Positions 1-49,864 of a stretch of 49,864 nt of DNA are shown here, in pieces. Origin of the DNA: an uncultured Prolixibacteraceae bacterium (GTDB lineage Bacteria > Bacteroidota > Bacteroidia > Bacteroidales > Prolixibacteraceae); the NCBI GenBank assembly GCA_913063265.1, contig CAJXZG010000034.1, positions 1-49,864 of the forward strand, in the 5' to 3' direction. Under the pieces are notes generated by a model, which had not been told where the DNA came from, did no database searches, and saw nothing but the letters and a program-made list of their open reading frames with translations. A program made the position numbers and the translations under genes. Each line of letters opens with the position of its first letter. Within the stretch, counting starts at the first letter, position 1.

Positions 1-1
1 T

Positions 2-3000
2 GGTCAGAATATCCAATTGTTTTTTAATTCCACTTCAAACATCAATCAGGTGTATAACAACCGTATTACCAGCCTCTATTCGAAAGGTGAACTGTTATGG
101 GTTGGTTGTGAAGGTGGTTTGCATTTATTCAATTTGAAATACGAAAAATTTGTTCCGCTAAAACAAACAGGATTTGATATCAATAATGCTCCACAAGTGG
201 TATCGCGGATTTGGGGATTTGATGAGGAAATTTGGTTTTTAAGTAATGGAAATTTGTATCGGGGCAAATACATTGAAGAAAGTTCTGAGTTAGTTATTGA
301 AGATTTATCTGATAAACCGGATATTCCGGAAAGTTTTAAAAACAGTATTAAAATTTCTTTTGACAGCAATTCGAAAGATGTTTTTTGGGTAGGTACAAAT
401 CGTGGGGTATATTCTTTTACAAAGGAAAATGAAAAAATCTCTCTGCTTGAAATTGCCGAGGATAGAAAACCTTCTTTGGATTTTTCTCACAACAGAATCA
501 ATCACCTAAAATATTTCAACAACCAGCTCTGGGTTGTTTTAGATGAAAATCTGCAGGTTTTTTCAGTGTCGTCAGATGACGGTAAACTAAGGAGTCTTTT
601 AAAAACTATTGACTTAAGAAATGTTTTTAAAGGTACAGAGTGGGAGAATGAACAGTTAACTTTTAATGATTTTTTAGTAGATGGTGAAAATAACTTTTGG
701 TGTGCCACAAGTGGAGGATTGCTGTTAATCAATGAACCATTAAGTCAAAAACCTCAATCACAACTTTTTAATCACTCGCAGTTCAATACGTTTTCAATTT
801 CATCAAATAATGTTTCACGCTTACTGTTGGATAACTCCAATTGTATATGGGCCTGTACGTGGGCAGGAGGAGTTTCTTTTCTGAACCTGGAACAAAAACA
901 ATTTCGATTACTGGTTAGAGATCCGGGACGAAAAAATTACTCGCTGACAGAATCTTTTGTGCGTGCTATCACTCAGGACCATCTGGGGCGGGTTTGGGTT
1001 GCCGGACAAAACGAAGGTATAGATTTTTATAATCCGGAAACCGGAGAATGCACCCCATTTCAAATAGGAAATATCAATAACGAATCCTTAACCAGCACCA
1101 GAATCCGGTCGTTAAAGTTTTATGATAAAAAAGTATATGTTGGAACCACCCTGGGATTAAATATAATCGACCTGGTTTCAAAACAAATTTTCAAATATCC
1201 TGATGTTTTTGGTAATTCAAATGCAGTCTATTCATTAGATATCGATAAATATTGTAACCTATGGGCCGGCACATGGAGGGGAGGGGTATACCAGTTAAAA
1301 CTGGAGAATAATAAAATTGTCAAAATAAAGCAGATTAGCAATAATACAAAGGGATTAAAATTAAGCTCAAATCAGGTGAATTATGTATTTGCTGATAACA
1401 CTAAAAATGAAGTTTTAGTTGGGACAAAAAAAGGATTAAACCGAATAATCCTGGGAGATTATGGTTGGATAAACAATATAATATACTACAGGGCCAACAA
1501 TTCTGAACAATCTTTAAGCAGTGAGTATATCTGGCCTATTCAAAGACAAAATGATACCGTTTATTGGTTAGGGACTTTGGGAGGAGGATTAAACAGGCTG
1601 GTTCTTCTGGATGGCTGGGATGATAAAAAAAATGGAAATTACAAAGCAAGTTCCTATTCAGTTGCACAGGGAGCTCCGTCAAACGATATAGAATCTCTGT
1701 TACAGGATAACCAGGGAAATTATTGGATAGGTTCAAAAGGATTATCTGTATTTAATCCGTCAACAATGGAGTTTTGGAATTTTGATGTTAATGATGGATT
1801 ACAGAGCAACGGATTCAAGATTGGTTCTGCATTTAAAAACGACGACGGTATTTTGTTTTTTGGCGGTATCAACGGAATGAATCATTTTAATCCGCAGGAT
1901 ATAAAACAAAATAATATTAGTCCAACTGTAGTTATAAACGGATTACGAATCAGGAACAATGAAATTTATCCCGGTCAGGAAATCAATAAACGTATTCTTC
2001 TTGAAACAGGAGTGCCCTATACCAACAGATTAAAACTAAATCATAAGGAGAATGATTTCTCCTTATCTTTTGCATCCTTACATTATGCCAACCCTGAAAA
2101 ATGCAGCTACAAATTTAAATTGGAAGGTTATGAGGATGAATGGCATTTTATCCCCGGGGATTACCCGATTGCAAACTATTCCAACCTGGGATATGGTAAT
2201 TACATTTTTAACGTCGATGCAACAAACGGCGATGGATTATGGAGTGGAAATCCTATAGCCCTGGAAATAAAAATTAGCCCTCCCTGGTGGTTTAGTTCAT
2301 GGGCGTATTTTGCTTATTTTATATTGTTTGGATTTTTAGCTTATGCAATTTTCTACTATACCAACAGATGGATAAAACTGAGAAATGAATTGAAGTTGGT
2401 AGAAGCTGAAGAACAGAAAAAGGAAGAGCTTCATCAAATGAAACTGCAGTTTTTTATGAATATTTCTCACGAGTTTAAAACTCCGTTAACACTTATTCAA
2501 ACTCCGATAGAAAAACTGAAATCAGGAAACCTTAAAACGGTCGAGAAAAATAAAATGCTCCAGCTCATCTCTATAAATACAAATCGTTTATTAAAATTAA
2601 TCAATGAATTGATGGATTTTAGAAAAGCAGAGGTAGGCCATCTTGCCTTAAAAGCAAGTAAGTCAGAATTAACAGGCTTTGCACAAAAAGTATATCAACA
2701 GTTTGTGCCTTTATGTCAGAAGAATTCCATTCAATTTACTTTTCATTCAGAGGAAATTCCTGAAATATGGATTGACCCGGAGAAAATGTCTACTATTTTA
2801 TATAACCTACTTTCTAATGCAATAAATTATACCGATGAAGGAGGTTCAGTACAAGTCAAAATTTTTAAATCAAAAAGAAAGGATATTGAAGTATACTACG
2901 GACATTCTATTGAAGTTGGAAATGTAATAAGTGAAAATGAATATGTTTATGTAAAGGTTTTGGACACGGGAGTTGGAATTTCAAGTAAATCAATAAGTCA

Positions 3001-4069
3001 GATCTTCGACAGGTTTTATCACATGGGGACTTCCAAAAACAAACATTTAGGAAGTGGAATTGGGCTGGCCCTGTTAAAAAATCTGGTTTTATTACATCAG
3101 GGACATATATTGGTAAGCAGTGAACGTTTTATGGGGACGGAATTTCTTGTAGGATTACCTATCGGTGAAAACCATCTTAAACAAGGCGAAAAAGGATTTA
3201 CGAGTGCAGACTCCCTGCAAATGGAGATGAATGAGCCCGAAACGGATGTACAAACCGGTTTTGTTGATTTTTCAAATTCAGCTATTGAGGATTTAAAGGA
3301 TTTACCAACGCTGCTTCTGGTTGAAGATAATGAAGAATTACGTGATGTACTTCACGACCATTTTGCTCATAATTTTAAGGTAATAGAAGCTGAGAACGGT
3401 AAGGATGCCCTGGATAAAATTGAAGGTAAAAATATCGACTTTGTGATAAGCGATATTATGATGCCGGAAATGGATGGACTGGAACTGATAAAAGTATTAC
3501 GTGAAGATATTCAAACCAGTCATCTGGCAATTGCTTTGTTAACAGCAAAATCGTCAGTTGAGGACCAGATTGCAGGAACAGAAGCTGGTGCAGATTTATA
3601 TTTTCCAAAACCGTTTAACCTTAAATTGATGGATTTAAAAATTAAACAGTTTCTGGATTCCCGTCAAAAACTGAAAGATAAATATGCAAGCAATGTTTTT
3701 GCAGAAAGTCGTGAATTGGTGCGGACTCAAAAAGACAGGGAATTTCTTGAACGGTTTATGGAACTGGTTGATGAAAACATTGATAATAATGACTTTAGCA
3801 TTGATCAGATTTGTCGAGAAATGATTATAGGCAGAACAAACCTGTATAAGAAAATTCGTTCATTAACGGGGCAATCAATGGGAGAATTTATACGCGGTTT
3901 GCGTCTTAAAAAAGCAGCCAAAATCTTAATTACTGAAGATGTATCTATTTCTGAAGTGCTTTACCGGGTTGGAATAAACAGCAATTCATATTTCACCAAA
4001 TCTTTTAAAGCCCAGTTTGGAATGACCCCAACTGAGTTTATTCAACAAAATGTAGGTCGATATAATTAG
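2..4069 (+). CDS. Hybrid two-component system sensor/AraC regulator (HTCS), 5' partial
   Basis: A one-component-like fusion that senses an extracellular ligand (in this family often an oligosaccharide) and activates nearby genes. The reading frame is open to the left edge, so the N-terminus is missing; 1355 residues are present. Counting from the first full codon: beta-propeller (Reg_prop) repeats over about 1-650, a Y_Y_Y domain near 690-755, one membrane segment near 762-790, HisKA with the phosphorylatable His823 in NISHEFKTPL, a HATPase domain (DTGVGIS and GSGIGLALL), a receiver domain with Asp1151 in SDIMMPEMDG, and a C-terminal AraC-type HTH pair (about 1250-1350). It converges with guaA after 39 bases. 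The target genes are not in this window to the right; they may lie to the left. Confidence 0.95.
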   Translation, partial: GQNIQLFFNSTSNINQVYNNRITSLYSKGELLWVGCEGGLHLFNLKYEKFVPLKQTGFDINNAPQVVSRIWGFDEEIWFLSNGNLYRGKYIEESSELVIEDLSDKPDIPESFKNSIKISFDSNSKDVFWVGTNRGVYSFTKENEKISLLEIAEDRKPSLDFSHNRINHLKYFNNQLWVVLDENLQVFSVSSDDGKLRSLLKTIDLRNVFKGTEWENEQLTFNDFLVDGENNFWCATSGGLLLINEPLSQKPQSQLFNHSQFNTFSISSNNVSRLLLDNSNCIWACTWAGGVSFLNLEQKQFRLLVRDPGRKNYSLTESFVRAITQDHLGRVWVAGQNEGIDFYNPETGECTPFQIGNINNESLTSTRIRSLKFYDKKVYVGTTLGLNIIDLVSKQIFKYPDVFGNSNAVYSLDIDKYCNLWAGTWRGGVYQLKLENNKIVKIKQISNNTKGLKLSSNQVNYVFADNTKNEVLVGTKKGLNRIILGDYGWINNIIYYRANNSEQSLSSEYIWPIQRQNDTVYWLGTLGGGLNRLVLLDGWDDKKNGNYKASSYSVAQGAPSNDIESLLQDNQGNYWIGSKGLSVFNPSTMEFWNFDVNDGLQSNGFKIGSAFKNDDGILFFGGINGMNHFNPQDIKQNNISPTVVINGLRIRNNEIYPGQEINKRILLETGVPYTNRLKLNHKENDFSLSFASLHYANPEKCSYKFKLEGYEDEWHFIPGDYPIANYSNLGYGNYIFNVDATNGDGLWSGNPIALEIKISPPWWFSSWAYFAYFILFGFLAYAIFYYTNRWIKLRNELKLVEAEEQKKEELHQMKLQFFMNISHEFKTPLTLIQTPIEKLKSGNLKTVEKNKMLQLISINTNRLLKLINELMDFRKAEVGHLALKASKSELTGFAQKVYQQFVPLCQKNSIQFTFHSEEIPEIWIDPEKMSTILYNLLSNAINYTDEGGSVQVKIFKSKRKDIEVYYGHSIEVGNVISENEYVYVKVLDTGVGISSKSISQIFDRFYHMGTSKNKHLGSGIGLALLKNLVLLHQGHILVSSERFMGTEFLVGLPIGENHLKQGEKGFTSADSLQMEMNEPETDVQTGFVDFSNSAIEDLKDLPTLLLVEDNEELRDVLHDHFAHNFKVIEAENGKDALDKIEGKNIDFVISDIMMPEMDGLELIKVLREDIQTSHLAIALLTAKSSVEDQIAGTEAGADLYFPKPFNLKLMDLKIKQFLDSRQKLKDKYASNVFAESRELVRTQKDREFLERFMELVDENIDNNDFSIDQICREMIIGRTNLYKKIRSLTGQSMGEFIRGLRLKKAAKILITEDVSISEVLYRVGINSNSYFTKSFKAQFGMTPTEFIQQNVGRYN

Positions 4070-4108
4070 CTTAATTATTTTTGAATTTATTTTCAGTGTG
4101 TGGTGCAA

Positions 4109-5638
4109 CTATTCCCACTCGATTGTTGCAGGGGGTTTTGAACTAATATCGTAAACCACCCTATTAATTCCTCTTACTTTATTGATTATTTCGTTAGACA
4201 TTTTTGCCAGAAAGTCGTATGGCAGATGTACCCAGTCAGCGGTCATTCCATCTGTTGATGTTACAGCACGCAAGGCCACTGTAAATTCATAAGTTCTCTC
4301 GTCTCCCATAACTCCAACCGATTGAACCGGTAATAACATTACCCCGGCCTGCCAAACCTTATCGTACAATCCCCAGTTTTTAAGCCCATTGATAAAAATG
4401 GCATCTGCATCCTGTAAAAGCCTGACTTTTTCCGGAGTTACATCACTTAAAATTCTGATACCTAATCCCGGCCCGGGGAAAGGGTGACGCCCTAACAATT
4501 CTTTTTTAATATTTAAAGCAGCACCAACCCTGCGTACTTCGTCTTTAAAAAGAAGACGTAATGGTTCTACTACTTTTAAATTCATTTTTTCAGGTAAACC
4601 ACCCACATTATGATGAGATTTGATAGTAGCCGATGGCCCGTTTACTGAAACTGATTCAATTACATCAGGATAAATTGTACCCTGTGCAAGCCATTTTACA
4701 TCTTTGATTTTATGCGCCTCTTCATCAAAAACCTCAATAAAATTATTTCCAATCGATTTCCGTTTTTGCTCCGGATCTGTTACACCCTTTAAATCCTTCC
4801 AGAATTTTTGCTTTGCATCTACACCTATAACATTCAAACCCATGTCTTTGTAGGAGTGCAAAACATCTTCAAACTCATTCTTGCGTAACAATCCGTTGTC
4901 CACAAAAATACAGCTTAGGTTTTTCCCAATTGCTTTATGAAGAAGCACTCCGGCAACCGAAGAATCTACACCCCCGGATAATCCCAGAACCACTTTGTCG
5001 TTACCCAACTGATTTTTTAACTGGGCAACTGTGGTTTCGATAAACGAATCGGGTGTCCAGTTTTGCCGGCAGCCACAAATATCGGAGACAAAGTTTTCCA
5101 AAAGCTGTTTGCCTTCCGTAGTATGATAAACTTCCGGGTGAAACTGAATTCCCCAACTTTGTTCATTATCAATTTTGTAGGCAGCAAAATTAACATCTTC
5201 CGTCGAGGCTATTACTTTATATTCTTTTGGCATATGAACAATGGTATCGCCATGCGACATCCAAACCTGGGTATGCAGGCTGATATCTTTAAAAAGAACA
5301 CACTCGTGATCGATATAACCCAGGTTGGCACGACCGTACTCGCGACTGTTTGAAGGTGCAACTTCGCCACCAAAAAAATGTGCCATATATTGTGCTCCGT
5401 AACAAACACCAAGTACAGGAATGGTACCTTTTATTCCATTTAAATCAGGTTTAGGAGCATCATCATCTCGCACCGAATAAGGACTACCCGAAAGGATAAC
5501 TCCTTTTACCGAATCATCAATTTCCGGGAAATGATTGTATGGATGAATCTCACAGTAAACATTTAATTCACGTACTTTTCGTCCGATTAACTGAGTATAT
5601 TGAGAACCAAAATCAAGAATCAGAATTTTTTCCTGCAT
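4109..5638 (-). CDS. guaA: GMP synthase (glutamine-hydrolysing)
   Basis: Converts XMP, ATP and glutamine to GMP in the cytoplasm. At 509 residues it has the full family length. The N-terminal class I amidotransferase domain carries the nucleophile Cys79 in GVCYGAQ and the His-x-Glu pair in QFHPEVYH. The ATP-pyrophosphatase domain has the P-loop [11 protein letters not shown], and the C-terminal dimerisation domain ends in the usual KPPATIEWE. The start is the only sensible ATG for the conserved beginning [12 protein letters not shown]. It appears monocistronic, with divergent spacing of about 220 bases to the LysM protein. Identification is essentially certain. Confidence 0.98.
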
Positions 5639-5858
5639 TAATGTAAATTTTGAATGAAAAATATTTATTCACAAAAATAGGAATTACGTATGAATACCTG
5701 TCGGATTGTTTAATAAAAACTACTGCATGTTAACAACAAGGTTAAAAGCAAGGTGTTTTAGTCGTGCTTGTATTATTTTTAATATCATTTAATATCGATT
5801 AAAAATGAGGGTTGATCAATATTTGTTATTTTTGTCTCCCTATAAAATCACAGACTGG

Positions 5859-8153
5859 ATGAAGAAAATTCAAATATTGTTTATTTTAATTCTTTTGTGT
5901 ATTACAACAGGTGTAGTATACAGCCAAAATCTGAAAGAAAATGAACTGGTTGTAATTGAAGGAAAGAAATTTATACTTCATCAGGTACGCACCGGAGAAA
6001 CTGTATTTTCAATTTCAAAAAATTTTAAAGTTGAATCATCGGAATTGACAAAATACAATCCAGGAATCAGCGAAGGCTTGAGTATAGGTGAAATATTGAA
6101 AATTCCCTTTAACGAAGATGTCGATCTCTCAGATCTTCCACGATATGAAAAAGGTGATCCAACAGGCTTTATTGAACATACCGTAAAAAACAGGAAAGAA
6201 ACTGCCTACGCTTTGTCCAAAATGTATGGAATTACTGTTGAGGAAATTTACGCATACAATCCCACAGTAAGAAAATTTAAAAAGGGAATGACCATAAAAA
6301 TTCCTCAATGGAATTACGAAGTGGAAAAAGCAGATGAAGAATTGACAAAGAAAGAGGATGAAGTTGAAGAAAAAATACGGGAACATTTGGTTGTTTCAGG
6401 AGAGACCTTGTATTCAATAAGCAAACAGTATAATGTGCCGGTTAGTGAAATTTTACTTTTAAATCCCGAAGCTCAAAACTTAAAAGCAGGTACTAAAATA
6501 TATATTCCGAAAGCAAAACCGGAATCTGAATTAACAAAAGAAACTTTTGCCGGAGATGACGATAGCGGGTATTTAATTCACACTGTTGTTTCAGGAGAAA
6601 CCCTGTATGGAATAACAAAAAAATATAATGTTACCGAAGAGCAACTCATAGAATTAAATCCGGAAATAGAAAAATCATTTCAAAGTGGAATGCACTTACG
6701 CATTCCCGTAAATCAATCCGGAGCAGGGGAGACAAGTATATGGTTTAGTGGTGAATTGTCAGGTAACAAAACAATAAAACCCTATGTTGTTTTTATGAAT
6801 GACATTCCTGAAGATTGTTGGCCCGGTGCCAGAACCGGAATCTATGATACCATTAATGTTGCATTATTTCTTCCATTGTTTCTGGAGGCCAACAAAGAAC
6901 TTAATCTGGAGTTTTTCGAAGAGGAAAATGATACTTTAACCCCCGTTATTGAAGCAGATACAATTATTCCGGAGATCGTGCAGATAGACACAACAGTGAT
7001 TGAGGAAGAGTTACCTTTATTATTGCAAAAGCAGTTTTACGGGAAAAGTGAAAATTTTCTGCAGTTCTATGAAGGAGTGTTGTTGGCTGTAGATTCAATG
7101 CAAAAAGCCGGGATGAAAATTAAATTGCACGTATTTGACACAAAAGATAATCCGGCTCAAATCAGGGAAGTTATCCAGACAGAAAAATTTAAATCCACCG
7201 ATTTAATCATTGGCCCGGTATATGAAAATGTTCAAACCGAGGTGGCACGGATAGCATCGGCAAATGATATTCCCATGGTTTCCCCTTTTACCTCCAAATC
7301 TAACCTGATAAGAAACTATCCTCAGTTTTTTCAAATTAATCCATCCAGAGATTATATTATTGAAACTACGGCCGATTTGGTTGCAGTCAACGATACCAAT
7401 TTAAATTATGTTGTTCTTCAAACTTCTCCTTTTGGTGGAACATCTGAAGGGCATCTCGTTGATTTGATAAGAAAAAAAATAGAAAATTCAGAAAGTCCGA
7501 AAAAACCAAAATTTACGGTTTATGATTTTAGAACAAACCGGGCACAGGGATTTCCTGAGTTATTACCAAAGGAAAAACAAAATATTGTGATTATTCCTAC
7601 CACAGACGAGGGAGAACTTAGTGTTGCTATTTCTAATCTGAACAATATGACAGATACAGTTTCAATTACCCTGATTGGAACAAATAATTATCAGCAAAGA
7701 TATCCGAATATTGAGCTGGAACATTTTCATAATCTGAATTTAAAATATATCAATCCTTACTGGGTAAACTATTCAGATAGTATGACCGTCAGTTTTTTTC
7801 AAAAGTTTATTTCAGAATTTGGAACAGAACCCAATAATTATGGCGTTCAGGGATTTGATGTTGCTTATTATTTTTTAAATGCTATTCACTATTTTGGTAA
7901 TGATTTTGAAAATTGTCTGCAGTATTTTAGTGTCAAATTATTACAGGGAAAGTATTATTTTGATAAGGTTTCTCAATGGGGAGGATATATGAATAAAGGT
8001 GTTTCTGTACTGGGATATAGAAAAGACTTTGAGGTGCGTGAGGAATATATAATCGGCCTGCCTGATTTTCCTTTTGAAGTAAAAGGTGAAATTCAAAATA
8101 CAGAACCGTCCTCCCGGAATAATGAAATGGAGAACGGTTCAGGAAATCAATAA
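5859..8153 (+). CDS. LysM-repeat / periplasmic-binding-fold secreted protein
   Basis: Probably a periplasmic peptidoglycan-associated protein; its ligand is unknown. I chose the ATG at 5859 rather than 5805 because it opens a clean Sec signal peptide (MKKIQILFILILLCITTGVV). From this start there are four LysM domains at about residues 38-85, 104-150, 174-218 and 240-290, each with the GETLY-I-KYNV-type motif and ending in a KIP/YIP strand. A linker follows, then a type 1 periplasmic-binding-protein fold from about 391 to 730 (FYEGVLLAVDSMQKAG, PVYENVQTEVARIASAND). LysM plus PBP-like C-terminus is a recurring Bacteroidota architecture without a settled function. The gene stands alone and converges with rocD across a hairpin terminator. 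Confidence 0.88.
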   Translation: MKKIQILFILILLCITTGVVYSQNLKENELVVIEGKKFILHQVRTGETVFSISKNFKVESSELTKYNPGISEGLSIGEILKIPFNEDVDLSDLPRYEKGDPTGFIEHTVKNRKETAYALSKMYGITVEEIYAYNPTVRKFKKGMTIKIPQWNYEVEKADEELTKKEDEVEEKIREHLVVSGETLYSISKQYNVPVSEILLLNPEAQNLKAGTKIYIPKAKPESELTKETFAGDDDSGYLIHTVVSGETLYGITKKYNVTEEQLIELNPEIEKSFQSGMHLRIPVNQSGAGETSIWFSGELSGNKTIKPYVVFMNDIPEDCWPGARTGIYDTINVALFLPLFLEANKELNLEFFEEENDTLTPVIEADTIIPEIVQIDTTVIEEELPLLLQKQFYGKSENFLQFYEGVLLAVDSMQKAGMKIKLHVFDTKDNPAQIREVIQTEKFKSTDLIIGPVYENVQTEVARIASANDIPMVSPFTSKSNLIRNYPQFFQINPSRDYIIETTADLVAVNDTNLNYVVLQTSPFGGTSEGHLVDLIRKKIENSESPKKPKFTVYDFRTNRAQGFPELLPKEKQNIVIIPTTDEGELSVAISNLNNMTDTVSITLIGTNNYQQRYPNIELEHFHNLNLKYINPYWVNYSDSMTVSFFQKFISEFGTEPNNYGVQGFDVAYYFLNAIHYFGNDFENCLQYFSVKLLQGKYYFDKVSQWGGYMNKGVSVLGYRKDFEVREEYIIGLPDFPFEVKGEIQNTEPSSRNNEMENGSGNQ

Positions 8154-8244
8154 TACCAAATTGACCACAAAATGCCGCAAATAAATTAATTCTTTTCCGT
8201 TTCTATGGCGTTAAAAATGAAACCGTAGCTAAGGCTATGCAATA

Positions 8245-8271
8245 ATTTTTCGCTTTGTTCAAGCGAAAAAT
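8245..8271. terminator. Bidirectional hairpin between convergent genes
   Basis: A perfect 11-bp stem (ATTTTTCGCTT / AAGCGAAAAAT) with a 5-base loop lies between the convergent LysM protein and rocD. The A/T-rich flanks supply a T-run on either strand, so it could end transcripts from both sides. The surrounding bases 8200-8300 look like a dispersed intergenic repeat but I see no second copy here. Confidence 0.6.
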
Positions 8272-8321
8272 AATCAGTAAATCCAATACGGTATTTCATA
8301 ATCAAATTGATATAAAACTTA

Positions 8322-9542
8322 TTATTCGAATTCTTTAAATGTAAGTTTGATAATTTCAATTGCCTTTCTTAGCTCACTTTCATTAATCACCAGTGGAGGA
8401 GTGAATCTGATGATATGGTCATGTGTAGGTTTGGCAATTAATCCGTTTTCTTTTAAACGTACACAAACATCCCATGCAGTTTTACCATTGGTTGGTTTTA
8501 CTGCTACTGCATTTAATAAACCTTTACCACGAACAGCTTCAATCATTTCTGAATCTATGGCTTTCATCTCCGACCTGAATATCCGGCCCATTTGCTCTGA
8601 ATTTTCAACCAGCTTTTCTTCCTGAATTACATCAAGGGCTGCCATAGCTACTTTTCCTGCAACCGGATTTCCACCATAAGTACTTCCATGTTCTCCCGGT
8701 CTAATTGTCAGCATTATTTCATCGTCGGCGAGCACGCAGGAAACCGGATAAACTCCTCCTGAAAGTGCTTTTCCCAAAATCAAAATATCCGGTCTGACAT
8801 TTTCATGGTCACAGGCCAAAAGTTTTCCTGTTCGTCCCAAACCGGTTTGAACTTCATCGGCTACAAAAAGAACATTGTGTTTTTTACACATTTCCGAAGC
8901 TTTCTTTAAAAAGCCATCGTCAGGAACAAATACTCCTGCTTCAGCCTGAATTGGTTCTAATAAAAATCCGGCTACATTTGGATCGGCCAATTCTTTTTCC
9001 AGTCTTTCCAAATCGTTGTAAGGGATATTAACAAAACCCGGCGTATATGGTCCATAATGATTATAAGCATCCGGATCGGATGACATTGAAATAATTGTGA
9101 TTGTGCGTCCGTGAAAGTTGCCGTCACAAACAATAATTTTTGCTTTATCTGCCGGAATACCTTTTACTTTATACGCCCATTTTCTGATAAGTTTTAATGC
9201 CGTTTCATCAGCTTCGGCACCTGAATTCATCGGAAGCATTCTGTCGTACCCAAAAAGTTTGGTCATATATTCTTCCCAATCGCCTAAAACATTGTTATAG
9301 AAAGCGCGTGAAGTCAATGCCAAAGTGCCGGCCTGGTCGGTAAGTGCTTTGGTAATTTTAGGATGACAATGTCCCTGATTCACTGCAGAATATGCTGCTA
9401 AGAAATCAAAATATTTTTTCCCTTCCACATCCCAGACATAAATGCCTTCTCCTTTTGACAGAACAACCGGTATGGGATGATAGTTATGAGCGCCAAATTT
9501 GTCCTCTTTGGCCATGAAATCTTTTGAACTTAATAATGCCAT
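8322..9542 (-). CDS. rocD: Ornithine--oxo-acid aminotransferase
   Basis: A PLP enzyme of class III aminotransferases that transfers the delta-amino group of ornithine to 2-oxoglutarate, giving glutamate semialdehyde for proline/arginine metabolism. It has 406 residues, the normal length. Visible motifs are [24 protein letters not shown], the PLP-ring Asp in [16 protein letters not shown] and the Schiff-base Lys258 in [14 protein letters not shown]. Acetylornithine aminotransferase is the nearest alternative, but the [12 protein letters not shown] and [16 protein letters not shown] stretches are typical of RocD. It appears monocistronic. Confidence 0.95.
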
Positions 9543-9703
9543 ATTTTACTTTTTAAATTTTTTACAGAAATACGATTTTACTCACGAATTGCAAAGCAAA
9601 CAGAACTGTTAAAAAGCACTGAAAAATGTCATGTTTTTAAAATAATTTGTTGTCTTCTTGAATGTAATAAAAAGGCCTGTAACTTATTAGCAGTACTAAT
9701 GAA

Positions 9704-11764
9704 TTATTTCCAGAATCTGATAATAGCAACTTCAGTTAAAATAAAAATCAGGGCAAGCAATAAACACCAACGCCAAAGCTGTTTTCCCTTTTGAATTTCA
9801 TCAAAAATTTTCGAAAAATTTTGCGAAGTATTTTGAATCACCCTGGCATTTTTAAGTTGAGAGATTTCAATCTTATCCTGCAACTCGTTTTCAGTAAAAT
9901 AGTTTAAAACCGACTCTTTTCTGTCGTAATTAAACGCCATTGATGCTAAAATATTATCATTATTCAAAACCAGGTAGTGGCCATCTGATACAATTTGACC
10001 GCTAAAGTCGAGTTGTGTTCCTCTTGTTGAAATATTTTTGTTCGGAATAAATTTTTCTCCAGTTTCCTTATGTTCTATCTCTATTTTTGAATTCAAATCA
10101 ATGGTCTGACTACCTGTAATTTCTATGAAAGTTTTATTGCCCAAAACATAAGACATATCCTGTTTTGGCATGCTGTACAAAACAATGTTATACAGTGTTG
10201 GCACAAAAAGTACATCGCGGGCAAAAGCTTCATTTTTTTTCTCAAGAGGAAATGCAAATGTCCATATCTTTCCGTCTTCATAATTAACCGTTGACAAGGC
10301 TTTGTCATTATTCTGGAACCAAAGCAACCTGGTTTCCATTGACATTACATTTTGTGCAAATCGTAAATGGCCGTTGATTTCAGGATAAATTGGATTTTGT
10401 TCTTTTTTACGAAATACTTCTTCAAAGAAGCGGTTATCGAAATCTACACCTGATATTTTTTGTTTACTTGTATCGATACCTGCAATTTGACTGGCGTTAA
10501 ACATTGCCAATAAATTATTAGTATTTTCTGTATTGTTTTTTGAAGGGAAGATTACCACTGAAGTGCCCTTTGCAACACTGGTTTTTAACTCATTTAAAAA
10601 ACCACTGGAGAAACTTTCAAGATTTACAAGAAAAATGGTATTAAAACTATTTAATCTGCTGATTTGTAAATTTCTGATATTCATTTCCTCCAAAGCAATA
10701 AAATTATCATTTTTAAACAGCGAGGAGATATAGCTTAAACCCTGTTTCGAACTTTCATTGTTGGCAAATATGGCAAGTGCTTTTAATTGCGGCTCTACAA
10801 AATAACTTATGTGCCAGTTATTATCATGTGTAAAAGGATAATCAGAGATTTCCAATTTCCCAAGTTGTAATCCACTTGAGTTGTTCGTATAATTTAAGCT
10901 TGCCACAATTTCCTCGTTGGCATTCACAGAAAAGTTTGTAATCGATTTAATCGAATCGTTTAGCAGTAGTTTTAAAGGCAAATTCTGATAGTCCTGATTT
11001 GAATTGTTTTTAATTTTTACAAATATTTCCTCTTCCTGTTTTAAACGGTGAGCAGGAACTTCCACCCAGCATGAATCGATAAAAAGGTTTGCAATATCAT
11101 TGGTTTCCAAAGGAATAAAATAACTAAATACCAATTCTTCTTTAAAGTTTTCAATATCGGTTATCGACTGTTGAAAATCTGAAATAAAATAAAGATGTTT
11201 ATCAGTTTTTAAATTATCTATATTATCGCTCTGAATTGCAAAACGGTTGTAAATCATTGAAATTGGCACAACTACCGGAGAAATCTGCATCTCTGAAACT
11301 TGTTGAATAAATTGTTCTTTGTTAAACAGATGCTGATGTTTTGGTTTTAAGTCGTTGGTAAAAAGCCTGAATTTTGTGCCGGCCGGGTATGCAAGACAGA
11401 TTTCAAGTGCTTTGTTTCTGGCTACTTCCAAAAGCTGTCCCTTTTCAGAAAGTGCATTCATGCTAAAGGAGTTATCTACATATATGCCAATAATTTGGTT
11501 GGGCTGATTTTTGGTTTCTGTGTTGGCAGGAACATAAGGCCTGGCAAATGCAAAAACCAGAAAAACTATGGTTAAAATTCTTGCCAGTAAAATGAGAAGT
11601 TGTTTTAATCTTGATTTGTTTTTCGATTCCTTTTTAATGTTTTTCAGAAAACTGATGTTACTGAAATAAACAGTTTTATATTGCCTGAAACTAAATAAAT
11701 GAATGATGATTGGAATGGCAATCGAGAACAGGGCAAATAAAAATGTTGGAAAAAGGAACTTCAT
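9704..11764 (-). CDS. BatA-domain / VWA membrane protein
   Basis: Membrane-anchored protein of 686 residues. The N-terminus is the BatA domain (TIGR02226-type), with two hydrophobic segments near residues 5-25 and 55-78 and the hallmark HLFSFRQYKTVYFSNISFL. A von Willebrand A-like domain follows, with a MIDAS-like DNSFSMN near residue 95, then a long extracytoplasmic region and a C-terminal membrane segment (WRWCLLLALIFILTEVAIIRFW). Relatives sit in Bat aerotolerance or MoxR clusters, but no MoxR or BatB partner is adjacent here. It stands alone between rocD and the asparaginase, so its function is open. Confidence 0.88.
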   Translation of the reverse strand: MKFLFPTFLFALFSIAIPIIIHLFSFRQYKTVYFSNISFLKNIKKESKNKSRLKQLLILLARILTIVFLVFAFARPYVPANTETKNQPNQIIGIYVDNSFSMNALSEKGQLLEVARNKALEICLAYPAGTKFRLFTNDLKPKHQHLFNKEQFIQQVSEMQISPVVVPISMIYNRFAIQSDNIDNLKTDKHLYFISDFQQSITDIENFKEELVFSYFIPLETNDIANLFIDSCWVEVPAHRLKQEEEIFVKIKNNSNQDYQNLPLKLLLNDSIKSITNFSVNANEEIVASLNYTNNSSGLQLGKLEISDYPFTHDNNWHISYFVEPQLKALAIFANNESSKQGLSYISSLFKNDNFIALEEMNIRNLQISRLNSFNTIFLVNLESFSSGFLNELKTSVAKGTSVVIFPSKNNTENTNNLLAMFNASQIAGIDTSKQKISGVDFDNRFFEEVFRKKEQNPIYPEINGHLRFAQNVMSMETRLLWFQNNDKALSTVNYEDGKIWTFAFPLEKKNEAFARDVLFVPTLYNIVLYSMPKQDMSYVLGNKTFIEITGSQTIDLNSKIEIEHKETGEKFIPNKNISTRGTQLDFSGQIVSDGHYLVLNNDNILASMAFNYDRKESVLNYFTENELQDKIEISQLKNARVIQNTSQNFSKIFDEIQKGKQLWRWCLLLALIFILTEVAIIRFWK

Positions 11765-11954
11765 ACTAACTGTGGTTTGGGATTATAAAGATGACCACCG
11801 AACGATAACCGATATCATTCGCCCGGGATTAAAAAAATGAAAAGTTACATGAAGAATTGTTTCCTTCTTCGATCTTCGGTCTTCAAACCAACTTTTTATG
11901 TTTAAGTCCATCTTCATATCAATGTACCCTTTACATTGTTAATAACACATAGTT

Positions 11955-12929
11955 CTATTTAAAAATAGCCACCTCTCTTTCGCCGGAAGATTTTAAATAA
12001 CCACGAAACATTCCACTCGTATTAAATTCCATGGCAATATTTCCTTCGTTGTCAAGAGCAATAACACCGCCGGTTCCATTTAGTTCCGAAAGTTTTCTTA
12101 TTTCTTCCCGACAAGCTTCTTCGACGCTAAGATTTTTATATTCCATCAATGCAGAAACATCTCTCGCAAATGCAAGCCGGATATAATATTCTCCATGACC
12201 TGTGCAGGAAACAGCGCAGGTTTTATTATTGGCATAAGTTCCGGCACCAATTACAGGAGCATCACCGATTCTTCCGTATTTTTTGTTGGTCATTCCACCT
12301 GTTGATGTTCCTGCAGCGATATTACCTTTGGTGTCCAAAACTGCACATCCTACTGTTCCGGTATTATCCTGTCGGGTACGTTCTCTTTCCCTTTTTTTAA
12401 GTTTCATTAAAGATTCGAACCGGGAATCGGTATAAAAGTAGTTATTGGGTACGATTTCAAGTTTTTGTTTTTTTGCAAATTCCGATGCTCCTTCACCGCT
12501 TAAAAAAACATGTTTCGAATTTATCATAACTTCAAGAGCGGCATTAATGGGATTTTTTATATCCCGCACTCCTGCAACAGCTCCGGCATTTAAATTTTTG
12601 CCATCCATTATGGAAGCATCCAGTTCGACCTTTTCATCATGTGTAAAAACGGCTCCCTTACCTGCATTAAACAAAGGTGAATCTTCAAGAACATTTATGA
12701 CTTTTACAACAACATCGGTAGCATTGGCTCCTTCTTTTAACATCTTTTCACCCAAATTAAGTGCTTCGTTTAATTTTGCCGCATAATTGCTTTGTTGCTC
12801 TTCAGTCATTTTCTCTTTCGACATAACTCCGGCACCTCCATGAATTACGATGGCATACTTTTGTTGTGCGGTAACAACTATTGAAAACACAAGAATTATG
12901 GCAGTTATAAGCGTTTTTACAATATTCAT
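11955..12929 (-). CDS. Isoaspartyl peptidase / L-asparaginase (Ntn hydrolase)
   Basis: Plant-type (type III) asparaginase family that cleaves isoaspartyl dipeptides and asparagine after autoprocessing into alpha and beta chains. It is 324 residues with a signal peptide (MNIVKTLITAIILVFSIVVT), so it is probably periplasmic. The predicted self-cleavage site is Gly-Thr192 in NTGTVGCAVLD, where Thr192 becomes the N-terminal nucleophile of the beta subunit. The substrate-binding GTSTGGMTNKKYGRIGDAPVIGAGTYA region follows in two parts of which GRIGDAPVIGAGTYA is diagnostic. A single transcript divergent from the MerR gene is likely. Confidence 0.95.
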   Translation of the reverse strand: MNIVKTLITAIILVFSIVVTAQQKYAIVIHGGAGVMSKEKMTEEQQSNYAAKLNEALNLGEKMLKEGANATDVVVKVINVLEDSPLFNAGKGAVFTHDEKVELDASIMDGKNLNAGAVAGVRDIKNPINAALEVMINSKHVFLSGEGASEFAKKQKLEIVPNNYFYTDSRFESLMKLKKRERERTRQDNTGTVGCAVLDTKGNIAAGTSTGGMTNKKYGRIGDAPVIGAGTYANNKTCAVSCTGHGEYYIRLAFARDVSALMEYKNLSVEEACREEIRKLSELNGTGGVIALDNEGNIAMEFNTSGMFRGYLKSSGEREVAIFK

Positions 12930-13039
12930 TTTGATTCGGATTTATGATTGCAAAAATGACATATTTAAATGAGCATTAAAACAATTTCAACTACTTTTTT
13001 CCATTTTCACAACAAAGATGGTTTTCGTAAAATAGAACT

Positions 13040-13068
13040 TTTGTTTTTTTGTTTACAATTTACCTTTA
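13040..13068 (+). promoter_or_regulatory. Candidate Bacteroidota-type promoter for the MerR gene
   Basis: TTTG at 13040-13043 and TACCTTTA at 13061-13068 resemble the Bacteroidota -33 TTTG / -7 TAnnTTTG elements, with a slightly short 17-base spacer. If used, transcription would begin near 13075, which fits the downstream ATG at 13133 and not the earlier in-frame ATG at 13049. Based on pattern only. Confidence 0.3.
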
Positions 13069-13132
13069 TAAGTTTAAACAAAATATTGATTTATTTTGTT
13101 ACTATTGCAATTCAAACTCTTGTAAAAAATTT

Positions 13133-14026
13133 ATGAAAACTGAAGGATACTCAATAAAGGACCTTGAAATTATTTCAGGTGTCAAAGCGCATACCATTCG
13201 AATTTGGGAAAAAAGATACGGTTTACTGGTTCCAAGCCGTACAGATACTAATATCAGGTATTATTCAGATGCCGATTTAAGACGAATTCTTAATGTTTCC
13301 CTTTTGGTAAATAATGGTTTTAAAATATCGAAAGTTGCAAAATTTGATGACAACCAGATTAAAGATTCAGTGGAGCACATTTACAACAGGAAAAATGCAA
13401 AAGGGGATTACCTTGAGCGTTTAATCCTGCTCATGGTAAATTTTGAGAATATTGCCTTCTATAATTTCGTGAAAGAAATAATCGGTAAAATAGGAATGGA
13501 AGAAGCAATGGTTAAAGTATTTTTTCAATTGTTTGAGAGAATAGGGGCCTATTGGCAGGTTGGTTCAATTTTTCCGGCTCAGGAACATTATGTTGCAAAT
13601 CTGATGCGTCAGATTTTATGTGTTGAAATTGACAAAATAGATATTAACAAGCATAATGGATCAACAATTCTTTTTTTCTTGCATGAAGATGAATTGCACG
13701 AAATGGGATTGTTGTTTTACAGTTATTTAGCCAGAAAATCAGGTTTTAATGTTATTTATCTCGGACAAATTGTGCCTTTTGAAGATTTGGGAAAAACACA
13801 GTCTCACGTTAAAATCGATTATGTGTTTACTTCTTTTATTAATTCGATGACAAAAGAAAATCTCGAAAATTATTTGAAAAGTTTAAAACAAACATTTCAA
13901 CATCAAAAAGTATTTATTACCGGGTGGCAGGTTAATATTCATAATCCTGAGCTTCCGAGAAATTTTAAAGTGATTAAAAATTACCAGGAGTTTTACAAAT
14001 ACATTGGGGGTCCCGGAAAAAACTAA
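13133..14026 (+). CDS. MerR-family regulator with CarH-like B12-binding domain
   Basis: DNA-binding regulator of 297 residues from the chosen ATG, which opens directly into the MerR helix-turn-helix (YSIKDLEIISGVKAHTIRIW, then EKRYGLLVPSR). The earlier ATG at 13049 would add 28 unrelated residues. The middle is a helical bundle with the CarH/LitR signature W-x9-EH (W...QEH in YWQVGSIFPAQEH). The C-terminal Rossmann-like part carries ELHEMG, a match to the E/DxHxxG cobalamin-ligand motif. Family knowledge: such proteins bind adenosylcobalamin and derepress genes on illumination. The residue after the key Trp is Gln, where CarH has a His ligand, so light sensing is uncertain. It ends 19 bases before the convergent lipoprotein gene. 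Confidence 0.85.
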   Translation: MKTEGYSIKDLEIISGVKAHTIRIWEKRYGLLVPSRTDTNIRYYSDADLRRILNVSLLVNNGFKISKVAKFDDNQIKDSVEHIYNRKNAKGDYLERLILLMVNFENIAFYNFVKEIIGKIGMEEAMVKVFFQLFERIGAYWQVGSIFPAQEHYVANLMRQILCVEIDKIDINKHNGSTILFFLHEDELHEMGLLFYSYLARKSGFNVIYLGQIVPFEDLGKTQSHVKIDYVFTSFINSMTKENLENYLKSLKQTFQHQKVFITGWQVNIHNPELPRNFKVIKNYQEFYKYIGGPGKN

Positions 14027-14044
14027 CCCGGATAATTTTCAGTT

Positions 14045-14551
14045 CTAATTTGAAGTATTACTAAGCAGATTTACTGAAGGTTTTAAGGTAATTTGTTTTA
14101 CATCATCAGTATTAATTTCCATTAATTCATCATCGTCGTTCTGAGGAGTGTTACTGAAATACAGGTTATAATTGGTATCCAGCGGAACTAAAATTTTCAG
14201 CCTTTCTTTTGGAGGTATCCGAATATCCATAAAATCACAATATACAGAATCTGTCCAATACACATCTGAAAGCATATTAACATAGATAGTATCGCTTGTA
14301 GGATTGATTAAATTCAGTTTTTTTAAATGCTGTTCACCAGGAATCCAAAGGTCATATTCAGAATCAAATGCTGCAGAAATTATGGTAGATGAAAAATTTA
14401 AAATTTCGCCAAATACCTTTTCAGACCTCATTTCCTGTAATTCCTGTTGCCTGTTGTAACTATCCGTATTATATATGTATTTAGGCGAGCTGCATGAAAT
14501 AATCAGAAATACAAATAAAGTGGAAATGATATATACAGTTTTGTTTTTCAT
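14045..14551 (-). CDS. Small lipoprotein of unknown function
   Basis: A 168-residue protein with a lipoprotein signal peptide: MKNKTVYIISTLFVFLIISC, with the lipidation Cys at residue 20. The rest is acidic in its last third (PQNDDDELMEINTDD) and predicted mostly beta (DLWIPGEQHLKKLNLINP, DSVYCDFMDIRIPPKERLKI). I do not recognise a domain. It converges with the MerR gene and is divergent from the barrel protein. Confidence 0.7.
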   Translation of the reverse strand: MKNKTVYIISTLFVFLIISCSSPKYIYNTDSYNRQQELQEMRSEKVFGEILNFSSTIISAAFDSEYDLWIPGEQHLKKLNLINPTSDTIYVNMLSDVYWTDSVYCDFMDIRIPPKERLKILVPLDTNYNLYFSNTPQNDDDELMEINTDDVKQITLKPSVNLLSNTSN

Positions 14552-14704
14552 GGCTTAATTTCTACAACCGGTATTACAATAATTGTGCCTTAAGTAATTT
14601 GGTATTAGAAAATTAAAAAATAAGTGAAATTATTAAAGTGTTTAACAAAATTTTATTTAACTAAAAACGTTTATATTGCGCAACCGGAATAATAAAAATT
14701 AGAT

Positions 14705-15286
14705 ATGAAGAAGATTCTTTTAGCAGTCTGTTTGCTTTTGTTAACAGCAACTTTAATGGCTCAACCAACATTTGACCTGGGTTTAAAAGCAGGAGTTAAT
14801 TTTTCAAAAGTAAGTTTTGATATTGATGATTATTCAGCAGAATCAATCACAAAATCGCATGTAGGAGCTTTTTCAAGAATTGGATTTGGAAGAATTTTTG
14901 TTCAGCCCGAGATTTATTTTACCGGTAAAGGAGGAGATTTAACATCAAATGTTCTTACAACTGCCACATCTTTTAATTTCAAAAGTGTGGATATCCCCGT
15001 TTTACTTGGTTTAAAAATTATTAAAAGTAAAACCGTTGGTTTACACATAGTCGCCGGTCCCGTTTTTAGCAATATCACATCAAAAGAAGTTACCGGTGTA
15101 GAAGATATCGATGAATCGTTTTACAAAAATCATTACACCGGAATTCAATACGGGATAGGGGCCGATATTTTGTTTCTTACTGTTGATGCAAGGATGGAAA
15201 ACGGCTTAAGTAATTTTTACACGCTTCCTTCAGCTTCAGGTAAAAACAACACTTTTATGTTATCGTTGGGCTTTAAAATCTTGTAA
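14705..15286 (+). CDS. PorT-like outer-membrane beta-barrel protein
   Basis: A 193-residue protein with a signal peptide (MKKILLAVCLLLLTATLMA) and alternating strands typical of the small outer-membrane barrel family (OMP_b-brl_2/PorT type): FDLGLKAGVNFSKVSF, IFVQPEIYFTGKGG, KSVDIPVLLGLKI, GIQYGIGADILFLTVDARME. It ends in the C-terminal Gly-Phe-Lys-Ile-Leu strand usual for these proteins. The role is probably structural or in surface assembly and cannot be specified. It is preceded by an AT-rich promoter region and followed by a weak AT-only palindrome at 15328-15343 that may help end the transcript. Confidence 0.82.
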   Translation: MKKILLAVCLLLLTATLMAQPTFDLGLKAGVNFSKVSFDIDDYSAESITKSHVGAFSRIGFGRIFVQPEIYFTGKGGDLTSNVLTTATSFNFKSVDIPVLLGLKIIKSKTVGLHIVAGPVFSNITSKEVTGVEDIDESFYKNHYTGIQYGIGADILFLTVDARMENGLSNFYTLPSASGKNNTFMLSLGFKIL

Positions 15287-15356
15287 TGTACAGCAGGTAG
15301 CCGGATTATTTTTAAGGGATTTTTTATAAGAATTAAAATTCTTTTAACAGACAAGA

Positions 15357-15449
15357 TTATTTTCTTTTTCCTGTTTTCCAGTGTTTAAGAATAATAAATA
15401 CCGCTGCCGCCAAAAAAACAATCAGAATAAGTAGTTTTGTTTGTTCCAT
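15357..15449 (-). CDS. 30-residue single-span membrane peptide
   Basis: A short reading frame beginning ATG at 15449, four bases after the stop of the NlpC/P60 gene, and ending TAA at 15357. The product has one hydrophobic helix (LLILIVFLAAAVFIIL) flanked by Glu2/Lys5 before it and a strongly basic tail (KHWKTGKRK) after it, the charge pattern of an N-out single-span peptide. Position and orientation suggest translation from the NlpC mRNA. I do not know a named family; conservation in relatives would decide whether it is real. Confidence 0.5.
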   Translation of the reverse strand: MEQTKLLILIVFLAAAVFIILKHWKTGKRK

Positions 15450-15453
15450 TGGA

Positions 15454-16236
15454 CTAAATTATTTTTTTCATTACCCGCATTTTGTGTGAATAACGTTGTG
15501 TGTCGATATTAAAAATACCAAACTGGTCCACGTTATCGATACGTACTTTTCCTGAGGCATGTATTATTTTATTTCTCTTCCAGATGATTCCAACATGCAC
15601 AATGTTTCCTTCTTCATCATCAAAAAAAGCAAGATCTCCAGGCTCTGCTTCATCCACAAAGCTCATAGCTGTACCCATATTCACCTGTTCACCCGCGTCT
15701 CTTGGGAGCTTAATTCCAATCATTTTATAAATAATCTGTGTAAATCCGCTGCAATCGATACCAAAAGGCGTACGGCCTCCCCACAAATAAGGAGCATTAA
15801 AATATTTGAGTGCCTGGTTAATGGCCACTTCTCTTGGATTGTCAATCGTACCGTAATATACTTCACCGGTGGACGGATAGGTGTTTCTGCCAACTGAAAA
15901 TCGCTTTAAATATGGCCGCCAACCGGGTAAAGTACTGCCTGCAACCAACATCAGGCTTTGTTCTTCGTTTACAGGAACAATGGTAATTACATCGGTAGAA
16001 ACAGCTATAGGATTTCTTTTTATTTTTCTAATGGTTCTTTCATGAATTGGTGTTAACATTTTCGAATCGGCCCAACCTTCATAACCATCGTAGTCCAGTT
16101 TTACATTTGTCCATCCCACCATTTGCTCCCGCATTTCAAAATGTTCGCCAAACAAAATCTGGGTTACCATTTCACTTTTTTCAGAAGGTTCTTTTCGTAC
16201 CGGAATAATGCTAAGATTCGAAATGCCGTAATTCAT
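15454..16236 (-). CDS. NlpC/P60 peptidoglycan endopeptidase with SH3-like domains
   Basis: A C40-family cysteine peptidase expected to cut the stem peptide of peptidoglycan (typically gamma-D-Glu-diaminopimelate). It is 260 residues. Two bacterial SH3-like segments lie at about 5-60 and 75-125, with the catalytic domain from about 135. The catalytic Cys162 is in FGIDCSGF and His214 is in GNIVHVGIIW, with a further polar residue near IIHASGKV. No signal peptide is apparent, which is common for this Bacteroidota subgroup. It is divergent from the PgpH-like gene and followed after 4 bases by a 30-residue membrane peptide. Confidence 0.93.
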   Translation of the reverse strand: MNYGISNLSIIPVRKEPSEKSEMVTQILFGEHFEMREQMVGWTNVKLDYDGYEGWADSKMLTPIHERTIRKIKRNPIAVSTDVITIVPVNEEQSLMLVAGSTLPGWRPYLKRFSVGRNTYPSTGEVYYGTIDNPREVAINQALKYFNAPYLWGGRTPFGIDCSGFTQIIYKMIGIKLPRDAGEQVNMGTAMSFVDEAEPGDLAFFDDEEGNIVHVGIIWKRNKIIHASGKVRIDNVDQFGIFNIDTQRYSHKMRVMKKII

Positions 16237-16412
16237 TCAAATAATTTCTTAATTTTAATTTTTAAGAGAAAAGTATTTTTTTCGAGTTTACACAAATCTA
16301 TGAAAAAAATGGTGTCGCAGGCATCCGAATGAATGCTAAATTTATTTAATACTGTAAAACAAGGGGTATTCAAATAATTTTCGCATGATATTTGTTAACG
16401 AAGTTTCGATTT

Positions 16413-18491
16413 ATGGGAGAATTTAGAAAAAATTTTAGTCGATATGCCCTGATTTTTTACTGGGTTTTGGTTTTTGGTATTTCGGTTGTGTTGTTATACC
16501 TGATACTTCCCGGCGAACCAAAATTTAAATACGAGTACCAAAAAGGTTTTCCCTGGAAACATGAAAACCTGGTGGCCCCTTTTGATTTTGCCATATTAAA
16601 AACAGAAGCTGAACTTACTGAAGAAAGAGCTGAAATCTTAAAAGGAATTATTCCTTATTTCCAATGTGATACAACAATTTTAACTCAGCAAATAACAAAC
16701 CTCGCGGTCGATCTTGGAATGACTGATGAAAATCCGGGGAAGAGAAAGACGGAAATATATAACTCACTAAAAGAGAGTTTATCTGAGATTTATAAAGTCG
16801 GAATTTTGCAACGATCCTCCGAATCGTATGAAGAACTCAGAGATAAAACCGAAATCAAAAAAAGAACCGGTGCAACAGTAAGTACTGTTTCTGTTTCAAA
16901 ACTGTATTCTGAAAAATCGGCATACAATAAGTTTAGCCAGGTGTTAAAAAACCAGGGCAAGTTAAGAAATGCCTTACAGGAATGGTTGGATTTGGTGTCT
17001 CCGGAAAAATACATCAGGGCTAATCTGGAATATGATGCAGGAACTACAGAAAAAGAAATTACGGAAAAAATGTCAACGCTTTCACCAAACCGTGGAATGG
17101 TGCAGGTTGGAGAACGTATAATTCTGGAAGGTGAAATTGTTGATAATCAGAAATTCCAGGTACTTGAGTCCTTAAAATCAAGTTACAAAAAGGAAAATCA
17201 GAACGGAATCAGCGCATACATGAGTATCATCGGTAAGTCCTTATTTCTTTTATCGATGGTAGGACTGATTTTTATTTTTCTGTATATCTACAGGTACGAT
17301 ATAATTATACAGCGACGCAAAACTGCCTTTTTACTGCTCTTTATGGTGGCCATGGTAGCCATATCGTATTTTATCAGCACCTTCCCAAATTTGCATATTT
17401 ACCTGGTACCACTGGCAATCTTTCCAATTATTGTCAGAACTTTTTATGATTCGCGTACCGCAATTTTTATGCTGTTTGTTACCACACTCATCATCGGATT
17501 TTATGCCCCAAATAATTACGAATATATTTTGGTTCAGTTTTCTGCGGGGGTAGTTGGGGTGTTTAGCCTGAATATCATGCACCGCAGGGTTCATCTTGTG
17601 AAAGCCATGTTTTTTGTGTTGCTAACTTATTGGTTTGTGTATTCGGCCCTAAACCTGATGTTTGAAGGCTCTATTCAGGATTTTAATTATCAGATGATGA
17701 AGTGGTTTGCCATCAGCAGTGTATTTATTTTGTTGGTATATCCTATGATTTACATATTCGAAAAGGTATTTGGTTTTATTTCAGATGTTACCTTAATAGA
17801 ATTGTCCGACAGTAACCAGCCTCTTTTAAGAAAACTGGCAGAAGAAGCACCGGGAACTTTCCAGCATTCTTTGCAAATTGCTAACCTGGCCGAGGAAGTA
17901 ATTTTAAAAATAGGTGGTAATCCGTTTTTGGTAAGGGCAGGGGCATTGTATCATGACATCGGCAAAATAGCACGACCCGATTTTTTTATCGAAAATCAGT
18001 CTGTTGGTATGAATCCGCACGATACTTTAAATTATATAAAAAGTGCAGAAATAATTATCGACCATGTCAGGAATGGTGTAAAAACTGCAAAAAAACATAA
18101 TTTACCGGAGCCTATTATTGAGTTTATAGCTACGCATCATGGTACAACAAAAGCCAATTATTTTTTCCTGAAACATCAGCAGGAAAATAAGGACGGACGA
18201 AAAGATGAGGATGCATTTATTTATCCTGGACCTTTGCCAAGATCGAAAGAAGCAACAGTAGTTATGTTGATCGATGGAATTGAAGCAGCATCAAGAGCAT
18301 TAAAAGAAAAAACCTATGATAATTTAAAAGAACTGATAAATAAAATGATTGATGATAAAATTCAACAAAATCAGTTAGACAACTCAGGACTAACCTTTAA
18401 CGACATAAACGTTATTAAAGAAACTTTGTTAAATAAATTAATTAATATTTATCACATCAGGATTGAATATCCAAAAGAGGATAATAATTAA
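16413..18491 (+). CDS. PgpH-type 7TM HD-domain phosphodiesterase
   Basis: Membrane HD hydrolase of the PgpH/YqfF family, which in Firmicutes degrades cyclic di-AMP; the same substrate is inferred. I chose the ATG at 16413 over a TTG at 16392; it gives 692 residues and starts MGEFRKNFSRYALIFYWVLV. The order is one N-terminal membrane helix, an extracytoplasmic 7TMR-HDED domain (about 40-270), seven hydrophobic helices (about 285-470), then the cytoplasmic HD domain with HSLQIANLAEEV, the metal-binding His514-Asp515 in LYHDIGK, and the ATHHG motif. The S41 protease gene begins 42 bases downstream and may be cotranscribed. Confidence 0.92.
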   Translation: MGEFRKNFSRYALIFYWVLVFGISVVLLYLILPGEPKFKYEYQKGFPWKHENLVAPFDFAILKTEAELTEERAEILKGIIPYFQCDTTILTQQITNLAVDLGMTDENPGKRKTEIYNSLKESLSEIYKVGILQRSSESYEELRDKTEIKKRTGATVSTVSVSKLYSEKSAYNKFSQVLKNQGKLRNALQEWLDLVSPEKYIRANLEYDAGTTEKEITEKMSTLSPNRGMVQVGERIILEGEIVDNQKFQVLESLKSSYKKENQNGISAYMSIIGKSLFLLSMVGLIFIFLYIYRYDIIIQRRKTAFLLLFMVAMVAISYFISTFPNLHIYLVPLAIFPIIVRTFYDSRTAIFMLFVTTLIIGFYAPNNYEYILVQFSAGVVGVFSLNIMHRRVHLVKAMFFVLLTYWFVYSALNLMFEGSIQDFNYQMMKWFAISSVFILLVYPMIYIFEKVFGFISDVTLIELSDSNQPLLRKLAEEAPGTFQHSLQIANLAEEVILKIGGNPFLVRAGALYHDIGKIARPDFFIENQSVGMNPHDTLNYIKSAEIIIDHVRNGVKTAKKHNLPEPIIEFIATHHGTTKANYFFLKHQQENKDGRKDEDAFIYPGPLPRSKEATVVMLIDGIEAASRALKEKTYDNLKELINKMIDDKIQQNQLDNSGLTFNDINVIKETLLNKLINIYHIRIEYPKEDNN

Positions 18492-18533
18492 AAAAAATTA
18501 CTTTTGTTGCACTAAAAATTAGAGAATTAGAAA

Positions 18534-19994
18534 ATGATTAGAAAGGAAAATGATTTAGGAGTATTAAGGAAGATAGCTTTCCTGTTTATACTTTCTTTAG
18601 GAATACTAGTTGGTTGCGATACTGTACCCGAACCGGTCCCTGAACCGGATCCGGAAGATAAACAAGCTCCGGCAAGCGTTCAGGCGGTGAATGAATTTAT
18701 TGAAATGGTAATGAATGATGTGTATTACTGGTATGCAACAGTACCCGATATCGATATTCGATATGAATTTGATTCAAAAGCTTATTTCGAAAAACTAAAA
18801 AATGAAGAAGACAGGTTCTCCTGGGTAACTGATGATATTAAAAAGCAGGATGAAAGTCAACAAGAAGGTAAGGAAACATCATATGGATGGTCATTGGCGT
18901 TTGGGAAGTTCTCCGATACCGGAACTATTTTTGCACTGGTTGAATATGTTTATCCTGAAACACCGGCAGCTAAAGCTGGATTTAAGAGAGGTGATATGAT
19001 TTTTGAAATGAATGGAGCCGATATTCTTGAAAACAATTACACCGATTTATTATTCAGTTCAAGTATGTCGTGTACCTTTGGACAATATGTTTCAGGTGGT
19101 ATTGAAAATGTACAAACCGTTAATATGACCGCCCTGGAACTGATTTTAGATCCTGTTATGCTTACACAAATTATTGAGCATGAAGGAAGAAAAATCGGAT
19201 ACCTGTTTTATACTCAATTTATAGGTAAATTTAATACCAGTCTGGATAATGCTTTCCAGTATTTCCAGGAAAATCAGATTGATGATTTGGTGCTTGATGT
19301 TAGGTATAATCCCGGAGGAGGTATTAATTCAGCCCAATATTTGGCTAGTTCTCTGGCACCTTTAAACGTTGTCAATGATAAAAGTGTACTTGTGCGTTTT
19401 AAATGGAATGACAAATACCAGGATTACTGGCAACAGAATAACAGGCAAGATCAATTGGTTGTTAATTTTGTTGATACAACTGTTTTTAAACTAGGCTTAA
19501 CAAATCTTTATGTTATTACAGGACAAGGAACAGCTTCTGCTCCTGAACTGGTAATTTCCGGATTAAAACCTTATATGAGTGTTAAAACAGTTGGAGAAAC
19601 AACATCTGGAAAATTTCAGGCTTCAATTACGATGAGACCTGAATTTTATTACACGAATCCTACTGATTATAAAGATTTTGAAAACTGGGCTGTACAACCT
19701 ATTGTTTTAGAATATACTAATTCTACAAGTGAAAGCTTTAGTGAAGGTATTGTTGCTGACATCCCGGTTGAAGACGATTTGTGGTCACCTTTCCAACTGG
19801 GCGACAAAAGAGAACCCATGTTAAAAGCAGCGATTGAATACATAGCAGGTGGTGAAGTTATGGCGGCTACAAAAAGTGCGGTTAAGGTGGATAGGCCTCA
19901 CACTATTTTTGACAGAGGATTCTCTAAATTCGATGATATTAAAGGGAATTTGCTTATTGACAGTTTTGATGGAGCCGATTTAGTAAAGAAATAA
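18534..19994 (+). CDS. S41-family C-terminal-processing protease, lipoprotein
   Basis: Serine protease of the tail-specific/CtpA family, 486 residues. The N-terminus is a lipoprotein signal (FILSLGILVGC, lipidated at Cys28), followed by a Pro/Glu-rich spacer. A PDZ domain spans about 120-190 (VYPETPAAKAGFKRGDMIFEMNG broken by its GLGF-like loop). The protease core has the predicted nucleophile Ser335 in GTASAPELV and the general base Lys360 in TTSGKFQ. It probably acts at the cell envelope. It follows the PgpH-like gene closely and ends in a strong intrinsic terminator. Confidence 0.93.
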   Translation: MIRKENDLGVLRKIAFLFILSLGILVGCDTVPEPVPEPDPEDKQAPASVQAVNEFIEMVMNDVYYWYATVPDIDIRYEFDSKAYFEKLKNEEDRFSWVTDDIKKQDESQQEGKETSYGWSLAFGKFSDTGTIFALVEYVYPETPAAKAGFKRGDMIFEMNGADILENNYTDLLFSSSMSCTFGQYVSGGIENVQTVNMTALELILDPVMLTQIIEHEGRKIGYLFYTQFIGKFNTSLDNAFQYFQENQIDDLVLDVRYNPGGGINSAQYLASSLAPLNVVNDKSVLVRFKWNDKYQDYWQQNNRQDQLVVNFVDTTVFKLGLTNLYVITGQGTASAPELVISGLKPYMSVKTVGETTSGKFQASITMRPEFYYTNPTDYKDFENWAVQPIVLEYTNSTSESFSEGIVADIPVEDDLWSPFQLGDKREPMLKAAIEYIAGGEVMAATKSAVKVDRPHTIFDRGFSKFDDIKGNLLIDSFDGADLVKK

Positions 19995-20012
19995 ACAACT
20001 TTATATAAAAAC

Positions 20013-20048
20013 AAAAAGAGTCGCAAAATCAATTTTGCGACTCTTTTT
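20013..20048. terminator. Strong intrinsic terminator
   Basis: A perfect 16-bp stem (AAAAAGAGTCGCAAAA / TTTTGCGACTCTTTTT) around a 4-base loop TCAA, followed by more T. It ends the S41 protease transcript and, because the left arm begins with A5, can also serve the convergent dehydratase gene on the other strand. Confidence 0.92.
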
Positions 20049-20072
20049 TTTTAAATATTTTTAAGCGGTCTT

Positions 20073-22007
20073 TCAAACTGCCAATGATTCTTCTTTTTCC
20101 TCTTTTTTGGTTTGGTTGGAATAATAAGAATTCTTTGATTTAAATTCAGGTACAATCTCCTGCATTAAATGAACCAACTTTTGGTTTTCACATAAATCAA
20201 CACAATCCAACAAATTGATAATCCTCTGGTTTACTTTATTAAATTCGTGTTTTTGCGTTTTACCGATTAAAATTTTATCGTTGTGTGTTGGTAATAAATC
20301 TTCCTGATCTTTTAATACTTCTTCAAAAAGTTTCTCTCCCGGCCTCAGACCTGAAATTTCAATATTAATGTCTTTATGGGGTACAAATCCCGACAGATAA
20401 ATCATTTTTTCAGCCAGGTTATAAATCCTCACCGGCTCACCCATATCAAAAACAAAAATTTCACCGCCTTTTGCCATAAAAGAAGCTTCCAGCACCAACA
20501 AACAGGCTTCAGGAATGGTCATAAAAAAGCGTGTGATTTCAGAGTGAGTTACAGTAACCGGTCCACCCTTTTCAATCTGTTTTTTAAACAATGGAATAAC
20601 CGAACCGTTAGATCCCAGAACATTTCCAAACCGCGTAGTTATAAATTTTGTTTTATTATCAGATCTTTGCGCCAATGACTGAATATATATCTCACTGATT
20701 CTTTTGGAAGCACCCATCACATTGGTCGGATTTACAGCTTTGTCCGTCGAAACCAGTACAAATTTATCCACCCCGTATTCCACAGCTAAATTGGCAACCA
20801 GTCTTGTGCCTCCTATGTTTACATTGATGGCTTCGCCCGGAAATTCCTCCATTAGCGGAACATGTTTGTAGGCCGCTGCATTAATCACAATCGAAGGTGA
20901 GTATTTCTCAAAGATTTTTCTGAGTTTTACCTCATTGGTAACGTCTCCAACAATGGCTGTAAAATTTGCATCTTTAAATTTTGAAACAATTTCAGTTTGT
21001 AAATTATACAGGTCAGATTCGGCTTTATCCAGCAAAACAACCTGGTAGGCATTAAAATTTAATAATTGACGAACAATCTCGGAGCCAATGGAACCTGCTG
21101 CCCCGGTAACCAGAATAACTTCTTTTTTTACGCCCTCCTCAATATTTTTATTGTCAAAAGATATGGCTTCCCTTCCCAGTAAATCCTCAATCTGAACCTT
21201 TTTGATTTCACCACTGGTTAGTTTGCCATGTAACCATTTATTAACCGTTGGAATTTCTTTAACAACCAGTTTTTTAAGAATACAATGGTCGACAATTTCC
21301 CTTTTTCTTTTTAACGAAAGATGTTTTTTATCAATCGCAATAATTAACTCAACAACATTCTTTTTGTCAAAAACCTTATTAAATGCTTGTTCAAGATTAA
21401 AAATTGGAATTCCGGCTACACTTTTATATTGAATATTTGGATTGTCATCAATAAAACCAACAATTTTGTAATTGTTTGAATCATCCATGAGTATGGCATT
21501 CATTGTAATCTGGCCAAGCCGTCCGGCACCAAAAATCATTATATTTTTAAGCTCTGTGTTTTTGTTTAGCCAGCCATTAAAAATGCTCTTAATTAACAAG
21601 CGCGAAATTATCGCTACCATGGAAGCAATGGTAAACTGAATTACAATTACCGAATTAGGAATGATAGAAAACAAATCAGCAGCAAAATTCCGTATTAATG
21701 TAGTATAAACACCCAGCAATGAACTTCCCAGGAAAAGAGAAAAAGTTATCCTTGCAATATCGGTTGTGGTGCTGTGCCTGATAATTCCTGCATATGATTT
21801 TGTTAACCAGAAACTTACCAGGAATGCCGGTATTACTATAAAAAGCTCATGAAAATGCAAATGTGCTGCAACAGCTTTTAAATCGAAATTAAACCGAAGA
21901 ATATAAGCAAGAATAAAAGAAACAATCACAGTGGTCAAGTCAAACATAACCACCGCAGACCTGGGAATGTACTTTTTGTTTAAATAATTTGAAATGATTT
22001 TTAGCAT
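20073..22007 (-). CDS. Membrane nucleotide-sugar 4,6-dehydratase (FlaA1/CapD/PglF family), copy 1
   Basis: A 644-residue polysaccharide biosynthesis protein. Four N-terminal membrane helices occupy about residues 12-130. A first Rossmann domain follows (FGAGRLGQIT), then the catalytic short-chain dehydrogenase-like domain (VTGAAGSIGSEI near 300; DLQTE/NLQTE; VIGDVTNE-type; STDKAVNPTNVMGASKR with Met in place of the usual Tyr, as in UDP-GlcNAc 4,6-dehydratases). It presumably makes a UDP-4-keto-6-deoxy sugar. It is closely similar along its whole length to the gene at 36382-38313. This copy has no sugar genes beside it; its downstream neighbour is the S41 terminator. Confidence 0.92.
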   Translation of the reverse strand: MLKIISNYLNKKYIPRSAVVMFDLTTVIVSFILAYILRFNFDLKAVAAHLHFHELFIVIPAFLVSFWLTKSYAGIIRHSTTTDIARITFSLFLGSSLLGVYTTLIRNFAADLFSIIPNSVIVIQFTIASMVAIISRLLIKSIFNGWLNKNTELKNIMIFGAGRLGQITMNAILMDDSNNYKIVGFIDDNPNIQYKSVAGIPIFNLEQAFNKVFDKKNVVELIIAIDKKHLSLKRKREIVDHCILKKLVVKEIPTVNKWLHGKLTSGEIKKVQIEDLLGREAISFDNKNIEEGVKKEVILVTGAAGSIGSEIVRQLLNFNAYQVVLLDKAESDLYNLQTEIVSKFKDANFTAIVGDVTNEVKLRKIFEKYSPSIVINAAAYKHVPLMEEFPGEAINVNIGGTRLVANLAVEYGVDKFVLVSTDKAVNPTNVMGASKRISEIYIQSLAQRSDNKTKFITTRFGNVLGSNGSVIPLFKKQIEKGGPVTVTHSEITRFFMTIPEACLLVLEASFMAKGGEIFVFDMGEPVRIYNLAEKMIYLSGFVPHKDINIEISGLRPGEKLFEEVLKDQEDLLPTHNDKILIGKTQKHEFNKVNQRIINLLDCVDLCENQKLVHLMQEIVPEFKSKNSYYSNQTKKEEKEESLAV

Positions 22008-22531
22008 GGTTAATTATTTGGGAGGTAAAACAAGATAATATGGAGTTATATATATCAATTTTAGAATATTAGTCAGGTTAATTCTTAAAATTTATAAAAT
22101 TGCGTCGCTCAAATATAACATTTATATAAACAACTCTGACAAAATTATTTATAAATATATTAACAGCAAGCTATTAACAACATTGTAAATAAATGTTAAG
22201 GTTTGTCTAACGTACTGCTACTTTACATAAACGAACGATATTGTAAATACAAAAAACAATTAAAAAGTCATCATATAATCAATTTATCTATCACCCTGAA
22301 TCCACTATCATTCCCGGATTTTGTTCATTTTTCTGAATTGGCATAACAAGATAATGAAAGTTCCGGGAGTTGGACTTTCCAAGTTCTACATATTTCTTCG
22401 ACCTGGAAAGTCAAAGTCCGGGAAAACCTGTCAAGGCAGCAAAACATGGAATCTGTTTCAGTTTTAATGGACACTTTTGAAGTAATTTTATATTTAAATT
22501 ATTGCTTTTCAGGTATTCAAATCGTCTGTGA
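22008..22531. other. Intergenic region with an imperfect inverted repeat
   Basis: About 520 bases without a convincing gene. The left part is very AT-rich and presumably contains the promoter of the dehydratase. At 22361-22426 an imperfect inverted repeat pairs TTCCGGGAGTTGGACTTTCC with GGAAAGTCAAAGTCCGGGAA across a 25-base centre; it looks like a degraded mobile palindrome rather than a terminator, as no T-run follows. Confidence 0.5.
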
Positions 22532-24700
22532 TTAGGGTATTACAAATTTCTTAACATAACCCAAACTATTTTGATTTAACTTTAAAATATAAATACCCGG
22601 TGGAAGACCTGATACATCAAATCTGTGTTTATCTATGTGCTGAAGTTTTTGAATAAAATGTATTCTTCCATCGATGCCAAATAATGAACAGCTTGTGTTA
22701 TTATCCGGGAGGCCATTTATAAAAATAGTTTTTTCTCTAATCCATATGTTAAAATTGACTTTTGTTGTTTTATCCTGAATACTTGTTGTACCGCTTTTGG
22801 AAACAATCAGATAAAATCTTCCTGTTGCTTTTGTATCGGCTGCAAGATTTACAGTGTAATTTGTTTCTGTATTACTGAGTTGAGTCTTTGTTTCTGATTG
22901 TGAATCTTCAAGATAAACCTGAATGTCATCGGGCATATTTATCTTTTTTAGCGAGAAGCTGACCTCGCCTCCCGGGGCAAAATCCAGTCCAACCGGGATT
23001 CTTACTACTTCATTGCCAATTTCGGGTAAGGCCTGGATGGCAAAATCGATACCGTTATCTTCTACAAGTTTTGTATATAAAGCGATATCAGGATTGCCCT
23101 TTAGTTTTCCACCATCAAAACCCGGATCCAATCCATACGACATCCCACTTTGAAATGAGACCAAAGTTTCATTGTACAATCCATCTCCGTTGACCATCAG
23201 TTTTAAAGCGGGCAATTGAATTTCATCCGACTTAAAAGTTGCTGAACCGGAGACCTGCATGGATTTCTCAAAGTTAATTGAAGCACCTCCATCTTTTGAA
23301 TTTACAAAGAATCCCTGTGCGAGGGCAATATTTCCTGAATTGATATTTGTATAATCATTGCCTGACTGATCCCACAAGTAAACATACTGAAAACTTGGAT
23401 CCAGCTGTGAAGCATTAGTGCTTAAAAATAAAGCAGCATTGATGGGTGATGTGTAAGGATTTCCAATACAGTTCCATCCAAAATTTTCCGTACCTGAAAT
23501 ACCAATACTTTGATTTCCGGTATAAATATTATTGCCTGAAAAAGTAACCACATCCGCAGAAGACCTTTGTAAGGAATAGCCTTGTCCATTGTTAAAAGTT
23601 CCGCTGGCCCCAATGGAAACAAAGGTCCATGTATCATCCGATTCCTTATAGGTAGACAAATTATATTCGGTAGGATTTGTGGCCGGATATTTAACAATAG
23701 CATTTGCCGGCAAACTACCAAAAGCATCCAATTCCTGTCCGGCGACAGGTGAGGAAACAAGGTGCCAGTTGGTGCTTGGGATATAACGCTGAACATTAAA
23801 AACCACTTCTGATTCAAGTGCAAGCTCTTCGCAAATAAAACTTCCTGTGCCTGAATTATCAGATTGAATTGTTAAGGAAGAATTGGCTGCAAGCGTAATT
23901 TTTTTACAAACGGCATAAGTTGATGATGAAATATATGGATCCCTTGTACCCTGAATATAGGCATGGTCATTGGCATCAGGAACTGATCCGGTGAACCATT
24001 TTGAAGCATCGTTCCATTCTGCAACTGTACTTTTCCAAATGTTATAAGGAAAATCATTCTCAGTAATCTGAAAAGAATAGGAGCTGCTTGAAAACCAGTT
24101 ATCAGGATTGTTAATTTTGGATAATAATTCAGATTGCGTTCCTGTTAATTTCCCGACAAAAACAGCATTATCGGCTTCTCCAATGGAAAGTGCATCGGTA
24201 TTATTCGTTAATCCGGAGGGGAGCTTTGAAGTTTGTGTGTCAGTTGCATCCAATTCCCATCCGTCTCCGTTAAAATGGATTGCTGCAATAAAAGTTGTAT
24301 CGGAAGGCACCTGATAAGAAAGTATCTGATCCCCGGAAGCTGACAGGGAAAAGGTTCCACCCCCTGACGTAACGGATCCAATGGAACTACTCCATCCACT
24401 CTCGTAATTGAAGGTAATAATATCTCCAAATGAAATTCCTGCCAGCGGAGCAGTCCAGATAATATGTCCTTCATTTGTTGTTAGCGTATTATTGGATTCC
24501 CATCCATTGTCGGTGAAATTTACTGAAGTACCCGAAGCAATAGTTGCCAGTGCAATAACTGAAAAACCATCCGGATCATCAGAGTTAAAACCAATAAATG
24601 CAATATCTCCCGGCGAAAGATTGGTTTGAGAAATAGCACTAGTTGGAACAAATACTAAAAAGAAAATAAGGGTGAGCAGTGTGGCGGTTAAGGTTTTCAT
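22532..24700 (-). CDS. Secreted protein with T9SS type A sorting domain
   Basis: A 722-residue secreted protein. The signal peptide (TATLLTLIFFLVFVPTSAIS) is followed by an N-terminal beta domain from about residue 30 to 215 beginning LSPGDIAFIGFNSDDPDGF, a type seen in Bacteroidota surface proteins. Then come beta-rich repeats, and a C-terminal type IX sorting domain in the last 80 residues (FDVSGLPPGIYILKL...YVKKFVIP). The protein should cross the outer membrane and be surface-attached or released. Its ligand is not recognisable. The 5' leader closely matches that of the small exported-type peptide at 26235-26417, hinting at shared control. Confidence 0.88.
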   Translation of the reverse strand: MKTLTATLLTLIFFLVFVPTSAISQTNLSPGDIAFIGFNSDDPDGFSVIALATIASGTSVNFTDNGWESNNTLTTNEGHIIWTAPLAGISFGDIITFNYESGWSSSIGSVTSGGGTFSLSASGDQILSYQVPSDTTFIAAIHFNGDGWELDATDTQTSKLPSGLTNNTDALSIGEADNAVFVGKLTGTQSELLSKINNPDNWFSSSSYSFQITENDFPYNIWKSTVAEWNDASKWFTGSVPDANDHAYIQGTRDPYISSSTYAVCKKITLAANSSLTIQSDNSGTGSFICEELALESEVVFNVQRYIPSTNWHLVSSPVAGQELDAFGSLPANAIVKYPATNPTEYNLSTYKESDDTWTFVSIGASGTFNNGQGYSLQRSSADVVTFSGNNIYTGNQSIGISGTENFGWNCIGNPYTSPINAALFLSTNASQLDPSFQYVYLWDQSGNDYTNINSGNIALAQGFFVNSKDGGASINFEKSMQVSGSATFKSDEIQLPALKLMVNGDGLYNETLVSFQSGMSYGLDPGFDGGKLKGNPDIALYTKLVEDNGIDFAIQALPEIGNEVVRIPVGLDFAPGGEVSFSLKKINMPDDIQVYLEDSQSETKTQLSNTETNYTVNLAADTKATGRFYLIVSKSGTTSIQDKTTKVNFNIWIREKTIFINGLPDNNTSCSLFGIDGRIHFIQKLQHIDKHRFDVSGLPPGIYILKLNQNSLGYVKKFVIP

Positions 24701-24748
24701 AATGTTTTGGTGTGTAAGTTTGGTTTAACAAAATGTTTGGATTACTAA
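24701..24748 (-). promoter_or_regulatory. 5' leader shared with the small peptide gene at 26417 (copy A)
   Basis: Read on the minus strand this stretch has TTAGTAATCCAAACA, then TTTTGTTAAACCA, then CACAC and ATTATG at the start codon. The same blocks in the same order precede the gene at 26235-26417, differing by a 2-base insertion in the T-run and scattered changes. The conservation stops about 50 bases upstream, so a shared promoter or untranslated leader is likely. Confidence 0.55.
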
Positions 24749-25011
24749 AATAACAAATCTGTCTCATTATTAATAGATTCTGATTGGAATAGTTTGATTT
24801 CTTGGGAAGAGAAGTCAGAAGCTTGAAGTCGGAAGCACGAGGCACGAAGCCCTGTCCGAACAGTGTTGAGCCATACGGGCAGGAGTGGATTTGTTTTTGT
24901 TGCAGTCTCAGTCATAGTTTATAGTTTTCAGTTTTTTTATTGATAAATTATCTTGTTGTTTAACATCTCAATCGGCATTTTATTGGTTTTTGGTTTTATA
25001 TAGTTTTGTAA
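24749..25011. other. Intergenic region, degraded repeat
   Basis: No gene seen. It contains a run of related short words (GAAGTCAGAAG, GAAGTCGGAAG, CACGAGGCACGAAG) at 24811-24850 and an imperfect hairpin CCTGTCCG / CGGGCAGG at 24851-24883, the look of a decayed dispersed repeat. Confidence 0.4.
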
Positions 25012-26125
25012 TTATTGATATAGTTTATTAATTACTGCAAGGGCATCAGAAAAACGGGTATAACTGAGTTTATAAAACGTGGTTTTCTCCATCCATTCAA
25101 AAAAGAGCATAACATTTTCCCTGTCCGGATTTACCCAGGTCTCCTTTAATAACAACCGCAGTGCTTCTTTTTTATCGGTTTCCTTAAAACTAAAATGCCC
25201 CGTAATGTTGTATTCAACAAATATCAATGCCTTAACAGGGTAGGGGGCAGCTTTTATTTCTTCCGTATTGTTTACCGGAATGTATTGTACACTTTTTCCG
25301 GAAAAAGCCTCCATCGGTTCCGACTCTTTCAGGCCCGGATAATATTCTGAAAGTGTCTGTGCAGCACCTGCTTTTACCGATATCGCAGAAGGCAAGGGAT
25401 AAACCATTCCTTCTTTGTCGCCCATAATAAAATCGTCTGATACATAATCAAAACCATGAGCTTTTAACAGAGCAACAAGGGTACTTTTACCTGAACCGCC
25501 TGCTGCTGAAAAAAGTATAGCCTTTTTATTCTGTACAATTCCTGATGCATGAAGCGACATCATCCATTCATCGTATTTCCTATTATAAATAATACTGAAA
25601 ATCTGCTGTTTTACTGCCCCGGAAAAGTATTCCATGTCTTTGATTTTAAATACATCAATAAGTTTTGACCGGTATTTGAAATACAAATATTTACTATCTG
25701 AAAACAGTTCCAGCTTGTTTTTTATGGAATCGCTATGGGTGATTTCGAGGTGGGCAAACAGCGGATGCACAGACCGTTCCAACTCAGGATTACCAAAAGC
25801 AATTGTAATTTTTGAGTTACCCAGTCTGTAGTTTCTTTTAATATTTAAGGGTGGGACAGTCACTGCCGAAGTAATTTGCTTTTTTTGTGAAAGGTTTTTG
25901 GTATCGTCTTTTTGATTTAACAAATCAATGATTTCGAGTATCTCCTTTACAGGCGTATTTACTATTACAGAATTCAATAATCTCAGCTGTATTTTTATTG
26001 GACAAGTGCATTTTAAACACATCAAAGGCAGGCTCCTCAAAAAATATAAACGACGCCGAGTTTTCAAACCAGATGGCTTTTGAATCTCCAAATTCTTTTA
26101 TGATTACAGGTATTTTTTCATTCAT
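25012..26125 (-). CDS. PqqD-like / HPr-kinase-like fusion, interrupted by a frameshift
   Basis: Two overlapping frames together make one protein of about 370 residues. The first starts at 26125 (MNEKIPVIIKEFGDSKAIWF) and encodes a PqqD-type leader-recognition fold (FIFFEEPAFDVFKMHLSNKN, AEIIEFCNSKY). It stops near 25925, while the frame carrying the continuation of that same helix (PVKEILEIIDLLNQ) runs on to 25012. The switch lies near 25950-25957 and amounts to one extra base. The second part is an HPr-kinase-like ATPase with a P-loop (AAGGSGKSTLVALL) and DYVSDDFIMG, as in kinases that phosphorylate lasso precursors. Read alone, the longer frame has an implausible Arg/Leu/Cys-rich start. Either a pseudogene, a sequencing error or, less likely, programmed +1 frameshifting. 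The small peptide at 26235-26417 lies directly upstream. Confidence 0.75.
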
Positions 26126-26234
26126 AAACTTTTGTGGAATATTAAAGTCCTGAAAATATATTGCTAATAACTATCCTGACAGCTTAATTTCAACATCTTA
26201 CGAAAATTCATAAAATTATAAGCTATACAAGACA

Positions 26235-26417
26235 CTAGCTCCTGCCGGGTTTTCTTGGCAACAATCTTTTTGTTGAAGTCTGGGCAGCCGCCGGAGTTTC
26301 TAAAAACAGAAGAGATGCCGAGGTTAATGCCGTAATCCCCACTTTTTTAATGGCTTGTTTACGCGAAATTTTTTTACAGGATTCTTTTTGGGAATGAATA
26401 CGTTTTTGGGTGTACAT
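26235..26417 (-). CDS. 60-residue exported-type peptide, candidate RiPP precursor
   Basis: A short gene 109 bases upstream of the PqqD/HPr-kinase fusion, same strand. The basic N-terminus leads to a twin-Arg-like stretch (ISRKQAIKKVG) and a hydrophobic core (ITALTSASLLFLETPAAAQ) that looks like a Tat-type export signal with an Ala-rich cleavage site near residue 45. What remains is the short basic tail TSTKRLLPRKPGRS, ending in a C-terminal Ser. Neighbouring leader-binding and kinase domains make it a plausible modified peptide, the terminal Ser being a possible phosphorylation site; this is inference. It shares its 5' leader with the T9SS protein. It could also be a truncated exported protein. 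Confidence 0.55.
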   Translation of the reverse strand: MYTQKRIHSQKESCKKISRKQAIKKVGITALTSASLLFLETPAAAQTSTKRLLPRKPGRS

Positions 26418-26470
26418 AATAATTTAGTGTGAAATTGTGGTTTAACAAAAAAATGTTTGGACTACTAATT
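26418..26470 (-). promoter_or_regulatory. 5' leader shared with the T9SS gene at 24700 (copy B)
   Basis: On the minus strand: TTAGTAGTCCAAACA, TTTTGTTAAACCA, CACAC, ATTATG, in the same order and nearly the same spacing as upstream of 24700. The two copies lie 1.7 kb apart in the same orientation, so they represent either co-regulation or a small duplication. Confidence 0.55.
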
Positions 26471-26536
26471 TAGGGAATAGAATTGAATTATTATGTATAA
26501 TAAGGAAAAATATTTTTAAAACTTGTCAGTCTAAAC

Positions 26537-26570
26537 AAAACAACCCGGAATTTCTTTCCCGGATTGTTTT
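26537..26570. terminator. Imperfect GC hairpin with T-tracts
   Basis: AACAACCCGGAA pairs with TTCCCGGATTGTT (one mismatch, one bulge) around TTTC, with A4 before and T4 after. It looks like a bidirectional terminator, but no gene ends here on either strand, so it may be left over from a lost gene or may insulate the peptide gene from the transposase region. Confidence 0.4.
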
Positions 26571-26692
26571 ATTCTGCTTGATTAAATAGTCCGCAGTAAA
26601 CTTTAAATTCAGGTATTTATTCTATAACATTTGATTGAGGTTCATAAAATTTTTTGAAAACTATTACATCAAAGAATGCAAAACTTTCCCAA

Positions 26693-26774
26693 AGTCCTGA
26701 AAGGACTAAATATGAATAACCGTGCGTGTAGCGCACGGTATACAACAATACAGGCTCTCAGCCCCGAAGGGGTT
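26693..26774. repeat. REP-like unit upstream of the transposase
   Basis: Three short hairpins in a row: AGTCCT-GAA-AGGACT, ACCGTGCG-TGTAG-CGCACGGT and AGCCCC-GAA-GGGGTT. Read on the opposite strand the order and sequence match the units at 27313-27784, so the transposase gene is flanked by inverted copies of its own palindromic repeat. Confidence 0.75.
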
Positions 26775-26856
26775 GAACATAAATACGTCAACTAAGTAAA
26801 TAAATCAAAATAAAAAATCTACCTTTATCACCGTATCAATCTAACACCCATTCACC

Positions 26857-27306
26857 ATGTCAAGCTACCGTCAAATACTTTATCAAATTGTTTTCAGAAC
26901 CAAACACAGTCATAAAACCCTAAAAAAGGAATGCCGAGAAGAACTTTTCAAGTATATCCATGGTATTTTAAAAAATAAGAAATGTCATTTGTACAGAATC
27001 AATGGGATGGAGGAGCATATACATATCTTATCCGACCTTCATCCTTCTATTGCTTTAGCTGATTTTGCCAGAGACATAAAAACGGCATCTTCTATCTGGT
27101 TAAAGCAATCCGGGCTTTTTCCGGATTTTATTGGATGGGCTGGGGGATATGCAGCATTGACCTATTCAAATTGGGATAAAGATAAGCTGATTGACTATGT
27201 AAAAAATCAACAGGAGCATCATAAAACTGAAACTTTTGAGATGGAGTACAGGAGACTGCTGGAGGAGCATGGGATTGTGGTTGATGAGCGTTATTTTTTG
27301 AGATAG
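26857..27306 (+). CDS. REP-associated tyrosine transposase (IS200-like, TnpA_REP)
   Basis: A 149-residue Y1 HUH transposase. Visible motifs are the metal-binding HUH pair in GMEEHIHIL and a candidate nucleophilic Tyr in KLIDYVKNQQEHHKT. SSYRQILYQIVFRTKHSHKTL is the usual N-terminal strand in two pieces. Single-copy relatives (RAYTs) act on short palindromic repeats rather than on classical IS ends. Here hairpin repeats flank the gene on both sides (26693-26774 and 27313-27784) in inverted orientation. The gene looks intact and lies on the opposite strand to the lasso and kinase genes. It could be active or domesticated. Confidence 0.9.
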   Translation: MSSYRQILYQIVFRTKHSHKTLKKECREELFKYIHGILKNKKCHLYRINGMEEHIHILSDLHPSIALADFARDIKTASSIWLKQSGLFPDFIGWAGGYAALTYSNWDKDKLIDYVKNQQEHHKTETFEMEYRRLLEEHGIVVDERYFLR

Positions 27307-27312
27307 CAATAG

Positions 27313-27784
27313 GGTTCAACCCCTTCGGGGCTGATTCGATATTATGATTACGAGCCGTGCGTTGTACACACGGTTATTCGTATTCAACCCCTTTGGGGCT
27401 GGTAGCGCCAATAGAGTTTTGTTGCCACCGTCCCGAAAGCTTTCGGGAGCACCGGGGGTTATTCAAATTTAGTCCCTTCAGCACATTTAAGAATTCAACT
27501 CTGGTGTATGTAAGGTTCCTTCTAATTCAATAGAGCAAGTACGGATTTATGCAATCACTAGCACAGTTCAACCCCTTTGGGGCTGATGGCCTTTCAGAGT
27601 TTTCTTGCCCCCGGTTACACCGGAGGTTATTCACATTAAATCCCTTCAGGATTTTCTAGTGCACTATTCTTGTATATATATCAAACTATTTTGGACTTAT
27701 GGCCGGGATAGCGTTTTTTTGCTCCCGTCCCGAAAGCTTTCGGGAGCACCGTTGGTTATTCACATTAAATCCCTTCAGGACTTT
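27313..27784. repeat. REP array downstream of the transposase
   Basis: Three or four variant units. Each has TTCAACCCCTTYGGGGCTG (27314-27333, 27383-27401, 27567-27585), a spacer with GTTTT and TTGC, a GC hairpin (27354-27373; TCCCGAAAGCTTTCGGGA at 27431-27448 and 27728-27745; CCGGTTACACCGG at 27611-27623), and GGTTATTC...ATCCCTTCAGGA. The first CCCCTT hairpin at 27314 lies closest to the transposase. The region has no gene and lies between the transposase and the end of the ABC exporter. Confidence 0.8.
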
Positions 27785-27844
27785 GAAAGGAATAAAGCAG
27801 AAATCCTAAAGTGTACGAGTTAAATCAATGGCGATACCCATTTA

Positions 27845-29554
27845 TTATTTACTTGACTGGTCATTTAAATCAATCACCTTATCAAACCAGGGGAGTACAG
27901 AGGTACGATGGGTAACAAAAATTATGGTAATCTTGTTTTTGAGAGAGGTAAGGGTATCAAGAATAATTTTTTCATTTTCTGAATCCAGGGACGAAGTTGC
28001 TTCATCCAACAATAAAATCTGAGGATGACGAAGGAGGACCCGTGCCAAAGCGAGTCGCTGGCGCTCACCACCGGAAAAATGAAAGGGATAGTTGACGATT
28101 TCTTCATCCAGACCATTGGGAAAACGATTGACAAGATGGTTGGCATTCACCTGTTTTAGTACCGCATTAATTTCCCGATCCGAAATTTCTTTATGGCTGT
28201 CCCATACCAGGTTTTCACGTAGGGTGCCATCGATAAAAAAGGAGTCCTGGGGCAGATATCCGATTCCTGTTCTCCAGTTGGGCAGATTTTTTTTGTCCAA
28301 TAAGTTGCCATCCACCTTAATTTCTCCCGACTGAGGATTTTGTAAACCGGCAAGCAAATCTATAAAAGTAGTTTTGCCTCGACCCGATTCTCCAATTATC
28401 CCGGTAAGTTGCTTAGCAGGAATACTTTCATTAAAATTCTGAAACAATTCTTCTCCACCGGGGAAAGAGAAATTTAAGTTGGTAATACTAATCTCTTCTT
28501 TTAATTGCAGTGGCTCGGGTTTTTTATGGAAATGTGCACCGGGTTCAGGGAAATCTTTGTCCAGTTGCATGACCAGTTTTACCGATGCCAGGTTACTGAT
28601 GATCATGTTTACATCGGTATTAATGGCGGTAAATTGTGGATAAATGCGGGCAAAAAGGATGATTAAAATAAAAAAGGAGGTAAGGGGAAGCATCTCGAAA
28701 CGATACCCGATATACACCACTGCTACCAGCACCAATATTCCAACAATACGATAAATAAGTTGGGGCAGCGAATAATTTTTTTGTATCCTGTACTCCAAAT
28801 CGAGCAGGGAAGAGGAGGCCGAATTAAATTTACGGGAATAAAAATCCTCGGTGCTGTGTACTTTGGCAATCTTTACTGTATTCCAGAAATCATCGATGTA
28901 TTTGAGCAGGTGATTGTAGGCATCCACCTGTTTTTCGCCAAGGGTAAATGCTTTAGACAAAAATTTACGAAGTATGATAAAAAGTACAACTCCCGTAAAC
29001 GTAATAAAAACCGTAAATTTTACCGAAACCAACAAGGCCCAACCGAGATAAGTGGCCGTCATAATCAGAGCTGTAAGCAGGCGAAGAAAAAAGTAAAAAT
29101 AGTTGGCCAGGTTAGGCACCTCTTTACTAAGTACCTGCAGGTGGTTGGTTTTACTTTTGTTGTTGAGCAAATCCCAGTCGGCCATTATAATTTTACGAAA
29201 CAGGCGTTTGCGAATCTGATAAATAAAGGTCTGTTGATATCCGGCATCCAGCATCGCTTTGGTGTACTGTAAAAGCGCCATAAGCGATAACAAGATGACA
29301 TAGGTAATTAAAATGGTTTCGAGGTTAAGTTCTAATCCAAGCTTTTCTGCCAGTTCATTTAAAATGTTTGTTATTTGGTTGGATTCAGTATCTGCTCCCC
29401 CGGTTATCAGTTGCAAAAGGGGAATTAGTAAAATGATAGAGAATCCGGAGGCGGTTCCCAGAAAGAGGGTGAGTAAAAATATTAATACAAGCTTCCCGGG
29501 TTGAAAATTTCGGATGTAAGAGAGGGATTTTAAAGTAAAATGAAAATTCTTCAT
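27845..29554 (-). CDS. Lasso-peptide ABC exporter (fused TMD-NBD)
   Basis: A 569-residue half-transporter expected to export the mature lasso peptide, which often also gives self-immunity. The first 310 residues form the six-helix ABC exporter membrane domain (LVLIFLLTLFLGTASGFSII; TYVILLSLMALLQYTKAM). The nucleotide-binding domain has Walker A GESGRGKTT, signature FSGGERQRLALARVLL, Walker B ILLLDEATSSLD and the switch His in FVTHRTS. There is no N-terminal C39 peptidase domain, as expected where B2 removes the leader. It overlaps the stop of the B1 gene by one base, so translation is probably coupled, and it is the last gene of the operon. Confidence 0.9.
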   Translation of the reverse strand: MKNFHFTLKSLSYIRNFQPGKLVLIFLLTLFLGTASGFSIILLIPLLQLITGGADTESNQITNILNELAEKLGLELNLETILITYVILLSLMALLQYTKAMLDAGYQQTFIYQIRKRLFRKIIMADWDLLNNKSKTNHLQVLSKEVPNLANYFYFFLRLLTALIMTATYLGWALLVSVKFTVFITFTGVVLFIILRKFLSKAFTLGEKQVDAYNHLLKYIDDFWNTVKIAKVHSTEDFYSRKFNSASSSLLDLEYRIQKNYSLPQLIYRIVGILVLVAVVYIGYRFEMLPLTSFFILIILFARIYPQFTAINTDVNMIISNLASVKLVMQLDKDFPEPGAHFHKKPEPLQLKEEISITNLNFSFPGGEELFQNFNESIPAKQLTGIIGESGRGKTTFIDLLAGLQNPQSGEIKVDGNLLDKKNLPNWRTGIGYLPQDSFFIDGTLRENLVWDSHKEISDREINAVLKQVNANHLVNRFPNGLDEEIVNYPFHFSGGERQRLALARVLLRHPQILLLDEATSSLDSENEKIILDTLTSLKNKITIIFVTHRTSVLPWFDKVIDLNDQSSK

Positions 29555-29817
29555 TATTCTTCGAAAATTAGTCCCAATTTTTTCATTTCGGTAATGTGTT
29601 CCTGAACCTCTTTAATACATTGTTCTTTGTTAACCTCAAATTCTTCTAACAACACTTTACATATCTCTTCAATGGATAAAGGTTGTTCCAATAAATCCCA
29701 GATCCTGGTGGCAACCGGATTTAAAGAAAAATATTTACCCATATCAATATCCATCATTACCAACTCATCATGTAATTTGTCGGCAATTGTTTTGTTATTG
29801 CGAATGTATTTTTTCAT
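29554..29817 (-). CDS. Lasso B1 protein (PqqD-like leader-binding RRE)
   Basis: An 87-residue PqqD-fold protein. In lasso systems the separate B1 protein binds the precursor leader and delivers it to the B2 protease. Typical features are the early beta segment (DELVMMDIDMGKYFSLNPVATRIWDLL) read in two parts as VMMDIDMGKYFSLN and ATRIWDLLEQPLS, then SIEEICKVLLEEF and a closing amphipathic helix. It is sandwiched in the operon, sharing single-base overlaps with the genes on both sides. The identity as B1 rests on the neighbours, since PqqD-like domains serve many RiPP classes. Confidence 0.88.
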   Translation of the reverse strand: MKKYIRNNKTIADKLHDELVMMDIDMGKYFSLNPVATRIWDLLEQPLSIEEICKVLLEEFEVNKEQCIKEVQEHITEMKKLGLIFEE

Positions 29818-30383
29818 TAATTTTCTGATTTGTTGTTTGTACCTTTAAGAGCCATGAACTTTTTTTCTGATTTGAAATGTTTAACAAAAAGTGCTTCCAA
29901 AACATTGCATTGAGCTAATAAAATGTTCAATTCAAGTGAATCATTCTTTTTATCATTCAATTCTTTACTTTTATAACCAAGTTTTATTAATAATCCATTA
30001 AATGTAATTTTATCATAGTCCCCGGTTAGTTTTGCCCATATCTTAAATATTTTGTTCCTTGCTTGCTTTGCATTTTCCACCAATTGTAATGCTTCTTTTA
30101 TCATCATTTTATTATCCTCCACATCGAATAGTAATTGACACCGATATGAAGAACAGATCTTTGCTTTTTTTTGGTTGTAAATCGTACATTTCTTATCGAA
30201 GTATAAACATGGTAACTTAAAATATTCCTTATTTTTATCTATAAAATAATTTTTTTCTATTTTTTCAGGAAGAGTTCCACGTTCTCCCTGTTCCAGACAT
30301 CCACTGTAAAATAAAGTACCATCGCAACAGAACCCGCAATTGATACATATTATTTGTTCGCTATTTTTAGTTTTTTCGGTCAT
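29817..30383 (-). CDS. YkgJ-family cysteine-cluster protein in the lasso operon
   Basis: A protein of 188 residues from the ATG at 30383, chosen over the ATG at 30413 because it shortens the overlap with the cyclase gene (17 bases remain) and opens just before the conserved domain. The N-terminal half has CINCGFCC, then CLEQG, PCLYFDKKCTIY, ICSSYRCQ: eight or so Cys in the YkgJ/CxxCxxCC pattern thought to bind zinc or an iron-sulfur cluster. The C-terminal half is helical and unlabelled. Its place between cyclase and B1, with overlaps on both sides, suggests a role in peptide modification. No function for this family in lasso biosynthesis is known to me. Confidence 0.8.
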   Translation of the reverse strand: MTEKTKNSEQIICINCGFCCDGTLFYSGCLEQGERGTLPEKIEKNYFIDKNKEYFKLPCLYFDKKCTIYNQKKAKICSSYRCQLLFDVEDNKMMIKEALQLVENAKQARNKIFKIWAKLTGDYDKITFNGLLIKLGYKSKELNDKKNDSLELNILLAQCNVLEALFVKHFKSEKKFMALKGTNNKSEN

Positions 30384-32223
30384 TGGAAAAAGATTTATTT
30401 GGGCAACGTTCATTCATGTCGTTGTACTGAATCAAAAACATTTGTATTTCCTTGATAACATGGATAGTATTGTAGAAATCAATTAAATTATTACTATCGG
30501 TTTTTTCCAATCTGTCTATTTCTTTTTCAATTGCACTTTTATCAAACCAGGTAAGTACATCCATTTTAATAATCACATCAATTTCTTTTAATATATCCTT
30601 GGCTACATTTATTAATTCTAATTCAAAAATATTTCTATAAACAGGGTCAACACCTGATGTCCTCCATCTTATCTTTTCTGGTAGAAGTCCCTCACTGATT
30701 TCTCTAATTAGTACCCTGGGATATTTCGAATTTACCAGATATTCAGAAGGAACAGATAAAACAAATTCAATAAGCTCTTTATCCAAAAGTGGATATCTGT
30801 ATTCAACACCAGTCTTGAATCCTTTGATGTACCATTCTTCTATACGTTCTGCCAAATAATTACATTCAAGTGCATTTAAATGGATTTCTCTTCTCGATTT
30901 GTAAAAAAAGAAACTTTTTATCGTTTGTTTGTGATGATTTTTATGTGGTTTAGCAAGATATCTTGAGATTCCATCCAAATGTTTTTTGACATTTGGAGAG
31001 AAAATACTAAAATATGGATATATAATTTCGTAAACTAAAGTTTTTAAAAAATGCTTAGGTTTACTTAGCGGATTCCTTTTAAAAAATAGTTTCCATTTTC
31101 TGTTTTTTAATAGGTCTGTATCTATTCCTTTTTCGCTTTTACTAATAAATTCATCGCCTCCATAGCCACTAAATATCAGATTTATATTTCTTCTATGTGC
31201 TTCTTCCAGCACTTTATTCTCAGCGATGAATCCAGTAAAATTTATTGGATCATTTGTATATTTCCAAAAATCATCTTTTGTGAAGTCGATGAAAAAGGGT
31301 AGTATATTATTTAGTTTTGCCTGTTCTTTTACCAGTTCTCTTTCATCAAATTCAAATTTAATATCTCGATCAGTTTTAGGAGACCAGGAAAATCCTATAA
31401 ATTCAGATTGGGTTTGATAATTTTTTTTAACCAGTGCAGCAACAATTCCTGAATCAAGTCCGCCACTGAGATGTGTAGCAGCTTTAAACCTTGAATCATA
31501 TCTTAATTTGACTGATTTTTCAAGCAACTGCTGAATCTTTTTTATTACTTGTTTCTTTGTGAGTTCTTTATTTAATTTTATTGATTCCGGATACCAGTAT
31601 TTGGTTCCGTACAGATTTTCTCCATCGTATCTTATAAAATAACCAGGTAATAGTCGTTTAACATTTATATTATACGTGCTGTTGTAGTCAATATATTTTA
31701 TGTTTTTTAAGAGGGGCTCTACATTAAAAGTTTCTTCAGAATGAAAAAGATTGCACAAAGAGGTCATGTCAGAAGAAAACCATAACTCTTTGTTTTGAAT
31801 TGAATATGAGAGGGGACGAATACCTAGATGATCACGAAATATATAAATGTTTTTTTTATGAACTATGACAATTACAAAATCGCCGGTAAGATTATCTACA
31901 AAAGTACTTCCTTCTGATTTAAATGATTCGAAGAGAAAGTAGGGGAGAGATTTTTGGCCATTGAGATTATCTTGCTCAATTTTTAAATGATGTTGGTAAA
32001 TGACGCCAGATAATAAAATTACGTCACCTGTATCAGGATCACAATAAACCGCATCTTCATAATTATAGGGTAAGAATTTTGAAAGATATAAACCTCCTCT
32101 GAATCTTTCAGTTATTATGTCATAATGATAAAATTTGGATTCATCGAGAACATACCTTAAGCAACTTAGCTTGTTTTCTTTTTCTGTCTGAATCCCTTGA
32201 GAGTTAAAACATCCGTAAATCAT
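30367..32223 (-). CDS. Lasso macrolactam synthetase (asparagine synthase-like C protein)
   Basis: A 618-residue homologue of asparagine synthase B that would activate the side-chain carboxylate of the core peptide as AMP ester and close the macrolactam ring. The N-terminal class II amidotransferase-like domain starts MIYGCFN, without the N-terminal Cys2 nucleophile, so it should not use glutamine; this is typical of McjC-type cyclases. The synthetase domain has the ATP-pyrophosphatase loop SGGLDSG at residues 253-259 and FSGYGGDEFI downstream. C-terminal motifs VEYRYPLLDKELIEFVLSVP (20 residues) fit the family. The precursor ends 34 bases upstream and B2 lies beyond it. Confidence 0.92.
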   Translation of the reverse strand: MIYGCFNSQGIQTEKENKLSCLRYVLDESKFYHYDIITERFRGGLYLSKFLPYNYEDAVYCDPDTGDVILLSGVIYQHHLKIEQDNLNGQKSLPYFLFESFKSEGSTFVDNLTGDFVIVIVHKKNIYIFRDHLGIRPLSYSIQNKELWFSSDMTSLCNLFHSEETFNVEPLLKNIKYIDYNSTYNINVKRLLPGYFIRYDGENLYGTKYWYPESIKLNKELTKKQVIKKIQQLLEKSVKLRYDSRFKAATHLSGGLDSGIVAALVKKNYQTQSEFIGFSWSPKTDRDIKFEFDERELVKEQAKLNNILPFFIDFTKDDFWKYTNDPINFTGFIAENKVLEEAHRRNINLIFSGYGGDEFISKSEKGIDTDLLKNRKWKLFFKRNPLSKPKHFLKTLVYEIIYPYFSIFSPNVKKHLDGISRYLAKPHKNHHKQTIKSFFFYKSRREIHLNALECNYLAERIEEWYIKGFKTGVEYRYPLLDKELIEFVLSVPSEYLVNSKYPRVLIREISEGLLPEKIRWRTSGVDPVYRNIFELELINVAKDILKEIDVIIKMDVLTWFDKSAIEKEIDRLEKTDSNNLIDFYNTIHVIKEIQMFLIQYNDMNERCPNKSFSNDRKN

Positions 32224-32257
32224 GTTTAACCCATGTATTTATTTTTTTCAGAAAAAA

Positions 32258-32386
32258 CTAATTTTTATTTAATGCAGATTTCTTTTCTTGTCCTCCTGCG
32301 GAACCTGAGAATGTATCCTTCTTAATCTTCAATACCTGCACCTCCGGTTTTACCCAGTTTTTCTTTTTGATTTCCTTTTTTTCCAT
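32258..32386 (-). CDS. Lasso-peptide precursor (A)
   Basis: A 42-residue reading frame between B2 and the cyclase, ATG at 32386, TAG at 32258. The Lys-rich leader has NWVKPEVQVLKIKKDT: an aromatic-x-x-Pro-x-Val motif (W11, P14, V16) recognised by B1, and Thr25 at the penultimate leader position. This matches the paeninodin-type leader pattern KPxLxVL...T. The predicted core is SGSAGGQEKKSALNKN (residues 27-42). Glu34 is core position 8, so an 8-residue ring from Ser1 to Glu8 and an 8-residue tail are expected. Odd points are the Gly/Ser-rich ring, the lack of bulky plug residues in the tail and the strongly basic tail. Core Ser11 or Ser3 could be the kinase target. Confidence 0.85.
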   Translation of the reverse strand: MEKKEIKKKNWVKPEVQVLKIKKDTFSGSAGGQEKKSALNKN

Positions 32387-32471
32387 AATGTTCAAGTTTT
32401 AACTTTATACAAGGTCACTGTATATCGCGTCAATTTTCAATAATTTGAACAAAAATAGTGTTCTAAACGAC

Positions 32472-32888
32472 TTATTCAAAAAAACTTAGCTCTAAATAAT
32501 CAGAATTTTTATTCACAATCTCAAAATCACCGGTTTTTAACCAGGCATGATGAACGATTTTATTGTTGATATCTTTGAGTACTCCCAGTGAAAGCCGGGA
32601 GGGTATGTTCCTGCGGTTTAACATATAACGGCCTGCAAGGCTTTGCACAAGGCAGACGTTAAGCCAGAATGCGGTTTGATTGGCACGGGCAAGGGCAGTT
32701 TTAATCTGTGCAAGTTCTTTTGGTGTTGCCTTATTATTTTTGACAGCTTTTCCGGGAAAAAACTTTAGACAACGTTTAAATGAAAAGAGTAGGAGGGAAA
32801 TTTTTGCCAGGTAAAGAAAAAACAGCGCTTCATGGAAGATTTTTTTTTCCTTGGGTGGCAGATGCAAGTATTTGCTGAGCTTATTCAT
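32472..32888 (-). CDS. Lasso leader peptidase (B2, McjB C-terminal / transglutaminase-like)
   Basis: A 138-residue cysteine protease that removes the leader. I chose the ATG at 32888 over 32939 because B2 proteins begin just before the helical stretch LPPKEKKIFHEALFFLYLA. The catalytic Cys79 is in WLNVCLVQSLAGRYML, followed by the family motif IPSRLSLGV, His114 in VHHAWL and Asp121 in KTGDFEI: a complete Cys-His-Asp triad. It lies 85 bases upstream of the precursor gene. A gap of 440 bases filled with a MITE-like repeat separates it from the kinase gene further upstream. Confidence 0.92.
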   Translation of the reverse strand: MNKLSKYLHLPPKEKKIFHEALFFLYLAKISLLLFSFKRCLKFFPGKAVKNNKATPKELAQIKTALARANQTAFWLNVCLVQSLAGRYMLNRRNIPSRLSLGVLKDINNKIVHHAWLKTGDFEIVNKNSDYLELSFFE

Positions 32889-33048
32889 TTTTGTAAAACG
32901 ACAGTTTAAAGATATCAAAAGAGTCCATCTTTCTGACACGATTTCTACAGGGATTATTTCAAGGGCTACTTTCTAAAGTTTATACTTCTATTGAAATAAG
33001 ATGCTGAAACAAGTTGCCAATAACAGATTTAATTTTCAATATAGATAT

Positions 33049-33209
33049 ACCACCCCACCGCTGTAAACGCGGTACCCCCCTCCTTAAAAAGGATGGGAAA
33101 TTTAGACTTTCAAAACTTGTTTTGTTTTCCAAATTTAGAATTGGAATACGAATATTTCTCCTCCTCAATGAGGAGGAGTACACCCCGAGTACTCGGGGTG
33201 GGAGGTGGT
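33049..33209. repeat. MITE-like element, copy A
   Basis: A 161-base element between kinase and B2 genes, with ends ACCACCCCACCG and CGGGGTGGGAGGTGGT that are inverted to each other. Inside the right end are two perfect hairpins, CTCCTCCT-caatg-AGGAGGAG (33158-33178) and the palindrome ACCCCGAGTACTCGGGGT (33182-33199). The left end has weaker ones (CCGCTGTAAACGCGG; CCTCCTTAAAAAGGATGG). No transposase inside. Related right ends occur at 34804-34851 and 41152-41291. Confidence 0.7.
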
Positions 33210-33331
33210 TTGAATAAGCTAATGTTATTGTCTCATTTTGCCAAAATTATGGGTGGCCACTTAGTATAATATGCTTTTATGGTGAGTGCTACAACACATA
33301 TATTCTATTTTTTTAATCCTCTCCCAAAAAA

Positions 33332-34165
33332 CTAATTCTTTTCCAGGTATTCCTCAATTCTCTTTTTCATTTCCATCAAGGGGAAGTTTTTAGGTCTTAA
33401 AACTTTGGTAATCCTTACCGTTTTGCTGATTTCAATTAACTGTGTCATATAGGCTTTTTCTGTTTCTGGCATTCCTTTTAGCATCTCCCATCCACAAATT
33501 TCTCCCCTGAGCATAGTAAATTTGTCAAGGCCTTTTAATTCTGAAAATTCAGGTTCTGAACCTTCAGAAATATTTATCCATAAAACTTCTTTGAGCGGAA
33601 CTGTTTGTGCCTGCTTACCCGAAAATTCGAAAAATAATTTTTGGTTAAAAGGATTAATACCTGTGGAGGGCTGATGGATGTGTTCCATCTGCTGCAGGGC
33701 TTCTTTTTTTAAAGCTATCTGGCGAGATAGTTGGTGGAGAAAAGGTTTTTCCTGGTTAAAAGTAACTGGTGTAAGATCATCGGTAAGAAAACTATTGTTG
33801 TTTGCTGAGAATGCTGCAGTAAGCGATGATTTGCCGGCACCTGAATCTCCACAAAGCATTATTCCACTGCCATTTAATTCAAATGAACTGGCATGAAAAT
33901 TCAGGATTTTTTGTTGATGTAAGATGGTGGTGGTTCCCCAGGAGTGCAGAAGTTGTTCTATTTTGGATTTTTCTGCTCCCGGAAATAGCGCAATTTCAAT
34001 TCGATTTCCATGGGATATAAAATAGCTGGCTATATCCTGAATGGTAATCAAACATTCATGCTGGTTGACACAAAAAAAACCATCATCAAAAAGGGGATTT
34101 TTAGGTTTCTTTTGTTTTGAAACGATTTCAATTTTAACATCCTTTATCGGGAAGCGAAAGGGCAT
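33332..34165 (-). CDS. HPr-kinase-like lasso peptide kinase (K)
   Basis: A 277-residue ATP-dependent kinase homologue. The C-terminal domain has the P-loop CGDSGAGKSSL near 115-125, then FLTDDLTPV and a long alpha/beta tail. It lacks the full capture and CcpA-binding features of true HPr kinases. In paeninodin-type clusters such a kinase phosphorylates a Ser of the precursor. Here it lies on the same strand upstream of B2, so a tailoring role on the precursor is likely; the precursor has candidate Ser residues at core positions 1, 3 and 11 but no C-terminal Ser. Unlike the gene at 25012-26125 it is intact and has no PqqD domain. Confidence 0.82.
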   Translation of the reverse strand: MPFRFPIKDVKIEIVSKQKKPKNPLFDDGFFCVNQHECLITIQDIASYFISHGNRIEIALFPGAEKSKIEQLLHSWGTTTILHQQKILNFHASSFELNGSGIMLCGDSGAGKSSLTAAFSANNNSFLTDDLTPVTFNQEKPFLHQLSRQIALKKEALQQMEHIHQPSTGINPFNQKLFFEFSGKQAQTVPLKEVLWINISEGSEPEFSELKGLDKFTMLRGEICGWEMLKGMPETEKAYMTQLIEISKTVRITKVLRPKNFPLMEMKKRIEEYLEKN

Positions 34166-34311
34166 ACTTTAATTTTTTGCTAAAATAGTTTTGTTTTTAA
34201 ATTTCGCAAAACTCCGGTGGTTTTGCAGCCAAAAAGAATTTTGTTTGGTTTGATTTTACCGCCCCGTCATCGAAAAGAAAATACAAATCAATTTTTAAAT
34301 GAAGTTTTTTT

Positions 34312-34714
34312 TTACCCCCTCTGCCTTCCACCCGCAAGCTTTACGCCGGCATCTCCCCCCGGAGGGGGAGAAAAAGTGGAATTTTTTTATTTTTACTCCC
34401 TTCGGCATCACCTTCCCTGCCGACCATATCCGTCAGTTGACGGGCTGCCGCATTCCCCCTGACCTCTCTGCCCGGCCTCCCACGAATCCTACACCGGACA
34501 TCTCTCCTGACCTCTCTGTCCATCCTCACACAAGCCTTACACTGGACATCTCTCCTAAAAGGAGAGAAAATAAAGAATTTTTATTTTGTTTGAGAGAGAA
34601 TTAGGAATTCTTTATTTTTTGTGAAATTATTTGGACTTTTTATCGTTACCCCCTTCGGCACCGTCTAGCACACAATCCATAAACGGCTGCCGCATTCCCC
34701 CTAGAGGGGGAAAT
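34312..34714. repeat. Degenerate tandem array of CTCCC/GGGAG hairpins
   Basis: A 400-base stretch without a believable gene, much more GC-rich than its surroundings. It holds variants of one unit: CATCTCCCCCCGGAGGGGGA (34350-34369), CATTCCCCCTGACCTCTC (34451-34468), two ACATCTCTCC variants near 34500 and 34547, the hairpin TCTCCTAAAAGGAGA (34551-34565) and ATTCCCCCTAGAGGGGGAAAT (34694-34714). The words CCTTCGGCA and GGCTGCCGCATTCC recur between them. Short frames here are repeat translations. Confidence 0.65.
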
Positions 34715-34803
34715 TATAAGGAATTTTTTAATATTTTGAGGGGAAATTTCATGAATTGGAGTATTTTCTGGAATAAAAAATAACTGGTGTACTTGAAACA
34801 TTT

Positions 34804-34851
34804 CTCCTCCTGTCAGGAGGAGGGGACCCCGAGTACCCGGGGTGAGGTGGT
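34804..34851. repeat. MITE-like element, copy B (right end)
   Basis: CTCCTCCT-gtc-AGGAGGAG followed by ACCCCGAGTACCCGGGGT and GAGGTGGT, matching the right end of copy A at 33158-33209 with few changes. It closes the repeat tract that begins at 34312. Confidence 0.7.
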
Positions 34852-34892
34852 AATATTTAATAGCTTCAATGTCCTTTTATTGGTTTGCACCG

Positions 34893-35012
34893 GTTATTAT
34901 TCATATCAGGTCCTTTCAGGACTGAAAGAATTGATTAAGAGATACCTCACCCCAGCGGGGTGAAATGTCTGTAGCCCCGGGTAAAATGAACGAAGAGAAT
35001 GGCACCCGGGGT
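34893..35012. repeat. Mixed REP-like remnants
   Basis: CCGGTTATTATTCATATCAG and GTCCTTTCAGGAC resemble the tail of the REP units beside the transposase. Next come the perfect hairpin TCACCCC-AGC-GGGGTGA (34947-34963) and an inverted pair CCCCGGGT (34975-34982) / ACCCGGGG (35004-35011). From 35013 to 35390 I see no gene, only AT-rich sequence. Confidence 0.55.
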
Positions 35013-35390
35013 AATTGGTGAATATACAACAATGCGCATTCAAACCGCTGTTCAAAGTTGTTGGGTGGCATGCGCCGGAATTAGATAATGTTCATTTTAC
35101 TACCTCGGCGAAGCGGTCTTTCTTTTTGCGTTACAAACGAGGGCTAGTGGTGGTTCCAATACTAAGTTGTTGTATAACATAGTTTTGAACTATTGTTTTG
35201 TATTTCTATTTTTCATAATTTGCATACCGCAAACCAAAATATAAAACACACAATACCCAAAAGACGCTATTTCAAAAAAAAGTAAAACCGATTTTTAGTA
35301 AAGTAATTTTAAAATTCCCGCCAGGGCCTTATGCTTTGGCGAGACAGATTTACTTATATTTTATTTATTAACCCATTAAATTAAAACTTT

Positions 35391-35747
35391 ATGGCAAGTT
35401 TAAATGAATCCAAAAAAAGAGATTTCGTAACACAATTAATCGTGATTATGGAACAAAATGCACAGTTATTAACTGACAAAGGTTTCGATCCGGCAGCAAA
35501 AATTGCAAGCCTGAAAGAACAAATGACAGCGGCCGATGATGCCGAGGGTAAACAGGCTGAAGCCATGGCAGCAGCCAAAGATGCCACCAAAGCGGCCAAC
35601 GAAACCCTAAACACAGCTTACACCAATGGTTCGGCTACGGTAGATTTGATTTCCGGTTTACTCGGGAAAAAAGATAACCTTTTACTCGAAATCAAAAAAC
35701 TAAGAAAAACAAGCAAGCCCAACCCCAAAACAAGTAGCGCTGCTTAA
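35391..35747 (+). CDS. Small Ala/Lys-rich helical protein of unknown function
   Basis: A 118-residue soluble protein, mostly helical. The start MASLNESKKRDFVTQLIVIM leads to an Ala-rich segment (GKQAEAMAAAKDATKAANET) and a basic tail (KKLRKTSKPNPKTSSAA). The middle resembles a long antiparallel helical hairpin. I have no family name; the regular codon use and the strong terminator argue for a real, well-expressed gene. It stands alone between repeat tracts and is the only rightward gene between the transposase and the right edge. Confidence 0.7.
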   Translation: MASLNESKKRDFVTQLIVIMEQNAQLLTDKGFDPAAKIASLKEQMTAADDAEGKQAEAMAAAKDATKAANETLNTAYTNGSATVDLISGLLGKKDNLLLEIKKLRKTSKPNPKTSSAA

Positions 35748-35759
35748 ATGCTTATCGTT

Positions 35760-35800
35760 AAAATCCGCTTCCATTGGGGAGGCGGATTTTTTCTTTTTGT
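35760..35800 (+). terminator. Intrinsic terminator of the small helical protein gene
   Basis: A 13-bp stem (AAAATCCGCTTCC / GGAGGCGGATTTT, one T-G pair) with loop ATTGG and a T-rich tail (TTTTTTCTTTTT). It begins 12 bases after the stop codon. Confidence 0.88.
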
Positions 35801-35874
35801 ACTCCCTGCATATCCCATTGATTCCCTTACATCCGGCATAAATTATCTTTTCTCCCTTATCTTTTTGTTTACCC

Positions 35875-36180
35875 AACCCGGAGGATGGCTTATCTAAACA
35901 TATCCAGCATCCTTCCGAACCGGGGGACAGCCTTTCTCCCCGCAGAAATCATAGATATCCCCTAAGGCATTGGTCTTATGTCTTAGGACAAATCTATAAT
36001 GTCCTTGCCCATCATCTTTCCGACCCGTTTTATCATAGTAATGTCCTATGATAGTGGCATTATCTTTTAGGAAATATCTATCATCCCATGGGGCGGAAGC
36101 TTGCTAACCAAAAGGAGAATTCTTCTGACCTAATGGAGAAGCTTGCTCCCCATTGGGGCAAATGCTCTGAAAGTGTTTAA
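35875..36180. repeat. Cluster of unrelated short palindromes
   Basis: About 300 bases without a gene. Inverted pairs follow one another: CCGGAGGATG with CATCCTTCCGAACCGG (35878-35924), CCTAAG with CTTAGG (35960-35987), TATCATAG-taatgtc-CTATGATA (36032-36054), and AATGGAG with CTCCCCATT (36132-36155). The word ATAATGTCC/TAATGTCC recurs. It looks like overlapping remains of several mobile palindromes. From 36181 to 36381 I see nothing further. Confidence 0.4.
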
Positions 36181-36381
36181 AATAGCGAGGATTTGGAGTT
36201 TTGTGAGGAAAGTGTTTGTACGGAAGTAAATTAGTTAGGGGAATGTACTGTTACAAAGGAGGCTTTGTTTTACGAAACTTATTTGGCGTGCAATCATGAA
36301 TGTTACCCAGTTTAGACAAGATAAACAAGCATTGTTAACTCTTATCAATGATTGATTATTTTACACAAGGGAAAAAATCCT

Positions 36382-38313
36382 TTATATAACCAAAGATTTT
36401 TTATCTTCCTTAACAGGTTTATTGCTGTAATACGAATTTTGCGAGTGAAATTCAGGAACCAGATCACGCATATAATCCACCAATGACTGATTATCATAAA
36501 TATCGACATAGGCGAGCAAATGAGCTACTTTCCTATTTACTTTGTTGTGATCGTGTTTAAGCGTTCTTCCAATCAAGATTTTATCGTTGTATGTAGGTAA
36601 CAAATCTTCCTGTTCTTTTAATACCTCTTCAAATAGTTTTTCTCCTGGTCTTAGACCTGAAATTTTAATTTTTATGTCCTTATTCGGAATAAAACCGGAT
36701 AAGTAAATCATTTTTTCAGCCAGGTTGTAAATCTTTATGGGCTCACCCATGTCGAATACAAAAATCTCACCACCTTTTGCCATAAAACAAGCCTCCAAAA
36801 CCAGCAGACAGGCTTCTGGAATGGTCATAAAAAAACGTGTAATATCCTCATGAGTAACCGTAATCGGTCCGCCTTTTTCGATTTGTTTTTTAAAGAGCGG
36901 GATTACTGATCCATTTGAGCCCAGAACATTTCCAAATCGAGTAGTTATAAATTGCGTTTTACAATTTTGTTTTTGTGCCAGCGATTGAATATAAATTTCA
37001 CTAATACGTTTAGTCGCCCCCATTACATTGGTAGGATTTACTGCTTTATCGGTTGAAACCAGGACAAACTTATTGACCCCAAATTCTATTGAAAGATTGG
37101 CCAGAAGTTTTGTTCCTCCAATATTCACACGAATGGCCTCGCCCGGGAATTCCTCCATTAAAGGAACATGTTTATATGCAGCTGCGTTAATTACAATGGA
37201 AGGTGAATATTTTTCAAAAATTTTTCGAAGGTTAATTTCATTTGTTACATCGCCAACAATCGCCGTGAAATGTATATCTGTATTTTCTGAATCAATCTCG
37301 GTTTGCAAATCATATAAATCAGATTCAGCTTTATCCAGCAAAATAACGTGTTTTGTATTAAATTTTATCAGTTGTCTTACAATTTCTGAACCAATTGAGC
37401 CTGCAGCTCCGGTTACCAATACAACGGCATCCTTAACACCCTCTGCAATATTTTTATTGTTAAAGGAAATAGCCTCTCGACCCAACAGGTCTTCAATTTG
37501 GATTTTTTTTATTTCACCGGACGTAAATTTACCGTCCAGCCAATTGCTAACTGAAGGAATTTCTTTAATTACCAAATTGTTAGGCTGGCAATATTCAACT
37601 ATTTCACGTTTTCTTTTTAGGGTTAATTTCTTTTTATCGATCGCAATAATTAATTCTTGGATATCTTTTTTTTCAACGATTTTCTCAAAAGCCTGGTCAG
37701 GGCTGAAAATGGGTATTCCTGCAATTCTTTTGTTCTGGAAATTTGGATTATCGTCAATATACCCTATTATTTTAACGTTTGATGTATCATCTTTCAGCAA
37801 AGCATTTCTGGTTATTTGGCCGAGGCGGCCTGCACCAAAAATCAATACATTTTTTAATTCTGTTTTATTATTGAACCATTCGTTAAAAATACTTTTTACC
37901 AGTAAACGGGAAGAAATGGTAACCAAGGATGCCATAGCAAACTGTATGATAATAACAGAATAAGGGATTACAGAATAATATTTTGGAGCAAAGTTTCTGG
38001 TTATACTGGAATAAACAACCAATGCAAAACTACCTACACTTAAAGCAAATATAATACGTGTAACATCTTTTGTCGTGCTGTGTCGTATAATACCTGCATA
38101 CGATTTTGTGTACCAGAAAGCAAAAAGAAAAGCAGGAATTACTATTAAAAGTTCATGCAGATGAAGTGCATATGATACTTCAGGTAAATTAAAATTAAAC
38201 CTGAGTAAATAGGCAATTATAAAAGTAATAATCACAGTGACTAAATCGAAGATGATCACTAACGAACTTGGTAAATATCTTCTTGAAAAATAATTTGATA
38301 GTCTGGTTACCAT
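36382..38313 (-). CDS. Membrane UDP-sugar 4,6-dehydratase (PglF-like), copy 2
   Basis: A 643-residue paralogue of the protein at 20073-22007, with long identical stretches (KIFEKYSPSIVINAAAYKHV, RFFMTIPEACLLVLEA). Four membrane helices near residues 15-130, a first Rossmann domain (FGAGRLGQITRNALL), then the catalytic domain with VTGAAGSIGSEIVRQL and STDKAVNPTNVMGATKR, where Met replaces Tyr as in UDP-GlcNAc 4,6-dehydratases. This copy lies at the downstream end of a polysaccharide operon containing PglE-, PglD- and PglC-like genes, so it most likely supplies UDP-4-keto-6-deoxy-GlcNAc for diacetylbacillosamine. Confidence 0.92.
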   Translation of the reverse strand: MVTRLSNYFSRRYLPSSLVIIFDLVTVIITFIIAYLLRFNFNLPEVSYALHLHELLIVIPAFLFAFWYTKSYAGIIRHSTTKDVTRIIFALSVGSFALVVYSSITRNFAPKYYSVIPYSVIIIQFAMASLVTISSRLLVKSIFNEWFNNKTELKNVLIFGAGRLGQITRNALLKDDTSNVKIIGYIDDNPNFQNKRIAGIPIFSPDQAFEKIVEKKDIQELIIAIDKKKLTLKRKREIVEYCQPNNLVIKEIPSVSNWLDGKFTSGEIKKIQIEDLLGREAISFNNKNIAEGVKDAVVLVTGAAGSIGSEIVRQLIKFNTKHVILLDKAESDLYDLQTEIDSENTDIHFTAIVGDVTNEINLRKIFEKYSPSIVINAAAYKHVPLMEEFPGEAIRVNIGGTKLLANLSIEFGVNKFVLVSTDKAVNPTNVMGATKRISEIYIQSLAQKQNCKTQFITTRFGNVLGSNGSVIPLFKKQIEKGGPITVTHEDITRFFMTIPEACLLVLEACFMAKGGEIFVFDMGEPIKIYNLAEKMIYLSGFIPNKDIKIKISGLRPGEKLFEEVLKEQEDLLPTYNDKILIGRTLKHDHNKVNRKVAHLLAYVDIYDNQSLVDYMRDLVPEFHSQNSYYSNKPVKEDKKSLVI

Positions 38314-38467
38314 ATCATTTGTTTTGGGTACACAATATTCGGGTCAATTCTTATTACATTGGGCAACAGTAAAATTCATACTTAATAGGTTTGTAATTCT
38401 TTCCCGTAAAAGTTTAAATATTACAGATGGTTGATAATGTCAGATTTAAATTTTCCAGCATACAAAA

Positions 38468-38728
38468 TTAATTATAAAATTGTTTTTTACAAGATGAAAA
38501 ATTCCTGACTTTCAAATGTATAGGTTTATATAGTAAAGGGTGTATTTGAGTTAACGTAGGGCATTTAATTTTACTAAATAATAATACTAATAGCCATATA
38601 TAGACAATAGCAATTACTATATTATGTGTTTTTGACTTGCGGTAAGGTAATATGAAAAAAGCAGCCCCGTATAAGATCAAAATAATGAATAATGGATAAT
38701 TGACAAAAGGAGATTTGCGAAGAACGAT
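38468..38728 (-). pseudogene. Possible remnant of a membrane protein gene
   Basis: An open frame from a stop at 38729-38731 to 38468 with no ATG at its head (only a TTG at 38680). It encodes two hydrophobic stretches (YPLFIILILYGAAFFILPY and IVIAIVYIWLLVLLF) with basic loops, like the C-terminal end of a polytopic protein from a polysaccharide locus. The following residues look random. It may be a truncated gene left after rearrangement. Weakly supported; the rest of 38314-38842 shows no gene. Confidence 0.25.
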
Positions 38729-38842
38729 TTATTTAATTGTGATAAGAATTTCAGATTCTATTACCAATCTTGTGACACTTAAGTAGATTTTTTATTTTTT
38801 AAATATCGATTGTCTTAAAGGTTTTTGAGTCAAAATTTTGAC

Positions 38843-39841
38843 TTAGTAACGCCACAACCTGGATAGCCTTAATTTGGATAATTGAATAAAAATATAGTAA
38901 TTATACATATTTGGATGTTCTGAATACCATTCAATGGATTTTAAATAGCTAACTTGTTTGTCCCCATTTATAACGTCTGGTAATCCCTGAATATTAAAAA
39001 TTTTGGAAAGTAAATAATAGTATGTCATTAATTTTGTTTTTTCTGTTGTTTGCAGAATAATATCAGAAAAATTTGTTCGCTTCATAATTAAATAGAAATC
39101 GTAGAAATCGCGTAGGGAAATAATTTTAAAAAGATGCCCATGATTGTTTAACTGAGCATGTACAAAATTATGAAGGGATTTATGTTCATCGGAAGGAACA
39201 AAACAGTTGGAATTAGCTGCCGCAACTTTTTTGTTTTGAAAAACAGAGAGTGTATCCAGGTCTTTTGTGTATTCCTCATTTACAGGTAAACGATGTATTT
39301 CTACATCAACCGGATGCCCTTTTTTATATAAACGTGGATAATGTTTTAAGGTGGTAACATCATTGTACACTCTTTTATAGGTTTTATATCCCGAATCTAG
39401 CAGGATTTGGGCCGTTTTTAAATAATCTTTGTCCTGAACCAGCAAGTCGATATCTCCAATCATTCGTTCACCCATATCAGAGAATAAATTATCAAGCAGG
39501 TTGCCAACTCCTTTTAAATAAACCGTAATAATATTTTTACCGATAAGTAAGCTATTTATTTCTTCTACCTGTTTAAGAATGTCATGGTTTCTGTTTGTAT
39601 TTTGGAGATAAATGGCAATAATTTTTTTTGAATAATCTGTTGGGAAAACTTGCATTAGATTATGTTTTCTGAATATCAAATATATGGCTGGTAAAATGAG
39701 TTCGTCACTACAAAACTTTATAAAATCGTCAGGTTTAATCTTACCATTAGAAAAATTATTGATGATGGTTTCCCGAAATTCAGGATGATCATCAAGGGAG
39801 AGACATTGACCGGTAAAATATAGAAGATACTTATTAACCAT
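38843..39841 (-). CDS. Nucleotidyltransferase family protein (NTP_transf_5-like)
   Basis: A 332-residue protein of the PF14907-type nucleotidyltransferase group. An N-terminal helical region leads to the polymerase-beta-like core: LKGVGNLL, then GERMIGDIDLLVQDKDY with the metal-binding Asp pair, and a third acidic position in PVDVEIHRLPV. Substrate unknown. Family knowledge: such proteins occur in lasso clusters that also carry HPr-kinase-like genes, as well as in capsule loci. Here it sits between the PglF- and PglE-like genes, same strand, 4.7 kb from the lasso kinase, so it could serve either system. The gap to the PglE gene is 128 bases with no clear terminator. Confidence 0.78.
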   Translation of the reverse strand: MVNKYLLYFTGQCLSLDDHPEFRETIINNFSNGKIKPDDFIKFCSDELILPAIYLIFRKHNLMQVFPTDYSKKIIAIYLQNTNRNHDILKQVEEINSLLIGKNIITVYLKGVGNLLDNLFSDMGERMIGDIDLLVQDKDYLKTAQILLDSGYKTYKRVYNDVTTLKHYPRLYKKGHPVDVEIHRLPVNEEYTKDLDTLSVFQNKKVAAANSNCFVPSDEHKSLHNFVHAQLNNHGHLFKIISLRDFYDFYLIMKRTNFSDIILQTTEKTKLMTYYYLLSKIFNIQGLPDVINGDKQVSYLKSIEWYSEHPNMYNYYIFIQLSKLRLSRLWRY

Positions 39842-39969
39842 TTTTCAACTAAAAGGAATCCATAGGAACTTTTTCAGGCTATGACTGCAGAGTAACTTTC
39901 TCCATTAGTTCGTAACATGTTGCTAGAATTGTTTTTAATTAGTACATGTTATAATCTAAATTATTATAT

Positions 39970-41115
39970 CTAATCTTCCTCAAATCCAAGTAAATTGTTT
40001 AGAACTTTAAGAATTCTTTTTTTATCCTCCATTGTCAGATTTGACCCTGATGGCAAACAAAGACCCATTTCAAATAGCTTTTCGGAGGTACCATTTTCAT
40101 ATACCGGACAATCTTTTAAAACGGGCTGCATATGCATGGGTTTCCAAAGTGGGCGTGATTCTATATTTTCTGCTTCCAAAGCCAGGCGAATATCTTCCCG
40201 GGTAACTCCATCGGTTTTTTTCGGATCAACCAAAATACAAGTCAACCAGCAATTGGAGAAAAAATCTTTGTTGGGCTCTTCTAAAAAAGAAATGCCATCT
40301 ATTTCTGAAAGATGTTTTTTATAAAACAGAAAATTTTCTCGTCGTAGAGCGATGTGTTTATCCAATACTTCCATCTGTCCTCGACCAATCCCGGCAACAA
40401 TGTTGCTCATTCGGTAATTGTAGCCAATTTCGCTGTGTTGATAATGTGGTGCATTATCGCGGGCCTGGGTAGCGAGGAACCTTGATTTTTGGATAAACTT
40501 TTCGTCATTCGAGATTAACGCTCCCCCACCCGAAGTAGTGATAATTTTGTTTCCATTAAAGGAAAGGACTCCCATGATGCCAAAAGTGCCCAGTTTTTTA
40601 TTTTTGTAGGTGCTTCCGAGCGCTTCAGCGGCATCTTCAATTATAGGTATTTTGTAACGGTTGGCAATCTCCATTATTCTGTCGATTTTAGCAGGCATAC
40701 CGTAGAGGTGCACCGGAATAATGGCTTTTGGTTTTTTGCCTAAGGAAATCCGGTCCTTAATTGCCTCTTCTAATAATTCAGGACACATGTTCCAGGTTTC
40801 AGGTTCGCTGTCGATTAAAATAGGAGTGGCTCCCAAATATGTAATTGGATTAACCGTGGCTGAGAAGGTAAAAGATGAAACCAAAACTTCATCTCCGGCT
40901 TTCACTCCCAACATTATTAAAGCCAAATGTATGGCAGCTGTCCCTGAACTTAAGGCAGAGGCTGCTTTTAAACCCGTATATGCAGCAAGGTCATTTTCAA
41001 AACCGTTTACGTTAGGGCCTAGCGGAGCAATCCAGTTCGACTCAAAAGCTTCATTTACATAGTTTTGCTCAGTGCCTCCCATATGAGGGGAGGAGAGCCA
41101 GATTTTATCAGACAT
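39970..41115 (-). CDS. PLP-dependent sugar aminotransferase (DegT/DnrJ/EryC1, PglE-like)
   Basis: A 381-residue aminotransferase that would convert UDP-4-keto-6-deoxy-GlcNAc to the 4-amino sugar with glutamate as donor. Motifs: SSGTAAIHLALIMLG at the cofactor phosphate site, PVHLYGMPAKID, the Asp that holds the pyridine ring in IIEDAAEALGS, and the Schiff-base Lys190 in SFNGNKIITTSGGG. The sequence is close to the PglE/LegC type. Start at 41115 gives the conserved DKIWLSSPHMGG beginning. It is followed upstream in the operon by a repeat-containing gap of 200 bases, then the acetyltransferase. Confidence 0.92.
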   Translation of the reverse strand: MSDKIWLSSPHMGGTEQNYVNEAFESNWIAPLGPNVNGFENDLAAYTGLKAASALSSGTAAIHLALIMLGVKAGDEVLVSSFTFSATVNPITYLGATPILIDSEPETWNMCPELLEEAIKDRISLGKKPKAIIPVHLYGMPAKIDRIMEIANRYKIPIIEDAAEALGSTYKNKKLGTFGIMGVLSFNGNKIITTSGGGALISNDEKFIQKSRFLATQARDNAPHYQHSEIGYNYRMSNIVAGIGRGQMEVLDKHIALRRENFLFYKKHLSEIDGISFLEEPNKDFFSNCWLTCILVDPKKTDGVTREDIRLALEAENIESRPLWKPMHMQPVLKDCPVYENGTSEKLFEMGLCLPSGSNLTMEDKKRILKVLNNLLGFEED

Positions 41116-41151
41116 GGAATTAAATTGTGAAATTGTTTTGTTTTTTTAATT

Positions 41152-41291
41152 CTCCTCCTTCAAGGAGGAGGGGACCCCGAAAAAGAAGCAAAAAGAAAGA
41201 AAATCAATCATATACATCATCATTTGTTTCTTTTAATCTTTTCTGTTAATAACTGCAAGTCTAATGGAGCATTCGGGGTGAGGTGGTTACT
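41152..41291. repeat. MITE-like element, copy C, with a split palindrome
   Basis: CTCCTCCT-tca-AGGAGGAG at 41152-41170 is followed by GGGACCCCGA, as in copy B. The other half of the palindrome (CGGGGTGAGGTGGT) comes only at 41274-41287. The 93 bases between are an A- then T-rich segment with an imperfect self-complementary feel (AAGCAAAAAGAAAG against TTTGTTTCTTTT). Either an insertion split the palindrome or copies A and B are deleted versions. It lies inside the sugar operon, between PglE and PglD genes. Confidence 0.65.
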
Positions 41292-41318
41292 TTTACCAAA
41301 TAAGAATGAAATTATCTT

Positions 41319-41927
41319 CTATTTTAACTTCCGCATCACTTTTGCTGGATTACCAACTACCATAACATCATCCGGTACATTTTTTCTTATTACAGAGCCT
41401 GCTCCCACTATTACGTTTCTTCCAATTGTTACTCCCTGAATAATTACAGAACCTGCCCCTACCCATGTTCCTTTACCAATATTTACATCACCACATAAAA
41501 TTGCTCCGGGAGAAATATGTACAAAATCTTCCAAAACGCAGTCATGATCCACCGATGCTTTTGTATTGATAATACAATGTTTTCCGATTTGAGTACCTGA
41601 CTGTACAACAGCATTATGAAAAATCACCGTTCCTTCTTTTACCAAAGAATTAGGAGATACTTCAGCAGAAGGATGAAGAACAATAAACGTATTATTGCCG
41701 TATTTCTCCACCAGCATTCGTCGGGTAGCATTGTTACCAATACCATACACAACAGTGACATTTTTATCCTCTAATTTTGATGAATCAAATACAGGCAGGT
41801 TCAGAAATTCTGTTTTTTCCGGATCGTCATCAATAAATCCTTCTACCTTTTTTCCACTTGCATTTAAACAGTCTAAAATTACTTTTCCATGGCCGCTGGC
41901 TCCGTAAATAAATAGCATTTTGTTCAA
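41319..41927 (-). CDS. Sugar N-acetyltransferase (PglD/NeuD family)
   Basis: A 202-residue acetyltransferase expected to N-acetylate the 4-amino group of the UDP-amino sugar. The N-terminal Rossmann-like part binds the nucleotide sugar (LFIYGASGHGKVILDCL, EGFIDDDPEK), and the C-terminal left-handed beta helix has hexapeptide repeats (NTKASVDHDCVLEDFVHISP, GTWVGAGSVIIQGVTIGRNV). The catalytic His of PglD is probably in SVDHDCVL. It is 12 bases from the PglC-like gene, so the two are cotranscribed. Confidence 0.92.
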   Translation of the reverse strand: MNKMLFIYGASGHGKVILDCLNASGKKVEGFIDDDPEKTEFLNLPVFDSSKLEDKNVTVVYGIGNNATRRMLVEKYGNNTFIVLHPSAEVSPNSLVKEGTVIFHNAVVQSGTQIGKHCIINTKASVDHDCVLEDFVHISPGAILCGDVNIGKGTWVGAGSVIIQGVTIGRNVIVGAGSVIRKNVPDDVMVVGNPAKVMRKLK

Positions 41928-41939
41928 AAATTAAGATAT

Positions 41940-42542
41940 TTAATTTCCTGTAAATTTTTCCATCGTTGCATTTCCCTCGGCACTAATTCCTTCGCGGACT
42001 ATAACATTTCGAATGGTTTTAATAATAATCTTTAAATCTAAAACAAATGATATATTATCCACATAATATACATCCAATTTAAATTTCTCTTCCCAGCTAA
42101 TTAAATTACGACCATTGATTTGTGCCCAGCCCGTAATCCCCGGACGGACAATATGCCGACGAGCTTGTTCTTTTGAATATAAGGGGATGTATTCAATCAA
42201 TAAAGGGCGAGGCCCGATTAAACTCATATCGCCTTTTAATACGTTAATCAATTGTGGTATTTCATCGAGGGACGTTTTCCGCACTATTTGCCCAACCTTA
42301 GTTAATCTTTTTTCATCTGGCAATAAATTTCCTTCTCCATCACACCTGTCATTCATAGTTTTAAACTTTACAATATGGAATAACTTACCATTTTTTCCCG
42401 GGCGGGTTTGAAAGAAAAACGGTTTGCCGTTGTTTGAAAAAAAAAGAAAAATGGTTGTCAAAAGAATAACAGGAGAAAGTATAAGTAGGCCAAATAAACT
42501 TAACAGGAAATCAAATATTCGTTTAAGGTATATTTTATACAT
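41940..42542 (-). CDS. Phosphoglycosyl transferase (PglC-like sugar transferase)
   Basis: A 200-residue monotopic transferase that moves a sugar-1-phosphate, here probably diacetylbacillosamine-1-phosphate, onto undecaprenyl phosphate and so starts repeat-unit assembly. One re-entrant membrane helix ([20 protein letters not shown]) comes first. Then the catalytic Asp-Glu pair in [20 protein letters not shown], the GPRPLL motif and [14 protein letters not shown]. This is the minimal PglC length, without the WbaP N-terminal helices. Strict operon spacing to both neighbours. Confidence 0.94.
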
Positions 42543-42563
42543 TTTACAAAATCAATAAGGCGT

Positions 42564-43367
42564 TTAACAACCAATAATTTTATTTACTATTTTTTCAATT
42601 TCCGCTTTATTATGAATATATTCTTCGTCTCCCCATTTTTCAATTTCATTTATTCTATTTTTTACCTTTAAAACTTCATTCTTAAGTTTCAATTTGTTAT
42701 TCTCGCTGATTCCTTCTTTAAATGCCCGGGATAGTATTACGGAAGTTGAACCTAATCTGATATGTTCCCCAAGAATATTATCTGCGGGGAGAGTTCCTTT
42801 TCCAATTTTGGCTATTCCTCCAAAACCAAATGGAATGTCCTTTGAATTACATTTTTTAGCCATAAATTCAACAAGTCCACCACTTAAAACCTCAAACATA
42901 AAGGATAAGCCTAAACCAATGTGCAGATCATTTAACCCAAAAAACAACTCATCAATACCATTAACTTTAAGAATACTGTCCATTCTGGTTAGAGCCTGCG
43001 TTGTTTCAATCATAATACAGGTTTTTGCCCTGCCATCCACAATATCAATAAATGTTTGTACATCATGGCTGTCAAATACCATTGGAAGCATTAATATATC
43101 TGCTCCATAATCAATAATTTTATCTATTTCGTTTTTTGAATATTGATGAATTGGATTTGTTCTTACCAGAAGTTCAGAACTGCTTATAACCTCCCGAACC
43201 TTTGGAATATCCTCAATATTATTCTCAGATAAAACAGCATCTCTTCCTTTTTGTCTTTCAGCTTTATTAATATACTCTAAATCAAAAAATATGCGATCTA
43301 CTCCGGCTTTTTGAGCTTCAATAGCAAAATTCGGCTCAGCCGTTAATATCATTAGCTTTAATTCCAT
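42564..43367 (-). CDS. HpcH/HpaI-family aldolase-like protein in the sugar operon
   Basis: A 267-residue TIM-barrel protein of the HpcH/HpaI aldolase / citrate lyase beta family, which makes or cleaves 2-oxo or CoA-linked hydroxyacids with a divalent metal. Visible are DRIFFDLEYINKAERQKGRD near the N-terminus, the substrate-phosphate-type Arg in LLVRTNP, MLPMVFDSHDV, the metal-binding Glu in CIMIETTQAL and the Asp in FGLNDLHIGLG. Its place between PglC and a glycosyltransferase suggests a role in making or decorating an unusual sugar or hydroxyacid. The exact reaction cannot be read from the sequence. Confidence 0.82.
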   Translation of the reverse strand: MELKLMILTAEPNFAIEAQKAGVDRIFFDLEYINKAERQKGRDAVLSENNIEDIPKVREVISSSELLVRTNPIHQYSKNEIDKIIDYGADILMLPMVFDSHDVQTFIDIVDGRAKTCIMIETTQALTRMDSILKVNGIDELFFGLNDLHIGLGLSFMFEVLSGGLVEFMAKKCNSKDIPFGFGGIAKIGKGTLPADNILGEHIRLGSTSVILSRAFKEGISENNKLKLKNEVLKVKNRINEIEKWGDEEYIHNKAEIEKIVNKIIGC

Positions 43368-43403
43368 AATAGTTGGTTTTTTATTTTTAGTAGTGCAAAA
43401 GCA

Positions 43404-44558
43404 TTATTTTTTTACCGATTCCAAAACCTGGATCCGATCTTCTACAATAAGTCGTGACATATTTTCCTGAGTAAACAAATCTTTTACCCGTTTAAGTCCA
43501 TTTTCTGCAAATAGCTTCTTTTTATCGCTCGTTAAAAGATTGTTCATCGCATGGTATAACTCTGTTGAGTCTTTTGAGCGTACCAATAATCCTGAAATGT
43601 CTTTTTCAATTACCTCCGAAGGTCCTGGAATATCTGTAGTAATGACCGGAACTCCCATAGCCATTGCCTGTTGAATTACCAAACTGAAACCTTCGCGGTA
43701 TGAGGGATGAACCAGTATGTCAAAACAACTTAAATACCTGGCTACTTCATTTGAATATCCTGTGAAAAGAACGTTATCACATGAGTAAGAAAAAGCCAAT
43801 AGTTCCGAAGAAATTTCACTTGGTTTATCTTTTGGCCCCACAACAATCAAAGCTGTATCTTTGTTTTTTGTATAAAGATCTTTAAAAGCCTTTAGTAATT
43901 CATTTACTCCTTTATCCTTGTCCAGTCTTCCAACAAAGCCAAAAATTGTTTTATTTTTAAGATAAGGATGGTCATTAATAACTTCGGCTTTAAATTTTGC
44001 CTTTTTGTTTATGTCAAATTGAGTTAAATCAATTCCCACGGCCCCTCCGGCACCTATAACTTTTGCTTTATTGTATTTGTAAAGTCCTTCACTTATTGCA
44101 AATTCCATATTTTTCCGACTGGCAGGTCGTATATGAGTTGAAAGGAGACAAGTGATTTTTTCGATAAGTTTAAATATAATTCTATTTGTTCCTTTGAATC
44201 CAACATATCGAATCCCCCATTGACAATATAAACGAGCAGGTACTTTATTTAAGAAGCCTGCAATGGAGGCATAAAATGAAGCATTGGGTGTTGCAAATTG
44301 GATTATTTGAAATTTTTCTTTTCTGAAAATCCTGAAGAGCACAATTATCCCTCTTAGCATTCCCAAAAAGTTAGCTCCTCTTTCAAATGGAATATTAATC
44401 AGTTTAAACTCGTTAGAATATTCTTCAATAAAATCCTGTTCCATTGAAGAAAGAAGCGAAACGATAAATCCATTTTTCTGCATTTCTCGTGCTGAAGGAA
44501 TTACAAATTGCCTTAAAGTAAGATCGATGGTGGTTATTATACAAATTGATTTAGACAT
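43404..44558 (-). CDS. Glycosyltransferase family 4 protein
   Basis: A cytoplasmic retaining GT4 glycosyltransferase of 384 residues from the ATG at 44558; an ATG at 44570 would overlap the acyltransferase gene by 7 bases. The N-terminal acceptor domain starts SICIITTIDLTLRQFVIPSA. The C-terminal donor domain has FVGRLDKDKGVNELLKAF, VLFTGYSNEVARYLSCFDI and HPSYREGFSLVIQQAMAMG. The second Glu of the usual E-x7-E motif is Gln here, seen in some active members. It closely resembles PglA/WcaL-type enzymes that act second after PglC, but the sugar is unknown. Confidence 0.9.
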   Translation of the reverse strand: MSKSICIITTIDLTLRQFVIPSAREMQKNGFIVSLLSSMEQDFIEEYSNEFKLINIPFERGANFLGMLRGIIVLFRIFRKEKFQIIQFATPNASFYASIAGFLNKVPARLYCQWGIRYVGFKGTNRIIFKLIEKITCLLSTHIRPASRKNMEFAISEGLYKYNKAKVIGAGGAVGIDLTQFDINKKAKFKAEVINDHPYLKNKTIFGFVGRLDKDKGVNELLKAFKDLYTKNKDTALIVVGPKDKPSEISSELLAFSYSCDNVLFTGYSNEVARYLSCFDILVHPSYREGFSLVIQQAMAMGVPVITTDIPGPSEVIEKDISGLLVRSKDSTELYHAMNNLLTSDKKKLFAENGLKRVKDLFTQENMSRLIVEDRIQVLESVKK

Positions 44559-44563
44559 ATGGT

Positions 44564-45613
44564 TTACCATAGAATTTTAAGCCAATGATATTTTTTAGAA
44601 AGATATTCTATCAACAATGAGAATAAGATAGTTGATGCAACAAATACAAAAAGACCAACATAATTATTTTGTGTAATTGCTGCCATATACGAAGAAGGCA
44701 AAATTGAAGGAATGGCAGTAATAAATAGTCGTTGTCCTAGAAAAATTAACATACTTTGGTTTCGAAATCTAAGATAGATTGGTTTTGGTTTTAATTCAAA
44801 ATTGATAAGCCAACTCATCATAAAATAAATTGCCGGAAGGAGCATCAGACCCATATCAACATTGGTCTGCATTTTATTTTTTATAAATATGGCTTCAATT
44901 ACAAAAAGAGAACAAAACATAATAGTCAAAAGCAAATTTGTTACATTCTTTCCCTTTACACCTTTAAAAGCCAGAAAAGTCCCAATAAACACAAACGGAA
45001 ATCCAGCAAATATTCCATTGCGTGTTGTGTAAAAGATAGTATTATAGCCACCATATATTTTTCCTAAAAATGTGCCTTCGACCAAGGGAAAATAAGAGAA
45101 TCCAAATGTTCCAACTATGTAAAAAATAAAAGCAATTATTGCGACCTGATTAATATTAATTTTAAAATACAGCAATCCGAAAACAATTGATACTCCGATC
45201 CATAAAGATGGTAGAAACCAAATTGTTCCATAGGTTGTAAAAACCAATGCTTTATGAAAATATTTTAATATTACCTCAGAGGAAGCTCCATCTTGAATCC
45301 AGTTGATAAGAACAAAACAAAAATAGATGGCACTCCATACTGCATACATCAACAGAATTCTTTTTGTGAATCTTATATAAATGCTTTTATGATTCTTTTG
45401 TTTTTCGCTTTTAAATTTCAGAAAAAACAAAAAACCGCTACAAGCAAAAAAAAAGGGTACGCCAAAATTGTATACAGAGGTAATTGTTTTAAAAATTGGA
45501 TGTACTGTTACGTTCTCAGAACAAATGTGCGCAAACATAATAGCCAGGGCCATCAATAGTTTCATTATATCAAGGGATGCAAAGTATTTACGGGGGGTGG
45601 TAGCTGTTGACAT
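44564..45613 (-). CDS. Membrane O-acyltransferase (Acyltransferase_3 family)
   Basis: A 349-residue integral membrane protein with about ten hydrophobic helices. The N-terminal motif FASLDIMKLLMALAIMFAHI contains the probable catalytic His and is typical of the OafA/Acyltransferase_3 family. It would acetylate or succinylate sugar hydroxyls of the repeat unit on the periplasmic side. The start codon overlaps the last base of the dehydrogenase gene, so the two are translationally coupled. Confidence 0.9.
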   Translation of the reverse strand: MSTATTPRKYFASLDIMKLLMALAIMFAHICSENVTVHPIFKTITSVYNFGVPFFFACSGFLFFLKFKSEKQKNHKSIYIRFTKRILLMYAVWSAIYFCFVLINWIQDGASSEVILKYFHKALVFTTYGTIWFLPSLWIGVSIVFGLLYFKININQVAIIAFIFYIVGTFGFSYFPLVEGTFLGKIYGGYNTIFYTTRNGIFAGFPFVFIGTFLAFKGVKGKNVTNLLLTIMFCSLFVIEAIFIKNKMQTNVDMGLMLLPAIYFMMSWLINFELKPKPIYLRFRNQSMLIFLGQRLFITAIPSILPSSYMAAITQNNYVGLFVFVASTILFSLLIEYLSKKYHWLKILW

Positions 45614-46515
45614 TATAAAATAAATTTGGGAGTTTGATGGTTTAAAACCAATTCGATATTTTCGAGTACTAAATTCAATCTTTTTTTTGAAATCTCCTGC
45701 GAAATTGCAGTTACACCCGGTAGGACTTTTACATTCGACAAACGGCGAAATGGATTTGTAATTGGATTTGGAAATATTTCAAACATATCAAGTATCGCGG
45801 TCATTTTTTTGTTCTTTTTTAATTCGGTAAGAAAATCTTTTTTATTAAAAAGTGCTTGGCGACCCACATTCACAATTGTTACGTCCTTTTTCATTTTTGA
45901 AAACATATTCTGATTGATGCTACCCACCGTTTTTTCATTTAAAGGAAGTGTAACAACAACATAATCACATTGTGGCAGTATTTCGTTTAATTGATAAGAG
46001 TTGTAAATTTTATCAAAATAAGGTTTTTGAGATGCTATCAAATCGTAGCCCAATATTCTCATATTAAAGCCAGAAAGCCGTTTGGCTACTTCTATCCCTA
46101 TTGCACCGGCTCCTAATATTCCAACCGTTTTACTTTCCAATTCCGTAATGTATTTGTATCCTCGTTGATAACGAATGTTATTACGTTTAATACTTTTGTT
46201 ATATTTTTTTGCAGTCATTAATATGGCAAATACAATAAATTCTGCCATTCCAACACTATAAACATTTGCAGCATTACTTATTTGAATACCTCTTGATTTA
46301 ATTTTTTCCAAATCTATTCCTTCATAACCTGCACTTAGTAATTGAATGAACCTTAAATTTGGAAGTGAGATGTTTTCCAAAGTACGCACCAATTCACGAG
46401 AACCTACTATTATCTTAATGTTTGTGTCTTTGTCAAATTTAGGTAGATTTCCAGGTGTGACGAACTTGGCACCTGGTAGTTCTTTTTCAATTTGCTTGTC
46501 GCTGGTAAGTATCAT
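45613..46515 (-). CDS. D-2-hydroxyacid dehydrogenase homologue lacking the catalytic His
   Basis: A 300-residue member of the D-isomer-specific 2-hydroxyacid dehydrogenase family. The NAD-binding loop is GILGAGAIGIEVAKRL, the catalytic Arg is kept in IVNVGRQALFN and the Glu in LDMFEIFPNP. Where the family has a Pro-His (TPHIAG), this protein reads VLPGVTAISQE, so the catalytic His is replaced by Gly. It may therefore have an altered or lost redox activity. Overlaps of 4 bases with the upstream glycosyltransferase and 1 base with the downstream acyltransferase show tight operon packing. A role in hydroxyacid decoration together with the HpcH-like protein is speculative. Confidence 0.82.
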   Translation of the reverse strand: MILTSDKQIEKELPGAKFVTPGNLPKFDKDTNIKIIVGSRELVRTLENISLPNLRFIQLLSAGYEGIDLEKIKSRGIQISNAANVYSVGMAEFIVFAILMTAKKYNKSIKRNNIRYQRGYKYITELESKTVGILGAGAIGIEVAKRLSGFNMRILGYDLIASQKPYFDKIYNSYQLNEILPQCDYVVVTLPLNEKTVGSINQNMFSKMKKDVTIVNVGRQALFNKKDFLTELKKNKKMTAILDMFEIFPNPITNPFRRLSNVKVLPGVTAISQEISKKRLNLVLENIELVLNHQTPKFIL

Positions 46516-47699
46516 TTTGCCGAACGTTTTATTATTTCTCTACAAAACTCCTGCCTCCTATTTCTTAAGACCGAATCACTGTATTCTTTAGCTTCCTTAT
46601 AGTTACGGAGTCCCTGGGAATTCATTAATTCTGGATTACTTATAAATTCAACTATTTTAATTAATAGACCTTCAACATCATCCGGCTTAATTAAAGCTTT
46701 TTCTTCAAGCAGTTCAGGTATTCCACCTACTTTAGTCCCGATACATGGAAGTCCAACCGACATTGCTTCAACCATTGCACGTGGCAATCCTTCGGTTCTG
46801 GAAACATGAATAAAAAGATCTGCCTCTTTTAATTCCTTTCGCACTGGTTCTCCTGTTGGAATATTTCCTTTAAAATCTACTATATTGGAAATGCCTAAAG
46901 AATTTGCCAATTCCAACATAGGTTTTTTGTAGATTCCATCACCCAGCCAGGTTAAATGTAATTTATAACGTTTTGTTTTTAGTTCTTTTAGCGTTTTTAG
47001 AACAATATCGGGTGCTTTATACATCTGTGCCAAAGAACCAATTGCAATTAACTTAATAAGTTCCTTTTCTTTTTTTCTAAACTTTTTTGGTGGATCATTA
47101 AAACTTGAATCGGGTATAAAAACATTGGAAGCATTGGTGGTGTACGCTTCTTTATTACTAGGATATCTACTTTTTAATTGATTCTTATTGACATATAAAG
47201 TTGCTGATGCATGTGCTACAGTTTTTTTTAAATTTAAATACCCCTGAATTCGAAATATAGGAGAAAGAAAATGCTTAATTGTTCCGGGGGCAAAAACATC
47301 CCATGGATCGCCAACTACTTCTACGGCATAAGGTCTATTCTTCATGCGTAAATGCTTTGTAAATATTGTACCTATTTTCCCGGGTACCCGACAGATTATT
47401 ACTGTTTCATCATTAAATGCTAAATTTTTTAAAACTTTATTTACTGTATTTCGCTTTTTTAGGTACTCCAGCGGACCAACGAAATATGGGATTTCAATAA
47501 AGGATACTTTTTCAGATTCCGCAATATATTCTTTAGGAAAATCCTTATTCGTATTTTCAACCCTTGCCAATACAGATATTTTATCAAATACAGATAAATA
47601 TCTTTCCCAAAGAGATAGCCCATAAGAGCCATTTTGTGAATAAACTTTGCCATCTACGCTTCTATGGAAACGAGCTTCAGTTACAAAAACTAAATCCAT
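46512..47699 (-). CDS. Glycosyltransferase family 4 protein
   Basis: A 395-residue GT-B enzyme of the GT4 clan that adds a sugar to the lipid-linked repeat unit. The C-terminal donor domain has LIAIGSLAQMYKAPDIVLKT, LTWLGDGIYKKPMLELANSL, FKGNIPTGEPVRKELKEADL and HVSRTEGLPRAMVEAMSVG with a complete E-x7-E motif. The N-terminal domain starts DLVFVTEARFHRSVDGKVYS. The start at 47699 lies 8 bases from the end of the polymerase gene. Confidence 0.9.
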   Translation of the reverse strand: MDLVFVTEARFHRSVDGKVYSQNGSYGLSLWERYLSVFDKISVLARVENTNKDFPKEYIAESEKVSFIEIPYFVGPLEYLKKRNTVNKVLKNLAFNDETVIICRVPGKIGTIFTKHLRMKNRPYAVEVVGDPWDVFAPGTIKHFLSPIFRIQGYLNLKKTVAHASATLYVNKNQLKSRYPSNKEAYTTNASNVFIPDSSFNDPPKKFRKKEKELIKLIAIGSLAQMYKAPDIVLKTLKELKTKRYKLHLTWLGDGIYKKPMLELANSLGISNIVDFKGNIPTGEPVRKELKEADLFIHVSRTEGLPRAMVEAMSVGLPCIGTKVGGIPELLEEKALIKPDDVEGLLIKIVEFISNPELMNSQGLRNYKEAKEYSDSVLRNRRQEFCREIIKRSAK

Positions 47700-47707
47700 T
47701 TTAACAA

Positions 47708-49144
47708 TTAAATAGTTTGAATATTATGAACCTTTTTTGTAGTGATAAAAAACAGGATAAAGTATAAGGGCAACGGTCTTTTTATAATAGTGAAGATAAC
47801 ATTATTGGAATCCGCATTGATTATTAATGGTATAAAAATTGAAATCATTGCAATTATTATAAACCTTGCATCATAAGTCGGAACAGCATTAGTCCATTGA
47901 GAAATATAAGCAAGAATAAAGTACAAGACAATATATGCCAAGATAAATGAAAATATTCCGAAATTAAGCATAGATTCTCCTATAAATCCAAAGATTCTTG
48001 TGTTTTTTCTTTTATTGCTTTTTACAACCCCAGAAGAATCGAATTGTAGTTGACCTGCGGCTTCAGTTCTTCCCGTTAAATGCAGAGAATTCCTTACGCT
48101 TTTCCCAAAAGGAATAAAAGTGAGAACTGAATATAAATAAGTACTTCCATATTTCTTTTTGTAATGAATATTATTTTCTAACATAAATAATTCAAAACAC
48201 CTAACGTCATATCGAGCGAGATCGGATATTATAATGCTCTCAGCAGATGACATCTTATTTGAAATTTGTATATCATCATAGTTTTTATAATTTTTTATCA
48301 TTTCAATACCATCGTTTTTATACAGCCTACCAATTGCCATAAAAAGGAAAAATGATGCAAGCAGTATCATAAAATGTTTTCTTTTGAACCTGAAAATAGT
48401 AAAATGAACAACTATAACAGCATGCACCATTGTGAAAACAGTATTACTACGACTACCTCGAAGCCCTCCAAAATATATGCAGGCGACCAGCATGAGTGCA
48501 AGGAAAATAGCAACATTTGAAACTGAAACATTTTTGCCCCGTTTTTTTATAAAATACCAAAGTAACAACAGATATGGAAATATTTCAGATACTATAAATA
48601 ACGCACCCATACCTGTAAAGCCACTTGAAGCTTCTTCTTTATCCGTAAATATTTGTATATATGCTTTTATCCCACCAATCTTTGCATATAAATAGGTTTG
48701 TAGTACAAAAGAGAATACCATCAATAAGCTTACGATTAATGCTGCATTGGATTTAAAGGACCAAATATGTCGGACTTTTTTTTGTTTTAATTTTAATTTG
48801 CTGAGTGAGATGAAGATAATAATGCCGTATAGATAAATTGAGCTAACGTAAAATGCCAAACCTTGCCAATCTGATGAAGACAGGTTTACGTATCCTTTCC
48901 AATAGTCCCTGCCAAAGTGGATAAGTGGGGCAATAAAGGAGGCAACAAAAAATATAAACCATACATAAAAAAATACCTCTCGTAAAGCATTCTGATTCTT
49001 AAAGTAACTAAAAAGTTGGGTTAGTGATATAATTCCGCAAAGGATTAGTGGGATTAAATAGTAATTAAATGGAATTCTATATGTAAACAGCAGAAAAGTT
49101 ATTATAACAATGACAATGTTTACTGGTAATAATTTAGATATCAT
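47708..49144 (-). CDS. Wzy-like oligosaccharide repeat-unit polymerase
   Basis: A 478-residue protein with about ten to twelve membrane helices and a large periplasmic loop between about residues 275 and 395 (SSAESIIISDLARYDVRCFE, PFGKSVRNSLHLTGRTEAAG), the layout of O-antigen polymerases. A FGGLRGSRSNT motif precedes the loop, as in the O-antigen polymerase family. Sequence is poorly conserved in such proteins, so the call rests on topology and place in the locus. Together with PglC it makes a Wzx/Wzy-type pathway likely, though no flippase is in view; it may lie off the right edge. Confidence 0.82.
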   Translation of the reverse strand: MISKLLPVNIVIVIITFLLFTYRIPFNYYLIPLILCGIISLTQLFSYFKNQNALREVFFYVWFIFFVASFIAPLIHFGRDYWKGYVNLSSSDWQGLAFYVSSIYLYGIIIFISLSKLKLKQKKVRHIWSFKSNAALIVSLLMVFSFVLQTYLYAKIGGIKAYIQIFTDKEEASSGFTGMGALFIVSEIFPYLLLLWYFIKKRGKNVSVSNVAIFLALMLVACIYFGGLRGSRSNTVFTMVHAVIVVHFTIFRFKRKHFMILLASFFLFMAIGRLYKNDGIEMIKNYKNYDDIQISNKMSSAESIIISDLARYDVRCFELFMLENNIHYKKKYGSTYLYSVLTFIPFGKSVRNSLHLTGRTEAAGQLQFDSSGVVKSNKRKNTRIFGFIGESMLNFGIFSFILAYIVLYFILAYISQWTNAVPTYDARFIIIAMISIFIPLIINADSNNVIFTIIKRPLPLYFILFFITTKKVHNIQTI

Positions 49145-49185
49145 ATAATTATATATATGGTGAATATTACAGTTATAAGTCGGTT

Positions 49186-49864
49186 CTAAATTCCAAATTT
49201 ATCTCTAATCCTGTTTAATGTTCTTGCCAATAATGGTTTTTTAAATCTATATCCATCAACCGCTACAAGATTTTCATAAACATTGAAAGTGTGTATCCCT
49301 TCATTATAATAATCATTTGGTGAGGCATAGATACGTTTCTTTTCTTTTATTGAAAATATATTACCGTCATATTTTAATTCCGACAATATTATACCTTTGC
49401 CATATCCTTTAGAACAATCTTGTGATGGACGAATCATCTTATTTTTGATAGTAAAAATATTTCCAGCTCCTCGTGCCGTTCCGGGCTCTACATTTATCAT
49501 TTTATGTAAAATATATTTTCCATCCCAGCTGGAAGATTCAAATACCGCCACTTCATTTTTACTTCGATTTGATTTGTAGGTAGCAAAAATGAAGAATTTA
49601 TTATCGATTTCATGCAAGGCAGCATCCACCACGATTTCACTATCTATCAATGTCGATACTTTTTCAACTGTTTCTGTATCTTGAAAATATCTGTATAGAA
49701 CAAGATTTCCCTGTTGGGCATTTTCTGGATAAATAAAGATGTTATTTCCGTTTTTACAGAAATTGGGAAAAGAAAGGTGTGTGTCTAATTCAAAAATTGT
49801 TTTGAGCGATTTAAGAACCATAGTATGGCGGTCAACCGTCATTTTAGATATTTTACCTTTTTGG
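49186..49864 (-). CDS. GINT1-N-like glycosyltransferase-associated domain protein, 5' partial
   Basis: The frame is open to the right edge, so the N-terminus is missing; an in-frame ATG at 49842 is probably internal. About 226 residues remain. The blades FPNFCKNGNNIFIYPENAQQ, DAALHEIDNKFFIFATYKSN and IRPSQDCSKGYGKGIILSEL match the glucosamine-inositolphosphorylceramide-transferase N-terminal (five-blade beta-propeller) family found in bacterial polysaccharide loci, often with formyl- or glycosyltransferase partners. It sits 41 bases upstream of the polymerase gene, same strand. Specific function unknown. Confidence 0.75.
   Translation of the reverse strand, partial: QKGKISKMTVDRHTMVLKSLKTIFELDTHLSFPNFCKNGNNIFIYPENAQQGNLVLYRYFQDTETVEKVSTLIDSEIVVDAALHEIDNKFFIFATYKSNRSKNEVAVFESSSWDGKYILHKMINVEPGTARGAGNIFTIKNKMIRPSQDCSKGYGKGIILSELKYDGNIFSIKEKKRIYASPNDYYNEGIHTFNVYENLVAVDGYRFKKPLLARTLNRIRDKFGI

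What the first reader, a model, noticed from the sequence alone, without database searches (positions are those of the whole stretch)
27845..34165. Lasso-peptide biosynthetic locus in a Bacteroidota genome
On the minus strand, in order: HPr-kinase-like K, B2 (Cys79, His114, Asp121), 42-residue precursor, asparagine-synthase-like cyclase without Cys2, YkgJ-type protein, PqqD-like B1 and an ABC exporter. Each core lasso function is present, and the last four genes overlap or nearly overlap. The set resembles the paeninodin type (with kinase) known from Firmicutes and Proteobacteria; the gene order with B2 upstream of the precursor and a cysteine-cluster gene inside the operon is not one I know.
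Basis: partly seen in the sequence, partly recalled or inferred. Interest (0 to 1): 0.85.

Follow-up and report, generated by a model that had tools for sequence, protein, structure and literature searches.

The report
Lasso-peptide operon with cysteine-cluster protein
The stretch is a real gene cluster for making a small knotted ("lasso") peptide in a Bacteroidota-type bacterium, and it belongs to a little-noticed subtype that carries an extra cysteine-rich, probably metal-binding protein whose job is unknown and which may decorate the peptide.

Summary
On the minus strand lie kinase K, leader protease B2, a 42-residue precursor, an asparagine-synthase-like cyclase without Cys2, a YkgJ-type (PF03692) protein, PqqD-like B1 and an ABC exporter. 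B2 passes the NCBI lasso cut-off. In a tree the cyclase sits with lasso cyclases, apart from the genome's own asparagine synthetase. The order K-B2-A-C-YkgJ-B1, with an alignable precursor, recurs in five other genomes: a conserved subtype. Predicted product: 16-residue lasso SGSAGGQEKKSALNKN, Ser1-Glu8 ring. It lacks the paeninodin kinase target: 19 of 22 precursors from YkgJ-free loci end in Ser, this one and two relatives do not; all three have Ser/Thr at core position 3, the site Bradymonas BsfK phosphorylates (PMC10368454). The new part is YkgJ: beside lasso genes in 12 genomes, in one of them fused to a B2 domain. Its job is unknown. My lead, a FliB-like Fe-S lysine N-methylase, fits clade 1 (Lys in 8 of 8 cores; controls 2 of 22) but its pre-stated prediction failed in clade 2 (3 of 8, by eye). 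New variant of a known kind.

The parts
33332..34165 (-). K: HPr-kinase-like peptide kinase (277 aa), His91 / P-loop GAGKSS / Asp129-Asp130
   Evidence: PF07475 23.6 bits (cut-off 33.3) and TIGR04352 37.9 bits (cut-off 200), both below cut-off; H-K-D-D pattern; same place in five relatives
32472..32939 (-). B2: leader protease (155 aa from GTG, 138 aa from ATG at 32888); Cys79, His114, probable third residue Glu123 (138-aa numbering)
   Evidence: NF033537 56.7 bits over cut-off 33; PF13471 53 bits; alignment
32258..32386 (-). A: 42-aa lasso precursor; leader with WVKPEV and Thr(-2), predicted core SGSAGGQEKKSALNKN with Ser1-Glu8 ring
   Evidence: aligns with the precursors of L037 and L038 between B2 and C; NF033524 15.2 bits, below cut-off 27; core boundary inferred from Thr(-2)
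30367..32223 (-). C: macrolactam-forming cyclase (618 aa), no Cys2
   Evidence: PF00733 99.5 bits; NF033535 162.9, below cut-off 525; lasso clade in tree
29817..30413 (-). YkgJ-type cysteine-cluster protein (198 aa), Cys 23, 26, 29, 30, 69, 76, 87, 92
   Evidence: PF03692 in 19 of 19 aligned members at E up to 1; the eight Cys invariant in 19 of 19
29554..29817 (-). B1: PqqD-like leader-binding (RRE) protein (87 aa)
   Evidence: PF05402 70.4 bits; NF033536 69.9 bits, cut-off 80
27845..29554 (-). ABC exporter, permease-ATPase (569 aa)
   Evidence: PF00005 and PF00664; similar proteins near lasso genes in L038, L041, L060, L070, L073, L078, L093

Best explanation
The locus is a functional-looking lasso-peptide operon of a YkgJ-bearing Bacteroidota subtype. 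B1 binds the leader through its WxxP region; K phosphorylates the precursor, most likely on core Ser3; B2 cuts after Thr(-2)-Phe(-1); C activates Glu8 and joins it to the Ser1 amine, closing an 8-residue ring round the tail; the ABC protein exports the product. YkgJ is a further, probably Fe-S- or metal-bearing factor that acts at the precursor-B2-C stage, most likely as a tailoring enzyme (best lead: lysine N-methylation of the Lys-rich core). Shown here: the genes, their order, its conservation, the precursor family and the YkgJ linkage. Inferred: cleavage site, ring, threading, phosphorylation site, export, and everything about what YkgJ does.
For: B2 over its curated cut-off, PqqD-like B1, C without Cys2. 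Cyclase in a clade of seven YkgJ-locus cyclases (100/100) next to lasso cyclases L041/L043 (100/98), with four MCGI-type AsnB rows elsewhere. K-B2-A-C-YkgJ-B1 in six of nine clade-1 loci: window, L037, L038, L103, L120, L121; of the other three, L091 is cut off by contig ends (A-C-YkgJ seen) and G486's fusion loci L092 and L093 have other orders. Precursors of window, L037, L038 read W-x-KP-x-VQ...DTF|S with Glu at core 8. These three lack a C-terminal Ser but have Ser/Thr3; L103, L120, L121 end in Ser and have Lys/Asp3; BsfK phosphorylates Ser3, accepts Thr3, and its substrate ends in Asp (PMC10368454 passages). YkgJ is fused to a B2-like domain in two loci of G486, the catalytic Cys replaced in both. 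Lys in core: clade 1 8 of 8 (L093 gave no precursor), controls 2 of 22, one of these by hand.
Against: C, B1 and precursor fall below the curated NCBIfam cut-offs. No product, threading or modification can be seen from sequence. The pre-stated predictions (note) failed in clade 2: the order differs and 3 of 8 precursor-like frames have Lys in the core, counted by eye with uncertain boundaries. Clade-1 loci share ancestry, so 8 of 8 are not eight independent events. No SAM-binding part was recognised in YkgJ and it has no convincing PDB relative by sequence. The clade-1-like YkgJ of L122 has no K, B1, B2 or C detected within about 9 kb. In the window and L038 no nucleotidyltransferase lies inside the operon, unlike L037.
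Confidence: 0.75

Rival explanations
1. YkgJ is an assembly factor, not a tailoring enzyme: a Zn- or Fe-S-binding adaptor that helps the B2-C complex hold or fold the precursor, so the product carries no extra mass.
For: YkgJ (or the fusion) is directly beside C in 8 of 9 clade-1 and 3 of 5 clade-2 loci; it is fused to a B2 domain that looks catalytically dead in L092 (Cys to Thr, His to Tyr) and is truncated with Cys to Ser in L093; I saw no modifiable residue common to the clade-2 cores.
Against: Most lasso loci of the order seem to manage without it: 2 of 46 fetched B2 loci other than the window have such a gene in the held stretch, some stretches being short.
Confidence: 0.35
2. K phosphorylates another site or another protein rather than core Ser3.
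For: K is homologous to the K beside 20 of the 22 control precursors, and 19 of those 22 end in Ser, the known PadeK target.
Against: The window core ends in Asn, L037 and L038 in Val; the L037 tail after Glu8 has no Ser, Thr or Tyr. Ser1 is not excluded.
Confidence: 0.3
3. The locus is a decaying or non-lasso asparagine-synthase-like cluster.
For: C and B1 are below the curated NCBIfam cut-offs; an IS200-like transposase and repeats flank the locus.
Against: All frames open, active-site residues kept in B2 and K, cyclase in a lasso clade, precursor conserved.
Confidence: 0.04

Closest known systems
Paeninodin and pseudomycoidin (PadeK / PsmK-PsmN lasso clusters; review PMC9266682, passages seen)
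   Same: B1, B2 and C proteins and an HPr-kinase-like K with His-Lys-Asp-Asp; L037, L038 and L093 also have a PF14907 nucleotidyltransferase nearby, comparable to PsmN by annotation
   Different: No C-terminal Ser in the window precursor; YkgJ gene inside the operon; B2 upstream of the precursor and B1 downstream of C
Bradymonas sediminis bsf cluster (BsfA/BsfK; PMC10368454, abstract and passages seen)
   Same: Kinase-bearing cluster whose precursor does not end in Ser and has Ser3 (Thr3 in a relative) in an 8-residue ring
   Different: Thr(-2) here instead of Ile(-2); Trp in place of Tyr in the YxxP leader motif; a predicted nucleotidyltransferase and no YkgJ among the bsf genes named in the passage
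FliB flagellin lysine N-methylase (PMC8598068, abstract and passages seen)
   Same: Eight conserved Cys with an N-terminal cysteine motif the authors liken to PF03692; shown there to bind [4Fe-4S] and methylate Lys with SAM
   Different: FliB motif is CX4CX3CC, here CX2CX2CC; no FliB sequence was compared; substrate and activity here unknown; no FliB-named family among the five NCBIfam families listed for the 19 members
YkgJ / PF03692 family proteins of unknown function
   Same: Cysteine pattern; 19 of 19 members match PF03692 at E up to 1
   Different: 30 of 47 B2-bearing genomes have a PF03692 match at E up to 0.01, but only G271's lies in the lasso locus; that search missed the lasso-linked YkgJ of G000 and G072, so the model is insensitive to this subtype

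Membership tests
Lasso-peptide biosynthetic cluster | Transglutaminase-like leader protease (B2) with Cys/His | tested here: met
   NF033537 56.7 bits, cut-off 33; Cys79, His114
Lasso-peptide biosynthetic cluster | PqqD-like leader-binding B1 | tested here: met
   PF05402 70.4 bits, cut-off 23.4; the lasso-specific NF033536 is the best NCBIfam match at 69.9 but its cut-off of 80 is not passed
Lasso-peptide biosynthetic cluster | Asn-synthase-like cyclase without Cys2, in the lasso clade | tested here: met
   NF033535 162.9 bits is below cut-off 525; deep forks of the tree are weak
Lasso-peptide biosynthetic cluster | Precursor with Y/WxxP leader, Thr(-2) and Asp/Glu at core 7-9 | tested here: met
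   W-V-K-P, Thr(-2), Glu8
Lasso-peptide biosynthetic cluster | Threaded product | not testable with these tools
   needs expression and mass spectrometry or NMR
Paeninodin-type phosphorylated lasso | Kinase with His-Lys-Asp-Asp | tested here: met
Paeninodin-type phosphorylated lasso | C-terminal Ser in the precursor | tested here: not met
   ends ...ALNKN; 19 of 22 control precursors end in Ser
Paeninodin-type phosphorylated lasso | NF033524 PadeA family match | tested here: not met
   15.2 bits, cut-off 27
BsfA-type ring-phosphorylated lasso | Ser/Thr at core position 3 and no C-terminal Ser | tested here: met
   window Ser3, L037 Thr3, L038 Thr3
BsfA-type ring-phosphorylated lasso | Ile/Val(-2) in the leader | tested here: not met
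   Thr(-2)
FliB-like Fe-S lysine N-methylase (YkgJ) | Eight conserved cysteines incl. N-terminal Cys motif | tested here: met
   8 Cys invariant in 19 of 19, spacing CX2CX2CC rather than CX4CX3CC
FliB-like Fe-S lysine N-methylase (YkgJ) | Lysine in the substrate | tested here: inconclusive
   clade 1 8 of 8 cores, controls 2 of 22; clade 2 3 of 8 by eye
FliB-like Fe-S lysine N-methylase (YkgJ) | [4Fe-4S] cluster and SAM-dependent methyl transfer | not testable with these tools
   needs anaerobic protein and assay

The most novel reading that the evidence does not exclude
The YkgJ-type protein is a new class of lasso (RiPP) tailoring enzyme, a small Fe-S protein without a recognised radical-SAM or Rossmann methyltransferase domain, that modifies the core, for clade 1 probably by lysine N-methylation, and that was recruited to lasso operons at least once and fused to a B2 domain.
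Probability: 0.3. Interest if true: 0.8.

Novelty: new variant of a known kind. Interest (0 to 1): 0.52.

Why it matters
Lasso peptides are valued for their stability, and each new tailoring enzyme is a tool. Here a protein family with little assigned function (PF03692) turns up repeatedly inside one pathway with a 42-residue substrate, so its chemistry can be tested by mass spectrometry. The core also makes a clean test of ring (Ser3) against C-terminal phosphorylation, because the C-terminal Ser is missing.

Tried and rejected
Rejected: true asparagine synthetase (tree; the genome has its own AsnB, L132). Rejected as universal: lysine in every core beside YkgJ, and one gene order for all YkgJ lasso loci (predictions noted, failed in clade 2). 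Rejected: Ser1 as a YkgJ-linked feature, because the YkgJ-free sister loci L041 and L043 also start their cores with Ser. Not supported: PF03692 proteins as general lasso neighbours. Led nowhere: the genome-contig scan with C gave one distant locus; the PDB sequence search with the YkgJ alignment gave six rows at E 0.26 or worse; plasmids tblastn with YkgJ gave none; the phylum-wide YkgJ search gave only G000 and G723 among 345 genomes. The YkgJ tree does not settle whether lasso-linked YkgJ arose once (clade 1 in one piece in 19% of 200 bootstrap trees). Literature: search 50 asked for at least two of 'lasso peptide', PF03692, CxxCxxCC, YkgJ and the domain's name and found one paper, PMC7064751 on OleA thiolases, not opened; one search listed the 18 papers that hold 'YkgJ', and no title was on lasso peptides or RiPPs (titles and abstract starts seen); searches were listed only in part. 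Subscription papers are mostly not held, so this is no proof of absence.

Rows dropped: L039 (YkgJ without B2) from the lasso counts; the partial cyclase L074 from the tree; the 28-residue L080 hit from the precursors. Controls: 22 of the 44 YkgJ-free B2 loci fetched gave a recognisable precursor; the other 22 are not in the Lys or Ser counts. The script gave no core for L070; I read it by hand and counted it as having Lys. The L091 core start is uncertain by one residue. The eight clade-2 precursor-like frames have weak scores (those listed have E 0.02 to 1; two of the four in L123 are only motif matches), were read by eye, and two of those counted as lacking Lys have one near the presumed cut. 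The Fisher value (7.7e-6) ignores shared ancestry and was computed after the pattern was seen.
Full report
What is there. The window is contig C34 of a 5.49-Mb, 190-contig genome, 94% complete. On its minus strand between 34165 and 27845 lie, in order, an HPr-kinase-like protein (K), a transglutaminase-like leader protease (B2), a 42-residue precursor (A), an asparagine-synthase-like cyclase (C), a YkgJ-type cysteine-cluster protein, a PqqD-like protein (B1) and an ABC exporter. Family scans give B2 as lasso_biosyn_B2 over its cut-off; for B1, C and A the best NCBIfam match is a lasso model, but below the curated cut-off. One B2 was found in this genome. A secreted protein with a PF18962 sorting domain nearby fits Bacteroidota; that this domain is typical of the phylum is recalled.

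Is it a lasso locus? In a maximum-likelihood tree of 40 cyclases and asparagine-synthetase-like proteins, the window cyclase falls in a clade of seven cyclases from YkgJ-bearing loci (100/100), with the lasso-locus cyclases L041 and L043 next to it (100/98), while the AsnB of the same genome lies elsewhere with three other MCGI-type rows (deep branches are weak and some rows are long). C lacks Cys2. Relatives do carry the precursor.

A conserved subtype. B2 occurs in 47 of 393 genomes sampled in the order. Of the 46 B2 loci fetched besides the window, B1 was detected in 37, and in 33 of these it lies within 250 bp of B2 on the same strand. A different order, K-B2-A-C-YkgJ-B1, is found in the window, G271 (L037), G072 (L038), G723 (L103), G1191 (L120) and G1209 (L121); L037 has a PF14907 nucleotidyltransferase between B2 and A, L038 one on the other strand beyond K, and the exporter follows B1 in the window and L038. 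L091 shows A-C-YkgJ up to contig ends; the two fusion loci of G486 (L092, L093) have other orders. The subtype is sporadic: lasso-linked YkgJ in 4 of the 140 genomes held of the window's family, 1 of 5 of G271's family, 7 of 150 sampled of G723's family, and 2 of 345 sampled across the phylum, the window and G723. That suggests horizontal movement or repeated loss (inference).

The precursor and product. The precursors of the window, L037 and L038 share W-x-KP-x-VQ, Asp-Thr-Phe before the cut and Ser1...Glu8 in the core. L103, L120 and L121 have Thr-Tyr, Ser/Thr1 and Glu9. Predicted window product: SGSAGGQEKKSALNKN closed Ser1-Glu8, [M+H]+ 1557.798.

What K does. Of 22 recognisable control precursors 19 end in Ser, the residue that PadeK-type kinases phosphorylate (PMC9266682, passages). 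The window, L037 and L038 precursors end in Asn, Val and Val, yet their K proteins keep His-Lys-Asp-Asp. L037 has no Ser, Thr or Tyr after Glu8. Core positions 1 and 3 are the only hydroxyl positions of the core shared by all three: Ser1, and Ser, Thr and Thr at 3. BsfK of Bradymonas phosphorylates Ser3, also Thr3 in a variant, of a precursor ending in Asp (PMC10368454, passages). So Ser3 is the best guess. L103, L120 and L121, which do end in Ser, have Lys or Asp at position 3: a complementary pattern, but of small number; L091 and L092 also end in Ser, and the core start of L091 is uncertain.

What YkgJ does. All 19 aligned members share eight invariant cysteines and match PF03692 at E up to 1. 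Members beside lasso genes were found in 12 genomes: G000, G072, G271, G438, G486, G723, G1191 and G1209 (clade 1, with the fusions of G486) and G1268, G1287, G1170 and G1208 (clade 2). Nine further genomes (G347, G459, G593, G708, G696, G519, G768, G1228, G1206) have members with no K, B1, B2 or C detected in the fetched stretch; two weak hits were not fetched. In G486 YkgJ is fused to a B2-like domain whose catalytic Cys is replaced (L092 has also lost the His; L093 is truncated). This ties YkgJ to precursor processing. FliB, a flagellin lysine methylase, has eight conserved Cys and a [4Fe-4S] site at a motif its authors compare with PF03692 (PMC8598068, passages). Lys is in the core of 8 of 8 clade-1 precursors (L093 gave none) and 2 of 22 controls (one by hand). 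I wrote the prediction down before opening the loci: the two new clade-1 loci met it, but they are close kin of L103; clade 2 did not, with 3 of 8 precursor-like frames by eye, and its gene order differs. The methylase reading is therefore a lead for clade 1 only, and an adaptor role is about as likely.

Placement. It works like a lasso cluster, and it is one by the features tested here, apart from curated score cut-offs that B1, C and A miss. It is not paeninodin-type by the C-terminal Ser test. The YkgJ subtype was not met in print in searches, in a library that lacks most subscription papers and with several lists shown only in part. Interest is moderate: the lasso locus is ordinary for the order, the YkgJ component is not explained.

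Noticed in passing
window 25012-26417 and 38843-39841; L159, L160: A second HPr-kinase-like gene beside a 60-residue peptide with SRKQAIKKVGITALTSASLL, and, further off, a PF14907 nucleotidyltransferase 49% identical to the one in L159. L159 (same genus) has a similar secreted protein, a similar peptide, such a kinase and a nucleotidyltransferase in a row; L160 (same genome) has kinase and peptide. No B2 or cyclase was detected in L159 or L160: possibly another kinase-modified peptide system.
   Followed up: partly
window about 25925-26125 against 25012-26091: The part that resembles the start of L159's kinase lies in a different frame from the rest of this second kinase, so the gene looks frame-broken or the assembly has an error; by eye that part looks PqqD-like, but it has no Pfam match.
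   Followed up: no
window 26857-27306 and repeats at 27315-27787, 34888-34925: IS200-like (Y1) transposase with families of short direct and inverted repeats on both sides of the lasso locus, like a REP-RAYT arrangement (name recalled).
   Followed up: partly
L092 9694-10629 and L093 5717-6541: YkgJ fused to a B2-like domain that has lost the catalytic Cys; in L092 no separate B2 or B1 was detected in the held stretch, while a B1-B2 pair sits on another contig of the same genome (L093).
   Followed up: partly
L092 13018-14064: 348-residue protein close to the precursor with another cysteine-rich pattern; no Pfam match at E up to 0.01.
   Followed up: no
L103 12925-13728: PhyH-type dioxygenase directly upstream of K, a possible hydroxylase for that lasso peptide.
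   Followed up: no
L123 5859-6556: Four tandem precursor-like frames in one clade-2 locus, all with W-V/I-SP leaders.
   Followed up: no
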